Positions 1-64,000 are shown, counted from the first letter of the stretch. The stretch is DNA of 64,000 nucleotides from Acidobacteriota bacterium (GCA_040754075.1 JBFMDH010000006.1:1-64000), one strand, 5' to 3'. Program-made: numbers and translations. The notes: a model not told the origin generated them from the letters alone.

Positions 1-323
1 CTCATCATCTCCAAAGTTTCGATTTGTGGAAAATGAGATACTACGGAGTCAACCGCGCTTTGGCTATGCTCAAGCGCGGTTATTATTCTATTGGCGGGTC
101 TTAGCATTTATGACCACGCCTCAATTAGGTCTTTGACCGAACCACAAGCAAACCAGACTCAGAACTTTCAATCTGGGGCAATCCTCTGAGGATAAAAATT
201 ACAAAGGCTTATTGTTGGGCACACAAAGTACCCTAGCCTTTGAGATAATTTGCAAATTTTGGCGATGTCCGGCGGTTCGGCTGAGGATCAATGGATTGGT
301 CAGCGAAAGAAAGGAGTAAAATA
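1..323. other. Intergenic region at left edge with terminator-like hairpin
   Basis: No gene is visible here. A perfect 10-bp stem (AACCGCGCTT at 51-60, AAGCGCGGTT at 72-81) with an 11-nt loop is followed by an AT-rich run (TATTATTCTATT). It looks like an intrinsic terminator of a gene lying off the left edge. The remainder up to the Shine-Dalgarno at 311 holds only short AT-rich stretches and no convincing promoter. Confidence 0.5.
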
Positions 324-1016
324 ATGGCTACACGTTATTCTGATTATGAGCGTGGGCGCTTTGGTCGCAGCTACGCGGAGGAAGAAGACCAGAACTATAG
401 GCGGAGATTGCGTGATGAGGATGGACGTTCATCACCTGAACGTGGATTGTTTAATCGCGCGACGGATGAGGTACGTTCATGGTTGGGCGATGAGCAGGCG
501 GAACGGCGCAGACGATGGGACGAACGCGCCTCGTCACAATACCCTTATGACATTTACAATTGGCGTGTCGTTGATTTGATGACCGGCAATCCGGCGGTTG
601 TACATCCCAAGGATTCCATTCAACAGGCAGCACAGGTAATGCAAAAATGCGATTGTGGCGCATTGCCGGTGATTGATAACAGGGGACGTTTGATTGGCAT
701 GATTACGGATCGTGACATCACCATGCGGCTGGTGGCGCGTGGGATGAACCCAAGGCAAACCTCTGTTGAAGATTGTATGACCGATGAAGCGTTTGCCTGT
801 CATGCCAATGACTCGCTTGAAGGCTGTTTGCATACCATGTCTCAGCATCAGGTCAGGCGCATTCCAGTTGTGGATGACCGTGACCGGCTCATCGGGATTG
901 TCAGTCAGAGTGATATAGTCCAACACGCTGGGAATTATCCGGGACAGGGCGAACGTCGGGCTATCGCCGATGTGCTTTGCGCGATTTCCGAACCAACACG
1001 CGCTTCTTATCGCTGA
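324..1016 (+). CDS. CBS-domain pair protein with arginine-rich N-terminus
   Basis: 230-residue soluble protein. Two CBS domains are visible, about residues 82-140 (VVDLMTGNPAVVHP, then GMITDRDI) and 148-205 (VEDCMTDE, then GIVSQSDIV). A CBS pair of this kind normally binds adenosine nucleotides and acts as an energy or redox sensor. The first 75 residues are charged and arginine-rich and contain SWLGDEQAERRRR, resembling the SWFGD segment of stress-associated proteins, so a stress role is plausible but inferred. The start is set at 324 because AAGGAG lies at 311-316; an upstream in-frame ATG at 291 has no ribosome site. It appears monocistronic, with a long hairpin behind it. Confidence 0.85.
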   Translation: MATRYSDYERGRFGRSYAEEEDQNYRRRLRDEDGRSSPERGLFNRATDEVRSWLGDEQAERRRRWDERASSQYPYDIYNWRVVDLMTGNPAVVHPKDSIQQAAQVMQKCDCGALPVIDNRGRLIGMITDRDITMRLVARGMNPRQTSVEDCMTDEAFACHANDSLEGCLHTMSQHQVRRIPVVDDRDRLIGIVSQSDIVQHAGNYPGQGERRAIADVLCAISEPTRASYR

Positions 1017-1049
1017 AACTTATACGCTCGGCAAGCGCGGATAGATAAA

Positions 1050-1100
1050 CCCATTGATTTGTACCTGGCTTTGCCTGAAAGCCAGGTACAAATCAATGGG
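1050..1100. terminator. Perfect 23-bp stem hairpin
   Basis: Bases 1050-1072 are exactly complementary to 1078-1100, leaving a 5-nt loop (GCCTG). The stem runs from CCCATTGATTT to GGCTTT. It lies 34 nt behind the CBS gene. No U-tract follows, so it may be a Rho-independent terminator of unusual form, an mRNA-stabilising hairpin or a miniature repeat. The symmetry is certain; the function is inferred. Confidence 0.6.
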
Positions 1101-1457
1101 CTTTGAAAATTACTTTGGAAGCGCCTCAGGGTTATTCAGTATTCATCAAAAGAATTTCGGTTTCCATCAAAGACAAAGGTTATCCGCGGATAACCGGTTG
1201 CCGTTGGTTTGCAGCCTCATCACCTTGATGGCGACCACTGCCTGACCCTGAGAAGCGCCCGACTCAAACAGTCTCACCACTCCTCAAGCTATCATTCAAC
1301 GCGACCTTGAACGCCCCCCACGAGAGTTCTCCAAGCCGCTTTGTGTTTCAAATTTTGAAGTTGTGCATTTTCGCATTAGAGAATTGCAGTTTGTTGCCAA
1401 TCACATTCATAAACCGCTTTGAGCAAGGGCGAGTTTCAGCTCATAAAGTCTCTCACA
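1101..1457. other. Gene-free stretch with 18-bp palindrome
   Basis: No supported gene lies between the hairpin and the aldolase promoter; short open frames here lack ribosome sites and family signals. The one ordered element is the perfect palindrome GGTTATCCGCGGATAACC at 1178-1195, which has the look of an operator for a dimeric regulator. Confidence 0.5.
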
Positions 1458-1486
1458 TTGCGTTGCCCTATTGCCGCCCGTATAAT
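1458..1486 (+). promoter_or_regulatory. Sigma-70-type promoter for the aldolase gene
   Basis: TTGCGT (1458-1463), a 17-bp spacer and a perfect TATAAT (1481-1486). Predicted start of transcription is near 1493, giving a leader of about 30 nt before the ATG at 1524. Confidence 0.7.
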
Positions 1487-1523
1487 CCAGATATATTTTG
1501 GTTGCTGAAAGGTCGGACGCTTC

Positions 1524-2423
1524 ATGTTACAACTCACAGGAATTATGCCCCCGCTGGCAACGCCTTTTGACGGGGCGGGCAATCTCGATTTAGCCAGTCT
1601 CGCCAAAAATGTTTCGCGTTATAACGAAACCGGGCTTGCCGGTTATCTCGCTTTAGGTTCAAACGGCGAAGCCGTTCATCTCTCCTCAAAAGAACGCCGC
1701 GAGGTCATCGCTACCGTAAAACGCGCCGCCACCGCGCATCACACTATCCTTGCAGGCATCAACGAATTTTCAACCCGCGCTGCTTTGGAAGCCATTCACG
1801 CCGCTCAGGACGCGGGCGCGGATGCGGCGCTGGTGGTGACGCCCTATTTTTACAAAGGCGCGATGACCCAACCGGTGCTGGCGAATTTTTTCACTTCGGT
1901 TGCCGACGCCTCGCCGCTTCCGGTGTTGATTTATAACGTGCCGCAAAATACCGGTGTGGTTATTGAAGCCAAAACCATTGCCTCGCTTACCGCACATCAA
2001 AACATCATCGGTTTGAAAGACAGTTCAGGCAATATGATGGCGATGATTGAAACTCTGCGTCTGGTGCCTGATGATTTCGCGGTCTTTGTCGGCAATGGCA
2101 GTATTCTCTATCCGGCGCTGGCAATGGGCGCAAAGGGCGCAGTGCTGGCGGTCGCGAACATTGCCCCGCAAGCCTGCGTAGATTTGTTTTTAGCCGTCGA
2201 GGCGGGAAATCATGAGCGCGCCAGAGAATTACAAAAACGCCTCGCGCCGGTTTCGCAAATCGTCACCGCAGGACTCGGGGTTGCAGGACTCAAAACCGCG
2301 CTGCAAATTTTGGGCTATCACGGCGGACTGCCTTGCGCGCCGCTTCTTGCGGTGAGCGAAACCGAAAGCCATAAGCTAAAATCAATCTTGCGGGAATCAG
2401 GGTTGTTCCCTGGTCTGGAATAA
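1524..2423 (+). CDS. DapA-family aldolase, closest in motifs to 4-hydroxy-2-oxoglutarate aldolase
   Basis: 299-residue (beta/alpha)8-barrel class I aldolase/lyase of the dihydrodipicolinate synthase family. The Schiff-base lysine is K165 in GLKDSSG and the proton-relay tyrosine is Y137 in LIYNVP; GSNGEAVHLSSKER is the pyruvate-binding turn. The stretches around VVTPYFYKGAM, VADASPLPVLIYNVPQNTG and the ending GLKTALQILGYHGG resemble animal HOGA1 more than classical DapA. A hydroxyproline- or sugar-acid-type aldolase is therefore as likely as lysine biosynthesis. No lysine genes are adjacent. A weak AAAGG precedes the ATG. The family is secure; the substrate is not. Confidence 0.85.
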   Translation: MLQLTGIMPPLATPFDGAGNLDLASLAKNVSRYNETGLAGYLALGSNGEAVHLSSKERREVIATVKRAATAHHTILAGINEFSTRAALEAIHAAQDAGADAALVVTPYFYKGAMTQPVLANFFTSVADASPLPVLIYNVPQNTGVVIEAKTIASLTAHQNIIGLKDSSGNMMAMIETLRLVPDDFAVFVGNGSILYPALAMGAKGAVLAVANIAPQACVDLFLAVEAGNHERARELQKRLAPVSQIVTAGLGVAGLKTALQILGYHGGLPCAPLLAVSETESHKLKSILRESGLFPGLE

Positions 2424-2654
2424 ATTGAAGAAGAAAGAAATTAAAAAGTTCTAGATACGCTGATTTTGAAATGAATGTTGATGATGCTGCGACCTTTGCG
2501 AAACCTTCTGTGGTTCCTCTCGCAGAGCACATCAAAGTAAGCGCAGAGGACGATGAGAAATATAAAGATGTGAAAAAACAAACACAACATTTAATCAAAT
2601 TCAGGTTGAGAAAAAGTCGTAAACCCGGCACACACTAAAACAAAAGGATTTTTA

Positions 2655-4370
2655 ATGGACGCTTTGAAAAATGACCCCGATTGTAAAAATCTCGAATCTG
2701 CTGCTAACCGACAACAGGATGCCTTGCGCTTTACGGAAATTCCACGCACCTCAAAACTCTTTAAAGATTTTTTGTATGACTATGAAAAAGTTTCAGAGTT
2801 TTACACAGATTTTGGCAGAGAAATTTCGCCGCTCGCCGAACACGCGCGGCGGGTCGGCAAACTCGATTATGACCGCGCTCGTTTAGCCGATGCCCTGACT
2901 CGCATCAACAAACTGGCAGGCTCATCGGAACTGACCTTCAAACACATTGAAATGCTTCGCAATCCCGACTCGGTTGCCATCATCACGGGGCAACAGGCGG
3001 GGCTTTTCACCGGGCCGCTTTACACCATTCACAAAGCCTTGACGGTCGTCAAACTCGCAGCCTGTTTGCGCGAACAGGGTGTCGAGGCGGTGCCGGTTTT
3101 CTGGATTGCCAGCGAAGACCATGATTTTGAAGAGGTGAAATGGGCGCGCACCATTGATACCGAGGGGCATTTGCAAACCATTCAGTACGAACCCGAAAAT
3201 CTGCCGCACGAAATCCCGGTTGGCAAAATCACCCTCGACGCCAACATCAATAAAAGCATTGATGAATTTTTATCTTTTCTGCCGCCCTCGGAATTTTTGC
3301 CGGAAATCGAACAGATGCTCAGAGAAAGTTACGCGGAAGGCACAGGTTTTGCCGTCGCTTTTTCAAAGCTGATGGCGCACCTCTTTAAAGAATATGGCGT
3401 CGTTTTGCTCGACCCGGCTGATGAAGGATTGAAACAAATCGCAGCGCCGCTTTATGCCAAAGCCATTGAAAAAACTTCGGAGATTGCCCACGCGCTTGTA
3501 GAACGCAGCCACGCGCTCGTCGCCGCAGGCTATCATGCACAAGTCAATGTTTCCGAAGAGATGGTTCCGCTGTTCATCCTCGATGACGGTCGTCGCGTCG
3601 CCATGTCTCATCACGATGGGCGTTTTTATGTGAAGGGTTCGGAAAAATCTTTCGCTCAGGATGAACTGGCGCAACTTGCCGCGCATTGCCCGAATTGTTT
3701 CAGCCCGAATGTGACCCTTAGACCCATTGTGCAGGATTATCTGTTGCCGACCGCTGCATACATCGGCGGACCCGCCGAGCTTGCTTACTTCGCGCAACTG
3801 CGCGCGGTTTACGAAGTGCTGGAAAGACCGCTGCCGTGTGTGTTGCCGCGCGCCAGTTTCACCATCATCGAAGGTCGTCACCACAAAACGATGGAGAAAT
3901 ACAACCTGCATCTGAGCGATTTTTTCGAGAGCCTGCACGTAGCCATCACCAAGGTCGTTGAAAACAGCCTGGATCGCAGCACCACGCAACTTTTTGAAGA
4001 GACCGAAAAACTCTGCAATGAGCAGTTGAATAAACTCGAAGTTGCGCTTGCCAAAGCCGATGCCTCGCTTGCTGATTCGTTGAAAAAATCGCGGGAAAAA
4101 ATTCTCTATCAAATCGAACATCTCAGAACGCGCTTCATTCACGCGAGCGCGCGTCGCGAGGAAACCACTTTCCGTCAGGTCGAACGCGCTTACACAACCC
4201 TGATGCCGAATAAAAATTACCAGGAGCGCGAGTTGAATATTTTTTATCTGCTGGCGCGATACGGACACAGTTTGATTGATGATTTATACAAAGCCGCCGA
4301 TATTGGTTTTTCCAATCACCGGTTGCTGCACATCGGCGGCGTCGCCTCTCAAGTGGTCAACGCAAAGTAA
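2655..4370 (+). CDS. bshC: Bacillithiol biosynthesis cysteine-adding enzyme BshC
   Basis: 571 residues, slightly longer than the roughly 540 of Bacillus. It carries the BshC signature ITGQQAGLFTGPLYTIHKA followed by VPVFWIASEDHDFEE. BshC is the last enzyme of bacillithiol synthesis, adding cysteine to glucosaminyl-malate in the cytosol. The C-terminal third (about residues 430-540) is rich in Glu, Lys and Leu and should form the coiled coil typical of this family. AAGGA lies 6 nt before the ATG. bshA and bshB are not in this window, so the gene stands alone here. The 230-nt gap upstream shows only a degenerate piece of the CTCTGCG-type repeat around 2490-2550. Confidence 0.92.
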   Translation: MDALKNDPDCKNLESAANRQQDALRFTEIPRTSKLFKDFLYDYEKVSEFYTDFGREISPLAEHARRVGKLDYDRARLADALTRINKLAGSSELTFKHIEMLRNPDSVAIITGQQAGLFTGPLYTIHKALTVVKLAACLREQGVEAVPVFWIASEDHDFEEVKWARTIDTEGHLQTIQYEPENLPHEIPVGKITLDANINKSIDEFLSFLPPSEFLPEIEQMLRESYAEGTGFAVAFSKLMAHLFKEYGVVLLDPADEGLKQIAAPLYAKAIEKTSEIAHALVERSHALVAAGYHAQVNVSEEMVPLFILDDGRRVAMSHHDGRFYVKGSEKSFAQDELAQLAAHCPNCFSPNVTLRPIVQDYLLPTAAYIGGPAELAYFAQLRAVYEVLERPLPCVLPRASFTIIEGRHHKTMEKYNLHLSDFFESLHVAITKVVENSLDRSTTQLFEETEKLCNEQLNKLEVALAKADASLADSLKKSREKILYQIEHLRTRFIHASARREETTFRQVERAYTTLMPNKNYQERELNIFYLLARYGHSLIDDLYKAADIGFSNHRLLHIGGVASQVVNAK

Positions 4371-4469
4371 TCCATAGCCCAAACCTGAGCGCGGGCATTT
4401 TCGGATTTACCGGTTGCCTCTTGTTTGGTGGGCGGGCTATTAACCAAGCCTCTCGATTAAGGAAACTTC

Positions 4470-5321
4470 ATGAAACGACTCTCTTTGCTTCTCATTCTCA
4501 CTATCGCTTTAACAACTGTGGCTTTCGCGCAAAAAAAGAGCGCCGGCGCAAAACCTGTGAAAGCCGCGACCACCGGCGGACAAGCGCAATTTAAAAAGCT
4601 CGAAGAAGATTGGGTGAAAGCGATGATTGAGCGCGATGTGAAGGCGTTGAATTTAATTCTTGCCGATGACTATTTCATCATTGACCCGGATGGCAAAACC
4701 ACAGACAAAGCCGGAACCCTTGAAGATATAAAATCCGGCGCGTTCAAATTTGAATCTATCGAGTTCAGCGAATTTAAGGTGCGCGTCTATGGCACCACTG
4801 CTGTGGTCAATGGCGGCGAAGTCGTCAAGGGCAGTTATAACGGGCAAAGCATCACCGGCGCATATCGCTTCACGGATGTGTTTGCCAGACGCAACGGACG
4901 CTGGCTCGCCGTGAGTTCGCAACTGACCGCATCAAATGAAGTCGGATTGGTAAAAGTTAAAAAATCGGATGGCACGACGGAAATCACTACACCATCGGGA
5001 CTCAAATATATCGACCTGGTCGAAGGCAACGGCGCGAGTCCGCGCCTCGGACAAACCGTCACCGTGCATTACACAGGGACGCTTGAAGACGGCAAAAAAT
5101 TCGACAGTTCGGTTGACCGTGGACAACCGTTTAACACACCCATCGGCGTCGGTCGCGTGATTAAAGGTTGGGACGAGGGCGTGATGAGTATGAAGGTCGG
5201 CGGCAAACGTCGACTCATCATCCCCGCCTATCTCGGTTACGGCGCGCGTGGCGCAGGCAACGGGGTGATTCCGCCAAACGCCACGTTGATTTTCGAGATT
5301 GAATTGCTCGGCGTGAAATAA
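4470..5321 (+). CDS. Exported NTF2-like (DUF4440) domain fused to FKBP peptidyl-prolyl isomerase
   Basis: 283 residues with a Sec signal peptide (residues 1-20, cut after AFA). Residues 38-155 form an NTF2-like/DUF4440 fold (LEEDWVKAMIERDV, then GRWLAVSSQLT). Residues 176-283 form an FKBP domain with the usual active-site set VHYTGTLEDGKKFDSS, VIKGWDEGV, GYGARG and the closing FEIELLGVK. The protein probably works as a periplasmic proline isomerase/chaperone. The NTF2-like part is closely matched by the next gene, suggesting tandem duplication followed by domain gain or loss. The FKBP fold is certain; the role of the N-domain is unknown. Confidence 0.88.
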   Translation: MKRLSLLLILTIALTTVAFAQKKSAGAKPVKAATTGGQAQFKKLEEDWVKAMIERDVKALNLILADDYFIIDPDGKTTDKAGTLEDIKSGAFKFESIEFSEFKVRVYGTTAVVNGGEVVKGSYNGQSITGAYRFTDVFARRNGRWLAVSSQLTASNEVGLVKVKKSDGTTEITTPSGLKYIDLVEGNGASPRLGQTVTVHYTGTLEDGKKFDSSVDRGQPFNTPIGVGRVIKGWDEGVMSMKVGGKRRLIIPAYLGYGARGAGNGVIPPNATLIFEIELLGVK

Positions 5322-5327
5322 TCATGT

Positions 5328-5367
5328 TTTGTCAGTACCGCCCACGTTAGCCTGCGGTACTGACAAA
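5328..5367. terminator. 14-bp perfect hairpin between the NTF2-like genes
   Basis: TTTGTCAGTACCGC (5328-5341) pairs exactly with 5354-5367 around a 12-nt loop. It begins 7 nt after the stop codon of the FKBP gene. No U-tract follows on the plus strand. It may terminate or attenuate read-through into the paralogue. Confidence 0.5.
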
Positions 5368-5409
5368 CCCGCCATCACCATCTATTCTTTACTTTGAGGA
5401 TTAACCAAT

Positions 5410-5868
5410 ATGAAACGGACATTGTTAATCATTGCGTTCATCATGTTAGTTGCGAGTTCCGCTTCTGCTCGAATCACAAGCAGACAAACCTCAAACAAGG
5501 TTGAGAAGGAAATCCTGAAACTGGAACAAGCGCGCGTCGATGCGGTGACCAAAGGCGATACGACAAAACTCGAACAGATGTTTTCCGACGATCTGGTTTA
5601 TACACATTCAAACGCCCGCGTCGAATCAAAGGCTGATTTTTTAAACTCAGTGAAAACCGGTTCCATTCGCTATGAATCCATGAACCACAGCGATGTAACG
5701 GTGAACGTTTATGGCAATACGGCAGTGATGCGCGGCACGAGCGATATTCGGGTCGTCAATGCCGGACAATCCATTGCCTTAAAAATCCGCTTCACCACTG
5801 TCTATGTGAAAAAAGACGGACGCTGGCAGATGGTCGCCTGGCAATCGACGCGCTTGCCGCAATCATAA
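5410..5868 (+). CDS. Exported NTF2-like/DUF4440 protein
   Basis: 152 residues with a signal peptide (residues 1-20, ending SSASA) and one NTF2-like domain. It aligns with the N-domain of the preceding gene: KLEQARVDAVTKGD matches KLEEDWVKAMIERD, VNVYGNTAVMRG matches VRVYGTTAVVNG, and KKDGRWQMVAWQST matches RRNGRWLAVSSQLT. Such proteins are usually small-molecule binding or enzyme-like, but no catalytic residue can be named. TGAGGA precedes the ATG. Confidence 0.82.
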   Translation: MKRTLLIIAFIMLVASSASARITSRQTSNKVEKEILKLEQARVDAVTKGDTTKLEQMFSDDLVYTHSNARVESKADFLNSVKTGSIRYESMNHSDVTVNVYGNTAVMRGTSDIRVVNAGQSIALKIRFTTVYVKKDGRWQMVAWQSTRLPQS

Positions 5869-5935
5869 ATTCGGCGTTTGCGCATCCGTGTAACCGGATT
5901 GCAACGCGGTCGCTCAGGCGCTTTAAAAATTTGCC

Positions 5936-6877
5936 ATGCATCAACACGACCACGACGAACATCATCACGCGCACACGCCAGGCAGCAATCGGCGCAGACT
6001 GAGTTTTGTGCTCGCTTTGACGCTCGTCTATATGCTTGCCGAAGCGATTGGCGGGTGGCTCTCGAATTCGCTCGCTTTGCTTTCGGACGCCGGGCACATG
6101 TTTACGGATGTCGCGGCTTTGATGCTTGCATTATTTGCCATGTGGTTTGCTTCGCGCCCGGTGAATGTCAGAAAAACTTATGGCTACTATCGTCTGGAAA
6201 TTCTCGCGGCGCTCGCCAACGGCGTGGCGCTGGTGGTGATTTCCCTGTTGATTTTTTACGAAGCGTTGCAGCGCATTAAACACCCCGAATCGGTCGCGGG
6301 CTTTCAAGCGATGCTGATTGCCATCGGCGGGCTTGGCGTGAATGCCGTAAGCGCCTGGCTTTTGCATTCGGCATCATCGACAAATCTCAATATGCACGGC
6401 GCATTTTTACATGTCATAGGCGACGCGCTCGGTTCCATCGGCGCTATCGTTGCAGGCGTTTTAATCTGGCTGCTTGATTGGAAAATCGCTGACCCGATTA
6501 TCAGCGTGCTGATGTGCCTATTGATTATTTTCAGCGCCTGGCAACTCATCAAAGAGTCGGTCAACATTTTGCTTGAAGGCACCCCGCCGCATATTGATGT
6601 GCGCTCGGTGATTGATACCTTGCACGAAGTTCAAGGCGTCACGGATGTTCACGACCTGCACATCTGGACCATCAGTTCCGGCAAAGACGCGCTCTCGGCG
6701 CACGTTTGCATCGATGCCTCGGCTCAGTACAAAGCCACCCTTGAAGCCTTGCAAAATAAATTGCATTCGGAATTCGGCATCACTCATGCGACGTTGCAAA
6801 TTGAACTCCCGGATGAAGAGGCGGTTTTGAAGCTTTATCAAATCGCCAGCCGTCGAACCCAGGGGTTGCAACCTTGA
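5936..6877 (+). CDS. Cation diffusion facilitator, CzcD/ZitB-type zinc exporter
   Basis: 313-residue inner-membrane transporter. The N-terminus is a histidine-rich metal-binding tail (MHQHDHDEHHHAHT). Six hydrophobic segments follow. The two HxxxD-type zinc sites are D51/H54/D58 on helix 2 (SDAGHMFTD) and H159/D163 on helix 5 (HVIGDALGS). The C-terminal cytosolic domain (about 215-300) has VHDLHIWTISSG, the ferredoxin-like dimer domain of CDF proteins. The likely job is Zn(II)/Co(II) efflux by proton antiport. The next gene begins 31 nt later on the same strand. Confidence 0.92.
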   Translation: MHQHDHDEHHHAHTPGSNRRRLSFVLALTLVYMLAEAIGGWLSNSLALLSDAGHMFTDVAALMLALFAMWFASRPVNVRKTYGYYRLEILAALANGVALVVISLLIFYEALQRIKHPESVAGFQAMLIAIGGLGVNAVSAWLLHSASSTNLNMHGAFLHVIGDALGSIGAIVAGVLIWLLDWKIADPIISVLMCLLIIFSAWQLIKESVNILLEGTPPHIDVRSVIDTLHEVQGVTDVHDLHIWTISSGKDALSAHVCIDASAQYKATLEALQNKLHSEFGITHATLQIELPDEEAVLKLYQIASRRTQGLQP

Positions 6878-6908
6878 AATCAATCTGAAAGACTGAACCG
6901 CAAGGTAA

Positions 6909-8354
6909 ATGGCACAAACACTGACTTCAAGCCAGCAACAAATCACCACCTCGCGGCGCACATTTTCACCCATCGTTTTAGCCATCACACTCACCCTCAT
7001 CGGCGCAGGAAGTTTCTCGCTCTACCACTGGGCGCGAGATTTACACCGCTTCATTCAAGGTATATCGGGTTACACGGCGCTGTTCATCGGGCAACTGGCG
7101 ATTTATTTGCTTGCCTGTTTTTTCGCCACGCGAAAACTCACACCGACAACCCGCAACCTGAATTTGTTACTCGCCAGCATCGTGTTGATTTTCGCGGCGA
7201 TGTTTCGTTTCGACCTGGTCGCGCAAAAACCTTATCTCTCGACCGACGTTTATCGCTATGTCTGGGATGGACGAGTGCAAGCCGCAGGTATCAATCCTTA
7301 TCTTTACGCGCCATCTGCGCCGGAACTCGCTGCCTTGCGCGACGATAAAATTTACCCCTTTATCAATCGCAGCGATTTTGTGCGCACGCCGTATCCGCCC
7401 GTCGCTCAAATGATTTTTTTTGCGGCTTATAAAATCGAGGCGTCAAACGTTACGGGGTTTAAAACCCTGATGGCGATTTTCGATTTGCTGGCAATTTTAG
7501 CTTTAATGTTGACGCTGATGCGCGCCAAGCTTTCGCCGGTACTGGCAATCATTTTTGCGTGGCATCCGTTGTTGATTTATGAAGGCGCTCACACCGGGCA
7601 TATTGATTCGGGTTTTATTGTTTTTCTCGCACTGGCAATGCTGGCGTGGAGTTATCAAAAACCCGCGCTCACCGGCATCGCCATCGCGCTTGCCACAATG
7701 GTCAAATTTTATCCGGCGTTACTGTTACCGGCGTTTTTCTATGCGCAATTTTCATCTTCAACGATACCGTTGGCGAAAGCTTCCCTGATAAAAAAACTGA
7801 ACGTCGCGCTATTGAATAAAGCCAACCTGAAAATGCTCACGGCGTTTGTGGTCACGGTTATTCTGGTCTATCTGCCTTATTTGAATGTCGGCGTCAAAGC
7901 TTTCGGTTCGCTATCGAACGAAGCCAGCGAAGAAGGCTTCATCGGCAATGGCTCACGTTATTTTCTACTCGTACTCGTAAGAAAAATCATGCCTTTACCA
8001 ACCGCCATTTTTTTAATCATTGCAGCGGCATTGCTCATTTGGTTAGTAATAAAAATTGCGCTCACCAATAAGCGCGATGTAATGGATGTCGTGCGCGCCG
8101 CAGTGAGTTTAATCGGGCTTTACTTTTTTTTAGTGACGCCGCGTTATGCCTGGTATTATGCGTGGATTTTGCCGTTTCTCTGTTTTGCGCCGCGTGTGAG
8201 TTGGCTATATCTGACCGGCGCGAGTGTGTTACTTTACTGCCTCTGGTTTACGCCGCTTTTCTATCCGGGTGTTCCAATCTGGCTTGGGCTGGCGGTTTAC
8301 GCGCCGACTTTCGGTTTCTGGCTCTGGGAAAAGTGGCAAGCGAAAAACGCTTAA
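6909..8354 (+). CDS. Polytopic glycosyltransferase, GT87/DUF2029-like
   Basis: 481 residues with about eleven hydrophobic spans. Between early helices lies the extracytoplasmic loop STDVYRYVWDGRVQAAGINPY and later RTPYPPVAQMIFF, the pattern of polyprenol-phosphate-mannose-dependent mannosyltransferases (GT-C fold). The acidic residues of STDVYRYVWD are probable catalytic or metal sites. Such enzymes add sugars to lipid carriers or lipoglycans on the outer face of the inner membrane. It follows the zinc exporter by 31 nt, possibly co-transcribed, though no functional link is evident. Confidence 0.75.
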   Translation: MAQTLTSSQQQITTSRRTFSPIVLAITLTLIGAGSFSLYHWARDLHRFIQGISGYTALFIGQLAIYLLACFFATRKLTPTTRNLNLLLASIVLIFAAMFRFDLVAQKPYLSTDVYRYVWDGRVQAAGINPYLYAPSAPELAALRDDKIYPFINRSDFVRTPYPPVAQMIFFAAYKIEASNVTGFKTLMAIFDLLAILALMLTLMRAKLSPVLAIIFAWHPLLIYEGAHTGHIDSGFIVFLALAMLAWSYQKPALTGIAIALATMVKFYPALLLPAFFYAQFSSSTIPLAKASLIKKLNVALLNKANLKMLTAFVVTVILVYLPYLNVGVKAFGSLSNEASEEGFIGNGSRYFLLVLVRKIMPLPTAIFLIIAAALLIWLVIKIALTNKRDVMDVVRAAVSLIGLYFFLVTPRYAWYYAWILPFLCFAPRVSWLYLTGASVLLYCLWFTPLFYPGVPIWLGLAVYAPTFGFWLWEKWQAKNA

Positions 8355-8412
8355 AGGCAATTCGTATCATCAACAGTTCATCAACAATTTTTTTTAACGA
8401 TTCGATAATCAC

Positions 8413-8462
8413 GACTGGCAAGACTCGTCAGGCTGGTAAGACTCGCTGGACTCACAAGACTT
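8413..8462. repeat. Dispersed GACTGGCAAGACTCG-type repeat, copy 1
   Basis: The sequence starts GACTGGCAAGACTCGTCAGG and continues with AAGACTCGCTGGACT, built of imperfect 7-15 nt units. It ends right at the ATG of the MFS gene, where it replaces any visible Shine-Dalgarno. Closely related copies lie at 58732-58763 and 59146-59198 on either side of the four-helix gene. Confidence 0.7.
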
Positions 8463-9713
8463 ATGAAATATAAATGGCTCATTGTTTTCATGCTCTGGTT
8501 CGTCTGTTTTTTCAACTACGCTGACCGGCAGGCAATCTTTTCGGTTTTTCCCCTGCTTGAACAGGAGATGGGTTTATCGAAAGCCCAACAAGGGATTATC
8601 GGGTCTTCGTTTATGTGGGTCTATGCGGCGTTTGCGCCGGTCGCGGGATTAATTGGAGATCGCTTTCGTCGCAAAAATTTGATTCTTGTGGGATTGGCTT
8701 TCTGGAGTCTGGTCACGGGACTGACCGGCATCTCGACAGCTTTCTGGCATCTCGTCTTTTTTCGCGCCGCTGAAGGCTTCGGCGAAGCCTTTTACTTTCC
8801 CGCTTCGATGTCTTTAATCAGCGATTATCACAGTAAAGAGACACGTTCGCGGGCAATGTCTTTGCATCAATCAAGCGTCTATGCGGGAACCATCGGCGGC
8901 GGCGCATTCGCCGGATTTATGGCGGAATATTACGGCTGGCGACTGGGGTTTTATATTTTCGGCGCGCTCGGAATTTTATTGGCGATGGTGTTGATGAAGT
9001 TCATTCGCGAACCCGCACGCGGCGAAAATGAATTGTCGGGCGCAACTTCAACACCCGAAGAAAAACCTTTGCCGGTGGGTGAAGTGTTGCCGGAACTTTT
9101 ACGCACGCCAACGGCGGTCGCGTTAATGCTGGTGTTTTTCGGGGCAAATTTTGTCGCGATGGTTTTTTTGACCTGGATGCCGTCGTTTTTAAAAGAGAAA
9201 TTTGCAATGAATCTGGCGATGGCGGGACTCACGGGAACGGCGTTCATTCAAATCGCCAGCGTGCTTGGCGTACTCACAGGCGGGGCGCTTGCCGATTACT
9301 TAGCCAAACGTAAAGCCAGCGGACGCATGGCGGCGCAGATGATTGGCTTGGTTTGCGGCGCGCCGTTTATTTTTCTCACCGGCTGGACGTTTTCAATTCC
9401 GCTTCTGATTTTAGGCATGACCGGGTTTGGATTTTTCAAAGGCATCTATGACGCGAACATCTTTGCCTCGCTTTACGATGTGGTGCGCCCGCGTTCACGC
9501 GCCACTGCCGCCGGAATCATGATTGCCGTCGGGTGGGGCGGCGGCGCGATTGCGCCGATTGCCATTGGTTTTGCATCAACCCGTTGGGGATTGAGTTATT
9601 CGATTGCTTCAAACGGCATCGTCTATATTATTGCCGCCGGGTTGATGGCTTTAGCGGTCTGGTTTCTGGTTGAAAAAGATGCGAAGCGCCTGGTTGCGGC
9701 AACCACGACTTGA
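8463..9713 (+). CDS. MFS transporter, spinster/ACS-like
   Basis: 416 residues with twelve predicted membrane spans. The N-terminal helix has FNYADRQAIFSVFP and the loop between helices 2 and 3 has the MFS signature GLIGDRFRRKN; RAAEGFGEAFYFPA is the helix 4 motif of the spinster/anion-cation symporter branch. The substrate is probably an organic anion or lipid-like compound, but the sequence does not decide. The start codon directly abuts a dispersed repeat and has no recognisable ribosome site. Confidence 0.85.
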   Translation: MKYKWLIVFMLWFVCFFNYADRQAIFSVFPLLEQEMGLSKAQQGIIGSSFMWVYAAFAPVAGLIGDRFRRKNLILVGLAFWSLVTGLTGISTAFWHLVFFRAAEGFGEAFYFPASMSLISDYHSKETRSRAMSLHQSSVYAGTIGGGAFAGFMAEYYGWRLGFYIFGALGILLAMVLMKFIREPARGENELSGATSTPEEKPLPVGEVLPELLRTPTAVALMLVFFGANFVAMVFLTWMPSFLKEKFAMNLAMAGLTGTAFIQIASVLGVLTGGALADYLAKRKASGRMAAQMIGLVCGAPFIFLTGWTFSIPLLILGMTGFGFFKGIYDANIFASLYDVVRPRSRATAAGIMIAVGWGGGAIAPIAIGFASTRWGLSYSIASNGIVYIIAAGLMALAVWFLVEKDAKRLVAATTT

Positions 9714-9973
9714 ATCACTATCATCCGAAAAATCCGCTTGCTGCAAAGCTGTCTGGAATGCCACTCGTTCTCTTCCGCTAATTGAATTTCCCCGCCGGGA
9801 AATCAACCTGCCGGATGGACGCCATGACTTTCCGTATCAACCCTCACTAACCTGCCTGATGATTTTCCGTATTATCCTCGATAAACCCCTTCAATAATTT
9901 TTTCACTCAGGAATAATTCATCACTCATCCGGGATTATTGGGTTGTACACGAAAGTTGATTTTTTGGAGGGCT

Positions 9974-11476
9974 ATGGTCGCCAAACCAGCACAACACGAA
10001 CACGCGCACACGCCGAATCGCTATGCGGTCATACCGACGCCTGAACGTTTGCAGGCAACAGGCGAATACACCGGCAAAGGCGTGACCATCGCCATTCTCG
10101 ATTCAGGGTTTTATCCACACGCGGATTTGGTTGAACCAGTGAATCGCATCATCGCCTATCACGATGTCACCAATCCACAAGCCAGTTTAAACACCAACGC
10201 CCCTGCGCAAGCGTGGCAATGGCACGGCACTCAGACCTCGGTTGCGGCATGCGGCAATGGTTTTCTTTCCGATGGCATTTATCGCGGACTGGCAAGTGAT
10301 GCCGGTGTCGTTTTAGTGAAAGTCAGTCGTCAGGGAAGAATCACCGACGAGCAAATCGTTCAAGGTTTGCGCTGGGTCATCGAAAATCAGGAGCGCTACA
10401 ATATTCGCATCGTGAGTATGTCGCTTGGCGGTGACGCGGATGTTGCGTTGAATGAAAGCGCCGTGAACCAAGCCGCAGAGTTGGCTGTGGGAGCCGGTTT
10501 GGTGTTAGTGGTTGCCGCAGGGAATTCGGGTTGCGCAAATGACCCGCATCCGATTCCGCCGGCGAGTGCGCCTTCGGTCATCACGGTTGGCGGTTACGAT
10601 GACAACAATGAATTGCACAATTCCAGCCCCGATTTATATTGCTCAAATTTCGGCGCGACGGTTGATGGGTTAGTCAAACCAGAAATCATCGCCCCTGCGA
10701 TGTGGGTCGCCGCGCCGATTCTTCCCAACACCGACGCTTACAAACGCGCGGAGGCGTTGTCGCATCTGGCAACCGCGCCCGATTATTTATTGCAGAGTTT
10801 GATTGAACTCGCCTGCAACCCGGAATGCGTATTGCACGGCTTTGCCACCGAACTCTGGGAAAGGTCGGAACTGCCGGGCAAGCTCTACGAACACACGCCG
10901 CAAACCATTCGCGCTTTAGTTGAAGTGTGTTTGCGCGACAGCAAAATCGTGGCAACCCATTATCAACATGTGGACGGCACTTCGTTTGCCACCCCCGTTG
11001 TTGCATCGGTCGTTGCGCAAATGCTTGAAGCAAATCCCAGGTTGACGCCCGCAGCAGTGAAAAATATTTTGATTTCAACCGCCGACCGCATTCCCGATAC
11101 CGATGTGATTCGTCAAGGTTTCGGTATGTTGAATGCGCGCCGCGCCGTCGAACAGGCGAAAATCGAAACCCATATACTGGATGATAATGAATTATTTTCG
11201 CCGCGCATTGAAGAAGGGCGACTGGTCTTTGCCTATCACGATGACGCCGCAGAACAGGTTGCCATCGTTGGCGATTTTAATCAATGGAATCCGACGCAAA
11301 CCGTTTTTGAAAAAGTAACCGATGGCATCTGGCGAGTGGCAATCGCGCCACCACCACCCGGCGAGTACCGTTATAAATTTGTCGTCAATCGCCATCGCTG
11401 GATTGAAGACCCGTCAAATTTGATGAAAGAACCCGATAGTTTCGGCGGCTTAAATTCGGTGCTCAGTCTCGCCTGA
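9974..11476 (+). CDS. Subtilase (S8) with C-terminal CBM48/AMPK-type glycogen-binding domain
   Basis: 500 residues from the ATG preceded by GGAGG (9966-9970); no signal peptide, so probably cytosolic. The S8 triad is complete: D43 (AILDSGF), H84 (WHGTQTS) and S337 (DGTSFATP), with oxyanion N184 (AAGNSG). Between the Asn and Ser blocks is an insertion of about 80 residues (250-330, helical, with several Cys). Residues 415-500 form an E-set/CBM48-like domain (VAIVGDFNQWNPTQT, then GEYRYKFVVNRHRWIEDP), as in AMPK-beta and glycogen-branching enzymes. The combination suggests a protease tied to glycogen or another alpha-glucan. Family calls are firm; the role is inferred. Confidence 0.88.
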   Translation: MVAKPAQHEHAHTPNRYAVIPTPERLQATGEYTGKGVTIAILDSGFYPHADLVEPVNRIIAYHDVTNPQASLNTNAPAQAWQWHGTQTSVAACGNGFLSDGIYRGLASDAGVVLVKVSRQGRITDEQIVQGLRWVIENQERYNIRIVSMSLGGDADVALNESAVNQAAELAVGAGLVLVVAAGNSGCANDPHPIPPASAPSVITVGGYDDNNELHNSSPDLYCSNFGATVDGLVKPEIIAPAMWVAAPILPNTDAYKRAEALSHLATAPDYLLQSLIELACNPECVLHGFATELWERSELPGKLYEHTPQTIRALVEVCLRDSKIVATHYQHVDGTSFATPVVASVVAQMLEANPRLTPAAVKNILISTADRIPDTDVIRQGFGMLNARRAVEQAKIETHILDDNELFSPRIEEGRLVFAYHDDAAEQVAIVGDFNQWNPTQTVFEKVTDGIWRVAIAPPPPGEYRYKFVVNRHRWIEDPSNLMKEPDSFGGLNSVLSLA

Positions 11477-11583
11477 GATTCACAATAGTTTTGGATTGAG
11501 GTTTACAGGCAATCGGCTTGTCGGTAGTCGTGTGTTTGAAATCGTCAGACCAATCGCCTGACGGGAGTTACAGGTTAAGTTTT

Positions 11584-12468
11584 ATGAATATCGAAAATCA
11601 ACAATCCGAACTGGTGATCGCAAGAGAAGGCGACTTGATTACCGATGTCGCGCATTCACCAACCCGCGAACTCAAATCGCAGGTGATGCGCAAACACTTA
11701 CCCGAATATCTGATGGAAGCCTGGGGGCTTTGTCTATTTATGATTTCGGCGTGCCTGTTCGGAACGCTGCTCGCGCATCCCCATTCGCCGGTTCATCAAG
11801 CGCTTCCCGATGCCACGCTTCGTCGAATGTTGATGGGCACGGCGATGGGACTCACAGCGATTCTGAATATTTATTCGCCGTGGGGAAAACAATCGGGCGC
11901 GCATGTGAATCCTGCGACGACGCTCACGTTTTATCGCCTCGGCAAAGTCACCGGCACCGATTTCATTTTTTATGCCATCGCCCAATTTATCGGCGGCGCG
12001 ATTGGTGTGTTGATTTCGGTTTTAGCGATTGGCAAATTTTTATCGCATCCGGCGGTCAATTATGTCGCGACGGTGCCCGGCACTCACGGCAAAATTTTTG
12101 CTTTCATTGCTGAAATAATTATCACCTTTATTTTGATTTCCATAGTGCTGAGAGTTTCCGGCAGTGAAAAACTCGGCAGATTTACGGGGCTTTTCGTAGG
12201 CTTCCTGGTGGCGCTTTACATCACCGTTGAAGACCCGTTTTCAGGAATGAGCATGAATCCGGCGCGCACCCTGGCTTCAGCAATTTTTGCCGAAACCTGG
12301 ACAACGTTGTGGATTTATTTCCTGGCTCCCCCCATCGGCATGCTACTCGCAGCCGAAGTTTATCTGCGGTTTGACGGCAAACCCAATCGGGGATGCGCCA
12401 AGCTGCATCACCAGAACCGTTATCGCTGCATTTTTTGCGGCGATCAAATGCAAGGCGACAACGCCTGA
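11584..12468 (+). CDS. Aquaporin/MIP channel with cysteine-rich tail
   Basis: 294 residues with six membrane spans and the two half-helix NPA motifs: GAHVNPATTLTFY and GMSMNPARTLASA. It forms a water or small-solute pore in the inner membrane. A 40-residue hydrophilic N-terminus precedes helix 1. The C-terminus ends in a short Cys/His segment (CAKLHHQNRYRCIFCGD), which could bind a metal or be redox active. Start 11584 is chosen because the membrane protein's conserved part begins well after it and the upstream extension is not conserved-looking. The Spondin_N gene follows after 37 nt. Confidence 0.88.
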   Translation: MNIENQQSELVIAREGDLITDVAHSPTRELKSQVMRKHLPEYLMEAWGLCLFMISACLFGTLLAHPHSPVHQALPDATLRRMLMGTAMGLTAILNIYSPWGKQSGAHVNPATTLTFYRLGKVTGTDFIFYAIAQFIGGAIGVLISVLAIGKFLSHPAVNYVATVPGTHGKIFAFIAEIIITFILISIVLRVSGSEKLGRFTGLFVGFLVALYITVEDPFSGMSMNPARTLASAIFAETWTTLWIYFLAPPIGMLLAAEVYLRFDGKPNRGCAKLHHQNRYRCIFCGDQMQGDNA

Positions 12469-12505
12469 AATTAAAAACAATTTATTAACAAAGGAGATCA
12501 CACAA

Positions 12506-13315
12506 ATGAGTTTCAAATCCACCAAACTTTTCGTCGGCTTTTTTGTCTTTCTCGCGCTGATCAGCACCAGTCTCTTATCCATCAAGGCAAGCGCCCAGAC
12601 CAGGTACACGCTCAAGATGAAAGATGGCAGCGTCGTCACTACCGAAGGCGCAACCGTGAGTGTCCGCAAAGGACAGGAAGTAACTTTCAAAGTTCGCATT
12701 GAAAATGTTTCCGACAAAGATGGTCAAAATGCCAAAGACGGCGGCAAGTGGCCTTTCGCGTTGTCGCCCGGCATGTGGGTCGTGCATCGCAATGAAGTGC
12801 GGCTGTTCAAAGAAGGTAACAAAGCTTATAACGGTTTAGAGATGCAAGCCGAAGATGGCAACCCGACCGGCTTGATTGAATATCTCGAAGGGCATCATGA
12901 CAAAATGGCGCATGGGGTTTTCAATACGCCGGTGGGCGCAAACGCTCCCGCGCCGATTTTGCCGGGCGGCGCTTATGAATTCACCTTCAAAGCCGAACCG
13001 GGAATGCACCTTTCGGTCATCACCATGTTCGGTCAATCCAATGACTGGTTTTACGCCAATGCCCCCGCAGGCATTGATCTGTTCAACAATGGCAAAGCCT
13101 TGAGCGGCGACATTACGCGAATGTTCAATCTCTATGATGCCGGAACCGAAGTGAACGAAGAGCCGGGCGTCGGCGCAAATCAAGCGCCGCGTCAAAAAGG
13201 CGCAAACACCGGCACGGATGAAAACGGCAAAGTTCATAAAGAGAAAAAGTCTGTGTTCTATGGCAAGAATGGCGAATTGTTCAAAGTGACAATTACGCCT
13301 GAAGAAGTGATGTAA
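12506..13315 (+). CDS. Exported Spondin_N-domain protein
   Basis: 269 residues. AAGGAG at 12491-12496 fixes the start. Residues 1-31 are a signal peptide (ending KASAQ). The mature part matches the Spondin_N fold: SPGMWVVHRNEVRLF, then LEMQAEDGNPTGLIEYLEG, ILPGGAYEFTFKAEPG, TMFGQSNDWFYA and the conserved AGTEVNEEPGVGANQAPRQ. In bacteria this domain is found in secreted, probably calcium- or surface-binding proteins of unknown role. It sits 37 nt after the aquaporin gene and ends at a strong terminator. Confidence 0.85.
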   Translation: MSFKSTKLFVGFFVFLALISTSLLSIKASAQTRYTLKMKDGSVVTTEGATVSVRKGQEVTFKVRIENVSDKDGQNAKDGGKWPFALSPGMWVVHRNEVRLFKEGNKAYNGLEMQAEDGNPTGLIEYLEGHHDKMAHGVFNTPVGANAPAPILPGGAYEFTFKAEPGMHLSVITMFGQSNDWFYANAPAGIDLFNNGKALSGDITRMFNLYDAGTEVNEEPGVGANQAPRQKGANTGTDENGKVHKEKKSVFYGKNGELFKVTITPEEVM

Positions 13316-13361
13316 TCAATGCCGAATAATTCATCACTGCTTTAACCTGGACACAACTTTT

Positions 13362-13396
13362 AGCGTCGGGATTTCACAAAGTCCCGACGCTTTTTT
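13362..13396 (+). terminator. Rho-independent terminator after the Spondin_N gene
   Basis: AGCGTCGGGA (13362-13371) pairs exactly with TCCCGACGCT (13382-13391) around a 10-nt loop, followed by TTTTT. Classical intrinsic terminator for the aquaporin-Spondin_N unit. Confidence 0.85.
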
Positions 13397-13564
13397 GCGC
13401 CTTGATTTACTTAATTTTCTCCGGCGGTTTTCGGGAATAATCTTGAAATTTTCTGTGATTAAGAGAGTGGAAGTAACATTGAACGCAAAATGCAGCGCAC
13501 CAAAAAACGTGCCGTTTGTTTACCCATTAACACTGAGTATTTGTACAGAAGGAGAAAAATAAAA

Positions 13565-14440
13565 ATGAAAAATTTAATGAAGTCATTTTCAGTTATTCTG
13601 CTATTGGCGATGTCATCGGTCATCGCGCAAGCACAAATCGCCGAAAAGAAAACTCTCACCTTAGATGGCGCAAAGCGCGTCATTGCCGCAGCCGTCACTG
13701 AAGGCAAACGCCTCAACGCGCCCGGCGGGGTGATTGCCGTCGTCGATGATGGCGGCAATTTGATGGCGCTTGAACGATTGGACGGGACCTTCGCCGCCGG
13801 CGCGACTATCTCTATCGGCAAAGCCCGCACCGCCGCGCTTTTCAAACGCCCGACCAAAGCTTTTGAAGACATCATCAAAAACGGGCGCACGGCGATGGTC
13901 GCTTTGCCCGATTCGTTTTTCACCCCATTGCAGGGCGGCGTGCCGATTGTCATTGACGGGCAAATCGTCGGCGCTATTGGCGTAAGCGGCGCAGCCTCAG
14001 CCCAACAAGATGAAGACCTCGCGGTTGCCGGAGCCAAGGCTTTCGACACCAATCCCGAAACCGGCATGGTCAACGCCTCGGTTTCCTATTTTGAAAAAGA
14101 GAAAGTGTCGGCGGCATTTGCTAAAGGCGCTGTGCTATTTAATAACAATGAAAAATATATGGTTCACGCCAGTCGCCGCGAAGCGCCCGGCATTGCCGAA
14201 TTGCATACGAAAGACGCAGACATCATTTATGTGCTCGAAGGCGAAGCGACCTTTGTCACCGGCGGCACGGTGATTGAACCCAAAACCATTGCTCAGGATG
14301 AAATTCGCGGCAAAGAGATTCAGGGCGGTGACACACGTCAAATTTCCAAAGGCGATGTCATCATCGTTCCCGCAGGCACGCCGCACTGGTTCAAAGCGAT
14401 TAAAGGACCCGTCCTCTATTACGTCGTCAAAGCGCGATAA
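13565..14440 (+). CDS. Exported GlcG/HbpS-like domain fused to a cupin
   Basis: 291 residues. GGAG precedes the ATG at 13565 and a signal peptide (ending SVIAQAQ) follows; a longer in-frame extension upstream is unlikely. Residues about 25-165 form a GlcG/HbpS (DUF336) domain (LTLDGAKRVIAAAV, VIAVVDDGGNLMALERLDG, VIDGQIVGAIGVSGA). This is the fold of haem-binding HbpS and of GlcG of glycolate operons. Residues about 195-291 form a cupin barrel (IIYVLEGEATFVTGG, VIIVPAGTPHWFKAI). The cupin HxH/E metal set is incomplete, with H in TPHW and E in LEGEA visible. An extracytoplasmic ligand- or haem-binding enzyme is plausible. Confidence 0.8.
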   Translation: MKNLMKSFSVILLLAMSSVIAQAQIAEKKTLTLDGAKRVIAAAVTEGKRLNAPGGVIAVVDDGGNLMALERLDGTFAAGATISIGKARTAALFKRPTKAFEDIIKNGRTAMVALPDSFFTPLQGGVPIVIDGQIVGAIGVSGAASAQQDEDLAVAGAKAFDTNPETGMVNASVSYFEKEKVSAAFAKGAVLFNNNEKYMVHASRREAPGIAELHTKDADIIYVLEGEATFVTGGTVIEPKTIAQDEIRGKEIQGGDTRQISKGDVIIVPAGTPHWFKAIKGPVLYYVVKAR

Positions 14441-14489
14441 ATTGAGCATACCGTCTGGTGATTTTGTAAATTAAACCCAGCGGCAACTC

Positions 14490-14705
14490 TTCTCTGCGCC
14501 GCCTCTGTGTTCTCTGCGCCTCTGCGGTTAAAGAGCATTGATTAGAGGGACTTGAAAGCTTACCGGATTCAATAGCTAAGCCCTTAGACGGATTGTTGTG
14601 AATGCGAAACCGTTCATTTCAATCCGATTGGATAATCCTCAATGTTCGTTGAACCAGAGCCTTTTCACCGCAGAGGCGCAGAGGTCGCAAAGGCGGCGCA
14701 GAGAA
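14490..14705. repeat. Inverted pair of CTCTGCGCC-type dispersed repeats
   Basis: The gap 14441-14773 holds no gene. A 39-nt arm at 14490-14528 (TTCTCTGCGCCGCCTCTGTG and on) is the imperfect inverse of 14667-14705 (ACCGCAGAGGCGCAGAGG and on), with about 138 nt between. Each arm is made of CTCTGCG/CTTTGCG words. Repeats of this wording are common intergenic elements in several phyla. They may form a long stem at RNA level. Confidence 0.75.
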
Positions 14706-14773
14706 ACCGAACGCAGAACTATTTTTTCAGGAAGCGAAACCTGCATTAGAAAGGTCACAAAGGAGAAACCCTA

Positions 14774-16537
14774 ATGAAATTGCTCAAAGTTTTAATTGCC
14801 TCGTTGATGCTTGCGACTACTGTCGTCAAGGCACAGACTTCGGCTAATGCGCCAACCGGCAAACCCGAAGCGATGATTAATCTCGCGACCGATGCAGGCG
14901 CGAAGTTGGTTAAAGGCGAGTGGCGTTACAGCGACACCAAAATTATTGAAACGGATTTCAAAGCAGCAGGCGCGGACAATCAACCGACCGGCGCTATGGT
15001 AAAAACTTACGATTACACGCCGAAAGCCGGCGGCGCGGATTTCGATGATTCAAAGTGGGAAGTCATCCCTGCGACTTCGCTTGAAAAACGGCGCGGCAAC
15101 GGGCGCATCTGGTTCAACTGGTATCGCATCAATATCACCATTCCCGAACGGATTGACGGGTTCGACCCAACCGGTTCAACCGTTGTATTCGAGACTTCGC
15201 TTGATGATTACGCGGAAATCTGGGTGGATGGCGAACTCACGCGGGCGCTTGGTCAGATGGGCGGCTCAGTCGTAGCCGGTTGGAACGCCGCCAATCGTTT
15301 AATCGTTGGGCGCAACCTCCGTCCCGGTCAGAAAATTCAACTTGCGGTGTTTGGCATCAACGGGCCCATATCGAATCCCCCGACCAACTTCATCTGGCTG
15401 CGTTATGCGAAATTGGAATTTTACCAAGGCGCAACCGAACCCCTCGCGCTCACGCCGCAGGAAGTCAATGTTGAAGTGAAACGCCTGGACCCGGCAATCG
15501 ATGAAATCGTTGGCGCGAATCCGAAAATTTTTAAACTCGCGGAAGGTTTCAAATTCACTGAAGGTCCGGTGTGGACGGGTGATGGGTTACTGTTCAGCGA
15601 CCCGAACAGCAACATCATTTACAAATACGCCCCCGATGGAATGAACGCCGGAAAGCTCGAGGTATTTAAAACGCCGAGCGGTTATAGCGGCGCAGACATT
15701 GCCGAATACGGTCAACCCGGCTCCAATGGACTCACGCTCGATCCCGAAGGACGACTTACCATCAACCAGCATGGCAATCATCGCGTAGTGCGTAGGGAAA
15801 AAGATGGCAGCGAAACCGTGCTTGCCGACAGTTTCAACGGCAAGCGTTTGAACAGCCCGAATGATTTAATCTATCGCTCGGACGGAACCTTATTTTTTAC
15901 CGACCCGCCGTTTGGTTTCCCGAAATTCTTCAACGACCCGCGCAAGGAGTTGCGCTACAGTGGGGTCTATTCGATTTACAAAGGCAAGCTGCAACTTGTG
16001 AGTCGTGAGTTGTCGGGACCAAACGGCATCGCCTTTTCGCCGGATGAAAAATATCTCTATGTTGGCAACTGGCCGCAGAGTTTAGTGCAACCGCGTCGTC
16101 CTGACGATGAACCGGTAAACGAGTTGGGATTTAAAGGCAAAGTCATACAGCGTTACGAAGTACAGGCGGATGGCACGCTCAAAAATGGCAAGCTCTTTTT
16201 TGATATGACCGATGCCGCAGGCGAAGACGGCATTGATGGCATCAAGGTAGATGTGAAAGGCAATCTCTACGTTTCAGGTCCCGGCGGTCTATGGGTGATT
16301 TCGCCCGAAGGCAAACACCTCGGCACCATCATCGCGCCGAAACATGCGCACAATTTCGCCTGGGGCGACGATGGCAAAACCCTGTATCTGTGCGCGCGAA
16401 GCGGTCTTTACAGAATGCGACTCGGCATCGCAGGGGTTCGTCCGATGACCACGGCTTCACGCGCTTTGAAAGCGTCGCCGCGCCCTTCGGTTGTGGTTTA
16501 TCAACCGGAAATCAAAGCGACGGTTGCCAGTCGTTGA
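14774..16537 (+). CDS. Exported SMP-30/gluconolactonase-family protein with N-terminal jelly-roll domain
   Basis: 587 residues with a signal peptide (residues 1-20, ending VVKAQ) and AAAGGAG before the ATG. Residues about 30-215 look like a galactose-binding-like beta-sandwich (GRIWFNWYRINITIPE, VVFETSLDDYAEIWVDGE). Residues about 240-560 are a six-bladed SMP-30/gluconolactonase propeller (FKFTEGPVWTGDGLLFSDPN, NGLTLDPEGRL, NSPNDLIYRSDGTLFFTDPP, GPNGIAFSPDEKYLYV, DGIDGIKVDVKGNLYVSGP). The Glu of TEGP, the Asn of SPND and the Asp of DGI are the expected metal ligands. It probably hydrolyses a sugar lactone in the periplasm. Confidence 0.85.
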   Translation: MKLLKVLIASLMLATTVVKAQTSANAPTGKPEAMINLATDAGAKLVKGEWRYSDTKIIETDFKAAGADNQPTGAMVKTYDYTPKAGGADFDDSKWEVIPATSLEKRRGNGRIWFNWYRINITIPERIDGFDPTGSTVVFETSLDDYAEIWVDGELTRALGQMGGSVVAGWNAANRLIVGRNLRPGQKIQLAVFGINGPISNPPTNFIWLRYAKLEFYQGATEPLALTPQEVNVEVKRLDPAIDEIVGANPKIFKLAEGFKFTEGPVWTGDGLLFSDPNSNIIYKYAPDGMNAGKLEVFKTPSGYSGADIAEYGQPGSNGLTLDPEGRLTINQHGNHRVVRREKDGSETVLADSFNGKRLNSPNDLIYRSDGTLFFTDPPFGFPKFFNDPRKELRYSGVYSIYKGKLQLVSRELSGPNGIAFSPDEKYLYVGNWPQSLVQPRRPDDEPVNELGFKGKVIQRYEVQADGTLKNGKLFFDMTDAAGEDGIDGIKVDVKGNLYVSGPGGLWVISPEGKHLGTIIAPKHAHNFAWGDDGKTLYLCARSGLYRMRLGIAGVRPMTTASRALKASPRPSVVVYQPEIKATVASR

Positions 16538-16546
16538 TGTGTGGTT

Positions 16547-17047
16547 ATGAATATCGGAGTGCTCGCGCAGTTTTTTTCAAGTCTCGGTTTTCGTGAAGCG
16601 GTGTGGTTCTTTCCCTGTGCTTTTATGTTGCATGTGGCGGAAGAACTGCCCCGCTTCACTGCGTGGGCGAATCAGCACGCTTCCGAAAAATATACTTTTC
16701 GAGAATATCTCATCATTCATGCTTTAGGGATTGTGACGGCTTTTCTGGCGGCAATGCTTTTGCAATTCTTTCCGAATAAAATTTTAATCTTCATATTTTT
16801 TACGGTGATGTTTCTGCCGGCAATGTTTTTCAATAGTTTTTTTCATGTGGGCGCGACGCTTTTCACGCGCAGCTATTGTCCGGGCGTGTTCACGGCGTTG
16901 ATTTTCTATCCGCCTGTCGTCTGGTTCATCACCCGCAAGGCACTTGTCGAAGGCTTGATTGGCGGCAAATTTTTAGTGCTGTCGTTTATCATTGCCGGTT
17001 TCTTTCACGCGGCAGAAGTTTCACGCAATGTTTTCAAAGTCTGGTGA
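16547..17047 (+). CDS. HXXEE-type integral membrane protein
   Basis: 166 residues from ATG 16547 (a GTG two codons earlier is possible). Five hydrophobic segments carry the conserved histidine sites HVAEE (in the first helix), HVGAT and HAAEV, which define HXXEE proteins. The His/Glu pairs inside the membrane suggest a metal-dependent enzyme, but no activity is known to me. It begins only 9 nt after the lactonase gene and is probably co-transcribed. Confidence 0.7.
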   Translation: MNIGVLAQFFSSLGFREAVWFFPCAFMLHVAEELPRFTAWANQHASEKYTFREYLIIHALGIVTAFLAAMLLQFFPNKILIFIFFTVMFLPAMFFNSFFHVGATLFTRSYCPGVFTALIFYPPVVWFITRKALVEGLIGGKFLVLSFIIAGFFHAAEVSRNVFKVW

Positions 17048-17149
17048 AACGGGTTTCTACAATTTTTATGGGTCAGGGGCTACGAAAGACTTACCAAAAT
17101 CTGAATATGGGGTTATGATTCGTTAGAAAATATCGCGCTTCTCCTCTTC

Positions 17150-17164
17150 TGGAATAATATTCCA
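17150..17164. promoter_or_regulatory. 7-1-7 palindrome, possible operator
   Basis: TGGAATA-A-TATTCCA is a perfect 15-nt dyad in the 223-nt gap before the small gene at 17271. The shape fits a dimeric repressor site; no regulator can be assigned. Confidence 0.3.
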
Positions 17165-17270
17165 ACCTGACGGCATTTAAATAACAGACAGTGACGCGGA
17201 TTTTTTGCATCTTGACGCAAAGGTTTTTCCGTCCGCGCACTGTTTGCAATCCGACAAAGAGGTATAAACG

Positions 17271-17471
17271 ATGAGAGTTGATGATTTTCCAGTAACCGTA
17301 GACGGCTTGCATGAAGAAATTTTTGATGCCAATCCGCGCCATTTCGATAATCGCGCGCTGCGTCTTGAACGCGGCCTTTATGTGATTCGCGAACGCACCA
17401 ACGACAAGGTTACAAAAGTAGAACCGCCGGTTGATGAATGCGCTCGTCTCACAGATATTTATAACCATTGA
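17271..17471 (+). CDS. Small hypothetical protein (66 aa)
   Basis: A short, charged, soluble open frame beginning MRVDDFPVTVDGLHEE and ending TDIYNH. It is supported by AAGAGGT 7 nt before the ATG and by ordinary codon use. It has no recognised domain, signal peptide or membrane span. The MFS gene starts 55 nt downstream on the same strand. The reverse strand is also open here but without a ribosome site. I do not recognise a family. Confidence 0.45.
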   Translation: MRVDDFPVTVDGLHEEIFDANPRHFDNRALRLERGLYVIRERTNDKVTKVEPPVDECARLTDIYNH

Positions 17472-17526
17472 ACCAGGTCTTTATCGCTTTCTGTTTTCGA
17501 CAATCTCAGCTTGAGCAAGACAGATT

Positions 17527-18753
17527 ATGAATTCATCTGCGACAATTGCGGCGATGTCAATCCCCCCGACCAAATTGAAAGCCTTGCAAACCGGCGCTTA
17601 TTTTGTGGCTTTTATTACGCTTGGCTTTACCACCGCCGCAATCGGTCCAACCTTGCCAAAACTGGCAAGCCATCTGCATACCGATTTAAGCGCCATCAGC
17701 AATGTTTTATTCTTTCATTCGCTCGGTTTTTTACTGGTTTCGTTTCGCGGCGGCAAATGGTATGACCGCTTGCGCGGACACCGGTTGATGGCGCTTGCGG
17801 TGTTGGCGATGGCAGCAAGCATGGTTTTGGTGCCCTTGATGCCCACGCTCTGGGCGTTGATTGCGGTTATCCTTTTTTTAGGCGCAGCAGAAGGCTTGGT
17901 TGATACCGGAGCCAATACTTTGATTGTCTGGGTGCATGGCTCGCGGGTTGCGCCATTTTTGAACGGGCTACATTTTTTCTACGGCGTTGGCGCATTTCTT
18001 TCACCTATCATCATCGCGCAAACGCTCACCATAAAAGATGACCTTGCGGTTCCCTACTGGACGTTGGGTTTACTGGTTTTACCGGCGGCGGTTTTGTTAA
18101 TCAGTGCAGCCAGTCCGCCGATTCGATCACACGCGCACAAACAAAGGGGAGAACCGGTCAATTACCGTCTGGTTTTATTAATTGCGCTTTTTCTATGTCT
18201 ATATGTTGGCGCGGAAGTGAGTTTCGGAAGTTGGATTTATAGTTTCGTTTTGCAAATGAATTTGAGCAATGAAACGGTTGCTGCTTATTTAACATCGCTT
18301 TTTTGGGGGGCGCTTACAGTTGGCAGGTTGCTGGCGGTTCCGATTGCCGCGCGTGTAAAGCCACACCTGATTTTGCTTGCAGATTTGGCAGGTTGTTTAA
18401 TCAGCATCTTCATTGCTCTGGTGTGGTCAGGCGTATTTGCTGCGGTGCTGATTGCAACTATCGGTCTTGGGCTTTCGATGGCTTCAATCTTTCCCTCGGT
18501 TTTTGCGCTTGCCGAAAATCGCATGAAAATCAGCGGACAGGTCACCGGCTTTTTTCTGGTTGGGGCAAGCCTCGGCGCGATGATTTTACCCTGGCTTGTC
18601 GGGCAATTATTTGAAAAGCTTGGCGCGCGGGTTTTATTGTTCGCGGTGCTTGCAGAAGTCGTTTTAGCCGTTCTGGTTTTTGCTTTAATGAATGGTTTGC
18701 CACAGCAAAAAAGCGATAGCGCAGTATGCGAGGCGAATACAGTTGCGCGATAA
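17527..18753 (+). CDS. MFS transporter, FucP/glucose-transporter-like
   Basis: 408 residues with twelve membrane spans. Features are FFHSLGFLLVSFRGGKWYDRLRGHR (the helix 2/3 loop with a degenerate MFS motif, of which GGKWYDRLRGHR is diagnostic), GAAEGLVDTGANTLIVW and LNGLHFFYGVGAFLSPI. The DTGAN and LHFFYGVGA blocks are typical of FucP-like and vertebrate NaGLT1-like sugar transporters. Uptake of a sugar or related compound is therefore likely. It is not otherwise linked to neighbouring genes. Confidence 0.82.
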   Translation: MNSSATIAAMSIPPTKLKALQTGAYFVAFITLGFTTAAIGPTLPKLASHLHTDLSAISNVLFFHSLGFLLVSFRGGKWYDRLRGHRLMALAVLAMAASMVLVPLMPTLWALIAVILFLGAAEGLVDTGANTLIVWVHGSRVAPFLNGLHFFYGVGAFLSPIIIAQTLTIKDDLAVPYWTLGLLVLPAAVLLISAASPPIRSHAHKQRGEPVNYRLVLLIALFLCLYVGAEVSFGSWIYSFVLQMNLSNETVAAYLTSLFWGALTVGRLLAVPIAARVKPHLILLADLAGCLISIFIALVWSGVFAAVLIATIGLGLSMASIFPSVFALAENRMKISGQVTGFFLVGASLGAMILPWLVGQLFEKLGARVLLFAVLAEVVLAVLVFALMNGLPQQKSDSAVCEANTVAR

Positions 18754-18833
18754 TACTCCGGTTTGATGAATATAAAAATTTTTCCGGCTTAAAAATTTGC
18801 TGTTAATATTTACGTGTTTTTCCGAGGCGCTCT

Positions 18834-20933
18834 ATGGGAAACCATCCCCTTCAAAATAATCGTGTTGTCGCATCAATGCCGGAATCTCAGACGTTCGATT
18901 CGCTTGATGACCTTCGCAAAGCCTATGCGACATTGCAGGCTGAAGTTGAAATACGCCGAAAAACCGAAGAGGCTTTACGCGAGAGCGAAGAATTCAAATC
19001 ACGTTTAATCGAAGGCAGTCAGGATTGTATAAAAGTTTTAGACCTCGAGGGGCGTTTGCTGACGATGAATGCAGGCGGGATGACGGTTCTGGAAATTTGT
19101 GATTTTGCGCCGCTGCAATACAGTTTGTGGGTAAATTTCTGGGAAGGCGACTATCATCAAACGGCTGTCCGTGCGGTTGAATCGGCGCGGCGCGGTCAAC
19201 TCGCCCGCTTTGTCGGTTTTTGCCCGACGCTGGCTGGCAATCCGAAATGGTGGGATGTCATCGTCAATCCGATTTTTGATTCTACGGGCAAACCGGAAAA
19301 AATCCTTGCGGTTTCGCGCGACATCACGCCTTATAAACGCGCTGAAATCACCTTAAAAGAAATCGTCGAGGGCACTGCCTCGGTTACCGGCAAAGATTTC
19401 TTTTATTCGATGGTGCAACATCTGGCGCAAGCTATTCCGGTCAAATACGCTCTGGTGACGGAATGTGCCGACCTGCAAAAAACCCGCGCGCGAACCCTGG
19501 CGTTTTGGAACGGCAAAGCGTTTGCGGAAAATTTTGAATACGATGTGCGCAACACCACCTGCGAAAAAGTTTATCAAGGCGAAGAGAGTTTTTATGCCAC
19601 AGAGGTACAAAAGCTTTTTCCGCTTGAAACCGCACTGGCTGATTTGGGTGCGCAAAGTTATATCGGGTTGCCGCTGTATAATTCGGCGGGCGAATTCATC
19701 GGGCATCTCGCGGTACTTGATGACCAGCCGATGAATGAACCGCGCGGTCTGGATGTTTTGAAAATTTTTGCGGCGCGGGCGGCTGCCGAACTTGAACGTC
19801 AGAAAGCCGAACAGGAATTACGCAAAGCTCTGGAAGAGGTCGAGCGTTTAAAAAATCGTTTGCAGGAAGAAAACATTTACCTGCAGGAAGAGATCACCAA
19901 AGAACATAACTTTGAAGAAATCATTGGTAACCATCCAACACTGATGGCGGTGCTCAATAAAGTCGAGCAGGTTGCCCCGACCGATTCAACGGTGTTGATT
20001 CTGGGTGAAACCGGAACCGGCAAAGAGCTTTTTGCCCGCGCCATTCACAATTTAAGCGAACGAAAAAATCGCCCGCTGGTAAAAGTCAATTGCGGCGCAA
20101 TTTCCGCCGGGCTGGTGGAAAGCGAACTTTTCGGACACACCAAGGGCGCATTCACCGGCGCGGTTGATAAACGCATCGGCAGGTTTGAACTCGCAGACGG
20201 CGGCACGATTTTTCTCGATGAAGTTGGTGAATTACCGTTAGAAACTCAGGTCAAACTGTTGCGCGTCTTGCAGGAAGGCGAGTTTGAACCCGTGGGCAGC
20301 AATCGCACAGTGAAGGTTAATGTGCGGGTCATTGCGGCTACGAATCGCAGTATGGAAGATGAAGTGCATGCCGGTCGTTTTCGCGCTGATTTGTATTATC
20401 GCTTGAATGTCTTTCCGATGCGTTTACCCGCTTTGCGCGAACGCATTGCGGATGTTCCGCAACTGGCAATGTTTTTCCTGTCACGGTTTGCTAGAAAATT
20501 CAATAAGCGAATAAACGCTATCGCGCCTGAAACCATGCAGATGCTGATGGATTATTCCTGGCCCGGTAACATCCGCGAACTGCAAAACATTCTGGAACGC
20601 GGTGTAGTGGTTTCGCAAAGCGCGATTCTCAATCTTGAAAAAGGCATGTTGCCGATGGCGGCTTCGACAACCGCGCTTAAAGAAACGCCTGCACAACAGG
20701 TTCAATCCGCAGTAGTAACTGCTCAATCCTCTTTGCCATCCCAACCGATGCCGCAGGTGAAATCTTCGACCGTTTCACTAAATGAAGTTGAACGTCAACA
20801 CATTCTCACGGTGCTTGAGCAGGTCGGGTGGGTGATTGAAGGCGAACGCGGTGCCGCGAAAATTCTCAACCTGCACCCCAACACTTTGCGCAGTCGCATG
20901 AAAAAACTCGGCATTCAACGCCCCCGTTTTTAA
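18834..20933 (+). CDS. Sigma-54-dependent activator with PAS and GAF input domains
   Basis: 699 residues. A short coiled coil (20-55) is followed by a PAS domain (about 52-172, [19 protein letters not shown]), a GAF domain (about 185-325, FhlA-like) and a second coiled coil (320-358). The AAA+ domain (about 363-600) has Walker A GETGTGKE near 390, the sigma-54 contact loop GAFTGA near 438, Walker B FLDEVGEL and the arginine-finger region. The C-terminal 45 residues are a Fis-type helix-turn-helix ([19 protein letters not shown]). It opens sigma-54 promoters in response to a ligand or redox signal sensed by PAS/GAF. No receiver domain is present. Its target is not evident locally. Confidence 0.92.
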
Positions 20934-20955
20934 TTCTCGGGAATAAATTTTTCTG

Positions 20956-20984
20956 TTGACACATCCTTACTTTCCTTCTATTCT
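20956..20984 (+). promoter_or_regulatory. Consensus-like sigma-70 promoter of feoAB
   Basis: TTGACA (20956-20961), a 17-bp spacer and TATTCT (20979-20984), 59 nt before feoA. Transcription should start near 20991. Confidence 0.75.
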
Positions 20985-20998
20985 TCCAATGATTAATT

Positions 20999-21013
20999 TG
21001 AAAATGACTTTCA
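20999..21013. promoter_or_regulatory. Fur-box-like 7-1-7 site at feoA
   Basis: TGAAAATGACTTTCA matches the 7-1-7 Fur consensus TGATAATNATTATCA at 11 of 14 defined positions and lies just downstream of the predicted transcription start. Flanking bases extend the dyad (AATTTGAAA / TTTCAATTT). Iron-dependent repression of feoAB is the natural reading, but no fur gene is in the window. Confidence 0.55.
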
Positions 21014-21042
21014 ATTTGCACTCATAATTTGAGAGGTTTTGT

Positions 21043-21261
21043 ATGAATTTGCTGGAAGTGCCCTATAACCTGTTTTGTCGCATCAAGAGTCTGGATGGTC
21101 CCGAAACTGAATGTCGGCGGCTGTTGGATTTAGGCATCACACCGGGCGAAGAGTTAGCCGTTGTGCAATCGGTGCCGTTTGGCGACCCGCTGGTGGTTGA
21201 AGTACGCGGTATGCGACTGGCGCTCAGACGACGCGAAGCTGCCTGGATTAGCGTGCAGTAG
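21043..21261 (+). CDS. feoA: FeoA ferrous-iron transport accessory protein
   Basis: 72-residue SH3-like FeoA domain: an LG-type turn (LLDLGITPGEELAVVQSVPFGDP) and a closing strand (VVEVRGMRLALRRREAAWI). FeoA binds the cytosolic side of FeoB and modulates Fe(II) uptake. AGAGG precedes the ATG. Its stop codon overlaps the first base of feoB, indicating translational coupling. Confidence 0.9.
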   Translation: MNLLEVPYNLFCRIKSLDGPETECRRLLDLGITPGEELAVVQSVPFGDPLVVEVRGMRLALRRREAAWISVQ

Positions 21262-23267
21262 TGAAAACCCATCTTGGCGATTTAACCTCTCAAACGATTA
21301 ACTCAAAACCCGCGAAAGCGGCACCCCCGCCATCAATTTCCGAAGACCGCCTGCTAACCGTCTGCCTCGCGGGGGTTCCCAATGTCGGCAAAACCGCGTT
21401 AATGAATGCACTGACTGGCGGCGGATTTCATACAGCCAACTACGCTGGCGTCACCGTCACCCTCTCAAAAGGCAAAACCCTTTCCACCTTTGGCGATGAA
21501 ATTACTATTGTCGATTTGCCCGGGGTTCATAGCACGGTTGCGCCTTCGCCCGAAGAAGAACTCTCCTGTAGCGTACTCGAAGGTCGGCATTCGTCCATTC
21601 ATCCCGACGGGTTAATTGTTTTAGTCGATGCGACTCAATTAGAGCGCAATTTGAAATTCGCAGCCTTTGCCGCAAAACTTGGCAAACCTCTGGTCATCGC
21701 TCTTTCGATGATGGATTTGCTCGCGGATGCGGGGCTTTCAATCAATGCCAGGAAGTTAGAAGAAGCTTTGGGTATCCCGGTCATTCCGATTGATGGACGC
21801 ACCTCGTGGGGCGTTGAAGAATTAATTGCTGAACTGCGTCGCGCCATCGCTAACCCTGCGAGCCAACAATTCGCTCTGGCAGAGCTTCCCAATGAGCCGG
21901 TGGTAGCCTATCAGCAAATCCGCACGTTATTAGACGAAAGCGGTGCCATTAAAAGAAGCAAACAACTTAAAGTTGCAAATAACTCAATTACCAATCGCAT
22001 CGACCGTTTTGTTCTGCATCGTTATTTTGGCTTTCCGATTTTCTTTATCATTCTGGGTACGCTTTTCGCCTCAATTTTCTGGGCGGCGCAGCCGTTTATG
22101 GATTTGACTGAATGGTTGTTTGCCTTAGCCGGACAGTTGGTTTTGACGATTTTGCCCGCAGGAATTTTTTCGCGCTTTATTGCCGAAGGCATCATCGGCG
22201 GGGTCGGCGCGGTAGCGGTTTTCTTTCCGCAAATTATCATTCTGTTTTTCCTGATGACTTTGCTTGAAGATTCCGGGTATCTGTCGCGCGGCGCAGCACT
22301 GGTTGATCGCCCGCTTTCGGCGCTTGGCTTGCACGGTCGTTCATTCGTGCCGATGCTGTCGGGATTTGCCTGCGCCATTCCGGCTGTGCTTGCGGCGCGA
22401 ACCATTCCCTCAAAACGCGAACGCTTCCTGACCATCTGGATTATTCCACTGATGAGTTGCAGCGCGCGGCTTCCGGTTTATGCGCTTTTGCTGGCGGCGT
22501 TGCTGCCGGGCGGCGCAGGCAAAGCGGGACTTGCGCTTGCGGCGATTTATGTTTCGAGCTTACTGGCAGGAGCAGTGACCGCAGGGCTGGTGAGCAAGTT
22601 TTTGGTTCGCAAACAAACGGCTTCGATGCTCGCAATGGAATTGCCGCTCTATCGCAAACCGCTACTTAAACCGACGCTGAAAATCACCTGGTCGCGTTCT
22701 TCTGCCTATCTGAAAAAAGCCGGAATGCCAATTGTCATTATCTCTGCGATTTTGTGGATACTTTCAAATTTCGGACTCGGTTCGCATCAACCTCCAAGAG
22801 AAGATGGCAAGCCTGCACCTATCATTTCACCAAGCGACCTCGACCACTCTTTTGCAGCACAAATCGGGCAGACGATGGAACCCGCGCTGAAACCGATGGG
22901 TGTGGATTGGCGCGTTGGTGTCGGATTGGTTTCCGCATTTGCAGCCCGCGAAGTTTTCGTGTCGACGATGGCGATTGTCTTTCATTCGGATAGCGAAGAT
23001 GAAGAAAAACAGCAGGAAGGCTTGCTTGAAAGCATGCGCGAAGCGACCTTTGAAAACAGTTCGCAAAAAGTTTTCACGCCGTCAAGCGTCATCGGGTTAA
23101 TCATTTTCTTCTTCATTTCACTGCAATGTCTTTCGACGGTATCGGTGGTTCGCGCCGAAACCAATTCGTGGCGCATGGCAGGCTTGCAGTTGCTCTTTTA
23201 CACGGGGCTTGGCTACGTCATCTCTTCACTCACCGTTCAAGGTCTGCGCTTCTTCGGAGTTGCTTAA
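21261..23267 (+). CDS. feoB: Ferrous-iron transporter FeoB
   Basis: 668 residues, GTG start sharing its G with the feoA stop. The N-terminal G-domain has G1 GVPNVGKT (38-45) and G3 DLPG (85-88). The G4 motif, normally NxxD, reads SMMD (149-152), so the guanine-specifying Asn is Ser. The membrane part has two Gate motifs: GFACAIPAVLAARTI and PLMSCSARLPVYALL, with the transport Cys residues, then an ending LQCLSTVSVVRAETNSWR. It imports Fe(II) across the inner membrane. It is shorter than E. coli FeoB (773) but complete. The altered G4 may relax nucleotide choice. Confidence 0.93.
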   Translation: MKTHLGDLTSQTINSKPAKAAPPPSISEDRLLTVCLAGVPNVGKTALMNALTGGGFHTANYAGVTVTLSKGKTLSTFGDEITIVDLPGVHSTVAPSPEEELSCSVLEGRHSSIHPDGLIVLVDATQLERNLKFAAFAAKLGKPLVIALSMMDLLADAGLSINARKLEEALGIPVIPIDGRTSWGVEELIAELRRAIANPASQQFALAELPNEPVVAYQQIRTLLDESGAIKRSKQLKVANNSITNRIDRFVLHRYFGFPIFFIILGTLFASIFWAAQPFMDLTEWLFALAGQLVLTILPAGIFSRFIAEGIIGGVGAVAVFFPQIIILFFLMTLLEDSGYLSRGAALVDRPLSALGLHGRSFVPMLSGFACAIPAVLAARTIPSKRERFLTIWIIPLMSCSARLPVYALLLAALLPGGAGKAGLALAAIYVSSLLAGAVTAGLVSKFLVRKQTASMLAMELPLYRKPLLKPTLKITWSRSSAYLKKAGMPIVIISAILWILSNFGLGSHQPPREDGKPAPIISPSDLDHSFAAQIGQTMEPALKPMGVDWRVGVGLVSAFAAREVFVSTMAIVFHSDSEDEEKQQEGLLESMREATFENSSQKVFTPSSVIGLIIFFFISLQCLSTVSVVRAETNSWRMAGLQLLFYTGLGYVISSLTVQGLRFFGVA

Positions 23268-23298
23268 CTCACCTGATTCCCGGCGCTTTAAAATCGCT

Positions 23299-23327
23299 TT
23301 GACACGCGCTTTCTATCGGTCTACCAT
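23299..23327 (+). promoter_or_regulatory. Sigma-70-type promoter for the 23403 gene
   Basis: TTGACA (23299-23304), a 17-bp spacer and TACCAT (23322-23327), about 75 nt before the start codon. Confidence 0.55.
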
Positions 23328-23402
23328 TGGCTCACTTGAGGGGTAGAGATAGCAGCCGAATAAAATTGGGATGAAAACATCAAGCTGCTTAGGAGCGTGT
23401 AT

Positions 23403-24092
23403 ATGAACCGCCAAACCAAGCGTATGCTGATCGGGCTTGGATTCACTTTTGGATCACAGGCTCTCATATCGTTTGTTGCCAGTCTGGTGTTTTTTAATCA
23501 AGCGGCGACCACGTCTCCATCCGGTATTACCTTACTTCTGCTTTTCGCTTTAACTTTAGGGGCATTTTTTGCCGGCGGTTTTATCGTCGGGTTAATGAGT
23601 GATGAACTCAGCTTAATCGATTCGGCAAGCGTTACCCTATTGACACTGATTCTCAGCATTCTGGTGCTGGCGGTTTCCGGCGAAGGCGGCACACATTATT
23701 TTATGGCGAACTGGATAAACGATGCGTCGGGTCGCTGGTCAATTTCCGGGCAAACCTTTCTTTACTTTATTCTCGCTCTTCTTGCTTCATCGGCGGGCAA
23801 TTATCTCGGTTGGCATCTCAACATTCCCCAGGAAAATCAATTTGACCGTGTCGCTCTGTTAATCGGATTGCTTGGCACAATCATCGGACCCTTTGTGCTC
23901 TTTTCAATCGGCGGCAATAATCCGAACGACGCTTCACAACAGGGTTTGCCCTGGTATTTTCTGGTGATTGTGATACTGGTGGTTCTGGTGATTATCGGTT
24001 TAGGTTTTTTAATGTTTATGCGCGAATCGCATCACAACGAAGAAATTTCCATTCATCCGCCCAAAGACGAATTAGCCATCGAAGAAAAGTAA
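23403..24092 (+). CDS. Integral membrane protein of unknown function
   Basis: 229 residues from the ATG that follows AGGAG at 23391-23395; a GTG two codons upstream is less well placed. Five hydrophobic helices are visible, with a short cytosolic C-tail (RESHHNEEISIHPPKDELAIEEK in part). No family motif is recognised. Helix 3-4 borders contain NYLGWHLNIPQ. It is monocistronic with its own promoter and converges on the kinase operon. Confidence 0.7.
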   Translation: MNRQTKRMLIGLGFTFGSQALISFVASLVFFNQAATTSPSGITLLLLFALTLGAFFAGGFIVGLMSDELSLIDSASVTLLTLILSILVLAVSGEGGTHYFMANWINDASGRWSISGQTFLYFILALLASSAGNYLGWHLNIPQENQFDRVALLIGLLGTIIGPFVLFSIGGNNPNDASQQGLPWYFLVIVILVVLVIIGLGFLMFMRESHHNEEISIHPPKDELAIEEK

Positions 24093-24117
24093 GGGCTGTT
24101 AAAATCTCTATAATTCC

Positions 24118-26046
24118 TCAACATTTTTTCAAACATTCGGCGATTTCCGCAGCCGATTGATAACGCTCTTTCGGCAATTTCTTCATCATTCCTTCAATAA
24201 TCGTCACCAACTGAGCAGGCACATCTTTGCGCAATTTCTTAATCGCCACGGGAGCGCGTTTGCTGATCGCTTCGATGGTTTGAAAATAGGTCTCGCCCTC
24301 GAACGGCAAATTGCCGGTGGTCATTTCGTACATCACCACACCGAGCGAAAAAATATCTGACAGATGAGTCACGTCGCCGCGCCCCGTTGCCTGTTCGGGC
24401 GACATATAACTGACGGTGCCAAGCAACACGCCCGATTCGGTAATGCGCGCCTTGATGCTGCGTTTGTCGGTCATCGGCGTCGGTTTTGCAAGACCAAAAT
24501 CCAGGACTTTTATTTTGCCGCGCGACGTAATCATGATATTTGCCGATTTGATGTCGCGATGCACTACCCCGCATTCATGCGCCTCGGCTAAAGCGTCGGC
24601 GATTTGTATGCCGATGTTGATAATCTCTTTGCAATCGAGATGCCTGCTTTGAATGCGCTCGTTCAGGGTCTCGCCTTCCACATACTCCATCACGATGTAC
24701 GGATTGCCCGCCGCTTCGCCGATTTCGTAAATCGTCGCAATGTTCATGTGATTGAGCCTTGATGCCATGCGCGCTTCGCGTAAAAATCGCTGTTTCATCG
24801 CCTCATCTTCGACGAACTTTGCTGCCAGCACTTTAATCGCCACCACGCGATGCAGTTCCGTGTCATAGGCTTCAAATATTTCACCCATTCCGCCCGCACC
24901 GAGCGAACGGCGAATATCAAACCGACCAATGTGCCCTTGCGCTTCGATGAGCGGCGGTGCCATCACTTTTTCGGTCTTGCCATCATGCACCGCCATCGCC
25001 GCCAAATCTGTGGGACGCAGTTCCATGGTAATCATTCGCGGGCGCGAAATTACCGAAGAGAATTTTGACGAAAACAGCCGCGCGCCGCGTTCGTCTTCGA
25101 TAAAATAACCGGCGCGTTTCAAATCTTCGTAGGTATGTTCCTGCTCTTTTTTAACTTCGTTGTCCTGTGCGAAACTGCGTATGACATTGCGTTGTTCGTC
25201 GGTCATCTTGTCCCAGATGAAGCGAAATTGGCCTTTCGCTTCATCAAGAAAAATCTCTTCGACCTCTTCACGATTCAGCTTGCCGTCATTTTCCGATAGA
25301 TAATCAAAATAGGTTGAGCAGGCGATTTGCAAAAAATAGGGAAAGTGTCCGGCGAGTTCCATAATCCGTCGCGCATAATATTCAAGCGGCAGACCGGCAT
25401 CTGCCGAAGGCTTTTTAATCAACTCCAATGCCTCTTTCTGCGTGAAGGCGCGCAAAAAAACATTGGTGAAAATATTAAAGAAAGGCGAGTCGGCAATCAG
25501 TTGCGTATGACAAAGCTCTTGCAGGTCGCGCGCCGAACTGGTCACATAAGCGACATCATAATTATTGGCAATCGACCGCAAAAATGAATAGAACTCCAGG
25601 TCAAAAGTTTTATTCGTGGTGATGACATCGAATTCATCAAAAAGCACAATCAGTTTGCGCTTCGCATCGCGAAACTTTTCCAGCAAGCTTCTGAGCGAAT
25701 CAAAACCCGGTTGCAATCTGGTAATCGCTTTTTCATTTACCGCTTTAGCAATCAAATCAAACAATTCTTTGAAAAATTCTTCGAGTGTGAGTTTGCGCTT
25801 CTGTTGCAGGTCGATAAAAACGAAAACATAGGATTCGGGATGGTCGAGAAAACGCGCGCGAATCTGCGGGTGATTGATATATTGCAGCAATGACGATTTA
25901 CCAATGCGCCGTTCGCCGACCACCGAAATGGATTGCGGTCGCGGCGCGCCGATGCGCGAAAAGATGCGCGATACTTCGCGAGTTCTGCCAAAGAACTGCG
26001 AAGGCTCCTTGATTGCCACACGATTTAAATAGGGATTGGCTGCCAT
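24118..26046 (-). CDS. Ser/Thr protein kinase with N-terminal STAND-like ATPase
   Basis: 642-residue soluble protein. Residues about 15-275 are a P-loop ATPase (FFGRTREV sensor box, Walker A GERRIGKSS, Walker B LIVLFDEFD, then HFPYFLQIACSTYFDYL), followed by a winged-helix-like linker to about 350. Residues about 365-640 are a complete Hanks-type kinase: G-loop LGAGGMGEIF, VAIK lysine, catalytic HRDIKSANI, DFG in LDFGLAKP, and GTVSYMSPEQ. No membrane span or PASTA repeats. It is the last gene of a minus-strand operon, 13 nt behind the sensor gene that carries a related ATPase. Activation of the kinase through ATPase oligomerisation is inferred. Confidence 0.9.
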   Translation of the reverse strand: MAANPYLNRVAIKEPSQFFGRTREVSRIFSRIGAPRPQSISVVGERRIGKSSLLQYINHPQIRARFLDHPESYVFVFIDLQQKRKLTLEEFFKELFDLIAKAVNEKAITRLQPGFDSLRSLLEKFRDAKRKLIVLFDEFDVITTNKTFDLEFYSFLRSIANNYDVAYVTSSARDLQELCHTQLIADSPFFNIFTNVFLRAFTQKEALELIKKPSADAGLPLEYYARRIMELAGHFPYFLQIACSTYFDYLSENDGKLNREEVEEIFLDEAKGQFRFIWDKMTDEQRNVIRSFAQDNEVKKEQEHTYEDLKRAGYFIEDERGARLFSSKFSSVISRPRMITMELRPTDLAAMAVHDGKTEKVMAPPLIEAQGHIGRFDIRRSLGAGGMGEIFEAYDTELHRVVAIKVLAAKFVEDEAMKQRFLREARMASRLNHMNIATIYEIGEAAGNPYIVMEYVEGETLNERIQSRHLDCKEIINIGIQIADALAEAHECGVVHRDIKSANIMITSRGKIKVLDFGLAKPTPMTDKRSIKARITESGVLLGTVSYMSPEQATGRGDVTHLSDIFSLGVVMYEMTTGNLPFEGETYFQTIEAISKRAPVAIKKLRKDVPAQLVTIIEGMMKKLPKERYQSAAEIAECLKKC

Positions 26047-26059
26047 GATGTTTTACGTC

Positions 26060-29000
26060 TCATAGTGTACGAACTTCTTTGACGACCTGCCAGATGGAAT
26101 GCGAACGGCGAATCCACAAACGAAACAAATCGATTCTCAGGCGAAATCCATCGCTTACGTTTTTATCCAGCAATTCGCGGCGAAACATCTCTTCGAGCGT
26201 CAGACGAATGGTCGTCTCGGATAAATTTACAGGATATTGATTCAGCTTCACCGACAGCCATAAATCGTAAGCGGTCGCAAACAAATCGCCATTCGCGAGG
26301 GTTTCGGAAAGCAAGGAAATCACCAACTTCTCATCATCCGAGAGCGCATCCCAGGTGTAAATCATTTGCGGCAACGGATTGTCGACAATCTCTTTGGTGA
26401 CGTTGTTCAAATCGGCAAGCGTAACCCAGTTCTGTTCGTGCTCATTCAGATAATCAACAATGTTTTGACAGGTAACCTGTGTATAAAAGGGTTGTCCGGC
26501 AGTCAACCGGTAAATCGCGTCGATGACGCCGCGACCATAGACGACTTTGCCCTCAATCGGTTCGGTAATCAATCGCAGAGTGTCATTGTTGGTTAAAAAT
26601 CCGACTTTGCGAAACAGCGAACTTTTCAACAAATCGTGCCAGTATTTTTTATCGCGCTCTTCGAGTCGCCGCGAACCCGTAAAGATAAACGCCAGTCGCT
26701 CTTTGTTATCCATCGTGCCCGCTAAAAAAGTGAAGAAATCGGGCGACAATTTTCCTTCATCGACTTTCGATTCCATCAACTCATATTCGTCTATCAGAAT
26801 CAATAAGGTGCGGTCGCCGATAGCGGCAATCACATCATCAAGAAAATCCGTGAACACCGGATAAGGGTTGCGATTGGCAAAACTCGGCGCGATTAAACGC
26901 ACCTCGATGCGCTGCAAGGCATCAACAATCAGCCGGGCGATGCGCGCAAAAAATTCGCCATCCGAAGTAATCACCATCTCCTGCATATCGACAAAAACCG
27001 GCACGAAACGTTTTCCCAAACGCCCATTCATCACCTGGTAGAGAATCGAACTTTTACCGACGCGCCGTTCGCCGCAAAATACAATCAACACGCCCTGCGA
27101 AGCGCCTTCGAGTTTGGTGCGCACATAACGGAAATCATCTTCACGTCCGAAAAACATTTTTTCCGAACGAATCGGATTGCCGACAATGTAAGGATTTTTT
27201 TCAATGGGCAAAAAGGTGCGCAACTCTTTCGGCAAAACATATTCGCGTTGCTGGCGCTGGCGAACCACGAAAAAGGCTCCTGTAGCCAATCCCAAGCCGG
27301 TGAGCATCAAAAAGTAAAACCACCAGCGTTTCCAAAACGGCGCTTGCACACGCACCGGTACGGTTGCCGCAGGAGCTTTTGCGCCATACAAATCGCGATT
27401 GAGCGCGATTACTTCAAAAGTATTCAACCCTTCATCGAGTTGAAAAACCGTTACTTCGCGTTCGCCGCTCGATTGCACCGGTAACAGTTCCCAACGGCTC
27501 TCTATGCCTCCGGGATTATTGCGATAGAGATATTGCAGTTGCCCGCTCATGCTGACGCCGGTCAAGCGAAAAGTGGCGCGTTGTTGTCCGCTCGGCAATT
27601 CATACGCGACGCCATTGAACACGGCTCCCGAATTGCCTTCAAATTTGAGCGCCGCCTGCGCCGATGGCGGCACGCGAATCGGCTTATGGCGAACTGCCCC
27701 TTTGTCTGTCGCAATCCAGATATAGCCTTCGCTATCTTCTGAAATGGCATTGATGCGATTGCCGGTGAGCGAATGTTCTTCGCCGGAATAGACCGTGGAG
27801 ATGATGTGACCTTGAATGGTGTGAAATTTTTTAACCTGACCGCTATCCGTGCCGACCCAGAGAAAATTGTCACGATCAACGAACAGCGTGCTCGCCGGTT
27901 CACCATCAAAGGCATCGAATGCCGCGACCCCTTGCTGTCTTTCGTTATAAGCCTGAACGCCCGAACGTGTGGCGATAAACAGCAGTCCGTTAAACCGGGT
28001 AATCCAGCGCGTGTCGTTATCAATCAACCCCCGCGAGGCATCGATCAACGCGGCGCTGTCGGTTTGCTGGTTATAAACCATTACGCCGCGCGAAGTCGCA
28101 AACCACAGCCGCCCGTCCGCGTCTTCAAAAATATGCCGCGTGTCATAGCCATCCAAATCTTTGAGCGGATGAAAGCCATCATCTCTGAAAATAGTCGCGC
28201 CTTTGGCGGTCGCAAATGCCAGAGCTGAACCGTCGCCGATTTTCGTCACCCAACGAACATTATTGGAAACCAGACCGTTGCCTTCACTGAACTGGGTCAG
28301 CGTCAATCCGTCGAGTTTGACTACTCCTTGTTCGGTGGCAAACCATGCTGCGCCGGTTTTATCAAAAGCCACGCAACGGGTGTTGGCTTTGACGCGAAAA
28401 CTTTCAAGCGGCGCAAAACGTTCGCCCTGCATTTGCGACACCCCGGTTGAAGTCAAACACCAGAGGTTGTTGGCATCTTTGGCTTTCGGTTCCTCGACAA
28501 TCAACCGCGCATCGTTATCCGGCAGTCCGCGACTGGTGGAAAAATTGACGAAGCTGTAGAGGTCGGCGTAAACCGTGCCGTTTTCCGTGGCAAACCACAC
28601 GTCGCCTTCGCGTCCGTTGTATAAAGCCGTAACCGTATCCTGTTCGAGAAAATTGATACGTTGCGATTCGCCTCGCGCCAGATCATAAATCACCGCGCCG
28701 CCATTTATGAGCGCAAACCACATACGCCCCGAACTGTCTTGATTGATGGCGAGCGCCTGCAAATTATTTATGAGTTGCGCCGGATGCAATGCCGCAGCAA
28801 TTTCATAACCGCCGTTATTATCCAGGGTCAGCAAGCCTTTTTGCGTCGCCAACCAAATGGTTCCGCTTTTATCTATAAAAACATCTTCTATGGTGCCGAC
28901 ATCAGCCATGCGCAGAGCCGGCGTGGGATTCGTCTGTGAGGTTGGCAAGGTTGAGGAAGTTGCGGATTGATTGCGCGGTGGATTGGATGGGGTTTGCGGG

Positions 29001-30253
29001 TTCGCTGACGTTAAGGGATTCGCCGGAGTCGTGATGATGTCGCGCTTGAAATCAAGCCGAATGACCTTGTCTTCATCAATGACGGCAATGCCTTTGGCAG
29101 TGGCAATCCAGAGTTTGCCGTTTTTATCTTCGGCAATGCCTTTCACGTCATTGGCGGGCAAGCCGCGCGTTTCATCGAACGTATCAAAATCTTTGCCATC
29201 AAATTTGAAGATGCCCGCAGCCGCCGTCACCCAAACCGTGCCGCGTGAATCGACAAACACTTTGCGCGTTTCAATGCCTTCCAACCAGCGGCGTTCATTG
29301 CCGCCTTCTCGGGTAATCCGCTTGATGCCACTGGTTGTCGCCATCCAGATATAAGCATTCTGATCTTCGGCAATCGACAACACATTATCGCCCGCAAGGT
29401 TTGCATAAGCCGAGCCTGCGCCGGTCGATGATTTGAAATCAATGCCGTTGAATTTAGCGATACCTCTATCGGTGCCAAACCACATCCAGCCATCGCTATC
29501 TTGATAAACTGCGTGAACGCTTTTTGACGGCAAGTTGGGAATGCTATAACGCGCAATCGCTTTGGCATTGATCGGGATAACCGGCGCGACCAGGAGTTGA
29601 ATCGGAAATTCCGTGGTGATGTCCGATGAAATATAAACTTCGTTGCGGTATTCATCATAGCCACGCAACACGGCTGTGAGCCGATAAGAGCCGGGCGCAA
29701 GTTTTCCAAAATAGGCATCGCCGTTTTTGTCGGTTACAGACCGCGCCGCAGGCTCTTCGGCAACGCCTTTTTCCTGGGTGTAGAGCGAAACGGTCACGTT
29801 GCCCAAAGGGTTGTTACCGGCATCAAACACTGCAACGTGCAGTGACGGCGCGGAAGCCAGTTTGATAGTAACGGGCGGGACAATTTCATCGGGTTTGGTA
29901 ATCGTTACTTGCGTTTGTTTTTGTCTGAGTCGCGCTGCCTGCACGGTGATGGTGTACTTTGCCGGGGCGAGATTTTTGAACTCAAATTTTCCGTCGCTCT
30001 GCGTCAACACCGAAGCCGAATAGACAGTCGAGGTGAGCGACACGGTGGCTTTATCAATCGGCACGCCTTTATCATCGAGCACCACGCCCGAAATCATCGC
30101 GGTGCCGGTTTGCGATGGTTGGGTCTGTGTAAGCGGAATTTGCAAAGCGCGGCTGTGGATTTCGATCAAACCAATTAATGAAATGACGAACGCCGACAAC
30201 AGGCTGATGCGAAAAATAATTGAATAATCTGAGTGGTTCTCGTTTCTGTTCAT
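26060..30253 (-). CDS. Transmembrane beta-propeller sensor with cytosolic STAND-like ATPase
   Basis: 1397 residues from the ATG at 30253 (a TTG nine codons earlier is possible). In order: membrane anchor (about 15-35); two carboxypeptidase-regulatory-like beta domains (about 55-220); about a dozen two-component-regulator-type propeller repeats (235-830) with the recurring signs WMWFGTDRGIAKF, WIATAKGI and WFATSRGV; a Y_Y_Y-like domain (870-960); a second membrane span (WWFYFLMLTGLGLATGAFFVV region); and a cytosolic P-loop ATPase (1020-1300; FFGRED, Walker A GERRVGKSS, Walker B LLILIDEYE, GQPFYTQVTCQN). The outer part resembles hybrid two-component sensors, but no histidine kinase or DNA-binding domain follows. 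A ligand in the periplasm probably controls the ATPase. Confidence 0.9.
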   Translation of the reverse strand: MNRNENHSDYSIIFRISLLSAFVISLIGLIEIHSRALQIPLTQTQPSQTGTAMISGVVLDDKGVPIDKATVSLTSTVYSASVLTQSDGKFEFKNLAPAKYTITVQAARLRQKQTQVTITKPDEIVPPVTIKLASAPSLHVAVFDAGNNPLGNVTVSLYTQEKGVAEEPAARSVTDKNGDAYFGKLAPGSYRLTAVLRGYDEYRNEVYISSDITTEFPIQLLVAPVIPINAKAIARYSIPNLPSKSVHAVYQDSDGWMWFGTDRGIAKFNGIDFKSSTGAGSAYANLAGDNVLSIAEDQNAYIWMATTSGIKRITREGGNERRWLEGIETRKVFVDSRGTVWVTAAAGIFKFDGKDFDTFDETRGLPANDVKGIAEDKNGKLWIATAKGIAVIDEDKVIRLDFKRDIITTPANPLTSANPQTPSNPPRNQSATSSTLPTSQTNPTPALRMADVGTIEDVFIDKSGTIWLATQKGLLTLDNNGGYEIAAALHPAQLINNLQALAINQDSSGRMWFALINGGAVIYDLARGESQRINFLEQDTVTALYNGREGDVWFATENGTVYADLYSFVNFSTSRGLPDNDARLIVEEPKAKDANNLWCLTSTGVSQMQGERFAPLESFRVKANTRCVAFDKTGAAWFATEQGVVKLDGLTLTQFSEGNGLVSNNVRWVTKIGDGSALAFATAKGATIFRDDGFHPLKDLDGYDTRHIFEDADGRLWFATSRGVMVYNQQTDSAALIDASRGLIDNDTRWITRFNGLLFIATRSGVQAYNERQQGVAAFDAFDGEPASTLFVDRDNFLWVGTDSGQVKKFHTIQGHIISTVYSGEEHSLTGNRINAISEDSEGYIWIATDKGAVRHKPIRVPPSAQAALKFEGNSGAVFNGVAYELPSGQQRATFRLTGVSMSGQLQYLYRNNPGGIESRWELLPVQSSGEREVTVFQLDEGLNTFEVIALNRDLYGAKAPAATVPVRVQAPFWKRWWFYFLMLTGLGLATGAFFVVRQRQQREYVLPKELRTFLPIEKNPYIVGNPIRSEKMFFGREDDFRYVRTKLEGASQGVLIVFCGERRVGKSSILYQVMNGRLGKRFVPVFVDMQEMVITSDGEFFARIARLIVDALQRIEVRLIAPSFANRNPYPVFTDFLDDVIAAIGDRTLLILIDEYELMESKVDEGKLSPDFFTFLAGTMDNKERLAFIFTGSRRLEERDKKYWHDLLKSSLFRKVGFLTNNDTLRLITEPIEGKVVYGRGVIDAIYRLTAGQPFYTQVTCQNIVDYLNEHEQNWVTLADLNNVTKEIVDNPLPQMIYTWDALSDDEKLVISLLSETLANGDLFATAYDLWLSVKLNQYPVNLSETTIRLTLEEMFRRELLDKNVSDGFRLRIDLFRLWIRRSHSIWQVVKEVRTL

Positions 30254-30314
30254 TAACAAGATGAAGTTAGCGCAAAGCAACTTCTCACGCTACTTTTAAT
30301 TTTAAACAATAGAC

Positions 30315-32243
30315 TCAATTGTTTTCGACATAGGGGCGCGATTGCACGATATACAATTGCCCTTTGGAATAGACCCATTCGATGTCCTGGTCGCGCCCGC
30401 CGAAAACGCGTTTGATTTGTAAAGCCACACGCGCCAGACGGCGAATCATTTCATCGGTGAGCACCGCGCGGTTCTCTTCAATCTTTAATTCTTTCACGCC
30501 GCCCTGTTCATCGAATTTGAGCATCGTATCTTCATCGGAACGTGTCAGCACTTTTGTAGAATTTGAAACCGGCGTATAAAGCACCTGCTCGGCAACCCGC
30601 TTGCCCTCGACGACTTTGATGCCAAGCCCGCGTTTGGCATTCACATAAACCGCGCCTTCGTTCTGTTTGTTAAACGGGTCTGTGGTAATCGCTACGCCTG
30701 CGCTTTCGGCATCAATGCCGATTTGCACAAGCACAGCAGGGTACACGCCCCAATGATTCATGCCGTAACTTTCACGCGCTTCATAAGCTTCATAATTCCA
30801 CACCGACGCCCAGACGGTTTTCACCGCTTCATACAATTGTTCATAAGTGCGCACGTTCGGAACCGTTGTATACAGCCCCGCGCCACTGAAATTCGGCAAG
30901 TCTTCGGCATTTGTCGAACTGCGAACGAAGAGTCCGGTTTTGAATAACCCTAAATCGAACGCTTTGCCTTCGAGCATCTTTTTCAAACCGACTTCAAGTT
31001 TCCCCTGTTGAATCCAGGAGCGAATTTCCGCGAGTCGTTTTTTGCGATAGACGGGGTCGTGAACGAAACGGTCTTCTTCAACCGCGTCCTGAATTTTGTC
31101 TTCGAGTTGATTCAACACCAGATGGGTTTTGTAATGGCTGAAAGGAATCGCAACCCCCGCAGGCACCACGATACCCGGATTGCGGGCGTTGATGAGTTCG
31201 CCGAGATTTGCGGATTTTGCGCCGAAGCGTTTCACATCCGCAGCGCGTTGTTCGCGCAGGTCTGTGAGTTTTTGATAGGTCAAATCGGCGCGCGGCGTGA
31301 TTAAATCGGCGCGTTTGATGAATTCGCGGTTGCGGGCTTCGACTTCGCGAATGTCTGCGGGTGTGAGTTTGTATTCATTCTCGCCGACTTCGAGGCGCAC
31401 ATATTTGCCTTCGAGTTGCTTGAAGAGTTTATCGGCGTTGGCGATGCGCGCATTCGGAATGCCCCAGGATTTCGCCAGCAGATTGGCATGTGAAAGCGGC
31501 GAAGCCGCTTCCGTCAGAATAATGCCCGAAAGCGGCGTGAGTTGAATCGGCGATTCTTTGAAGATGACGATTTGATTGCGGTCAATCACCGTGTCGGGTG
31601 TCAGGCGTTCGAGGATGCGCAGTTGCCCGATGCCCGAACCGAGATTGAATGGTTGATAGGTCTGGCTAGTTGCGAGGTCACTTGTGGTAATCGTCGCAAC
31701 AGGCATTGCAGCGGCGTTTAGCTCGCGAGCGATTTCCTCTTGCGCAAGTGAATTGGGTTTGAAATAGATTTCCGTATAAAAATTTTTCTTCAATGCCTCG
31801 GCGCATTCATTGAGTAATTCCTTGGTGAGTTTATCGCCTTCCCAGAATTCAAAAGTGAATTTATCAACGCCGGTTTGATAAGCGATTGTGCCTAAGAAAA
31901 ACCGGCGGTCGCTTTTGATGTAGTTGTTTTCGTAAAAAACTTTGCCGCGTTCAAGCGATAGATATTCGGCATTCACGAAAGTCTGATGAAAAGCATAGAG
32001 TTTGGAATTGACGAAATAGACTCGGTTTTTGGCGCGACGGTCAATGACAAACATCAAATGCGGCAAGGCATAAAAGCGTCCGCGATAGTAAGTGCGCGAC
32101 AATTTATCGAACTCCGCTCGCGTGTTGAGGCGCTCCAGCCAACGCGGTTGACCGTGAGTTTTTTGCGTCTGCGCAAATGACGTTTGTGCTATCAGCAAAA
32201 TTGCCACTATTGTCGCGCCAATGAAGCGTTGAGATTTTTTCAC
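30315..32243 (-). CDS. Exported phosphohistidine plus ATP-grasp dikinase-like protein
   Basis: 642 residues, GTG start behind GAGG, with a clear signal peptide (residues 1-25, ending TSFAQ). A unique N-terminal part (30-200) is followed by a swivelling phosphohistidine domain with H252 (ASPLSHANLLAKSWGIPNA) and a C-terminal PPDK/PEP-synthase-type ATP-grasp domain (about 335-640; VRSSTNAEDLPNFSGAG, VAITTDPFN, QDIEW, YIVQSRPY). The order His then ATP-grasp, without a PEP-binding domain, is that of glucan water dikinases rather than PEP synthase. Export is odd for an ATP-using enzyme. The stop lies 61 nt before the sensor gene, so the two may share a transcript. Confidence 0.82.
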   Translation of the reverse strand: MKKSQRFIGATIVAILLIAQTSFAQTQKTHGQPRWLERLNTRAEFDKLSRTYYRGRFYALPHLMFVIDRRAKNRVYFVNSKLYAFHQTFVNAEYLSLERGKVFYENNYIKSDRRFFLGTIAYQTGVDKFTFEFWEGDKLTKELLNECAEALKKNFYTEIYFKPNSLAQEEIARELNAAAMPVATITTSDLATSQTYQPFNLGSGIGQLRILERLTPDTVIDRNQIVIFKESPIQLTPLSGIILTEAASPLSHANLLAKSWGIPNARIANADKLFKQLEGKYVRLEVGENEYKLTPADIREVEARNREFIKRADLITPRADLTYQKLTDLREQRAADVKRFGAKSANLGELINARNPGIVVPAGVAIPFSHYKTHLVLNQLEDKIQDAVEEDRFVHDPVYRKKRLAEIRSWIQQGKLEVGLKKMLEGKAFDLGLFKTGLFVRSSTNAEDLPNFSGAGLYTTVPNVRTYEQLYEAVKTVWASVWNYEAYEARESYGMNHWGVYPAVLVQIGIDAESAGVAITTDPFNKQNEGAVYVNAKRGLGIKVVEGKRVAEQVLYTPVSNSTKVLTRSDEDTMLKFDEQGGVKELKIEENRAVLTDEMIRRLARVALQIKRVFGGRDQDIEWVYSKGQLYIVQSRPYVENN

Positions 32244-32387
32244 GGCAATCCTCGTTAATCAAAAACCATTTTAAGGTTTCAACGGAAGTGACCCAATCTA
32301 CTCCGCGAATCGATATTCTCAGGGAAATTCACTTTGAAATCGTGACCGATGATTTTCGTTCATCCACAACCTGTCTACCATCCGTCG

Positions 32388-33854
32388 CTATTTGTAATTC
32401 ACATAAACCATCTTGGTTTCGGTGTAGAAATTTAAAACTTCGTCACCAACTTCGCGCCCGCCGTAACCTGAATCTTTGATGCCGCCAAATGGCGCGTGCG
32501 AATAACCGCCAACGCCCGGTCGATTGACATGAATGATGCCGACATCGGCGCGTTCGGCAAATTTGAACACCCGCCCGACATCGCGTGTAAAGATAGTCGA
32601 AGTCAATCCGTAACGCACCGCGTTTGCGGTTTGAATCGCGTCTTCCAAATCTTTAATGCGAATGACGGCAACCACAGGTCCGAAAATTTCTTCCTGAGTG
32701 ATTTTCATGCCTTGGCTTGCTTCGATTATGGTCGGCGCAAAAAAGTACCCTTTATCCAGACCGTTTTCGGTTAAGGGTTTGCCGCCGGCGCAGAATTTCG
32801 CGCCTTCATTGCGACCGACATCAATGAAATGGTTGACCCCCTGCACTGCCCGCGCATCCACGAGCGGTCCCATCTCAACCCCTGGGTCTACGCCTGCACC
32901 AATTTTCAAGGTGTTGGCGCGGTCAATGAGTTGGCTCATAAATTCATCGTAAATTTTTTCGTGAATCAAGGCGCGCGAGGTCGCTGTGCAACGTTGACCG
33001 GTTGAACCAAACCCCGCAGCGATGACCCCGCCAACCGCTTTATCAATCTCGGCATCGTCTAAAACGATTTGCGGATTTTTACCGCCGAGTTCGAGTTGTA
33101 ATTTGAGCAAGCGTTCGGAAGCCGATTTGGCGATTATCTTTCCGACTTTCGTTGAGCCGGTAAATGACACGCCGCGCACCTTTTCATTGGCAATCAATTC
33201 CGCGCCGGGTTCGCTGTCGCCGTGAATCAGATTGACGACGCCTTTCGGGATGCCGACGGCTTCGAGTCCACGCACGATTGCTGCCGCGCACATCGGCGTA
33301 AGCGGCGAGGGTTTCAACACGCAGGTATTCCCGGCAATCAAAGCGGGCGCAAGTTTCCACATCGGAATGGCAATCGGGAAATTCCAGGGGCTGATGAGTC
33401 CGACGACGCCAAGCGGCTGTGGCATCGAATAAGCGAATACCTCGCGCTCTTCGGCTTGATAAACATCGCCATTCATTCTGCGCCCCAAGCCCGCAGTAAA
33501 TTCCAGAATGTCGAGCGAGCGTTGGACTTCGCCTTTCGACTCGGCAAGGATTTTGCCTTCTTCGCGGGTAAGCAGATAGGCGAATTCATCTTTATGTTTA
33601 TCCATCCACGCGAGCCAATCGAAAAGCAGGCGTCCGCGTTTTGCCCCGCCTAAATTACGCCAATCCGCAAAGGCAGCCGCCGCCGCTTCAATGGCGCGGC
33701 GCGTATCAACGGCAGTTGAATCGGGGGCGCGCCCGATTAAAATGGTGTTCTCGGCAGGGTCGAACCGCTCAATCCATTTGTCGCTTTCCGACGCTTCCCA
33801 TTGACCATTGACGAAATTTAAAACCGTTTGACCGAGTTCAGGCAGTGAGTTCAT
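32388..33854 (-). CDS. Aldehyde dehydrogenase, possibly 2,5-dioxovalerate dehydrogenase
   Basis: 488 residues, NAD(P)-dependent. Catalytic C289 lies in GQRCTATSR, general base E256 in ELGGKNP, N158 in SPWNFP and the cofactor loop in FTGSTKVGK. The C-terminal block FGGIKDSGYGGREVG followed by FYTETKMVYVNY resembles alpha-ketoglutarate-semialdehyde (2,5-dioxovalerate) dehydrogenases of sugar-acid and hydroxyproline breakdown. That would suit the HOGA-like aldolase at 1524, though they are 31 kb apart. The start at 33854 follows AAGGAG; an upstream extension of 24 codons is not supported. Confidence 0.87.
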   Translation of the reverse strand: MNSLPELGQTVLNFVNGQWEASESDKWIERFDPAENTILIGRAPDSTAVDTRRAIEAAAAAFADWRNLGGAKRGRLLFDWLAWMDKHKDEFAYLLTREEGKILAESKGEVQRSLDILEFTAGLGRRMNGDVYQAEEREVFAYSMPQPLGVVGLISPWNFPIAIPMWKLAPALIAGNTCVLKPSPLTPMCAAAIVRGLEAVGIPKGVVNLIHGDSEPGAELIANEKVRGVSFTGSTKVGKIIAKSASERLLKLQLELGGKNPQIVLDDAEIDKAVGGVIAAGFGSTGQRCTATSRALIHEKIYDEFMSQLIDRANTLKIGAGVDPGVEMGPLVDARAVQGVNHFIDVGRNEGAKFCAGGKPLTENGLDKGYFFAPTIIEASQGMKITQEEIFGPVVAVIRIKDLEDAIQTANAVRYGLTSTIFTRDVGRVFKFAERADVGIIHVNRPGVGGYSHAPFGGIKDSGYGGREVGDEVLNFYTETKMVYVNYK

Positions 33855-34339
33855 TTTCCTTAGTCTCCTTGATTGATAAGTGCAGAAACCTATTTTAACC
33901 GCGAGCCTGCAAAACGCGCCAAGCACAGACGCGCAAAACCGTTAACCGATAATTGTTTCGCTAAAAAAGTTGCCGAAAAAAAGAGACGACTAAATTTGCA
34001 TTCAAATTACATTTCGCCTAAGATGGAGCCGTTTTATTTTTGTTCAGGTTGTTTCCACATAGCAATTACAACGTATCATTTCATAAATCCGAGCAACATC
34101 AAAAGTTGCTTTTCATTACAAGGGGCGAGAATATGCGCCAATATTCCAAGATAGTGGTTCAGAACCAGTAGTGAAAATTTTAGTCCGGTAAAGCTTAGAC
34201 TCAACCTTTCGCATCACCAAAGGCTGGGTATTCCAAAGTGTTTCACCTAATTTCAACCTTCGTTCCCTGCTTGTCAGTTACCGATTATGGCTGACAAAAG
34301 GAAGAAGCTTTAAGGCTTAAAAATTCAAGGAGGACTGTT
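33855..34339. other. Divergent intergenic region with structured leader
   Basis: 485 nt between the divergent aldehyde dehydrogenase and secreted-protein genes. A weak plus-strand promoter candidate is TTGCAT-17-TAAGAT around 34007-34029. Small hairpins follow: AGCAAC/GTTGCT (near 34094-34113, then TTTT), the tight dyad TGGTTC-A-GAACCA (34155-34167) and TTGTCAG/CTGACAA (34271-34297). A structured 5' leader or small RNA is possible. No known riboswitch consensus fits. Confidence 0.4.
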
Positions 34340-35737
34340 ATGAAATCGAGAACGCGAGACTTCATCCCATTGATCGCTTTAACACTTGTGGCATTACTGA
34401 CCCTTCCGAATTTCTATTATTCGCGTCAAAGTGCAGTTAAAGCCAACGCTCAAGATACCAGTAAATCCGATATCCCACCCAAAACTAAACAAAAAAGACC
34501 AACTGCTCCCAGCGGTGTTACCGTAGCGCCTGCAAATGACAACTGCGCCGGCGCAATTAACGTCACCACCAGCCCGTTTACCGATACTCAGGATACGGCT
34601 ATGGCAACCGATGAAATGGGTGAACCACAAAGCACCTGCACCTTACAGGCAAATAGCGTCTGGTATACCATAAGCGGCGGCACCGGCAAGGGGCGGACGG
34701 TATCGGTGAGCACTTGTACCAGCGGTTTTGATACTGCCATTATGGTTTGGCAGGTTAATGGCGCAGCCTGCGACTTTGCCAATTTCGCTGCCGTTGCCTG
34801 TAATGATGACTTCTGCGGTGATGGTTTGCAATCAACCGTCATTTTTACCGCACAACCCAATACAACCTATAAAATTCAGATCGGCGGATTCGATGGCGAA
34901 ACCGGCAGTCTCACTACAGACATCACTTTTGAAGAAAAGCTCTGTGATGATATTGTCATCAACGGCACGCTTGGCAGCGGGTCTCAGGATTTTGAAGGGG
35001 TTCAGACATCAGGCAATCAGCTTGGTCGCCTGAATCGCAACGGCGTCTCCAGCACCTGCGCCGCGCCGAAGCCCTGCCTCATCTTCGACGCTGCAGGCTT
35101 GCGCGCCTTTGATGCCTATTCAATTCCCAACGACAGCGGCGAGGATGCGTGCGTAAGCGTGATGCTTTCCGAACCGGCTGCAGAAACCTGCAACCTGCAA
35201 TCAAATGCCTATCTGAATTCCTATGATCCGAATAATATTTGCACCAATTATCTTGCCGACCCGGGGCTAAGCACCGGCGTTCCGCCAACCCCAACGACGA
35301 TGTCGTTTATTGTGCCTGCGGGACAGACCTTAATCGTGGTTGTTCATACCACCAATCCGGGCGAAAGCGGATGCCCCTACACTTTAACCGTCGGTGGCAC
35401 ATTATGCAGACAGTTCGATTATTGCGTACAGGATACCAGTAATCCGAGTCGCTTCATCCTGATAAACTCCACGACCGGAGCCTATGAATACCATGATTGC
35501 AGCAAAGGAGTCGTGCTTGCCGGCACTGGCGTCGTCGGCACCTTTGCCTGCAAGATTCAGTTATTCGATTCGGGACCGAACCCGAAAAAATCGGATCGTT
35601 CCGTCAGTGTTTTAATCAATCCCTGTACGTTCAGAGGCGATGCCTCGGTCAGAGGTCCCGGCGTATCGGGAACCGTTTTACTTGGCGATACCGACATCAA
35701 CAACAACGATTGCGCCTGCGTAATGGCAGCAAATTAA
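34340..35737 (+). CDS. Large exported Cys-rich protein with PPC-like beta domain
   Basis: 465 residues with an N-terminal membrane/signal segment (about 10-26) behind AGGAGG. The mature part starts with PANDNCAGAINV, the usual entry to pre-peptidase C-terminal-like (PPC) beta-sandwiches in secreted proteins. It continues with SVWYTISGGTGKGRTVSVSTC and YKIQIGGFDGETGS (about 70-195). A second, similar beta module follows (about 250-355, MSFIVPAGQTLIVVVHTTN). More than twenty cysteines suggest many disulfides. The C-terminal 100 residues are unassigned. The protein probably is secreted or surface exposed; no catalytic site is visible. A palindromic terminator follows. Confidence 0.75.
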   Translation: MKSRTRDFIPLIALTLVALLTLPNFYYSRQSAVKANAQDTSKSDIPPKTKQKRPTAPSGVTVAPANDNCAGAINVTTSPFTDTQDTAMATDEMGEPQSTCTLQANSVWYTISGGTGKGRTVSVSTCTSGFDTAIMVWQVNGAACDFANFAAVACNDDFCGDGLQSTVIFTAQPNTTYKIQIGGFDGETGSLTTDITFEEKLCDDIVINGTLGSGSQDFEGVQTSGNQLGRLNRNGVSSTCAAPKPCLIFDAAGLRAFDAYSIPNDSGEDACVSVMLSEPAAETCNLQSNAYLNSYDPNNICTNYLADPGLSTGVPPTPTTMSFIVPAGQTLIVVVHTTNPGESGCPYTLTVGGTLCRQFDYCVQDTSNPSRFILINSTTGAYEYHDCSKGVVLAGTGVVGTFACKIQLFDSGPNPKKSDRSVSVLINPCTFRGDASVRGPGVSGTVLLGDTDINNNDCACVMAAN

Positions 35738-35777
35738 TCGGCGTTTATACACCATTGGGGTGACCAACGCTATACTG

Positions 35778-35820
35778 AAAGCCGAAACGCAACAATGCAT
35801 TGTTGCGTTTCGGCTTTTTT
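35778..35820. terminator. 40-bp perfect palindrome with T-tail
   Basis: Bases 35778-35817 are a perfect, loop-free 40-bp palindrome (half-site AAAGCCGAAACGCAACAATG), followed by TTT. It ends transcription of the 34340 gene and, being symmetric with A/T ends, could act on both strands. Confidence 0.75.
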
Positions 35821-35974
35821 GCAACCAACTCCTTGCCGGTGCTCAAGTAAACGTAATTATTGACTTCGCTGAAACGAAGCTTTAGACTGGCAAGGTCATA
35901 AGAAAAAGGTTTTGAAGCGTCACCGAAAAGGCACACCGGAAGTGATTCCGGGTCGCAAAGCCAAGGTCTTTGAG

Positions 35975-36122
35975 AAGGCAAAAGGCAAAAGGCAAATGTG
36001 AAAAGGTAAAAATCATAACCGCTCACCTTGTCTGATGTCTTTTCACGCAATTGCACATTCAGGCTGGCATTACCAATCGCACTTTTGCCTTTTGGTTTTT
36101 GCCTTTTGCCTTTTGCCTTCCT
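35975..36122. repeat. GGCAAAA short tandem repeats in inverted arrangement
   Basis: The gap 35821-36287 has no supported gene. Around 35975-36000 the word GGCAAAA is iterated (AAGGCAAAAGGCAAAAGGCA). At about 36082-36119 its inverse (TTTTGCC) is iterated. The two tracts are some 90 nt apart and can pair. A reverse-strand open frame through this area only translates the repeat (KAKGKRQKPKGK) and is rejected. Confidence 0.7.
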
Positions 36123-36287
36123 GAAGAATGACTGGCTGCCGAAGTGAAGTTGAAAAACGCTCCCTGCCAAGTTTTCAACTCCACTCTATTTTGCTCCCCG
36201 CGTTCGTGATTCGCTTCAGTTGATAAATCCAGTTTCGCACAATTTTGGATTTAATTTGTAGTAAGCCTAGCCCCGCGAATCGGAGAG

Positions 36288-37100
36288 ATGATGAAATTAT
36301 CGCACGTCATAACAGCAATCGCTGTAGCAGGGTTTTTAAGCGCAAATGTCTATGCGCAGGAAATGATGAGCGTTGAATCAACCGCCGGCGCACCGCAACC
36401 GCGCACGCCTTCAATGGTCGTCCACGAGGTTGCTAAACCCGCGACGGCGGCGACCAAACCCGGCGTCAACGCTACTTCAAAAGTCCAATCCACTTTAAAA
36501 GATGCGCCGACCAAAGTGCTGACGGAAAATAACGCGCTTAAACCAAATGCCGCACCTTCGCCGATTTACATTCCGACTACGCCAACCGTCGAAGTCTCAA
36601 CCGCACTGCTTGATACCACAGGCAATCCGTATTACGACCAGTTGGTAAAAAATGCGGCGGCAAAATATGGCGTTGACCCGCATCTGATTTTCGCCTTGAT
36701 GCGACAGGAATCCGGCTTTCATTCGCGGGCGGTTTCCTATAAAGGCGCATCGGGACTTATGCAACTGATGCCGGCGACCGCCAGACGTTTCGGCGTGCAG
36801 AATATTTTTGACCCGGCGCAAAACATCGATGGTGGCACCAGGTATCTGCGTTTCTTGCTTAATATGTTCAACGGCGATGTGAAACTGGCGCTTGCCGGTT
36901 ACAATGCCGGTGAAAATGCGGTCATCAATTATGGCTATCAAGTGCCGCCCTATCGCGAAACCCAAAATTATGTGAAAAACATTTCGGCAAAATATTCGCG
37001 CACCAAACAAACTTCAAAAGCGAAACCGGCTCCGACGCAAACCACGGTTGCGCCCGAAGCCATCACCACATCGAAAGGTCGGTTGTCGAATAATTATTGA
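36288..37100 (+). CDS. Lytic transglycosylase, SLT family
   Basis: 270 residues with a signal peptide (1-24, ending VYAQ). A Pro/Ala/Thr-rich linker (30-105) leads to an SLT/goose-lysozyme-type domain (113-235). The catalytic Glu is E141 in [30 protein letters not shown] and [13 protein letters not shown] are the family signatures. It cleaves peptidoglycan glycan strands in the periplasm. The amidase gene follows after 218 nt with its own promoter, so the two form a cell-wall pair in function rather than an operon. GGAGAG precedes two adjacent ATG codons. Confidence 0.9.
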
Positions 37101-37186
37101 AATTCGTTGCCCCTCAAATAAACCCGGTTGGGGGATTTGCGGGTCGTCAATTTCAGGTTAGCGGTATTGCAAATTTATATTTCGCG

Positions 37187-37215
37187 TTGGTCGTTGAAAA
37201 AATTTTTAGTATACT
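37187..37215 (+). promoter_or_regulatory. Sigma-70-type promoter of the amidase gene
   Basis: TTGGTC (37187-37192), a 17-bp spacer and TATACT (37210-37215), about 100 nt before the start codon. Confidence 0.6.
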
Positions 37216-37318
37216 CGCTCAGTCGTTATAAACAGTTGCTTCGCTCACAAAAGACCAAGCAGTTTAGTTTTTAACTCGCCCCACGAGATTTGCGACGTGT
37301 CCCCGCCCATTTGAGCGT

Positions 37319-39340
37319 ATGCGTCATTCTTTGCGTAGCAATTTAACTTTTCATTCACTCGTCCTGATACTGGTTTTCTGCCTGTCGGCGCGTCAGACCT
37401 TGAATGCTGCCGACCCCTCGAATGCGCTTTCAACCGCGCCGCGTTCACTTGCCGAAGAATTATTCATTCGCGCCAACGACACCAACAACGCTTTGCATGC
37501 GCGCCCGCTCGAAGAACGCAGCGCCGATGATTATCTGCGCACACTTGATTTATACAGTCAGGTCATTCGCCTCAACACCGACAATCATTTCTCTTCCGAA
37601 TCGCTTACCAAACGCGCCGAATTGCTCAGAGAAATGGCTGATGTCAGAGGCGATTCGGCGCTCTATCAACAGGCGATTGAAGCCTTCCGGCAAATCGTCA
37701 AATCGCATCCGCACAGCGCCGCCGTGGGTGACGCGCTGATTAACATCGCCGAGATTTATGAAGAAAATCTGCAAGACCTCGACGGCGCGATTTCCGCCTA
37801 TAAAGAGTTGGTCGACTATTTTCCATCGTCGGTGATGGCGCGTGAAGCGCGAGCGGTGATTGCGCGTTTTGAAATGCAACTGGCGAATCGCTCGGCAGAT
37901 GTGGTTGCGGCAAATCATAAAGTCGATGCAGCAACGATTGCCGGCATCGCGCAACTGACGAACGTGCGCAATTTCAGTAGCAGTGATTATGCCCGCGTGG
38001 TGATTGATTTATCCAACAATGCGGAGTTCACGCCAACCCGTATCGGCAATAATAAAATCGCGATTAAATTACAGAATGCTCTGGTTGCGTCTTCACTATT
38101 TGGCAGACGCTTTATTGTTGGCAATGACAATCTGTTGAAGCGCATCACGGTTTACGAAGGCGAATCGGCAAACTCCGGTGTGCAAATCGAACTCGACGTC
38201 AACGAAGCCGCCGAGTTTTCAACCTTCAAATTATCCGAACCCGCCCGCATCATCGTTGATATTCACGCGGCAAATGCAACGACCAAATCGCAAACCATTA
38301 TTGCGACAAACGAAAAGCCTGTGGTCGAAGATGTCACCACGCCAACCGCTAAAACATCTGAAGCGGATGCCACCAACAAACCGGTTGAAACAGCAATATC
38401 AGCGGCAAGTAAGCCTGTTGAGGCGACGATGAATCCTCAGCCTCCGAAAATCGAAGGCAGCAACACAATTGTCAAAGCCAATAAATCAACCGGCAGAGCG
38501 CCGGTCATGGCTTTGCCGGAAATCACCGAACCCATCGTTCCGCATACCGCAGGCGATGCCACCAACGCTAAACCCAATGCTGACGCGCAAGCCGGGGCGA
38601 TTGCCGGGGCGGTTGATGCAAAAGTCGCAAGCGGCGTGGCGCTCAAATGTGTGGTGATTGATGCGGGGCACGGCGGACACGATACCGGCACCATCAGCCC
38701 GAACGGACTTCGCGAAAAAGATTTGACTCTTGATGTGGCGCGACGTTTGAAAGCTTACATCAAACGCAACTACCCGGACATTGATGTAGTGATGACCCGC
38801 GATGGCGATTATTTCGTCGCCCTCGAACAACGAACAGCGATTGCCAATGCCCGACACGCCGATTTATTCATTTCGGTTCATGCCAATTCAAGTCCCGCAA
38901 AAGCCGCATCGGGCGTTGAAACCTTTTTCGTCAATCCCGAAAAAGCCAAAGCGCAAGCCGAAAAACAAGAAGTCAATAATTCCGCTGTTGAAGCCAAACC
39001 GGCAGTCGCCAAAGCCGAAGACACGATTACCGCAAGCGTGGCGGTCGCTAATCGGGTTGCCGAATCACGCGAACTGGCGCGTTATATTCAATCAGGTTTG
39101 GTTCGTGGCATCGGCGCAGCCTCACCGCGTTCGGGAGCTAATCGCGGCGTCAAACACGCGGGATTTGTGGTATTGATGGGCGCGGCAATGCCGAGCGTTC
39201 TCGCGGAAGTCTCTTTTCTCTCGAATCCCAAAGATGAAGCATTACTGATGACCGGGCAATTCCGCGAACGCATCGCCGCTTCATTATTCGCAGGCTTGAA
39301 TGCTTATTTGAAAAAGAATCGCGGCACAGATGCGAAGTGA
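37319..39340 (+). CDS. N-acetylmuramoyl-L-alanine amidase with TPR and AMIN domains
   Basis: 673 residues with a signal peptide (about 1-30). Residues 45-190 look like TPR helices. Residues about 215-320 are an AMIN domain (YARVVIDLSNNAEF, ARIIVDIHA), which targets peptidoglycan or the septum. A low-complexity Lys/Thr/Pro linker follows. Residues about 440-670 are an Amidase_3 catalytic domain with zinc ligands in VVIDAGHGGHDTG (His), GLREKDL (Glu) and LFISVHANSS (His), and the catalytic Glu in AEVSFLSN. An insertion of about 50 residues after the HAN motif is Lys/Glu/Ala-rich. It splits daughter-cell peptidoglycan as AmiC does. Confidence 0.9.
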   Translation: MRHSLRSNLTFHSLVLILVFCLSARQTLNAADPSNALSTAPRSLAEELFIRANDTNNALHARPLEERSADDYLRTLDLYSQVIRLNTDNHFSSESLTKRAELLREMADVRGDSALYQQAIEAFRQIVKSHPHSAAVGDALINIAEIYEENLQDLDGAISAYKELVDYFPSSVMAREARAVIARFEMQLANRSADVVAANHKVDAATIAGIAQLTNVRNFSSSDYARVVIDLSNNAEFTPTRIGNNKIAIKLQNALVASSLFGRRFIVGNDNLLKRITVYEGESANSGVQIELDVNEAAEFSTFKLSEPARIIVDIHAANATTKSQTIIATNEKPVVEDVTTPTAKTSEADATNKPVETAISAASKPVEATMNPQPPKIEGSNTIVKANKSTGRAPVMALPEITEPIVPHTAGDATNAKPNADAQAGAIAGAVDAKVASGVALKCVVIDAGHGGHDTGTISPNGLREKDLTLDVARRLKAYIKRNYPDIDVVMTRDGDYFVALEQRTAIANARHADLFISVHANSSPAKAASGVETFFVNPEKAKAQAEKQEVNNSAVEAKPAVAKAEDTITASVAVANRVAESRELARYIQSGLVRGIGAASPRSGANRGVKHAGFVVLMGAAMPSVLAEVSFLSNPKDEALLMTGQFRERIAASLFAGLNAYLKKNRGTDAK

Positions 39341-39390
39341 TACAGTGGTTTGGATATGACTTCCCGGTTTCATTAAAATTACTTGTTATC

Positions 39391-40506
39391 TCATGTGCTT
39401 TTCGCTTTGCGAATATCGCTCAGGCTTACATAACCGATAATCATGCCATTCGTATCAATCACCACGGCGCGACCGAATTTGTTGGCGGTTAAAATCGTAT
39501 GCGCCTGTTGCAGATTGAGTTTGGCGCTGATGAACATCGAATCATCCACCGGGCGCATGCAATCTTTGGCTTCGAGTTTTTTCCATTCTTCTTCGGGCAT
39601 GGATTTCAAATCTTCGAGCATCAACAGTCCGTGCAGACGTTTATCTCTGGCGACCGGAAAAATCGTATCGCGGTTGTTTTTCAACACGCTGTTGATGAAA
39701 TCGACAACCTTCATTGCCGGGTCAATCAACATCACATCGCGATTCATGAAATCTTCGATGGTGCCGCGTTTCGCGCGAAAGACGCCGTAATTCTGCCCTT
39801 CGGAAGTCATCAACAACAGCGCGATGATGATGCCCATCGTCAAACAGGCAAGCCCCAACGCCTGGTCAATATTGAAAAAGAAATAGGCGAGTCCGTTGAT
39901 GATTAACGAAAGGGCGATGACCAATCCGGCGCGCGCCGCTACCTGTGTGGCTTTGCGAAAATTTTTATTGAAGCGCCACACCATCGCCCGCAATACTCTG
40001 CCGCCATCAAGCGGCAAGCCGGGCAAGATATTAAAACCCGCAAGCACCCAATTAACTAAACCGAGATGACGAAACATCTGTTCGGCGACGCGCAAATCGT
40101 GCGGCAAAATCTGGGCGATGAGAAAAAATATTGTACCCAACAAAAAGCTGGCAGCGGGACCGACAATGGCGATTTTGAATTCCGCGCCGGGATTTGCCGG
40201 TTGTCCTTTGAGCGCCGCAAGCCCGCCAAAAATATAGAGCGTGATGCTGCCTGTGCCTAAGCCTTCGGCACGCGCCATCAAGGCGTGCGCCAGTTCGTGT
40301 CCCAAGACCGAGGCGAAAAGTAAGAAGGTGGTTAGAAATCCGAACAACCAGTATTGCGAAATCGGTAAACCCGGCGCTTCGCGTGGCAGCAGACTCGAAG
40401 CAATCGCCCAGGCATAAAACGGAATAACCGGAAGCCAGCTATAATGCGCAAATAGCGGTATGCCGAAAAGTTGTCCAAGTGATAGCGGTTTAGAAGGAAG
40501 CTTCAT
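39391..40506 (-). CDS. Site-2-type M50 metalloprotease with C-terminal CBS pair
   Basis: 371 residues from ATG 40506, behind GAGGG; a TTG three codons upstream is possible. Five or six membrane helices include the zinc motif H70-E71-LA-H74 (LGHELAHALMA) and the third ligand D167 in LPGLPLDGGRVL. Residues about 240-371 form two CBS domains (FMNRDVMLIDPA, CMRPVDDSMFI, GYVSLSDI). This is the SpoIVFB/Rip3-like branch of site-2 proteases, which cut membrane-bound regulators; the CBS pair should make the activity nucleotide-responsive. It converges on the amidase gene. Confidence 0.9.
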   Translation of the reverse strand: MKLPSKPLSLGQLFGIPLFAHYSWLPVIPFYAWAIASSLLPREAPGLPISQYWLFGFLTTFLLFASVLGHELAHALMARAEGLGTGSITLYIFGGLAALKGQPANPGAEFKIAIVGPAASFLLGTIFFLIAQILPHDLRVAEQMFRHLGLVNWVLAGFNILPGLPLDGGRVLRAMVWRFNKNFRKATQVAARAGLVIALSLIINGLAYFFFNIDQALGLACLTMGIIIALLLMTSEGQNYGVFRAKRGTIEDFMNRDVMLIDPAMKVVDFINSVLKNNRDTIFPVARDKRLHGLLMLEDLKSMPEEEWKKLEAKDCMRPVDDSMFISAKLNLQQAHTILTANKFGRAVVIDTNGMIIGYVSLSDIRKAKST

Positions 40507-40589
40507 GGCTTTCAACCCTCAAGAATATTCGGGCGCTCAGGGAAAGTGTACAAGAGTTTGAGCGGGTTCGTCATTTAAGAATTGCCTGC

Positions 40590-40618
40590 TTGACCTGACA
40601 AAGACGCTTACATAATAT
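40590..40618 (+). promoter_or_regulatory. Sigma-70-type promoter of the giant C25 gene
   Basis: TTGACC (40590-40595), a 17-bp spacer and TAATAT (40613-40618), about 75 nt before the ATG. Confidence 0.55.
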
Positions 40619-40693
40619 TACCGCTGCTTTCAGTAAGTCCATTTAACAACTCTTGCAAAGATTGACATCCCGAAAGCAGGAAAATCGCGAACA

Positions 40694-43600
40694 ATGAAAT
40701 TCAATCGCATCGTTGCCTTTCTTTTTGTCTCTACGTTTGGTTTTGTCCTGATTCAGACACTGGCGATTTTGCCAGGCAGCGCAAATTATCCATACGGGCT
40801 TGCGAAATTGCCGCAATCTACCAACCAAATCCCCAAGCCCAATGCAACGACCGCAACCTTCGTGGTGAACTCAACAGGCGACGGCGCGGATGCCAACACC
40901 GCAGATGGAGTTTGCAATGATGGCGCGGGCAATTGCACCTTGCGCGCGGCAATTCAGCAGGCTAATGCCACGGCTGGCGCAGACACCATTCAATTTGCCA
41001 TTGGCACCGGGGCACAGACGATTTCGCCTGTCTCAACTTTGCCGGCAATTACCGGCACGCTGACGATTGACGGCACAACTCAACCGGGGTTTGCCGGTAG
41101 TCCGATTATTGAAGTCAACGGCAATGGCATCGATCCAATTTTTGTTGCAAGCGGACTGTCAATCAATGCAACCGCCACCGGCAGCGTCGTCAAAGGGTTG
41201 GTCATCAACCGTTTTGCAGCTTATGGAATCGTCGTACAAGCGAGCAACTGTCGCGTTGAAGGCAATTTCATCGGCACCAATCTCGCGGGCACACTTGCCT
41301 CCCCCAACAGCGAATCGGGTGTGCTGTTAAGCGGCGCTTCCAACACGGTCATTGGCGGCACCACGACCGGAACCCGGAATGTCATTTCCGGGAATGGCAA
41401 CAACGGCGTGTTGTTATTCGGGGCGACGACTTCTGCCAATCGCATCGAAGGGAATTTCATCGGCATCAATGCTACGGGAAATGCCATAGTTTCCAATGGT
41501 GGCGATGGGGTTTTAATTAGTTTTGATGCCCACGACAATATCGTTGGCGGCACGACAAGCGGCGCGCGCAATATTATTTCCGGCAATGCCAATGGGGTTC
41601 ATATCGTAGCAGGCGCTTCTTCAACGCATCACAATCTTGTCCAGGGCAATTACATCGGCACCGACGTGACCGGCAGTTTCAGTTTGGGTAATCTATTCAG
41701 AGGCGTTGATATATTCGGCGGCAATAACAATACCATCGGCGGTACAGGCGCATCCCGCAATGTTATTTCCGGCAATAACCTTGAGGGTGTGATTATCAAT
41801 CAACCGGATGCCACGGCAAACAAAATTCAAGGCAATTATATCGGTTTAGCGGCAAACGGTGTGTCGCCGCTTGGCAACCGAGTCGCAGGCGCGCAAATCC
41901 TTAATGGCGCACATGACAATCTCATTGGCGGCACAGGTGCAGGTGAAGGCAACATCATCGCGTTTAACGGCACGGCAACCACGACCAGCGCAGGCATATT
42001 CGTCAATGGTCACACCGCTGCGGCTCAAACCACCAATAATGCGATTTTGAACAACACATTTTTTTCCAACCTCGGACTTGCCATAGACCTTTGCGGCAGC
42101 GGCTCCTGCGCCAACCCCGATGGCGTTACCGCAAACGATTCGGGTGATGGTGACGCAGGAGCCAATGATGTGCAGAACTTCCCAATCCTCACATCAGCAA
42201 ACACACTGGCGTCGGGAGACACCAATATTCAAGGTTCGCTCAACAGCACCGCCAGTACCAATTTTCGTCTGGAATTTTTCTACAGCAATTCGTGCGATGC
42301 ATCCGGCAATGGCGAAGGGCAAAATTATCTCGGCTCAACCAACGTGACGACCAATGCTGCTGGCAACGTCAATTTCAATGCGACGTTTGCCACCTTGATT
42401 CCTCCCGGCAGTTCCGTGACCGCTACCGCGACGCGCATCAATGGCGCGGTTTTTGAAAGCACGTCGGAATTTTCTCCCTGTATCACTTCTCTGGGGCTTG
42501 CTGATTTGGCAATCACCATAAACGACTCGCCCGACCCTGTGAATGTCGGTTCGCAACTTGCGTATTCCATCACCGTCACCAACAACGGACCGTCAACGGC
42601 AAGCAACGTTGTGGTGACGGATAATCTGCCATCGACGCTCGTATTCACGAATTGTCAATCAACCAACGGCGGCGTCTGTGGCGGCACAGGCAACAATCGC
42701 ACAGTGACGTTTGCCTCACTTGCGGCAAATACTTCGGCAACCATCACCATCAATGCGCTGGTGAATTGCGGCGTACTCAATAACACCTCCATCGGCAATA
42801 CAGCCTCAGTCAGTTCATCAACGCCGGATAATTCCACTGCCAATAATCTGGCAACGGCGACCACCCTTGCGCTAAATCCGGGATTTAATATTTCTCCGAC
42901 CAGCCAGGACTTCCCGCAAAACGGCGGGCAGGGAACGGTCGCAGTCACAGGACCAACGGGCTGTTCGTTCACGGCTGTGAGTAATGACGCCTGGATAACC
43001 ATTCTTTCAATTAATGCCAGCGCCGTAAATTTCAGCGTCGCGGTCAACAATACGGGAATTAATCGCACCGGCACAATGACCATTGGCGGCAATACCTTCA
43101 CAGTCAATCAATCGGGAACCCCTTGCACCTATACGTTGACGCCGACATCCGTCAACCTGAATAGCGAGGCGCAAAGCGGCAGCGTTGACCTCACCACCGG
43201 CAACGGCTGTTCGTGGAAAGTGGTCTCGCAGGATAGCTGGATAACCATCACTTCTGAGGCGGTGGGTTCAGGCAATGGCACTACGACTTTCACAGTTGAA
43301 GCCAATGCCACGGGAGCCACACGAATCGGAACCATCGAATTCATCACGCTTGGCTCTGCGAGTCCAACCGGCAGCGCGCCTGCACAAGTTGCGAATGAGG
43401 GGTTTACCATCACCCAGGCAGGCACGCCGACCGCCGCAAAATTAATCGCTTTTCAGGCGACGGCATATGATCAAGGAGTTTTACTGGACTGGCAATCCGG
43501 CGAAGAGATTAACAATCTCGGTTTCCACCTTTACCGCGAAACCGGCGGCAAATTGATTCGCATCACACCGGAAATCGTTGCCGGTTCGGCGCTCATTGTC

Positions 43601-45937
43601 GGAAGCGGAACGGCTTTACAGTCGGACAAAACTTATTTCTGGTGGGACAATTCAATGGCGGATTGCGGATTGCGAATGGTGAATTGTCAAGGTGTTGCTT
43701 ATTGGCTTGAAGACATTGACCTCAACGGCAAACGCACTTTGCACGGGCCAGTCATACCGAAAATCGTTGGCGGACAACCGCCCGCAAGAACCCGCGCAGA
43801 CCTGTTAAGTAAACTCGGAAAAGCCGAACCGCGAATTGTCACCTCAGTAATGACGGCTTCGGCAAATGCGCGCTCATCGGCTGTTGCGACAGCGACCGCC
43901 GATTGGAGTTTGCCGAATCAACCGGCAATGAAAATTGTCGTGCGCCAAGATGGCTGGTATCGCATTACGCAAACCGAACTGGCAAGCGCAGGTTTCAACG
44001 TCGCCATCAATCCGCGATTACTGCAACTCTACGTTGATGGCGAAGCGATACCGATGCGCGTCACGGGTGAACCAGACGGCGCTTTCAACCCGACCGATGC
44101 CGTTGAATTTTATGGCACGGCGCTCGATACCCCCGCGACCGACAAACGCATTTACTGGCTTACCACAGGCGCGCAACCGGGCAAGCGAATCTCTCAGATT
44201 GAAGCGCAAGCCAAACCGGGCGGCGCACAAAATTTCGCTTACACGGTTGAACGCAAAGACCGTGTGCTTTATTTCGCAGGACTTAAAAACGGCGAGCGTG
44301 AAAATTTCTTCGGCGTATTGATTTCACCTACGCCGGTTGAACAAACCCTCAATTTATTGCATCTCGATACGCAGGCAAAAGAGACGGCAACCATTGAAAT
44401 CACCTTGCAGGGCGTCACCCACTTGCCGCATCTGGTTCGCGTGGCACTCAACAATCAAACACTCGGAACCATCGGCTTTGAGGGTCAGGCGCAAGGCGTC
44501 GGTCGATTCCAGGTTCCCGTTTCGCTGCTCAAAGAAGGCAGCAATCAACTCTCACTCGTCGCCGTCAGTGGAGCAAGCGATATTTGTCTTACGGACGCGC
44601 TTCGCATTACTTATCCGCGCCTTTATCAAGCCGACAATAATCTTTTGACCTTTACGATTGACGGCGCGTCAACCAATCAAACCGTCAGAGGATTTAATAC
44701 CAATACGATTCATGTATTCGACATCACGAATGCAAACGCGCCGCAGGAATTTATCGGCAACATCGAACCAACCGCAGATGGGTACAGCGTCAGTATTCAG
44801 ACCGACGGTTTAACCAATCGCACAATGCTTGCGCTCGCTGCTGATAAAGTGAAAAAGCCAGCGGCGCTCATTGCCAATAAACCGTCAAGTTTGCGCGGCG
44901 CAAATCACAGTGCTGATTTAGTCATCATCACTCAAAACGCATTTGTTGACACCCTTGCGCCGCTTGCTGCCTTGCGTAAACAACAGGGCTACAGTGTTGA
45001 AATCATCACCGTTGAAGACATCTATGATGAATTCAGTTTCGGTCATAAAGAACCCCGCGCCATCAAAGATTTTCTCGCCGCAACCAAAGTGAATTGGAAG
45101 CGCGCGCCGCGTTTCGTTCTGTTGGTCGGTGATGCAAGCTATGACCGGCGCGATTATTTAGGATTAGGTGATTTCGATTTCGTGCCGACCGAACTCATTG
45201 ACACACAATTCATGGAGACCGCGAGCGACGATTGGTTGGTTGATTTCAATGATGACGGGTTGCCGGAAATGTTCGTCGGGCGGTTGCCTGTGCGCACGGC
45301 TGCGGAAGCGACAACGGTTGTCAACAAACTGGTCAACTACGATTCGACAACCGCCAAAGCCGTAAAAGAGAAACTGGCGTTGTTGGTTGCCGATAAAAAC
45401 GACGGCTACGATTTTGAATCGGCAAGCAGCAGTTTACGCGGTTTGTTGCCGGTTGATTTTTCCATTCAGGAAATTTTGCGTGGACGCACAACCGATAGCG
45501 CCGCAAAACAACAATTGCTTGCCGGGTTCAATCGCGGCGCGGCTGTTGTAAATTATCTCGGTCACGGTTCGACCAATTCCTGGCGCAATCTGTTCAACAA
45601 TGAAGATGTACAACAACTGACGAATCAAGCTAATCCGTCATTCGTTGTGGCAATGAGTTGTTTGATTGGCTATTTCCCGCATCCGAGTACAGAAAGCCTC
45701 GGCGAACGGTTGTTAAATTATGAACGCGGCGGCGCGATTGCGGTGTGGGCTTCGTCAAGCGCCACAGAACCCGCCGAACAGGCAAAGATGAATCGGGAAC
45801 TTTTCCACTTGCTATTCGGCTCAAAAACTAAATTGACTTTGGGCGAGGCGGTTGCCGGGGCGAAAGCCGCAACCCCAAATCGCGATATACGACGAACCTG
45901 GGTGTTGCTTGGCGACCCAAGCATGCGTTTGAAGTAA
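40694..45937 (+). CDS. Giant secreted CSLREA / beta-helix / DUF11 / BACON / C25 peptidase
   Basis: 1747 residues with a signal peptide. In order: CSLREA domain (about 52-100, VCNDGAGNCTLRAAIQQAN); right-handed beta-helix with recurring NVISGNGNNGV and EGNFIGTN units (100-480); DUF11 domain (about 600-720); two BACON domains (about 731-810 and 812-910); an FN3-like or linker module (914-1010); a galactose-binding-like middle; and a C-terminal gingipain-type C25 peptidase (about 1405-1747). Catalytic H1624 (YLGHGS) and C1656 (AMSCLIG) are 32 residues apart, as in gingipains. No sorting tail follows the peptidase. Its probable role is surface adhesion plus proteolysis. Confidence 0.9.
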   Translation: MKFNRIVAFLFVSTFGFVLIQTLAILPGSANYPYGLAKLPQSTNQIPKPNATTATFVVNSTGDGADANTADGVCNDGAGNCTLRAAIQQANATAGADTIQFAIGTGAQTISPVSTLPAITGTLTIDGTTQPGFAGSPIIEVNGNGIDPIFVASGLSINATATGSVVKGLVINRFAAYGIVVQASNCRVEGNFIGTNLAGTLASPNSESGVLLSGASNTVIGGTTTGTRNVISGNGNNGVLLFGATTSANRIEGNFIGINATGNAIVSNGGDGVLISFDAHDNIVGGTTSGARNIISGNANGVHIVAGASSTHHNLVQGNYIGTDVTGSFSLGNLFRGVDIFGGNNNTIGGTGASRNVISGNNLEGVIINQPDATANKIQGNYIGLAANGVSPLGNRVAGAQILNGAHDNLIGGTGAGEGNIIAFNGTATTTSAGIFVNGHTAAAQTTNNAILNNTFFSNLGLAIDLCGSGSCANPDGVTANDSGDGDAGANDVQNFPILTSANTLASGDTNIQGSLNSTASTNFRLEFFYSNSCDASGNGEGQNYLGSTNVTTNAAGNVNFNATFATLIPPGSSVTATATRINGAVFESTSEFSPCITSLGLADLAITINDSPDPVNVGSQLAYSITVTNNGPSTASNVVVTDNLPSTLVFTNCQSTNGGVCGGTGNNRTVTFASLAANTSATITINALVNCGVLNNTSIGNTASVSSSTPDNSTANNLATATTLALNPGFNISPTSQDFPQNGGQGTVAVTGPTGCSFTAVSNDAWITILSINASAVNFSVAVNNTGINRTGTMTIGGNTFTVNQSGTPCTYTLTPTSVNLNSEAQSGSVDLTTGNGCSWKVVSQDSWITITSEAVGSGNGTTTFTVEANATGATRIGTIEFITLGSASPTGSAPAQVANEGFTITQAGTPTAAKLIAFQATAYDQGVLLDWQSGEEINNLGFHLYRETGGKLIRITPEIVAGSALIVGSGTALQSDKTYFWWDNSMADCGLRMVNCQGVAYWLEDIDLNGKRTLHGPVIPKIVGGQPPARTRADLLSKLGKAEPRIVTSVMTASANARSSAVATATADWSLPNQPAMKIVVRQDGWYRITQTELASAGFNVAINPRLLQLYVDGEAIPMRVTGEPDGAFNPTDAVEFYGTALDTPATDKRIYWLTTGAQPGKRISQIEAQAKPGGAQNFAYTVERKDRVLYFAGLKNGERENFFGVLISPTPVEQTLNLLHLDTQAKETATIEITLQGVTHLPHLVRVALNNQTLGTIGFEGQAQGVGRFQVPVSLLKEGSNQLSLVAVSGASDICLTDALRITYPRLYQADNNLLTFTIDGASTNQTVRGFNTNTIHVFDITNANAPQEFIGNIEPTADGYSVSIQTDGLTNRTMLALAADKVKKPAALIANKPSSLRGANHSADLVIITQNAFVDTLAPLAALRKQQGYSVEIITVEDIYDEFSFGHKEPRAIKDFLAATKVNWKRAPRFVLLVGDASYDRRDYLGLGDFDFVPTELIDTQFMETASDDWLVDFNDDGLPEMFVGRLPVRTAAEATTVVNKLVNYDSTTAKAVKEKLALLVADKNDGYDFESASSSLRGLLPVDFSIQEILRGRTTDSAAKQQLLAGFNRGAAVVNYLGHGSTNSWRNLFNNEDVQQLTNQANPSFVVAMSCLIGYFPHPSTESLGERLLNYERGGAIAVWASSSATEPAEQAKMNRELFHLLFGSKTKLTLGEAVAGAKAATPNRDIRRTWVLLGDPSMRLK

Positions 45938-45957
45938 AGTTCACAGGTTGTAATTGA

Positions 45958-47697
45958 ATGCGACCGGATAAAAACCACGAAGACGCAAAGAACACTAAAG
46001 CTCACCAAGGTGCTTCGTGTACCTTGGTGAGCTTTGCATCTTTGTGGCAAAAGCGTTTTCGTTCTCTGTTCGTCAACAATCATTTCAGCAACAAAAAATT
46101 GCTGCTCATCAGCCTCTTGCTTCCTGCAATATTATTTACCGGTTTTTCTCTCAAAAATTTTCACAACGCGGCGGCAGCGGATTTACTGAACCTGGAAGCG
46201 ACCCTTGAAGACTCGAAAGCGGCGCGGGCGCGATTTGATTTTGTCGAAGCGTTGCAGCTTTTAGAAACCGCTTCACGCTTTCATAAACCTGCTGTTGAAT
46301 TATTCAACGAATATGGCAATCTTTACCTTGATGCAGAAGAACCCGACCGCGCCGAAATCTTTTTCAACAAAGCTTTGAAAATTAATCCGTCGAACGAAGC
46401 CGCGCTCATCGGTCGCGCCGCGGTTGATTTAATGCGCCGCGATTACAACAATGCGGAAACCTATTTGCTCAATTTGCTTTCCGCAAACAAACAAAGTCTG
46501 ACGGCGCGAACCGCACTTGCAAAAGTTTTTCTCGACAGCAATCAACTCGACAAAGCCGCTACGGAAGCCGAGCGGGTTCTCGCCGTTGACGCGAATAACA
46601 AAGACGCGCTCTACATTCTCGCTTTCGTCAAAGCCACCGGCGGCGAAGCCAAAGAAGCGCGGGCAATGGCGCGGCGGGCGCTCGAACTCGACCCTTTCAA
46701 TCCCAACCTGCGTCGTTTGCTTTCACAATACGTTGATGGTCGCGCGGGTTATACGCAACGGGTTTCACGCGCCGCGCAGGAACGCTTTGAAACGGGGCGG
46801 GCGTTGAAACAGGCAGGAAATTTTACGGAAGCCGAGAAAGTTTTTGAACAGGCATTAAAACTTGAGCCGCTCTATTATCGCGCGTTGATTGCGCTCGGTG
46901 ATATGCATTTGCGACGTGGCGCGTATGAACAGGCAATGAAACTCGCGCAAAAGGCGCTCACAGTTGACGGCGAAGGCGCAAGCGCGCATTTGATTTTCTG
47001 CTATGCGGTGATTGGCATGCGCGAAGCGTCGCGCATTGCCATTGGCGCAAGCGATTTCGCGAAAGCTTTTTTCAAACAACCCGCGCCGCCGAAATTTGCG
47101 CTGACGGCGGAAATTTTTCCGAACTATAAAAACTTAAACGCCAGAGAGCAGATAGTGATTGACGGGGCGGTCGCCCCGCTTGCACATTTTCTGCCGACGC
47201 TTGCTGCTAAAAAAGCGCGGCATTATTTAATTGCTTTTGATGAACGCGCCAGCGACATTCGCGGCGTTGAAGATGTCGAACGCGAACGCACCTTTGACGG
47301 GCGCTTCTTTGCGAGTCTTCGCGGGGTTGGCGGGCGGGTGACGGTTTCAGGAATTGAATATATCGAGATGGCTGCACGCGCAGGCTTTCATACCATCGCG
47401 CACGAATTCGCCCACCAAGTGCAGATGCTGGCGATGGAGCGCGCGGATTTAAACCGGCTGCGCAAGCTTTATCAAACGGCAGTGCGCGAAGGTCGCGCGC
47501 TGGATTATTACGCCGAATCGGACGAGTTGGAATATTTCGCGCAAGGATATGAAGCGTTCATTGCCGAAATCAAACGCCCGGCGACCGGCATGACGGCAAG
47601 ACACACGCGACAGGAACTCATCGCGCGCGACCCCGATTTGTATGGTTTTATCGAAGGTTTAACGCGGCGCGAGCAACCGGCGCGAGCGCTGAATTGA
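45958..47697 (+). CDS. Membrane-anchored TPR protein with C-terminal gluzincin (MA) peptidase
   Basis: 579 residues if the only early ATG is used, but residues 1-30 merely translate a hairpin repeat (KNHEDAKNTKAHQG). The true start is probably downstream, for example GTG 46027 or TTG 46042. A membrane anchor follows (LLLISLLLPAILFTGFSL). Residues about 80-350 hold TPR repeats (AEIFFNKALKINPSNEAAL, AEKVFEQALKLEPLYYRAL). The C-terminal part carries the zinc motif HEFAH near 481-485 and the downstream Glu-rich helix (YFAQGYEAFIAE). A periplasmic metalloprotease tethered to the membrane is likely. Confidence 0.8.
   Translation: MRPDKNHEDAKNTKAHQGASCTLVSFASLWQKRFRSLFVNNHFSNKKLLLISLLLPAILFTGFSLKNFHNAAAADLLNLEATLEDSKAARARFDFVEALQLLETASRFHKPAVELFNEYGNLYLDAEEPDRAEIFFNKALKINPSNEAALIGRAAVDLMRRDYNNAETYLLNLLSANKQSLTARTALAKVFLDSNQLDKAATEAERVLAVDANNKDALYILAFVKATGGEAKEARAMARRALELDPFNPNLRRLLSQYVDGRAGYTQRVSRAAQERFETGRALKQAGNFTEAEKVFEQALKLEPLYYRALIALGDMHLRRGAYEQAMKLAQKALTVDGEGASAHLIFCYAVIGMREASRIAIGASDFAKAFFKQPAPPKFALTAEIFPNYKNLNAREQIVIDGAVAPLAHFLPTLAAKKARHYLIAFDERASDIRGVEDVERERTFDGRFFASLRGVGGRVTVSGIEYIEMAARAGFHTIAHEFAHQVQMLAMERADLNRLRKLYQTAVREGRALDYYAESDELEYFAQGYEAFIAEIKRPATGMTARHTRQELIARDPDLYGFIEGLTRREQPARALN
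45975..46047. repeat. Hairpin repeat at the TPR-peptidase start
   Basis: The perfect 15-bp stem 45997-46011 / 46021-46035 (AAAGCTCACCAAGGT) is nested inside an imperfect outer stem, CCACGAAGACGC with GCATCTTTGTGG (46036-46047). The wording CCACGAAGACGCAAAGAACAC is that of a common dispersed intergenic repeat. It overlaps the nominal 5' end of the coding frame. Confidence 0.7.
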
Positions 47698-47739
47698 GCG
47701 ACTAATTTGTAAAGAATTGCGGGAGAGTAAAAGCAAATC

Positions 47740-47769
47740 TTGACAAAGAATCTTGGGGCGTGTGATTAT
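47740..47769 (+). promoter_or_regulatory. Sigma-70-type promoter of the TPR protein gene, with leader hairpin
   Basis: TTGACA (47740-47745), an 18-bp spacer and GATTAT (47764-47769). The long leader contains AGCAACCT (47797-47804) pairing with AGGTTGCT (47829-47836) around 24 nt. Confidence 0.5.
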
Positions 47770-47936
47770 CGCATTTGGAGCTTTTCCCCTGTAGATAGCA
47801 ACCTTATTTATCATCCGGTGCATCAATGAGGTTGCTTGAATTCAGCACAAAAAATTAAAAAAGCTACGAAGCGTGCGCGGCAAGCGTCGTTGCAGGCACG
47901 CAAATATGAAATTCACCTATAAAGGAGTATTACTTC

Positions 47937-48914
47937 ATGAAAAAGTTCACCACGTTGATGGCCGCGCTCGTGATGATGTTGGCGCTGGCAGTGCCTTATG
48001 TCGCCGCGCAGGAACAACCGCAAAAACCAAGAGATGAAGCCGCTGTTTATGCTGAGTGGTACAACGCTTATTATAAAGAGAAAGATTTAACGAAAACCTA
48101 TACGTTAGCCAAAGAGTTGATCGACAAATTCCCGGGTGGGAAATACGATTCTTATGCGAAGAAATCCAGAACTGACATTCGCGCCAAATGGTTCAATGAT
48201 GCCAAGGCAGCAAACAATGTCGGCGAAGAGATTCGCATCGCCAAAGAAGAGTTTGCAGAAAACGGCGACAACCTGAACTACCTTCACCTGCTCATCGTTG
48301 ATATACGCACCAATGAAATGGAAAAAAAGAATTATGCACATGGTGCAGACCTGGTAGAGTTCGTCCAAAAAGCCAATAAAATAATTGAAGAGGGCAAGAC
48401 CTCTGAATTGGTGCCAGCCGACAAATCGAAAGTGTTCAGCGCCTACTATTACCAGAGTCACGCAATGGTTGAAGGGAATAACAAAAATAGTGACAAAGCT
48501 CTTGAGTTGTATAAAAAATCCTCTTCGATTGACCCTGCGACCACCATTCTAAACGCGCAAAACAATCTGGCAATCGGCGTGATTTACAACGACCGGTTCC
48601 AGGCGGCATCGGATGAGTTCGATAAATTATCGGAAGATATCAAAAAAGATGCAGAGAATCCGACGACCAAAGCGGCGCTTGAAAAACTGAACTCGGTTGC
48701 TGACCTGGCGCTGGATGCCTGGGCAAGATTTCTGGTTAATAATGATAGTTCAAAATGGGGACAAGTCCGTACCAACGTGGAGAACCGTGTAAAAGACCTC
48801 TACAAATTCCGTCACGAAGAAAAGTTGGATGGATTCGATGAATGGCTTGCCAAGTACAAAACCGGCACCGCTGCTAATGGCGCGCCAAGCAACGGCTCGT
48901 CAGGCTCAAACTAA
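47937..48914 (+). CDS. Exported TPR-like helical protein
   Basis: 325 residues with AAAGGAG before the ATG and a signal peptide (1-24, ending YVAAQ). The rest is helical with TPR-like repeats (YNAYYKEKDLTKTYTLA, DKALELYKKSSSIDPATTI, LNAQNNLAIGVIYNDRF) and a Ser/Gly-rich tail (NGAPSNGSSGSN). No catalytic motif. It probably is a periplasmic scaffold. It has its own promoter and a terminator behind it. Confidence 0.75.
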   Translation: MKKFTTLMAALVMMLALAVPYVAAQEQPQKPRDEAAVYAEWYNAYYKEKDLTKTYTLAKELIDKFPGGKYDSYAKKSRTDIRAKWFNDAKAANNVGEEIRIAKEEFAENGDNLNYLHLLIVDIRTNEMEKKNYAHGADLVEFVQKANKIIEEGKTSELVPADKSKVFSAYYYQSHAMVEGNNKNSDKALELYKKSSSIDPATTILNAQNNLAIGVIYNDRFQAASDEFDKLSEDIKKDAENPTTKAALEKLNSVADLALDAWARFLVNNDSSKWGQVRTNVENRVKDLYKFRHEEKLDGFDEWLAKYKTGTAANGAPSNGSSGSN

Positions 48915-48944
48915 TCGGTATTGGTAAATTTCAGGATGATTTTC

Positions 48945-48988
48945 AAGCCGATGCTCTCAGCTTTCAAGGGCGTCGGCTTTTGCTTTTT
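48945..48988 (+). terminator. Intrinsic terminator after the TPR protein gene
   Basis: AAGCCGATGC (48945-48954) pairs with GCGTCGGCTT (48970-48979) with one G-U, followed by a T-rich run (TTGCTTTTTG). Confidence 0.75.
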
Positions 48989-49071
48989 GTTTGCTGATGC
49001 GCTGCCACTCCATAAAGCCTCTGTGGTATAGTACAGGTTGGCAAGTCACACAAGGCTTGCTTCCAGGCGTT

Positions 49072-50040
49072 ATGATTTCGGTTGAACGCGAAAAATTATT
49101 ATCTGAACTTGAGCAAATCATCGGCTATTCGTTCCGCTCGCGGGCGCTTTTAGATCGCGCTCTGACTCACCGCTCATTTGCCAACGAACAGGTCAATCAA
49201 AACTGTCAGCACAATGAATCGCTGGAATTTCTTGGCGATTCGGTGCTTGGTTTAGTTGTCAGCGCCTGGCTACTACACCGCAACCCGACGCTTGCCGAAG
49301 GCAAACTCTCGAAAATGAAAGCCTACCTGGTGAGCGAACCGAGCCTCGTTGAACTCGCGGATAATATCGAACTCGGCAAATACATTTTGCTCAATCGCGG
49401 CGAAGAAAAGACTGGCGGACGCCGCAAAAGCACGCTGCTTGCCGACGCTTACGAAGCTTTGATTGGCGCGGTTTACCTGGACGGCGGACTCATAGCGGCA
49501 GAGAAATTTTTATTTCGCGAAATGCGCGATAAAGTCGCAGCCATCGACCCGCATTCGATGATCGGTTCCGATTACAAATCGGCATTGCAGGAACAGCTAC
49601 AGGCGATGGGCGCGCCCGCGCCGAAATATGTGGTCGTCGAAACCATCGGACCTGACCATCGCCGCACCTTTCGCATCGAACTGCGCGTGTCGGGTTATGC
49701 GTTGGCGAGCGGCGAAGGGCGCAGTATTAAAATTGCTCAACAGGAAGCCGCGCAGACCGCGCTCACTTCGCCCGATACCGTTCCGAAAGTGCGCGCCATT
49801 CTCGCCGGTAAATTCGAGGCATATATCTCCATCAACGGTAAAAACCAGCCTGTGGAAGAAGAATCGGTCTGGGCATTTGTGGCGCTGGTTGATGAACTTG
49901 CCAACACCCCTGCCGAAAACAATGGTAATGCAGCGACCTTTCGATATTTCAATTATGACGAATCAATATTCGTGTCTGATGGTGAGTCGAGCGCGAAAAA
50001 TGTTATCGTTGATGATGAATTGAAGAGTTATAAAAATTAA
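49072..50040 (+). CDS. rnc: Ribonuclease III with unusual C-terminal extension
   Basis: 322 residues from ATG 49072. The RNase III domain (1-155) has the signature HNESLEFLGDS with the Mg-binding E49, E52 and D56, and DAYEALIGAVYLD. The double-stranded-RNA-binding domain covers about 165-235 (DYKSALQEQLQAMG, GEGRSIKIAQQEAAQTAL). Usual RNase III ends there at about 230 residues; here some 87 further residues (236-322) follow, partly beta-rich and then acidic (ISINGKNQPVEEESVWAFVALV). The enzyme matures rRNA and processes double-stranded RNA. lepB follows after 15 nt, an arrangement seen in many bacteria. Upstream extension to 48991 is unlikely because it would read into the terminator region. 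Confidence 0.92.
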   Translation: MISVEREKLLSELEQIIGYSFRSRALLDRALTHRSFANEQVNQNCQHNESLEFLGDSVLGLVVSAWLLHRNPTLAEGKLSKMKAYLVSEPSLVELADNIELGKYILLNRGEEKTGGRRKSTLLADAYEALIGAVYLDGGLIAAEKFLFREMRDKVAAIDPHSMIGSDYKSALQEQLQAMGAPAPKYVVVETIGPDHRRTFRIELRVSGYALASGEGRSIKIAQQEAAQTALTSPDTVPKVRAILAGKFEAYISINGKNQPVEEESVWAFVALVDELANTPAENNGNAATFRYFNYDESIFVSDGESSAKNVIVDDELKSYKN

Positions 50041-50055
50041 TTCAGGATAAAGGTT

Positions 50056-51006
50056 ATGAGTGATAATCTGGACGTGGAATCAAAAGACTCCGTAGCGCAA
50101 ATCGAACCGCCAAGCGTTCGTGAAGTTGATGTTGAAGAGTATCAGGAATTAAAAAAGCAAGTTACAGCTAAAGAAAAGCCCGCTGAGCCAACCTTTCATA
50201 AAAGTGTTTTCCGGGAATATTTTGAATCGGCAGTGGTCACCCTGGTTATGGCATTGTTTGGCATGACCTTCATTTTACAAGCCGTCAAGGTGCCGACCGG
50301 TTCGATGAAAAACACCATCTGGGTGCAAGACCATATGCTGGTCAACAAATATATTTTCGGGGCATCGGATTTTTTCAATCTGCCGATTCTGCCATCGCGT
50401 CAGGTGAGGCGCGGCGACATTACGGTTTTCAAATATCCGCTCGAACCGGAAACCAACTACATCAAACGGGTGATTGGCCTTCCGGGTGAAACCATCGAAT
50501 TCGACGCAGAGAAACGCAAAGTCTATATCAATGGGCAGGAACTGCCTGAGCGTCGCGCATTCGTTGCGCCCACCATCGATCAGGGGGCGTCGCTTGAAGT
50601 TTTATCGGAAGAAAGTGCGCCGGCGGGAGCCGAGTGGACGGTCTATTACGTCGAAGAAGATTCCTATTACAGTTTCAGAGAAACCGCCAACTATGGCGTC
50701 AGGCAACCTTATAAAATTCCGGTTAAAGGCGATGCCGTACCGGATGAAATCAAAAACGACCAGAAACTCAGAAAAATTTACGACAACGACAATGACGGCA
50801 AATACGATAGCGACCAGTATTTCTGCATGGGCGACAACCGCGATGACAGCCAGGACAGCCGCTTTTGGGGAACCGTGCCGCGTTCCAATATCGTGGGTCG
50901 CGCCATGTTCGTTTACTGGTCGTTAGATAAAACCGAAGAGGCTGAACACACGAAAAACATCTTTCAACGCTCGCGTTGGTGGCGCACCGGAACCCTGGTT
51001 AAGTAG
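50056..51006 (+). CDS. lepB: Signal peptidase I
   Basis: 316 residues. A cytosolic N-terminus of about 55 residues is followed by a single membrane helix (60-78). The Ser-Lys dyad is S83 (PTGSMKNTI) and K137 (YIKRVIGLPGE). The conserved box GDNRDDSQDSRFWG lies near 255. Between dyad and box is an extra segment of about 80 residues. It cuts signal peptides from exported proteins, of which this window has many. It is co-transcribed with rnc (15-nt gap). Confidence 0.93.
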   Translation: MSDNLDVESKDSVAQIEPPSVREVDVEEYQELKKQVTAKEKPAEPTFHKSVFREYFESAVVTLVMALFGMTFILQAVKVPTGSMKNTIWVQDHMLVNKYIFGASDFFNLPILPSRQVRRGDITVFKYPLEPETNYIKRVIGLPGETIEFDAEKRKVYINGQELPERRAFVAPTIDQGASLEVLSEESAPAGAEWTVYYVEEDSYYSFRETANYGVRQPYKIPVKGDAVPDEIKNDQKLRKIYDNDNDGKYDSDQYFCMGDNRDDSQDSRFWGTVPRSNIVGRAMFVYWSLDKTEEAEHTKNIFQRSRWWRTGTLVK

Positions 51007-51122
51007 TTGAGCGTTTTATCAGGCATCCCGGCAATCGTCAAAAAGCGATTCGGTTGATGGCTTTTAAAATCGCGTGTAAAAATTATCATTCAGGCAGGCT
51101 CGTCAACCTGCCTTTCGTTTTT

Positions 51123-51557
51123 ATGCAGAACAAGCGAATGCAAGATTTTTCGGAAGAGCAAGCCACACCACTGGCACCCACATTGATTGAAGCGCAACAC
51201 CTCGAAAAAGAGATTGCCGAGTTGCGCAATCAAATCAGCGAGTTGGCTTTGCAGGTGGATGCCTTCAAAGCGCGTAAAGGCGGGGCAGTGGGCGGCGCAA
51301 TCTTTCTGCTTCTGCTTGCCGCCATCGCGACTTACGATTTATTGAATGGCAAAACCGGCGTCTGGTTAAGCGTCGGAATAACCCCGGCACTATTGCAATT
51401 TCTTGCGGTTGCCTTTGCCGTCATCGGGTTCGCTTTACTGGCTTATGCGTGGATTAGCGAACGCCGCCGCGGCGAATTACCGGAAGCCAAACTGGCAAAA
51501 CTTGAAGACGAATTGGAGAGGTTGTTAATTCGCCAGGCGGCTCTGGAAGCGAATTAA
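51123..51557 (+). CDS. Small membrane protein with flanking coiled coils
   Basis: 144 residues from ATG 51123; starts at 51054 or 51138 are also possible as no ribosome site stands out. An N-terminal coiled coil (EAQHLEKEIAELRNQISEL) precedes two membrane helices, and a second short coiled coil follows (AKLEDELERLLIRQAALEAN). No family recognised. It lies between lepB and hrcA on the same strand. Confidence 0.6.
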   Translation: MQNKRMQDFSEEQATPLAPTLIEAQHLEKEIAELRNQISELALQVDAFKARKGGAVGGAIFLLLLAAIATYDLLNGKTGVWLSVGITPALLQFLAVAFAVIGFALLAYAWISERRRGELPEAKLAKLEDELERLLIRQAALEAN

Positions 51558-51598
51558 AATGGCGATTTTTTGCGAGGCTTGGCGCGCAATGCCAATCA

Positions 51599-51627
51599 TT
51601 GACACGAATTTGCCTTGATGCTACTTT
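51599..51627 (+). promoter_or_regulatory. Sigma-70-type promoter of the hrcA operon
   Basis: TTGACA (51599-51604), a 17-bp spacer and TACTTT (51622-51627), about 45 nt before hrcA. Downstream at 51629-51655 is an imperfect dyad (GGTTTGGC / GCCCGAACC) that could be an operator. The classical CIRCE sequence is not present. Confidence 0.6.
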
Positions 51628-51670
51628 AGGTTTGGCACCCTAATTTGCCCGAACCTTCCGTGATGTACAC

Positions 51671-52732
51671 ATGAGAAAAAGCGGTTTCACGATAGACGAA
51701 AGAAAAAACGAAGTGCTGGCGGCGATTGTCAAAGCTCACGTCACCACAGGACAACCTGTCGGTTCATTCGCGCTCGCCAGACAGTCGAGCGAACGTTTAT
51801 CGTCCGCCACCATGCGCAACATCTGCGCCGAACTCGAAGAGGAAGGTTTGCTATCACACCCGCATACCTCTGCCGGACGCATTCCGACTCAGCAGGGTTA
51901 TCGTTACTATGTCGACCACCTGATGAGTTCAACCATGCTTTCGCCATCGGAAAGAGATTTAATCAACGACCGTTTATTGGACGATGAGATTTTGCAAAAT
52001 CCCGAACTGATGATGGAACGCGCCAGTCAATTGCTTTCCGAATTATCGGATAATGTCGGCATTGTGGTGCCGCCGGCGATTTCGCAAGACCGCCTGCATC
52101 ACATTGAATTCGTCAAATTGCCGGATAAACGGGTGCTGGTCATTACCGCTTCAAATTTAGGGCGCGTACAGGATCGCTTGATTCGTTTTGACGAAGATTT
52201 TTCGCAAAATGATTTGAATACCACGGCGCGTTATTTACTGGAAAATTTTCATGGCTGGTCGCTTGCCGAAATTCGCGATGAACTGTTGCGGCGCATGACC
52301 GAAGAAAAAGCCCTGTACGATAAGCTGCTGAGAAACGCGGTGGTGCTTTGCAGCCAGAGTTTACAGGACGGCGATCAACCCGATGTGTTCATCGAAGGCG
52401 CATCGAGCATTATCACTAAACCGGATTTTGCCGATGTCGAACGGATGCGCGTTTTATTTAAAATGTTCGAGCAAAAAGGGCGCATTGTGAAAATGCTCAA
52501 TAGCTGTATAGCCGGCGCAAGGTTCGATGTGGCGACGGTGCGCATCGGCAGCGAAAACGGTTTGGATTTACATGATTGCGCGGTGATTGCTTCGCCCTAT
52601 TTTTATGGCAGCGGCACGGCGTCCGGGAGCATCGGCGTGGTCGGACCCACACGCGTTGATTACGATAGAGTGGTGAGCATCGTAACCTATATCGCCAATT
52701 TATTCGGGCGGGTACTGAATGAAAATATTTAA
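51671..52732 (+). CDS. hrcA: Heat-inducible transcription repressor HrcA
   Basis: 353 residues. The N-terminal winged helix (1-75) has HVTTGQPVGSFALARQSS, the DNA-recognition part LSSATMRNICAELEEEG and SHPHTSAGRIPTQQGYRYYVD, the most conserved HrcA block. The GAF-like and dimerisation parts follow, ending SIGVVGPTRVDYDRVVSIV. It represses chaperone operons at CIRCE sites and depends on GroEL. First gene of hrcA-grpE-dnaK-dnaJ, so presumably self-regulated, although no canonical CIRCE is visible. Confidence 0.95.
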   Translation: MRKSGFTIDERKNEVLAAIVKAHVTTGQPVGSFALARQSSERLSSATMRNICAELEEEGLLSHPHTSAGRIPTQQGYRYYVDHLMSSTMLSPSERDLINDRLLDDEILQNPELMMERASQLLSELSDNVGIVVPPAISQDRLHHIEFVKLPDKRVLVITASNLGRVQDRLIRFDEDFSQNDLNTTARYLLENFHGWSLAEIRDELLRRMTEEKALYDKLLRNAVVLCSQSLQDGDQPDVFIEGASSIITKPDFADVERMRVLFKMFEQKGRIVKMLNSCIAGARFDVATVRIGSENGLDLHDCAVIASPYFYGSGTASGSIGVVGPTRVDYDRVVSIVTYIANLFGRVLNENI

Positions 52733-52787
52733 ATAATTATTTTTCTGGTTTTTAATACTAACGTAAAAGGAATCTTTAAAAATCGAA

Positions 52788-53420
52788 ATGAGTAAAGAAA
52801 AAAAGAAGCCGGAAGCTAAAGATGATGACATTTCCATTGAGATTATCAGTGATTACGACGAGGAAGAGTTAGCCAAAGCCGAAGGCGCAAAAGCCAAAAA
52901 GGATTTGAATAAAGGGTATGAGGTCGCCTTTGCGGCGCTGCAATCTCAAGTTGACGAGTTAACCAAACAGCTTGAGCAGAGCAAAGCGGAAACCGCGTCG
53001 TTGACTGACCAGTTGTTGCGCAAGCAGGCGGAATTTGATAATTACCGCAAGCGCATTGAACGTGAGCGTTCGGAATTTTATCAACATGGACGCCGCGAAG
53101 TGTTGTTGCAGATGCTATCCGTACTCGATAATTTTGAGCGCGCCATGTCAAGCGCCACCCGTTCGGATGAAGGCAGCGCCCTGCTTCAGGGTATCGAATT
53201 AATTTACAAACAATTCAAAGATGCGCTTGCGAAATTCGGGGTTGCGCCCATTGATGCCGTCGGTCAGGTCTTTGACCCGCACCTTCACGAAGCCGTGACC
53301 ATCGAACAGACTGCCGACCACGAAGCCAATACGATTATTGCGGAATTTCAAAAAGGCTATAAACTGGGCGACCAGTTGTTGCGCCCTTCACAGGTGAAAG
53401 TCGCAGCCTCCGTTGAATGA
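52788..53420 (+). CDS. grpE: GrpE nucleotide exchange factor
   Basis: 210 residues. A charged N-terminus, a long coiled coil (about 45-100; LQSQVDELTKQLEQSKAE, KQAEFDNYRKRIERER) and the C-terminal beta domain with VFDPHLHEAVTIEQTADHE and VLRP-type ending QLLRPSQVKVA are all present. It exchanges ADP on DnaK. AAAGGA precedes the ATG; hrcA ends 55 nt upstream. Confidence 0.95.
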   Translation: MSKEKKKPEAKDDDISIEIISDYDEEELAKAEGAKAKKDLNKGYEVAFAALQSQVDELTKQLEQSKAETASLTDQLLRKQAEFDNYRKRIERERSEFYQHGRREVLLQMLSVLDNFERAMSSATRSDEGSALLQGIELIYKQFKDALAKFGVAPIDAVGQVFDPHLHEAVTIEQTADHEANTIIAEFQKGYKLGDQLLRPSQVKVAASVE

Positions 53421-53428
53421 TTTTTTTG

Positions 53429-53462
53429 GGGAAGGAATAGTGCAATTTAACTATTCCTTCCC
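53429..53462. terminator. 12-bp perfect hairpin between grpE and dnaK
   Basis: GGGAAGGAATAG (53429-53440) pairs exactly with 53451-53462 around a 10-nt loop, 8 nt after grpE. The T-run lies before, not after, the stem, so it may be a processing or attenuation hairpin that adjusts the dnaK ratio rather than a full terminator. Confidence 0.5.
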
Positions 53463-53603
53463 GCCTGGATTCATGTTTTAATCTACAAGCGAAAAGAATT
53501 ATCCCCGCTCCTTAAAAAAATTTAACCAGCCCCTAGATGCGTTTACTGACCCCCGGTGTAGTTCCCTACTGAAGAAAAACTGCATAAAAAAGAGGTATCC
53601 GTT

Positions 53604-55475
53604 ATGGGTAAGGTGATAGGAATTGACTTAGGCACCACGAATTCCTGCGTAGCGATTCTCGAAGGTGGCGTAACCCAAATCATTCCCAATAAAGAAGGCG
53701 GTCGCACAACCCCATCGGTTGTCGCATTCACTGAAAAGGGCGAACGATTGATCGGACAGATTGCCAAACGTCAGGCAATCACCAACGCGGCAAATACGAT
53801 TTACGCAATCAAACGGTTAATGGGGCGCAAGTTCAAATCCAACGAAGCGCAACGCGCCGTGCAATCCGTGCCATATGAAATAACCGAAGCGCCAAACGGC
53901 GATTGCCGTGTGCGTGTGCGTGGTCGCGATTATTCACCGCCTGAAATCTCTTCGATTCTCCTGCAACGATTGAAACAATCGGCAGAAGAATTTTTAGGCG
54001 AAGAAGTAACCGAAGCCATCATCACCGTTCCTGCCTATTTCGATGATATTCAACGCCAGGCAACCAAAGATGCAGGGAAAATCGCCGGACTCAATGTCCA
54101 GCGCATCTTAAACGAACCGACGGCGGCGGCGCTCGCTTACGGACTCAACAAACAAGAGCATGAAAAAATCGCGGTCTACGATTTGGGCGGCGGCACTTTT
54201 GATATTTCGATTATGGAAATGTCTGACGGGGTGTTTGAAGTGCTGTCAACTTGCGGCGATTCGTTTTTAGGCGGCGAAGATTTTGACCAGCGCATCGTTG
54301 ACTGGATGATTGAAACCTTCCAACAGGAAACCAATATCGATTTGCGTTCCGACCGTCTGGCTTTGCAGCGACTCAAAGAAGCCGCTGAACGCGCCAAATG
54401 CGAACTTTCGACGGCGCTGGAATCACAACTCAATTTGCCGTTTATCGCTGCCGATTCGACCGGACCGAAACATTTCAACAAATCTCTGACCCGCACACAA
54501 TTTGAAGAACTGGTCAAAGATTTGGTCGAGCAGACGGTCGAACCTTGCAATAAAGCGTTGAAAGACGCCAAGGTCAAAGCCGAAGACATCACCAAAGTTT
54601 TACTGGTCGGCGGGCAAACCCGCTCACCGATTATCATTCAACGTGTACGGGAAATTTTTAACCGTGAACCGTCGATTGAAATTAATCCTGACGAAGTCGT
54701 CGCTATCGGCGCTTCGATTCAAGCGGGCGTGCTTTCCGGTCAGGTCAAAGACCTCATCCTCTTGGACGTCATACCGCTCAGCCTGGGTATCGAAACCCGT
54801 GGCGGACTGTTTACCAAAATCCTTGACCGCAACTCGACGATTCCGACCAAGAAGAGTTTGATCTTCACCACGGTTGCCGATAACCAACAGGTGGTCGAAG
54901 TCCATGTCCTGCAAGGTGAACGCGAAATCGCCGCGGGCAATCGCAGCCTCGGCAAATTCGAGATGGTCGGCATTCCGCCCGCGCCGCGTGGCGTGCCGCA
55001 AATCGAAGTCACCTTTGAAGTGGATGCCGACGGCATTACCTCGGTCGCAGCGACGGACAAAATGACCGGACAGGAACAAGCCATGAAGATTACCCCTTCA
55101 TCGGGTCTTTCGGCTTCCGAGATTTACGATTTGATTGAAGAAGCGCAGCGCAATGCCGATAACGACCGTCGCATGAAGGAAGTCATCCTGGCGCGCAATC
55201 GTCTGGAAGGCTTGTTGCAAAATACTATCCGTTCATTCCAGGAATTCGGCTATATGCTGTCGGGTTCCGACCAGGAAACCGCGCGCCGCACGATTGATGA
55301 AGCGCGTGAAGCAGCGTTGATGGACGATGCTTCGAGTATTCGCTTTGCGCTCGAAGAACTCGAAAACGTCGCCAAGATGATCACCGATGCGATGTTTCGT
55401 CCGACCTCTGTGGTGCCCGACGCCGAAGCCAACATTACTGAAGACGCGGTCGCACCCCTATCTGAATTGAGTTAG
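53604..55475 (+). CDS. dnaK: Hsp70 chaperone DnaK
   Basis: 623 residues, AGAGGT before the ATG. The ATPase domain has GIDLGTTNSCVA, YDLGGGTFDISI and the signature KVLLVGGQTRSPIIIQ (family usually GGxTRxP). The substrate domain has DVIPLSLGIETRGG and SGLSASEIYDLIEEAQ. The C-tail is short and lacks the EEVD/KKK ending. It folds client proteins with DnaJ and GrpE. A 183-nt gap with a hairpin separates it from grpE. Confidence 0.96.
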   Translation: MGKVIGIDLGTTNSCVAILEGGVTQIIPNKEGGRTTPSVVAFTEKGERLIGQIAKRQAITNAANTIYAIKRLMGRKFKSNEAQRAVQSVPYEITEAPNGDCRVRVRGRDYSPPEISSILLQRLKQSAEEFLGEEVTEAIITVPAYFDDIQRQATKDAGKIAGLNVQRILNEPTAAALAYGLNKQEHEKIAVYDLGGGTFDISIMEMSDGVFEVLSTCGDSFLGGEDFDQRIVDWMIETFQQETNIDLRSDRLALQRLKEAAERAKCELSTALESQLNLPFIAADSTGPKHFNKSLTRTQFEELVKDLVEQTVEPCNKALKDAKVKAEDITKVLLVGGQTRSPIIIQRVREIFNREPSIEINPDEVVAIGASIQAGVLSGQVKDLILLDVIPLSLGIETRGGLFTKILDRNSTIPTKKSLIFTTVADNQQVVEVHVLQGEREIAAGNRSLGKFEMVGIPPAPRGVPQIEVTFEVDADGITSVAATDKMTGQEQAMKITPSSGLSASEIYDLIEEAQRNADNDRRMKEVILARNRLEGLLQNTIRSFQEFGYMLSGSDQETARRTIDEAREAALMDDASSIRFALEELENVAKMITDAMFRPTSVVPDAEANITEDAVAPLSELS

Positions 55476-55565
55476 TTTTTGCTATACTTGGTTTTCTTTA
55501 TGTCGGCTCTTGTTCAGCATTGAGTAGGAGCCGACAAAAATATTACAAACAAAGGTTTAAGAAAA

Positions 55566-56675
55566 TTGAGTAGCAAACGAGATTATTATGAAGTCCTTGG
55601 CGTGACCCGCAGTGCCACCGACCAGGAATTAAAACAAGCTTATCGCAAACTCGCTGTCCAGTATCACCCGGACAAAAATCAGGGCAATAAAGAAGCCGAA
55701 GAAAAATTCAAAGAGATCAACGAAGCCTATCAGGTTTTATCTTCGCCGGATTTGCGCGCCCGTTATGACCGCCTGGGGCACGCGGGCGTCGGTTCCAGCG
55801 CCGCCGGTGCGGGCGCAGGTTTTGAAGGCTTTCCGGGCTTTGAAGACATCCTCGGCGACCTCTTCGGCTTTGGCGATATTTTCGGTTCGCGCGGTCGCCG
55901 CGCCGGACCGCGACGCGGTTCCGATTTGCGTTACGATATTGAAATCTCGCTCGAAGAAGCTTACGCCGGATTGCAAACCAAAATCCGCATTCCAAGACTT
56001 GAAGCCTGCGAACCCTGTAGCGGCACGGGCGCAGCGCCGGGTTCGTCGCCTGAGCGGTGTACGACCTGTGGCGGCAGAGGTCAGGTCACCCGTCAACAGG
56101 GCTTCTTTTCCGTGAGTCGCACCTGCGGCAGTTGTCGCGGCACCGGCAAAGTCATCCGCGAAGTCTGCAAAGAATGTCGTGGCGAAGGGCGCGTCGAACG
56201 CCATAAAACCTTAGAGGTGAAAATTCCTGCGGGCGTCGATACCGGTTCGCGCCTCAGGATGTCCGGCGAAGGCGAAGCCGGAGAGATGGGCGGACCTCCG
56301 GGCGATTTGTATGTGATGATTCATGTCAAACGTCACAAACTGTTCGAGCGCCACGATGAAAATCTGAGTTGCGAATACAACCTCTCGTTCACACAGGCGG
56401 CGCTTGGCGCAGAAGTTACGGTGCCGACTTTGGATGGTGAAGAGAAATTAAAAATTCCCGAAGGCACCCAGACCGGCTCAACTTTCAAAATCAAACATAA
56501 AGGCATGCCGGTGCTTGGCGGGCGCGGGCGCGGCGATTTATTCGTGCGGGTTCACGTGGTCACGCCGACAAGCTTAACGAAAGAACAACGCCGTTTGCTC
56601 GAAGAATTCGCCAAACTTGATGGCAACGATAAGCCCGACGATAAAGGCATCTTCAATAAAATTTTCGGCAGTTGA
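55566..56675 (+). CDS. dnaJ: Chaperone DnaJ
   Basis: 369 residues, TTG start (the only start that leaves the J-domain intact: [12 protein letters not shown]). The J-domain (4-68) has the HPD triad in [11 protein letters not shown] Gly/Phe-rich stretch (75-118) follows. Four zinc-finger repeats are complete: [24 protein letters not shown] and CKECRGEG. C-terminal substrate domains end at 369. It is the last gene of the hrcA operon, 90 nt after dnaK. Confidence 0.95.
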
Positions 56676-56810
56676 TTGTTAAGACGCATTCTGTTGATTA
56701 AAACCGGAAGCCTTGCGTAGTTTCCCATCGACTTGCCTGGTCGGCATTGACATCAACTGGCGGTTGGGTGAGGATGACGGTAAGCCCGAAAAATTTGGAG
56801 GCGATTGACC

Positions 56811-57062
56811 ATGACAGAAATCATCTTGCGAATCCCCGAAGAAGCTTTAGCGGCGCTCAACCTGTCACCTACGGAAACCGCTGATGAATTACGCTTTGCG
56901 GCGGCGGTAAAACTTTATGAACTTGGACGATTATCATCAGGCGCAGCAGCGGCAATTGCAGGTGTTCCGCGCGCGGTTTTTCTAAGCAAATTGGCTGATT
57001 ACGGGGTCACGACTTTTAAACTAACCGAAGAAGAATTACTTGAGGATTTGGCACGTGCCTGA
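56811..57062 (+). CDS. UPF0175-family antitoxin
   Basis: 83 residues from ATG 56811, with GGAGG at 56797-56801. The body LRFAAAVKLYELGRLSSGAAAAIAGVPRAVF in part (LYELGRLSSGAAAAIAGVP) is the UPF0175 helix-turn-helix signature. These proteins act as antitoxins to PIN-fold/DUF3368 toxins and probably bind the promoter. The stop codon overlaps the toxin start region, a typical toxin-antitoxin arrangement. Confidence 0.85.
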   Translation: MTEIILRIPEEALAALNLSPTETADELRFAAAVKLYELGRLSSGAAAAIAGVPRAVFLSKLADYGVTTFKLTEEELLEDLARA

Positions 57063-57537
57063 TGTGATCAGCGACACCTCGCCCTTGCAGTATCTTTATC
57101 AAACCAATTTGCTTGATTTGCTACCGACGCTATATCAGAAAGTTTTAATTCCACAAGCTGTATTTGACGAATTAGAGGTTGGGCGCATTCATAATATAAA
57201 TCTTCCAGATGTTGCACAGTTATCCTGGATAGAAATACATCAGGTAAACATCTCGCCGCAGTTAATATTTGCTGTCGACCTTGGTTTAGGAGAACGAGAA
57301 GTTTTAAGTTTGGCAACTCAGGTGTCACACTCGCTTGCGTTGCTAGATGATGCGTTGGCAAGACAACACGCTAAACTTTTGAATATCCCCTTTACCGGCA
57401 CCTTGGGCGTTTTATTACGAGCAAAAAAAGAAGGGCATTTAAATTTAATAGCACCTGTCTTAAATCAACTCGACAACTTGCGGTTTCGGTTAGACGTGAA
57501 AACCCATAATGCGGTGTTGAAGATTGCGGGTGAATAA
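57055..57537 (+). CDS. DUF3368 PIN-domain toxin
   Basis: 161 residues from GTG 57055, overlapping the antitoxin by 8 nt with GAGGA in front. PIN features are SDTSPLQYLYQ (first Asp), DLGLGEREVLSLA (Asp/Glu) and LALLDDALARQHAKLL (Asp pair), which together form the acidic Mg site of an RNase. The frame is visibly richer in A+T than its neighbours, suggesting horizontal arrival. It ends 1 nt before the converging nuclease gene. Confidence 0.82.
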   Translation: MPDVISDTSPLQYLYQTNLLDLLPTLYQKVLIPQAVFDELEVGRIHNINLPDVAQLSWIEIHQVNISPQLIFAVDLGLGEREVLSLATQVSHSLALLDDALARQHAKLLNIPFTGTLGVLLRAKKEGHLNLIAPVLNQLDNLRFRLDVKTHNAVLKIAGE

Positions 57538-57538
57538 A

Positions 57539-58729
57539 TCAGAAACTTTGCAAAACCCCTAACACATCTTTCGCACTCACGCTGGTTTTACACATCAACA
57601 CATTCGCGGGAAGATTCGTCGGAGCGTCGCGGCTGCCGCGCAGGTCTTCGGAAATGATTAAAATAAAATTGGTGAATCGTCCGCGCTCGAATTCTTCCAG
57701 ACGCTCTTTCAAATAACGCGGCGTCCAAAAACCCAGCACTTCAAGATAGATTTTTCGCCCGTCGCCACTGGTCAAAACGAAATCCGGCACAAATGCCGAC
57801 TCGCCTAAATCAATCACTTCACGACACTGTGCAAGTTGCCAATCACTTGCAGCTTTCGCCCAACTCGCTTTTAACTTTTCGGCGATTTGATTTTCAAACA
57901 TCGGCACCTGCAATCGATTGGAACTGAGCCGAGTGTCATCGCCTGCCAGTTCATAAAACAGCGTGCCGCCGAATTTCGATTCAATTTCGGCGCGCATTTG
58001 CCAACCTGTGCACAGCAGTAGCGACGGCAAAAAGACCGCCATCTGAATGCCGTATTTTTGCGAGCGATGAAACATCGCCACGGGTCCCGTAAGTTTAACC
58101 GCGTAACCGCGCGCCGCAGTTCCGGAAATCGAATGAATCAGGCGATGCGCTTTGATGGCTTCAAAGAGTTGCCTATACCCTGCCGCATCTTGCGGCTCAA
58201 TCCACAACCGCATCTCCACCGAGCGATAGAGCAATGCCTGCGCCTGCGCCAGATTGTATGCGTCAATCAATTCCTCAGCCGCTGGTTCATCGAAATCCAT
58301 CAAGCGTTGATTGGCAGGCAAGTCTGCGTAAAGGTGTTCAATCAATTCATCGGCTGCAATCTGTAACTGCGCTGCGACTTCATTGATGATTTGTTCGCGC
58401 GACTGAGTTGAAGTGACGGGATGCGAGGCGCGCGCGCTGGTAAATAATTTCTGACGAATTTCGGTTGGTTCAATCGCCAGCGAAGTTTCAAACACGCATC
58501 TATCCAGCAAAAGCTTAATCAAGCCGCGCAAAATTTTGTAATCGGTTCCGGTGCCGACATAATCCTGCAACGCTTCATCGAGTTCGCCGCGACGCGCGTT
58601 CACATTCTGAGCGACAATGGCAATCAGGTCGCTGGCAATTTGCAGATAGTTTTTATCGGTCGGCGCAATGTAATGCGGTTCGATGCGTTTGCCGCGTCGG
58701 CGGCTGATGGCTAAATCGGCTGTCAGCAT
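57539..58729 (-). CDS. Bax1-like (DUF790) nuclease
   Basis: 396 residues from ATG 58729; an upstream GTG would only translate the dispersed repeat. The start MLTADLAISRRRGKRIEPHYI (its first 20 residues) is the conserved DUF790 entry. The C-terminal part carries a PD-(D/E)XK-like nuclease core: FVPDFVLTSGDGRKIYLEVLGFWTPRYL in part (PDF, then LEVLGFWT). In archaea Bax1 is the partner nuclease of the XPB helicase in excision repair. Here it lies behind an XPB-like gene on the same strand, separated by a small inserted gene. The conserved pairing makes the call strong. Confidence 0.8.
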   Translation of the reverse strand: MLTADLAISRRRGKRIEPHYIAPTDKNYLQIASDLIAIVAQNVNARRGELDEALQDYVGTGTDYKILRGLIKLLLDRCVFETSLAIEPTEIRQKLFTSARASHPVTSTQSREQIINEVAAQLQIAADELIEHLYADLPANQRLMDFDEPAAEELIDAYNLAQAQALLYRSVEMRLWIEPQDAAGYRQLFEAIKAHRLIHSISGTAARGYAVKLTGPVAMFHRSQKYGIQMAVFLPSLLLCTGWQMRAEIESKFGGTLFYELAGDDTRLSSNRLQVPMFENQIAEKLKASWAKAASDWQLAQCREVIDLGESAFVPDFVLTSGDGRKIYLEVLGFWTPRYLKERLEEFERGRFTNFILIISEDLRGSRDAPTNLPANVLMCKTSVSAKDVLGVLQSF

Positions 58730-58731
58730 AA

Positions 58732-58763
58732 AAGTCCAGCGAGTCTTGCCAGTCTGGCGAGTC
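58732..58763. repeat. Dispersed GACTGGCAAGACTCG-type repeat, copy 2
   Basis: Read on the minus strand it is GACTCGCCAGACTGGCAAGA followed by CTCGCTGGACTT. It fills the gap between the four-helix gene stop and the Bax1 ATG, again abutting a start codon and leaving no Shine-Dalgarno. Confidence 0.7.
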
Positions 58764-59132
58764 AATGAGAAATTCCGCGAAGATGTTGTGAGAGCGCCAT
58801 TATCATCCGAGAAATCTCTTCGAGCAAATCGTACAACTTTGAAAAACACTCTTGATTAATGTAACGCTGGTCAAGCGCCACATATAGATGCGATTGAACT
58901 TCTTCTACGGAACCGCGAGACATATTCAGAAAGTTAGCAAACTCTTTATCTGAGCGTCGCCCATGACCTTCTGCAATGTTTGCCATGATTGAAACACTTG
59001 CACGCCGAATTTGATCTCGCAATCCAAAATCCATAGCAAATTCCTTTTCTTTTGAAATTGCATAAACGATAAGTGTTACTTCGCGCGCTTTCTGCCAAGT
59101 TTTTATCTCTTCAAACTTTTGAAGGTCGGCAT
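58762..59132 (-). pseudogene. Four-helix-bundle 23S-rRNA-intervening-sequence-type protein, frameshifted at its 5' end
   Basis: The body EEIKTWQKAREVTLIVYAI, DFGLRDQIRRASVSIMANIAEG and KEFANFLNMSRGSVEEVQSHL is the IVS four-helix family, usually about 120 residues. The natural start should be the ATG at 59132 (minus), with GGAGGA at 59142-59137, giving MPTFKS. That frame stops after nine codons. One extra T in the T-run at 59113-59115 would restore MPTFKSFEEIKTWQ. Without it, the intact part can be read only from ATG 59253, inside the 3' end of the helicase gene. This is either a true one-base deletion or a sequence error. The gene is flanked by dispersed repeats and splits the XPB-Bax1 pair. 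Confidence 0.7.
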
Positions 59133-59145
59133 AAGTTCCTCCATT

Positions 59146-59198
59146 CTCGCAAGACTGTGAGCGTAGCGAACCGCTGGACTCGCAAGACTCGCTAGACT
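59146..59198. repeat. Dispersed GACTCGCAAGACTCG-type repeat, copy 3
   Basis: The sequence CTCGCAAGACTGTGAGCGTA, then CGCTGGACTCGCAAGACTCG and CTAGACT. It contains the stop codon of the helicase gene (59192-59194) and precedes the four-helix gene. Confidence 0.65.
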
Positions 59199-60556
59199 TC
59201 ACTTCGTCTTCGGCTGATGCCCTCTTCCGAAGTTTCGGCAGTGACGACTTCATACAGCACGGCTTCTTTTTCCGGCTGTTTGCGAAGGATTCTCCCCAAC
59301 CGTTGAATGTGTTCGCGTGATGAACCGGTGCCGGAAAGCACGATGGCAACCGAAGCGTCGGGAATGTTCACCCCTTCGTTCAACACCCGCGACGTTGCCA
59401 GCGCCAGCACCTCGCCTCGATTAAACAGTTCAAGCCACAATCGGCGCTCTTTAATCGGTGTTTCGTGGGTGATGGCGGGAATCAAAAATTGTTTCGAGAT
59501 GCGATAGACCATTTCGTTTTCGGCGGTAAAAATCAAAACTTTTTCGCGACGATGACGGTGCAAGAGTTCAGCTAAAACTTTGAGTTTCGCATCAGTGCCC
59601 AGCGCGATGCGTTTCGATTCGCGATATGCAAGCATGGCGCGGCGACCTTCCTGGGAGCGGGCGCTGGCGATTAAAAATAATTTCCAACCTTGCGGGCTGC
59701 GCATATTGATTTGCTGAGTGTGCAAAAAGCCGCGAAAAATCAGGCGCGCTTCGTCGTAACGCGCCCGTTCTTCATCCGTGAGATGCACAAAAATCTGCGC
59801 CATCGAATAATCGGCGAGGTATTCACCGGCGAGTTCCCGCGCCTCTTTGCGATAGATAATCGGGCCAATCAAATCTTCAAGCATGGTGTCTGCGCCGTCG
59901 CTTCGTTCAGGAGTTGCCGTGAGTCCCAAGCGAAACGGCGCAATCGCCATCTCTGCCGCGTAACGAAAAACGCTGCCGGGCAGGTGATGGCATTCGTCGA
60001 AAATGATTAAGCCGAACTCGTTGCCTTTGTCTTCCATAAAGCGAAAAGCCGATGAATAAGTGGTCACGATAATTGCGCCGCGCTCAAAATAGCCGCCGCC
60101 AATCAGCCCGATTTCCGCTTGAAAGCTGGCAAGCAGAAGGTCGTACCATTGATTCATCAAATCAAGTGTGGGCACGATAACCAATGTCGAACGCCCGGTG
60201 ATTTCGATTGCCATCTGCGCTAAAAAACTTTTACCCGCGCCGGTCGGCAAAATCACCACGCCGCGCCGCCCGCGCGTTTGCCACATTTCTAAGGCTTCTT
60301 GTTGATAAGGTCGCGGTTCAACTAAAAGGTTAGCCTTGAAATCGAATTCAAAATATTTGCGGGCATTATCCTGATGCGGGACTTTGTGGCGAACGAGTTC
60401 AGCGATGATTTGCCGGTAAGCGAGCGCCGGCGCGCGCCAACGTCGCACCCGTTCATCCCATTTGAAGGCATCGGGCACTTGCGCCGTCTGGTCTGCGCCA
60501 TCAATGAGTAACGTTCCGGCGTCGAATTCGATAATGAGTTCCGGTTGTTGATTCAC
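59192..60556 (-). CDS. XPB-like SF2 helicase
   Basis: 454 residues, GTG start. An N-terminal damage-recognition-like part (1-75) is followed by the SF2 core: Walker A PTGAGKSF (104-111), motif II DECH (187-190), motif III TAT (213-215), and motif VI QRLGRILRKQPEKE. The compact size and the PRPYQQEALEMW entry fit archaeal/bacterial XPB. It unwinds DNA, probably in repair together with the Bax1-like nuclease. The C-terminus ends inside a repeat copy, so a few native residues may be replaced. An extended -10 lies right at the start codon. Confidence 0.87.
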   Translation of the reverse strand: MNQQPELIIEFDAGTLLIDGADQTAQVPDAFKWDERVRRWRAPALAYRQIIAELVRHKVPHQDNARKYFEFDFKANLLVEPRPYQQEALEMWQTRGRRGVVILPTGAGKSFLAQMAIEITGRSTLVIVPTLDLMNQWYDLLLASFQAEIGLIGGGYFERGAIIVTTYSSAFRFMEDKGNEFGLIIFDECHHLPGSVFRYAAEMAIAPFRLGLTATPERSDGADTMLEDLIGPIIYRKEARELAGEYLADYSMAQIFVHLTDEERARYDEARLIFRGFLHTQQINMRSPQGWKLFLIASARSQEGRRAMLAYRESKRIALGTDAKLKVLAELLHRHRREKVLIFTAENEMVYRISKQFLIPAITHETPIKERRLWLELFNRGEVLALATSRVLNEGVNIPDASVAIVLSGTGSSREHIQRLGRILRKQPEKEAVLYEVVTAETSEEGISRRRSEV

Positions 60557-60564
60557 GAGTGATG

Positions 60565-60573
60565 ATTATAGCA
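60565..60573 (-). promoter_or_regulatory. Extended -10 promoter of the XPB gene, predicted leaderless
   Basis: On the minus strand TGCTATAAT is a perfect extended -10 with no clear -35. Transcription would begin about 2 nt before the GTG at 60556, and no Shine-Dalgarno is visible. A leaderless mRNA is inferred. Confidence 0.5.
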
Positions 60574-60702
60574 ATTGATTGATTGATGCGACGAAAGATG
60601 GGCGAGTTGAATTTAAGATGGGAGATGGAATACCAGGATTATTAAAGATGCATAAATTCAAGGTTGTTGCAAAAGATGAATGAGCCTGATGATGAAGGGA
60701 CA

Positions 60703-60835
60703 TTCCCGGCGGATATTGCGGATGCGGCGGATTTCAACGGATAGTTAGCAGTCAAGTAATCGCATTTTTATTGCGAAGGGTGAATGCAGAAATATATCCG
60801 TCCTCATCCGCAGTATCCGCAGCATCCGCCGGGAA
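60703..60835. repeat. Inverted GCGGAT-type repeat pair
   Basis: The gap 60557-60894 has no gene. TTCCCGGCGGATATTGCGGA and on (60703-60730) is the imperfect inverse of 60808-60835 (CCGCAGTATCCGCAGCATCC and on), with about 77 nt between. The unit GCGGAT is iterated in each arm. It may form a stem in the 3' region of the TonB-like transcript. Confidence 0.65.
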
Positions 60836-60894
60836 ATTCAAATTCACATAACGAACATTGGTATTCCGTCAAATAATTTAAACTTCAATTCATC

Positions 60895-61917
60895 TCAACG
60901 GATATTGAATTCGATATCCACGACTACCCAGTAAGCCACGGGTTGACCATTGCGCATTGCGGGTCTGAATCGCATTTGATAAGCAGCGCGAATCGCTTCT
61001 TCGCTCAAACCGTCAGGCAGGCCTCTCACAATACGAACCTGTTTAACACTGCCATCAGCGCCAACCAGGACGCGCGCGCGCGCCAAGCCCTGCACTTTAT
61101 TCTGTCGCGCCTGCTCTGTGTAATTCGGTCGCGGGCGGTTTAAAGCGATAGGTTTTACGTCAACCGCTTCGCTATTTTCATCACGGTCACGATTGTCTTT
61201 CCGTGTGCCGATGGTGTATCGGTTGTCGCCTTGATTGCCGCCTTCGCCGGGTCCAAAACCTGGGCCATTGCCTGGACCTACACCGCCCTTGTTACCTGTG
61301 CCGATGCCATTGCCTTTTCCCTGCCCATCTGATGGTGGGCTGACGACGCCGTTTGGCAAACCGGTTGGCAACAAATCATCGCGTTTGACATTGAGGTTGG
61401 GGTCGCCAAGCAATCTTTCTGCAAGCGGGATTGCCGGCGGTCTAAGCGTCGGTCGGGTCGTCGGGGCGATGATTGGTTGCTCTTCAGAATAATCGGGTCG
61501 CTCACCAAATGAAGCGGGATTTGGTGAATTGTCGCCGCCTCCACCACCTCCGTGCGAAGCCTGGTCATCGTCACCTTTGCGCAGATTGGCTTCGGGCGGC
61601 GCAGAGCCTATGGATGGAAGCCAGATCGTGTATTTAGGATTTTCGTCTTTAGAAACCGGGGAGTTCTGACGGATTGTCCAAAGGGTGAGGGTGAGCAAAA
61701 ATCCGGTTGAGTAAACCAGCAGACTGATTGCCAAGCCATATTGCAGAAACATCAAGCGCCGCCGGCCGCCGATACCTTCACCTTTGATGGCACCGATGAT
61801 GAAAGCTTTGGGACTCTCGCGCAGTTCACTAACCGCTTCATTGAATTCTTCAAACAAGCGTTTGAGCAGAGAGGTACGCTCAAGATTCATGCTTACAAAC
61901 AAAGCGTTGTCTTGCAT
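60895..61917 (-). CDS. TonB-like energy transducer
   Basis: 340 residues from ATG 61917, with GAGG 8 nt upstream. A cytosolic N-terminus of about 55 residues precedes one membrane helix (56-82). A long Gly/Pro/Asn-rich periplasmic linker follows (about 90-250; GGGGGGDN, GKGNGIGTGNKGGVGPGNGP). The C-terminal TonB domain (about 255-340) has RPRPNYTEQARQNKVQGLAR and GLSEEAIRAAYQMRFRPA. It transmits proton-motive energy to outer-membrane receptors. The Gly-rich spacer replaces the usual Pro-Lys spacer. No ExbBD is adjacent. Confidence 0.85.
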   Translation of the reverse strand: MQDNALFVSMNLERTSLLKRLFEEFNEAVSELRESPKAFIIGAIKGEGIGGRRRLMFLQYGLAISLLVYSTGFLLTLTLWTIRQNSPVSKDENPKYTIWLPSIGSAPPEANLRKGDDDQASHGGGGGGDNSPNPASFGERPDYSEEQPIIAPTTRPTLRPPAIPLAERLLGDPNLNVKRDDLLPTGLPNGVVSPPSDGQGKGNGIGTGNKGGVGPGNGPGFGPGEGGNQGDNRYTIGTRKDNRDRDENSEAVDVKPIALNRPRPNYTEQARQNKVQGLARARVLVGADGSVKQVRIVRGLPDGLSEEAIRAAYQMRFRPAMRNGQPVAYWVVVDIEFNIR

Positions 61918-62151
61918 CCTTAAATCCTCTTTTGATTGGTTGATTGCCTCAGCACGGTTGGGCATGCAGAGCGTCTGTGCGCTCATCCATTCTGTTTTAT
62001 TTTTTTACGTGGGAACTTGCCGATTGATTAAGTAGGCACTGAGAGAATGCTGGCTACGAGCGAACTTGCGAATAAAAATTAATTCCTCACATGGCATTCA
62101 TCAAGGTTCTTGGTTATTGTTTGTGCGTCTATCATAAACTCGGAGGCGAAG

Positions 62152-63177
62152 ATGCGATTAGGACTCAATTGTGGTTACTGGGGTTCAAACCCTGCGGATA
62201 ATGTCACGCTGGTGCAGGAAGCGGAAAAGGTCGGCTTTCATTCGGTGTGGACGGCTGAAGCTTACGGGTCGGACGCAGTAACCACACTGACCTGGCTTGC
62301 GGCAAAAACTACGAAAATCAACGTTGGCACAGCGATTATGCAAATGACAGCGCGTGTGCCCGCGATGACCGCGATGACCGCTGCAACCCTCGATTTACTC
62401 ACCGGTGGGCGCATGCTTCTGGGCATCGGCGCATCAGGCCCGCAAGTGGTCGAAGGCTGGCACGGCGTTGAATATGGCAAGCTATTGGTTCGCACCCGCG
62501 AATATGTTTACATCTTGCGCGAAATCTGGAAACGCGAGCACCCGCTTGAGCATCACGGCGCATATTACGACATTCCCGTTCAAGGCGGCACAGGACTTGG
62601 CAAACCTCTGAAACTCATTTCACATCCCTTGCGTTCAGACATTCCGATTTACATTGCGGCGATTGGTCCGAAAAATGTCGCGCTCTGTGCAGAGCTTGCC
62701 AACGGCTGGTTGCCGGTGTTCTTTTCGCCTTATCGCAAAGAAGTGTTCAAAGCTTCGCTTGACGATGGTTTTGCCCGCAGAACCGATGGCAAAACCATTG
62801 ATGATTTCGATATTGCGCCAACGGTGAGCGTGGTGTTGGGCGATGATGTCGCTGCTTGTCGCAATCAAGTCAAACCACATCTGGCGTTGTATGTCGGCGG
62901 TATGGGGGCGCGCGGCAAAAATTTCTATAACGATCTTGCCTGTCGTTATGGTTATGAAGCGAATGCGCAACAGGTTCAAGACCTCTATTTATCCGGCAAG
63001 AAAACCGAAGCGATTGCTGCCATTCCCGATGAACTGGTCGATGAAGTCGCGTTGTGCGGGCCCAAAGAGCGCATTAAAGACCGCCTGGCGGCATGGAAAG
63101 AATCGGGCGTGAAGACATTGATTTGCGGCGCAGCAAATCTCGAAACCGTTCGCGTGATGGCAGAAGTTGCAAGCTAA
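62152..63177 (+). CDS. LLM-class flavin/F420-dependent oxidoreductase
   Basis: 341 residues from ATG 62152, preceded by GGAGG; an upstream ATG at 62110 lacks a site. Luciferase-like TIM barrel: [68 protein letters not shown] and [21 protein letters not shown] are the marks of the F420-dependent branch. The redox substrate is unknown. It implies that the organism makes coenzyme F420, though an FMN user cannot be excluded. It converges on mltG. Confidence 0.85.
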
Positions 63178-63208
63178 TCCGTTGACGGTTTGAATGGCGG
63201 AATCCAAC

Positions 63209-64000
63209 TTACTGTAATTTTTGTTCTCGTAAATTGCGACGATATTCTTCAACCGCCACCGAATGCTGAGCGCCAGTAGTTGAGAAAATATGGCGACCAT
63301 CTACGCCATTGGCGACGAAATAGAGATAATCGGTGTTCGCCGGATAAAGCGCCGCTTCGATTGAAGCGCGACCCGGCGAGGCAATCGGCCCCGGCGGCAA
63401 GCCTGCATAGATATAAGTATTGTATGGCGAACGCCGTTCGCGATGGCGCGGTTGATTGGGATTGCCATCGTAATCGCCCGCGACTTTCGCCGCATAAATA
63501 AATGTCGGGTCGCAAGCGAGCGGCATACCGATTTTCAAACGGTTGTGAATCACCGATGATATTTTTGCGCGGTCTTCGGCAACCCGCGCTTCTTCTTCAA
63601 CCACCGATGCGAGCGTCAGGGCTTTATGAACCGAAAACCCAAGCGCCCGCGCCCGCGCCTGCCATTCGGGGGTAAACACTTCTTCAAACCGCCTGACCAT
63701 CACCTCAATCAACTCTTTGGCGCTGGTGCTGACGTTATAGTTGTAGGTGTCCGGGAACAAGTAACCTTCGAGGTTCTGCGCTTCGGGCGCAATTTTGCGA
63801 ATCAGGCGGGTGTCCTGCATCAATTGCAAAAACTCTGCTTCGGTCGCTTTGCCGGTTTTGGTGGCTAAAATTTTCGCAATGTCGAAGCGGTCGGAGCCTT
63901 CAGGAATGGTCACGCTCTCGTGAACCACTTCGCCGCGTTGAATTTTGGCGATGGCTTCCATCGGCGAAATCGGCGATTTGAATTTGTAATCGCCGCTGCG
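63209..64000 (-). CDS. mltG: Endolytic transglycosylase MltG (5' end beyond window)
   Basis: 263 residues are visible. The frame stays open through the right edge (residues RSGDYKFKSPISP before the first internal Met, matching the usual LysM-like part of MltG), so the start is outside. The YceG core has the catalytic Glu in LASVVEEEARV, then VIHNRLKIGMPLACDPT and SPYNTYIYAGLPPGPIASPG, and ends VEEYRRNLREQ. It cuts nascent glycan strands at the inner membrane to set chain length. Third peptidoglycan enzyme of the window. Confidence 0.92.
   Translation of the reverse strand, partial: RSGDYKFKSPISPMEAIAKIQRGEVVHESVTIPEGSDRFDIAKILATKTGKATEAEFLQLMQDTRLIRKIAPEAQNLEGYLFPDTYNYNVSTSAKELIEVMVRRFEEVFTPEWQARARALGFSVHKALTLASVVEEEARVAEDRAKISSVIHNRLKIGMPLACDPTFIYAAKVAGDYDGNPNQPRHRERRSPYNTYIYAGLPPGPIASPGRASIEAALYPANTDYLYFVANGVDGRHIFSTTGAQHSVAVEEYRRNLREQKLQ

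Follow-up and report, generated by a model that had tools for sequence, protein, structure and literature searches.

Two adjoining genes of an Acidobacteriota bacterium, referred to here as P and K, probably encode a bacterial receptor-kinase relay of a kind not described before. P is a membrane protein in which a beta-propeller sensor is joined to a STAND ATPase, and K is a soluble protein in which a paralogous ATPase is fused to a Ser/Thr kinase. We consider it likely that P acts as the receptor, K as the effector and the paired STAND ATPases as the coupling element of one signalling relay.

Architecture of the two genes

Both open reading frames were recovered from the window (the whole 64,000-nt stretch of DNA that was analysed) at the positions given in Table 1, in line with a sequence-only reading of this DNA that had described two adjoining minus-strand genes. 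As that reading stated, 13 nt separate the P stop from the start of K, which lies downstream. The start codon assigned to P is the ATG at 30253; an alternative TTG upstream, at 30280, is possible.

Table 1. Features of genes P and K in the window, with the basis of each assignment
Feature	Position	Strand	Basis
Gene P, membrane sensor-STAND protein, 1397 aa	26060..30253	minus	ORF, Pfam, hydropathy
P N-terminal hydrophobic segment (signal peptide or anchor), aa 12-30	30164..30220	minus	hydropathy
P carboxypeptidase-regulatory-like Ig domains x2, about aa 54-215	29609..30094	minus	Pfam PF13620
P Reg_prop beta-propeller sensor, about aa 235-880	27614..29551	minus	Pfam PF07494; solved hybrid two-component sensors
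P Y_Y_Y-like Ig domain, putative, about aa 885-970	27344..27601	minus	sequence pattern and position
P transmembrane helix, aa 979-997	27263..27319	minus	hydropathy
P-type STAND ATPase core, aa 1020-1310	26324..27196	minus	Pfam, profile match, AlphaFold2 model, PDB folds
P Walker A, GERRVGKS	27050..27073	minus	translation, alignment
P winged-helix-like C-terminal module	26063..26323	minus	model helices 303-355, hairpin 359-369
Gene K, soluble STAND-kinase, 642 aa	24118..26046	minus	ORF, Pfam, hydropathy
K-type nSTAND2 ATPase core, aa 1-280	25207..26046	minus	PF20702 5.8e-71, alignment
K Walker A, GERRIGKS	25894..25917	minus	translation, alignment
K winged-helix-like module, aa 281-345	25012..25206	minus	secondary structure of model
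K PknB-type Ser/Thr kinase domain, aa 373-642	24121..24930	minus	PF00069 1.5e-51, fold match

The domain order of P runs from the hydrophobic segment through two carboxypeptidase-regulatory-like domains (CarboxypepD_reg, Pfam E = 1.1e-24), a Reg_prop propeller of ~650 residues (E = 4.2e-41) and the Y_Y_Y-like domain to a membrane span, the ATPase and a winged-helix-like end. The propeller matched the structures of hybrid two-component sensors (3v9f, 4a2l and 3ott; 3e-27 to 1.7e-17). Pfam returned no match in the putative Y_Y_Y-like segment, which was assigned because of its sequence pattern and of a position as in hybrid two-component sensors. Hydropathy placed one span at the N-terminus and another between propeller and ATPase. 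Pfam, structure matches and hydropathy thus agree on the earlier claim that the ATPase of P is joined via a membrane span to a propeller of the hybrid two-component type. The predicted topology would have the sensor face outside, to judge by hydropathy and the known location of homologous domains. P shares with the Bacteroides hybrid two-component systems (3v9f, 4a2l, 3ott) a periplasmic propeller followed by a membrane span, but its cytoplasmic part is a STAND ATPase, without histidine kinase, receiver or AraC domains (none of which Pfam detected in either P or K).

By Pfam, the ATPase of P matched ATPase_2 (1.3e-5), its nSTAND2 score of 20.1 bits lying below the cut-off of 24. The AlphaFold2 model (pLDDT 88) gave as best fold matches the archaeal STAND-type ATPase 2qen (Z 21.9), the archaeal ORC2 1w5t (Z 21.8) and 2fna (Z 19.9), aligning full-length to 2qen and 1w5t. 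The NRC4 resistosome and CED-4 came next (Z about 16), so that the fold is common to P and to proteins of the NLR-type inflammasome or resistosome. The likeness to the archaeal STAND-type and ORC/Cdc6 ATPases covers the ATPase together with the winged-helix fold; unlike P, those proteins have no sensor, membrane span or kinase partner.

K consists of the ATPase, a winged-helix-like module, a low-confidence linker and the Ser/Thr kinase, and hydropathy revealed no membrane span in it. Its ATPase scores 239.5 bits against nSTAND2 (PF20702; cut-off 24); the only hit of a PDB sequence search, a marginal one to UPF0246 (E = 0.01), was judged to be chance. The kinase adopts the fold of PknB (5u94; Z 35.3, rmsd 1.4 over 255 residues) and has the VAIK lysine, HRD, DFG, activation loop and APE-like motif of PknB-type kinases. 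K405, HRD (496-498), DFG (516-518) and SPEQ (549-552) are invariant in the alignment of K orthologues, and with its catalytic motifs intact the kinase fused to the ATPase is complete, as previously proposed. An assignment to the defence kinase PD-T4-6 (PADLOC) was rejected at the level of the family, the match being to the generic kinase domain alone. K resembles PknB-family kinases in kinase fold and motifs, but possesses neither a membrane span of its own nor a PASTA sensor; regulation of its kinase appears to be delegated to the STAND module.

The sequence-only reading had also held that histidine kinase, receiver and DNA-binding domains are all missing. This stands for dedicated regulator domains and only for those, because both ATPases end in a winged-helix-like module. 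Such an end is usual in STAND and ORC ATPases; in P and K, it could bind DNA or other partners.

Relationship of the two ATPases

Four motif pairs shared by the two ATPases, pointed out beforehand, were all seen in the translations (P/K: NPYIV/NPYLN, FFGRED/FFGRTR, GERRVGKSS/GERRIGKSS and PFYTQVTCQ/PYFLQIACS). Compared as profiles, the ATPases match far beyond chance (99.5% probability, E = 4.8e-23, 25% identity over 280 columns), and they are the only nSTAND2 matches in the 7.58-Mb genome. AAA_35 (PF14516), tried as the ATPase family, had no match in this genome or in the control genomes and was rejected. The GRE-type box and the Walker A and Walker B motifs are present in P, K and their orthologues: all main-clade genomes examined have an intact Walker A in P as well as in K, and Walker B reads DEY in P and DEF in K (most genomes by simple pattern, plus alignments). 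On sequence grounds, both ATPases look active. Invariant arginines are present in each of the two ATPase alignments.

A tree built from the 68 ATPase modules of 34 pairs, with domains cut at Walker A, was divided by a single branch (94/89 support) into all K types and all P types. The K and P subtrees have 19 of 31 splits in common, against at most 3 in 1000 shuffles, a mirrored branching that is partly species history. Where genomes contain several pairs, each pair is separate and falls into the matching clade of both subtrees. That K and P distances correlate (r = 0.97) was set aside as evidence, the value for sensor versus ATPase within P being nearly equal (0.93). Rather than belonging to unrelated clades, the ATPases of K and P thus form two sister clades. 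The simplest reading of the tree, whose root was not inferred, would be one duplication ahead of all pairs.

Joint retention, linkage and exchange of modules

The check on co-occurrence across genomes turned out positive. K and P stand together in 32 Acidobacteriota genomes (named carriers being Blastocatellia, Chloracidobacterium and other Acidobacteriota); another 3 have a single gene of the two. Two of these 3 are 82-85% complete, and in the third P lies close to a contig edge. Of 98 relatives, 21 have a full-length K orthologue, and 20 of these 21 also have a P orthologue; the exception is an 85%-complete genome. Ten genomes without K gave no orthologue-level match to P, and two of these gave weaker, paralogue-level matches. 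An even sample of 347 genomes of the phylum comprised 23 with both genes, 1 with K only (82% complete), 1 with P only (92% complete, in 1130 contigs, with P close to the end of one) and 322 with neither (Fisher p = 1e-33, the genomes not being independent). Counted by family, about 11 had both, 1 had K only and 0 had P only; p is then about 2e-12, with the empty families put at roughly 64. The pair is patchy across the phylum and present, in single copy, in all seven sampled genomes of the window's family. Outside Acidobacteriota, one scan of a genome collection, with patterns that reach close relatives only, found the K clade in nothing but one MAG, which is titled Actinomycetota and represents the same contig as one of the relatives (G048).

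In 17 of the 32 genomes with both genes, K and P lie on the same strand within about 2 kb, with P first in 16. Linked pairs often overlap or sit a few bases apart, and overlaps occur in several lineages of the phylum; two relatives have one or two genes between P and K, a D12 DNA methylase among them. In at least ten genomes, the two genes are retained although they lie far apart or on separate contigs, e.g. in the two-contig genomes of genus g16, where they are distant. Neighbourhood is common, not universal: the two genes are conserved as neighbours in many lineages and unlinked in about half of the genomes. Neither of the results that the sequence-only reading had named as refuting was seen. 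As both genes are kept where they are unlinked, their joint retention is independent of neighbourhood. A mere relic of tandem duplication, without joint function, would agree with the paralogy of the two ATPases, but is most improbable given that the same split into two clades holds for every sampled pair, that the genes are kept together even when apart on the chromosome, and that joint presence or absence is nearly perfect across the 347 genomes.

Throughout the main clade, K remains a soluble kinase, while the sensor of P varies. It is a propeller in Blastocatellia and Peripla_BP_6 plus a span in three genomes (G112, G137, G149); five others (G336, G105, G315, G392, G253) have 7-10 spans instead of the propeller, a region in which Pfam returned no match for G336, G105 and G315. 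In a further genome, G161, PEGA domains lie C-terminal to the ATPase and span of P, and the kinase is at the N-terminus of K. The domain order is thus inverted in both partners and the pair still kept, which is hard to explain unless the ATPases cooperate. Co-occurrence, adjacency, sister clades and sensor swapping make the claimed functional pairing of sensor ATPase and kinase ATPase well supported.

In distant adjacent pairs, an ATPase of the P type still stands beside one of the K type, but the other modules differ. For instance, K carries a nucleotidyl-cyclase-like domain beside a membrane P (L092), a HEPN domain (L095) or the DNA-binding Trans_reg_C (L165); P carries HEAT (L159), TPR with a kinase on K (L158, L161, L162), or N6-methylase plus specificity domains (L182-L184). 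The latter combination was also found in the P of an Acinetobacter plasmid, beside a type I restriction-like gene. These pairs connect K-P to conflict systems and suggest that the ATPase pair serves as a general means of coupling. They also bear on an unlikely alternative, in which P and K co-evolve without contact, either through a common third component or by a separate output of P and self-activation of K by homo-oligomerisation. While the lack of linkage in about half of the genomes would fit such independence, the two ATPase types are still adjacent in distant pairs with different effectors, K and P genes overlap in several lineages, and the ATPases of each genome are paralogues from two sister clades with mirrored splits.

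A doubtful, if possible, alternative is membrane-tethered defence, in which the propeller would sense envelope damage or an attacker, the STANDs would assemble and a toxic kinase would halt the cell in NLR-like fashion. The distant relatives with N6-methylase and specificity domains, HEPN or cyclase point in this direction, as does the description of the nSTAND2 family, in the section cited below, from predicted counter-invader operons (PMC8195603). The kinase domain of K matches defence kinase models, but the match is to generic PknB. In the window, K and P have FeoB-like, PPDK_N-like and aldehyde-dehydrogenase-like ORFs as neighbours, which form no defence island; single-copy presence throughout the sampled family is unlike a mobile defence system, and the sensors are classical ligand-binding modules.

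The proposed relay and known systems

In the relay that we favour, the propeller of P would detect a signal beyond the inner membrane, in the manner of hybrid two-component sensors, and P would bear its STAND ATPase on the cytoplasmic side; in soluble K, the paralogous STAND ATPase would set the activity of the Ser/Thr kinase. Ligand on the sensor would change the nucleotide or assembly state of the P ATPase, which might then associate with the K ATPase. The K copies so gathered could trans-autophosphorylate the activation loop of the kinase, and activated K would phosphorylate substrates. Since assembly is a property of STAND and ORC-type ATPases, and proximity is what activates PknB-type kinases, hetero-assembly with kinase clustering is the natural reading. 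Direct ATPase contact, the direction of the signal, clustering as activation and phosphorylation as output are inferred. More broadly, and with about equal weight for and against, the pair may represent a modular class of Acidobacteriota transmembrane signalling, separate from two-component systems, in which interchangeable sensors (propeller, periplasmic-binding protein, PEGA or multi-span domain) are combined with a conserved heteromeric STAND pair and a soluble kinase, and which would serve environmental sensing, not immunity.

Of the known systems, the nearest to K-P is a two-gene nSTAND2 counter-invader operon that was predicted earlier (Kaur et al. 2021, eLife 10:e70394, PMC8195603, section 15, Fig. 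6C). That section describes the operon as mobile, with eroded NTP-binding motifs in one ATPase, a conserved arginine finger in each partner and, in most cases, a GT4 or HEPN effector; the authors predict a hetero-multimer. K-P resembles it in having two adjacent genes with an nSTAND2-type ATPase in each and a variable effector on one. In contrast, the ATP sites of K and P are both intact, the effector of K is a Ser/Thr kinase, the pair is found in every sampled genome of the window's family rather than being mobile, and P is a transmembrane receptor, whereas the section mentions no transmembrane sensor for its operon. The earlier label of K-P as a possible new system is to be qualified, the operon plan of one nSTAND2 ATPase per gene having been predicted before (PMC8195603). 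The GlnH-GlnX-PknG relay of Corynebacterium, which puts a soluble Ser/Thr kinase under the control of a membrane protein and a periplasmic binding protein, is a functional analogy only; its coupling protein is unrelated, and no STAND ATPases are described for it (PMC9769921).

A description of the K-P pair itself was not found in the open-access literature. To our knowledge, the route by which outside signals reach soluble bacterial Ser/Thr kinases is mostly unknown; in K-P, receptor, ATPase coupler and kinase can all be named from sequence. The sensor is exchanged between lineages and the rest is kept, as in histidine kinases. K-P is a small, testable pair with two candidate types of ligand-binding sensor. 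STAND ATPases are known mainly from immunity, and the pair would show them as the coupling element of membrane receptors.

Genes beside or between P and K

The PPDK_N phosphotransferase-like protein encoded next to P, the propeller-bearing membrane sensor, probably lies outside the system that P forms with K, the ATPase-kinase, because linkage of its gene to P was found in one close relative only (G001). In another relative, G003, P is adjoined by a relative of the D12-class DNA adenine methylase gene of G001. An Acidobacteriota gene of the P/K system also occurs on JAAFHI010000036.1 (L135), a likely mislabelled record: its MAG title reads Actinomycetota, its scaffold name Acidobacteria.

Features in the window and at compared loci
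Feature	Location	Remarks
PPDK_N phosphotransferase-like protein	window 30315-32243	same strand as P, just upstream
1747-aa protein	window 40694-45937	gingipain-type Peptidase_C25, DUF11 and BACON domains
D12-class DNA adenine methylase gene	L061:8026-8970	G001; inserted between P and K
Cyclase/ATPase operon	L092:5821-9086	
Large-protein locus	L188:2263-10808	Euzebya plasmid
Large-protein locus	L190:1300-11559	Brasilonema plasmid
Restriction-like operon	L189:2062-9827	Acinetobacter ursingii plasmid NZ_MH220285.1

Distant relatives of the ATPase pair

At L092, the K-type ATPase is fused to a class III nucleotidyl-cyclase-like domain, and the gene for this fusion overlaps by 4 nt that of a membrane protein carrying the P-type ATPase; Pycsar-cyclase matches there were weak. 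Remote K-like ATPases reside within proteins of about 1950 aa (L188) and 2290 aa (L190), each gene being followed by a second large one.

The L189 operon comprises, in order, a type I R-like gene, a gene for N6-methylase and specificity domains fused to the P-type ATPase, and one for a K-type ATPase protein; operons of this kind are also present at L182, L183 and L184. Good PADLOC matches were confined to the methylase, specificity and nuclease parts, and these four operons probably represent an ATPase-gated restriction system.
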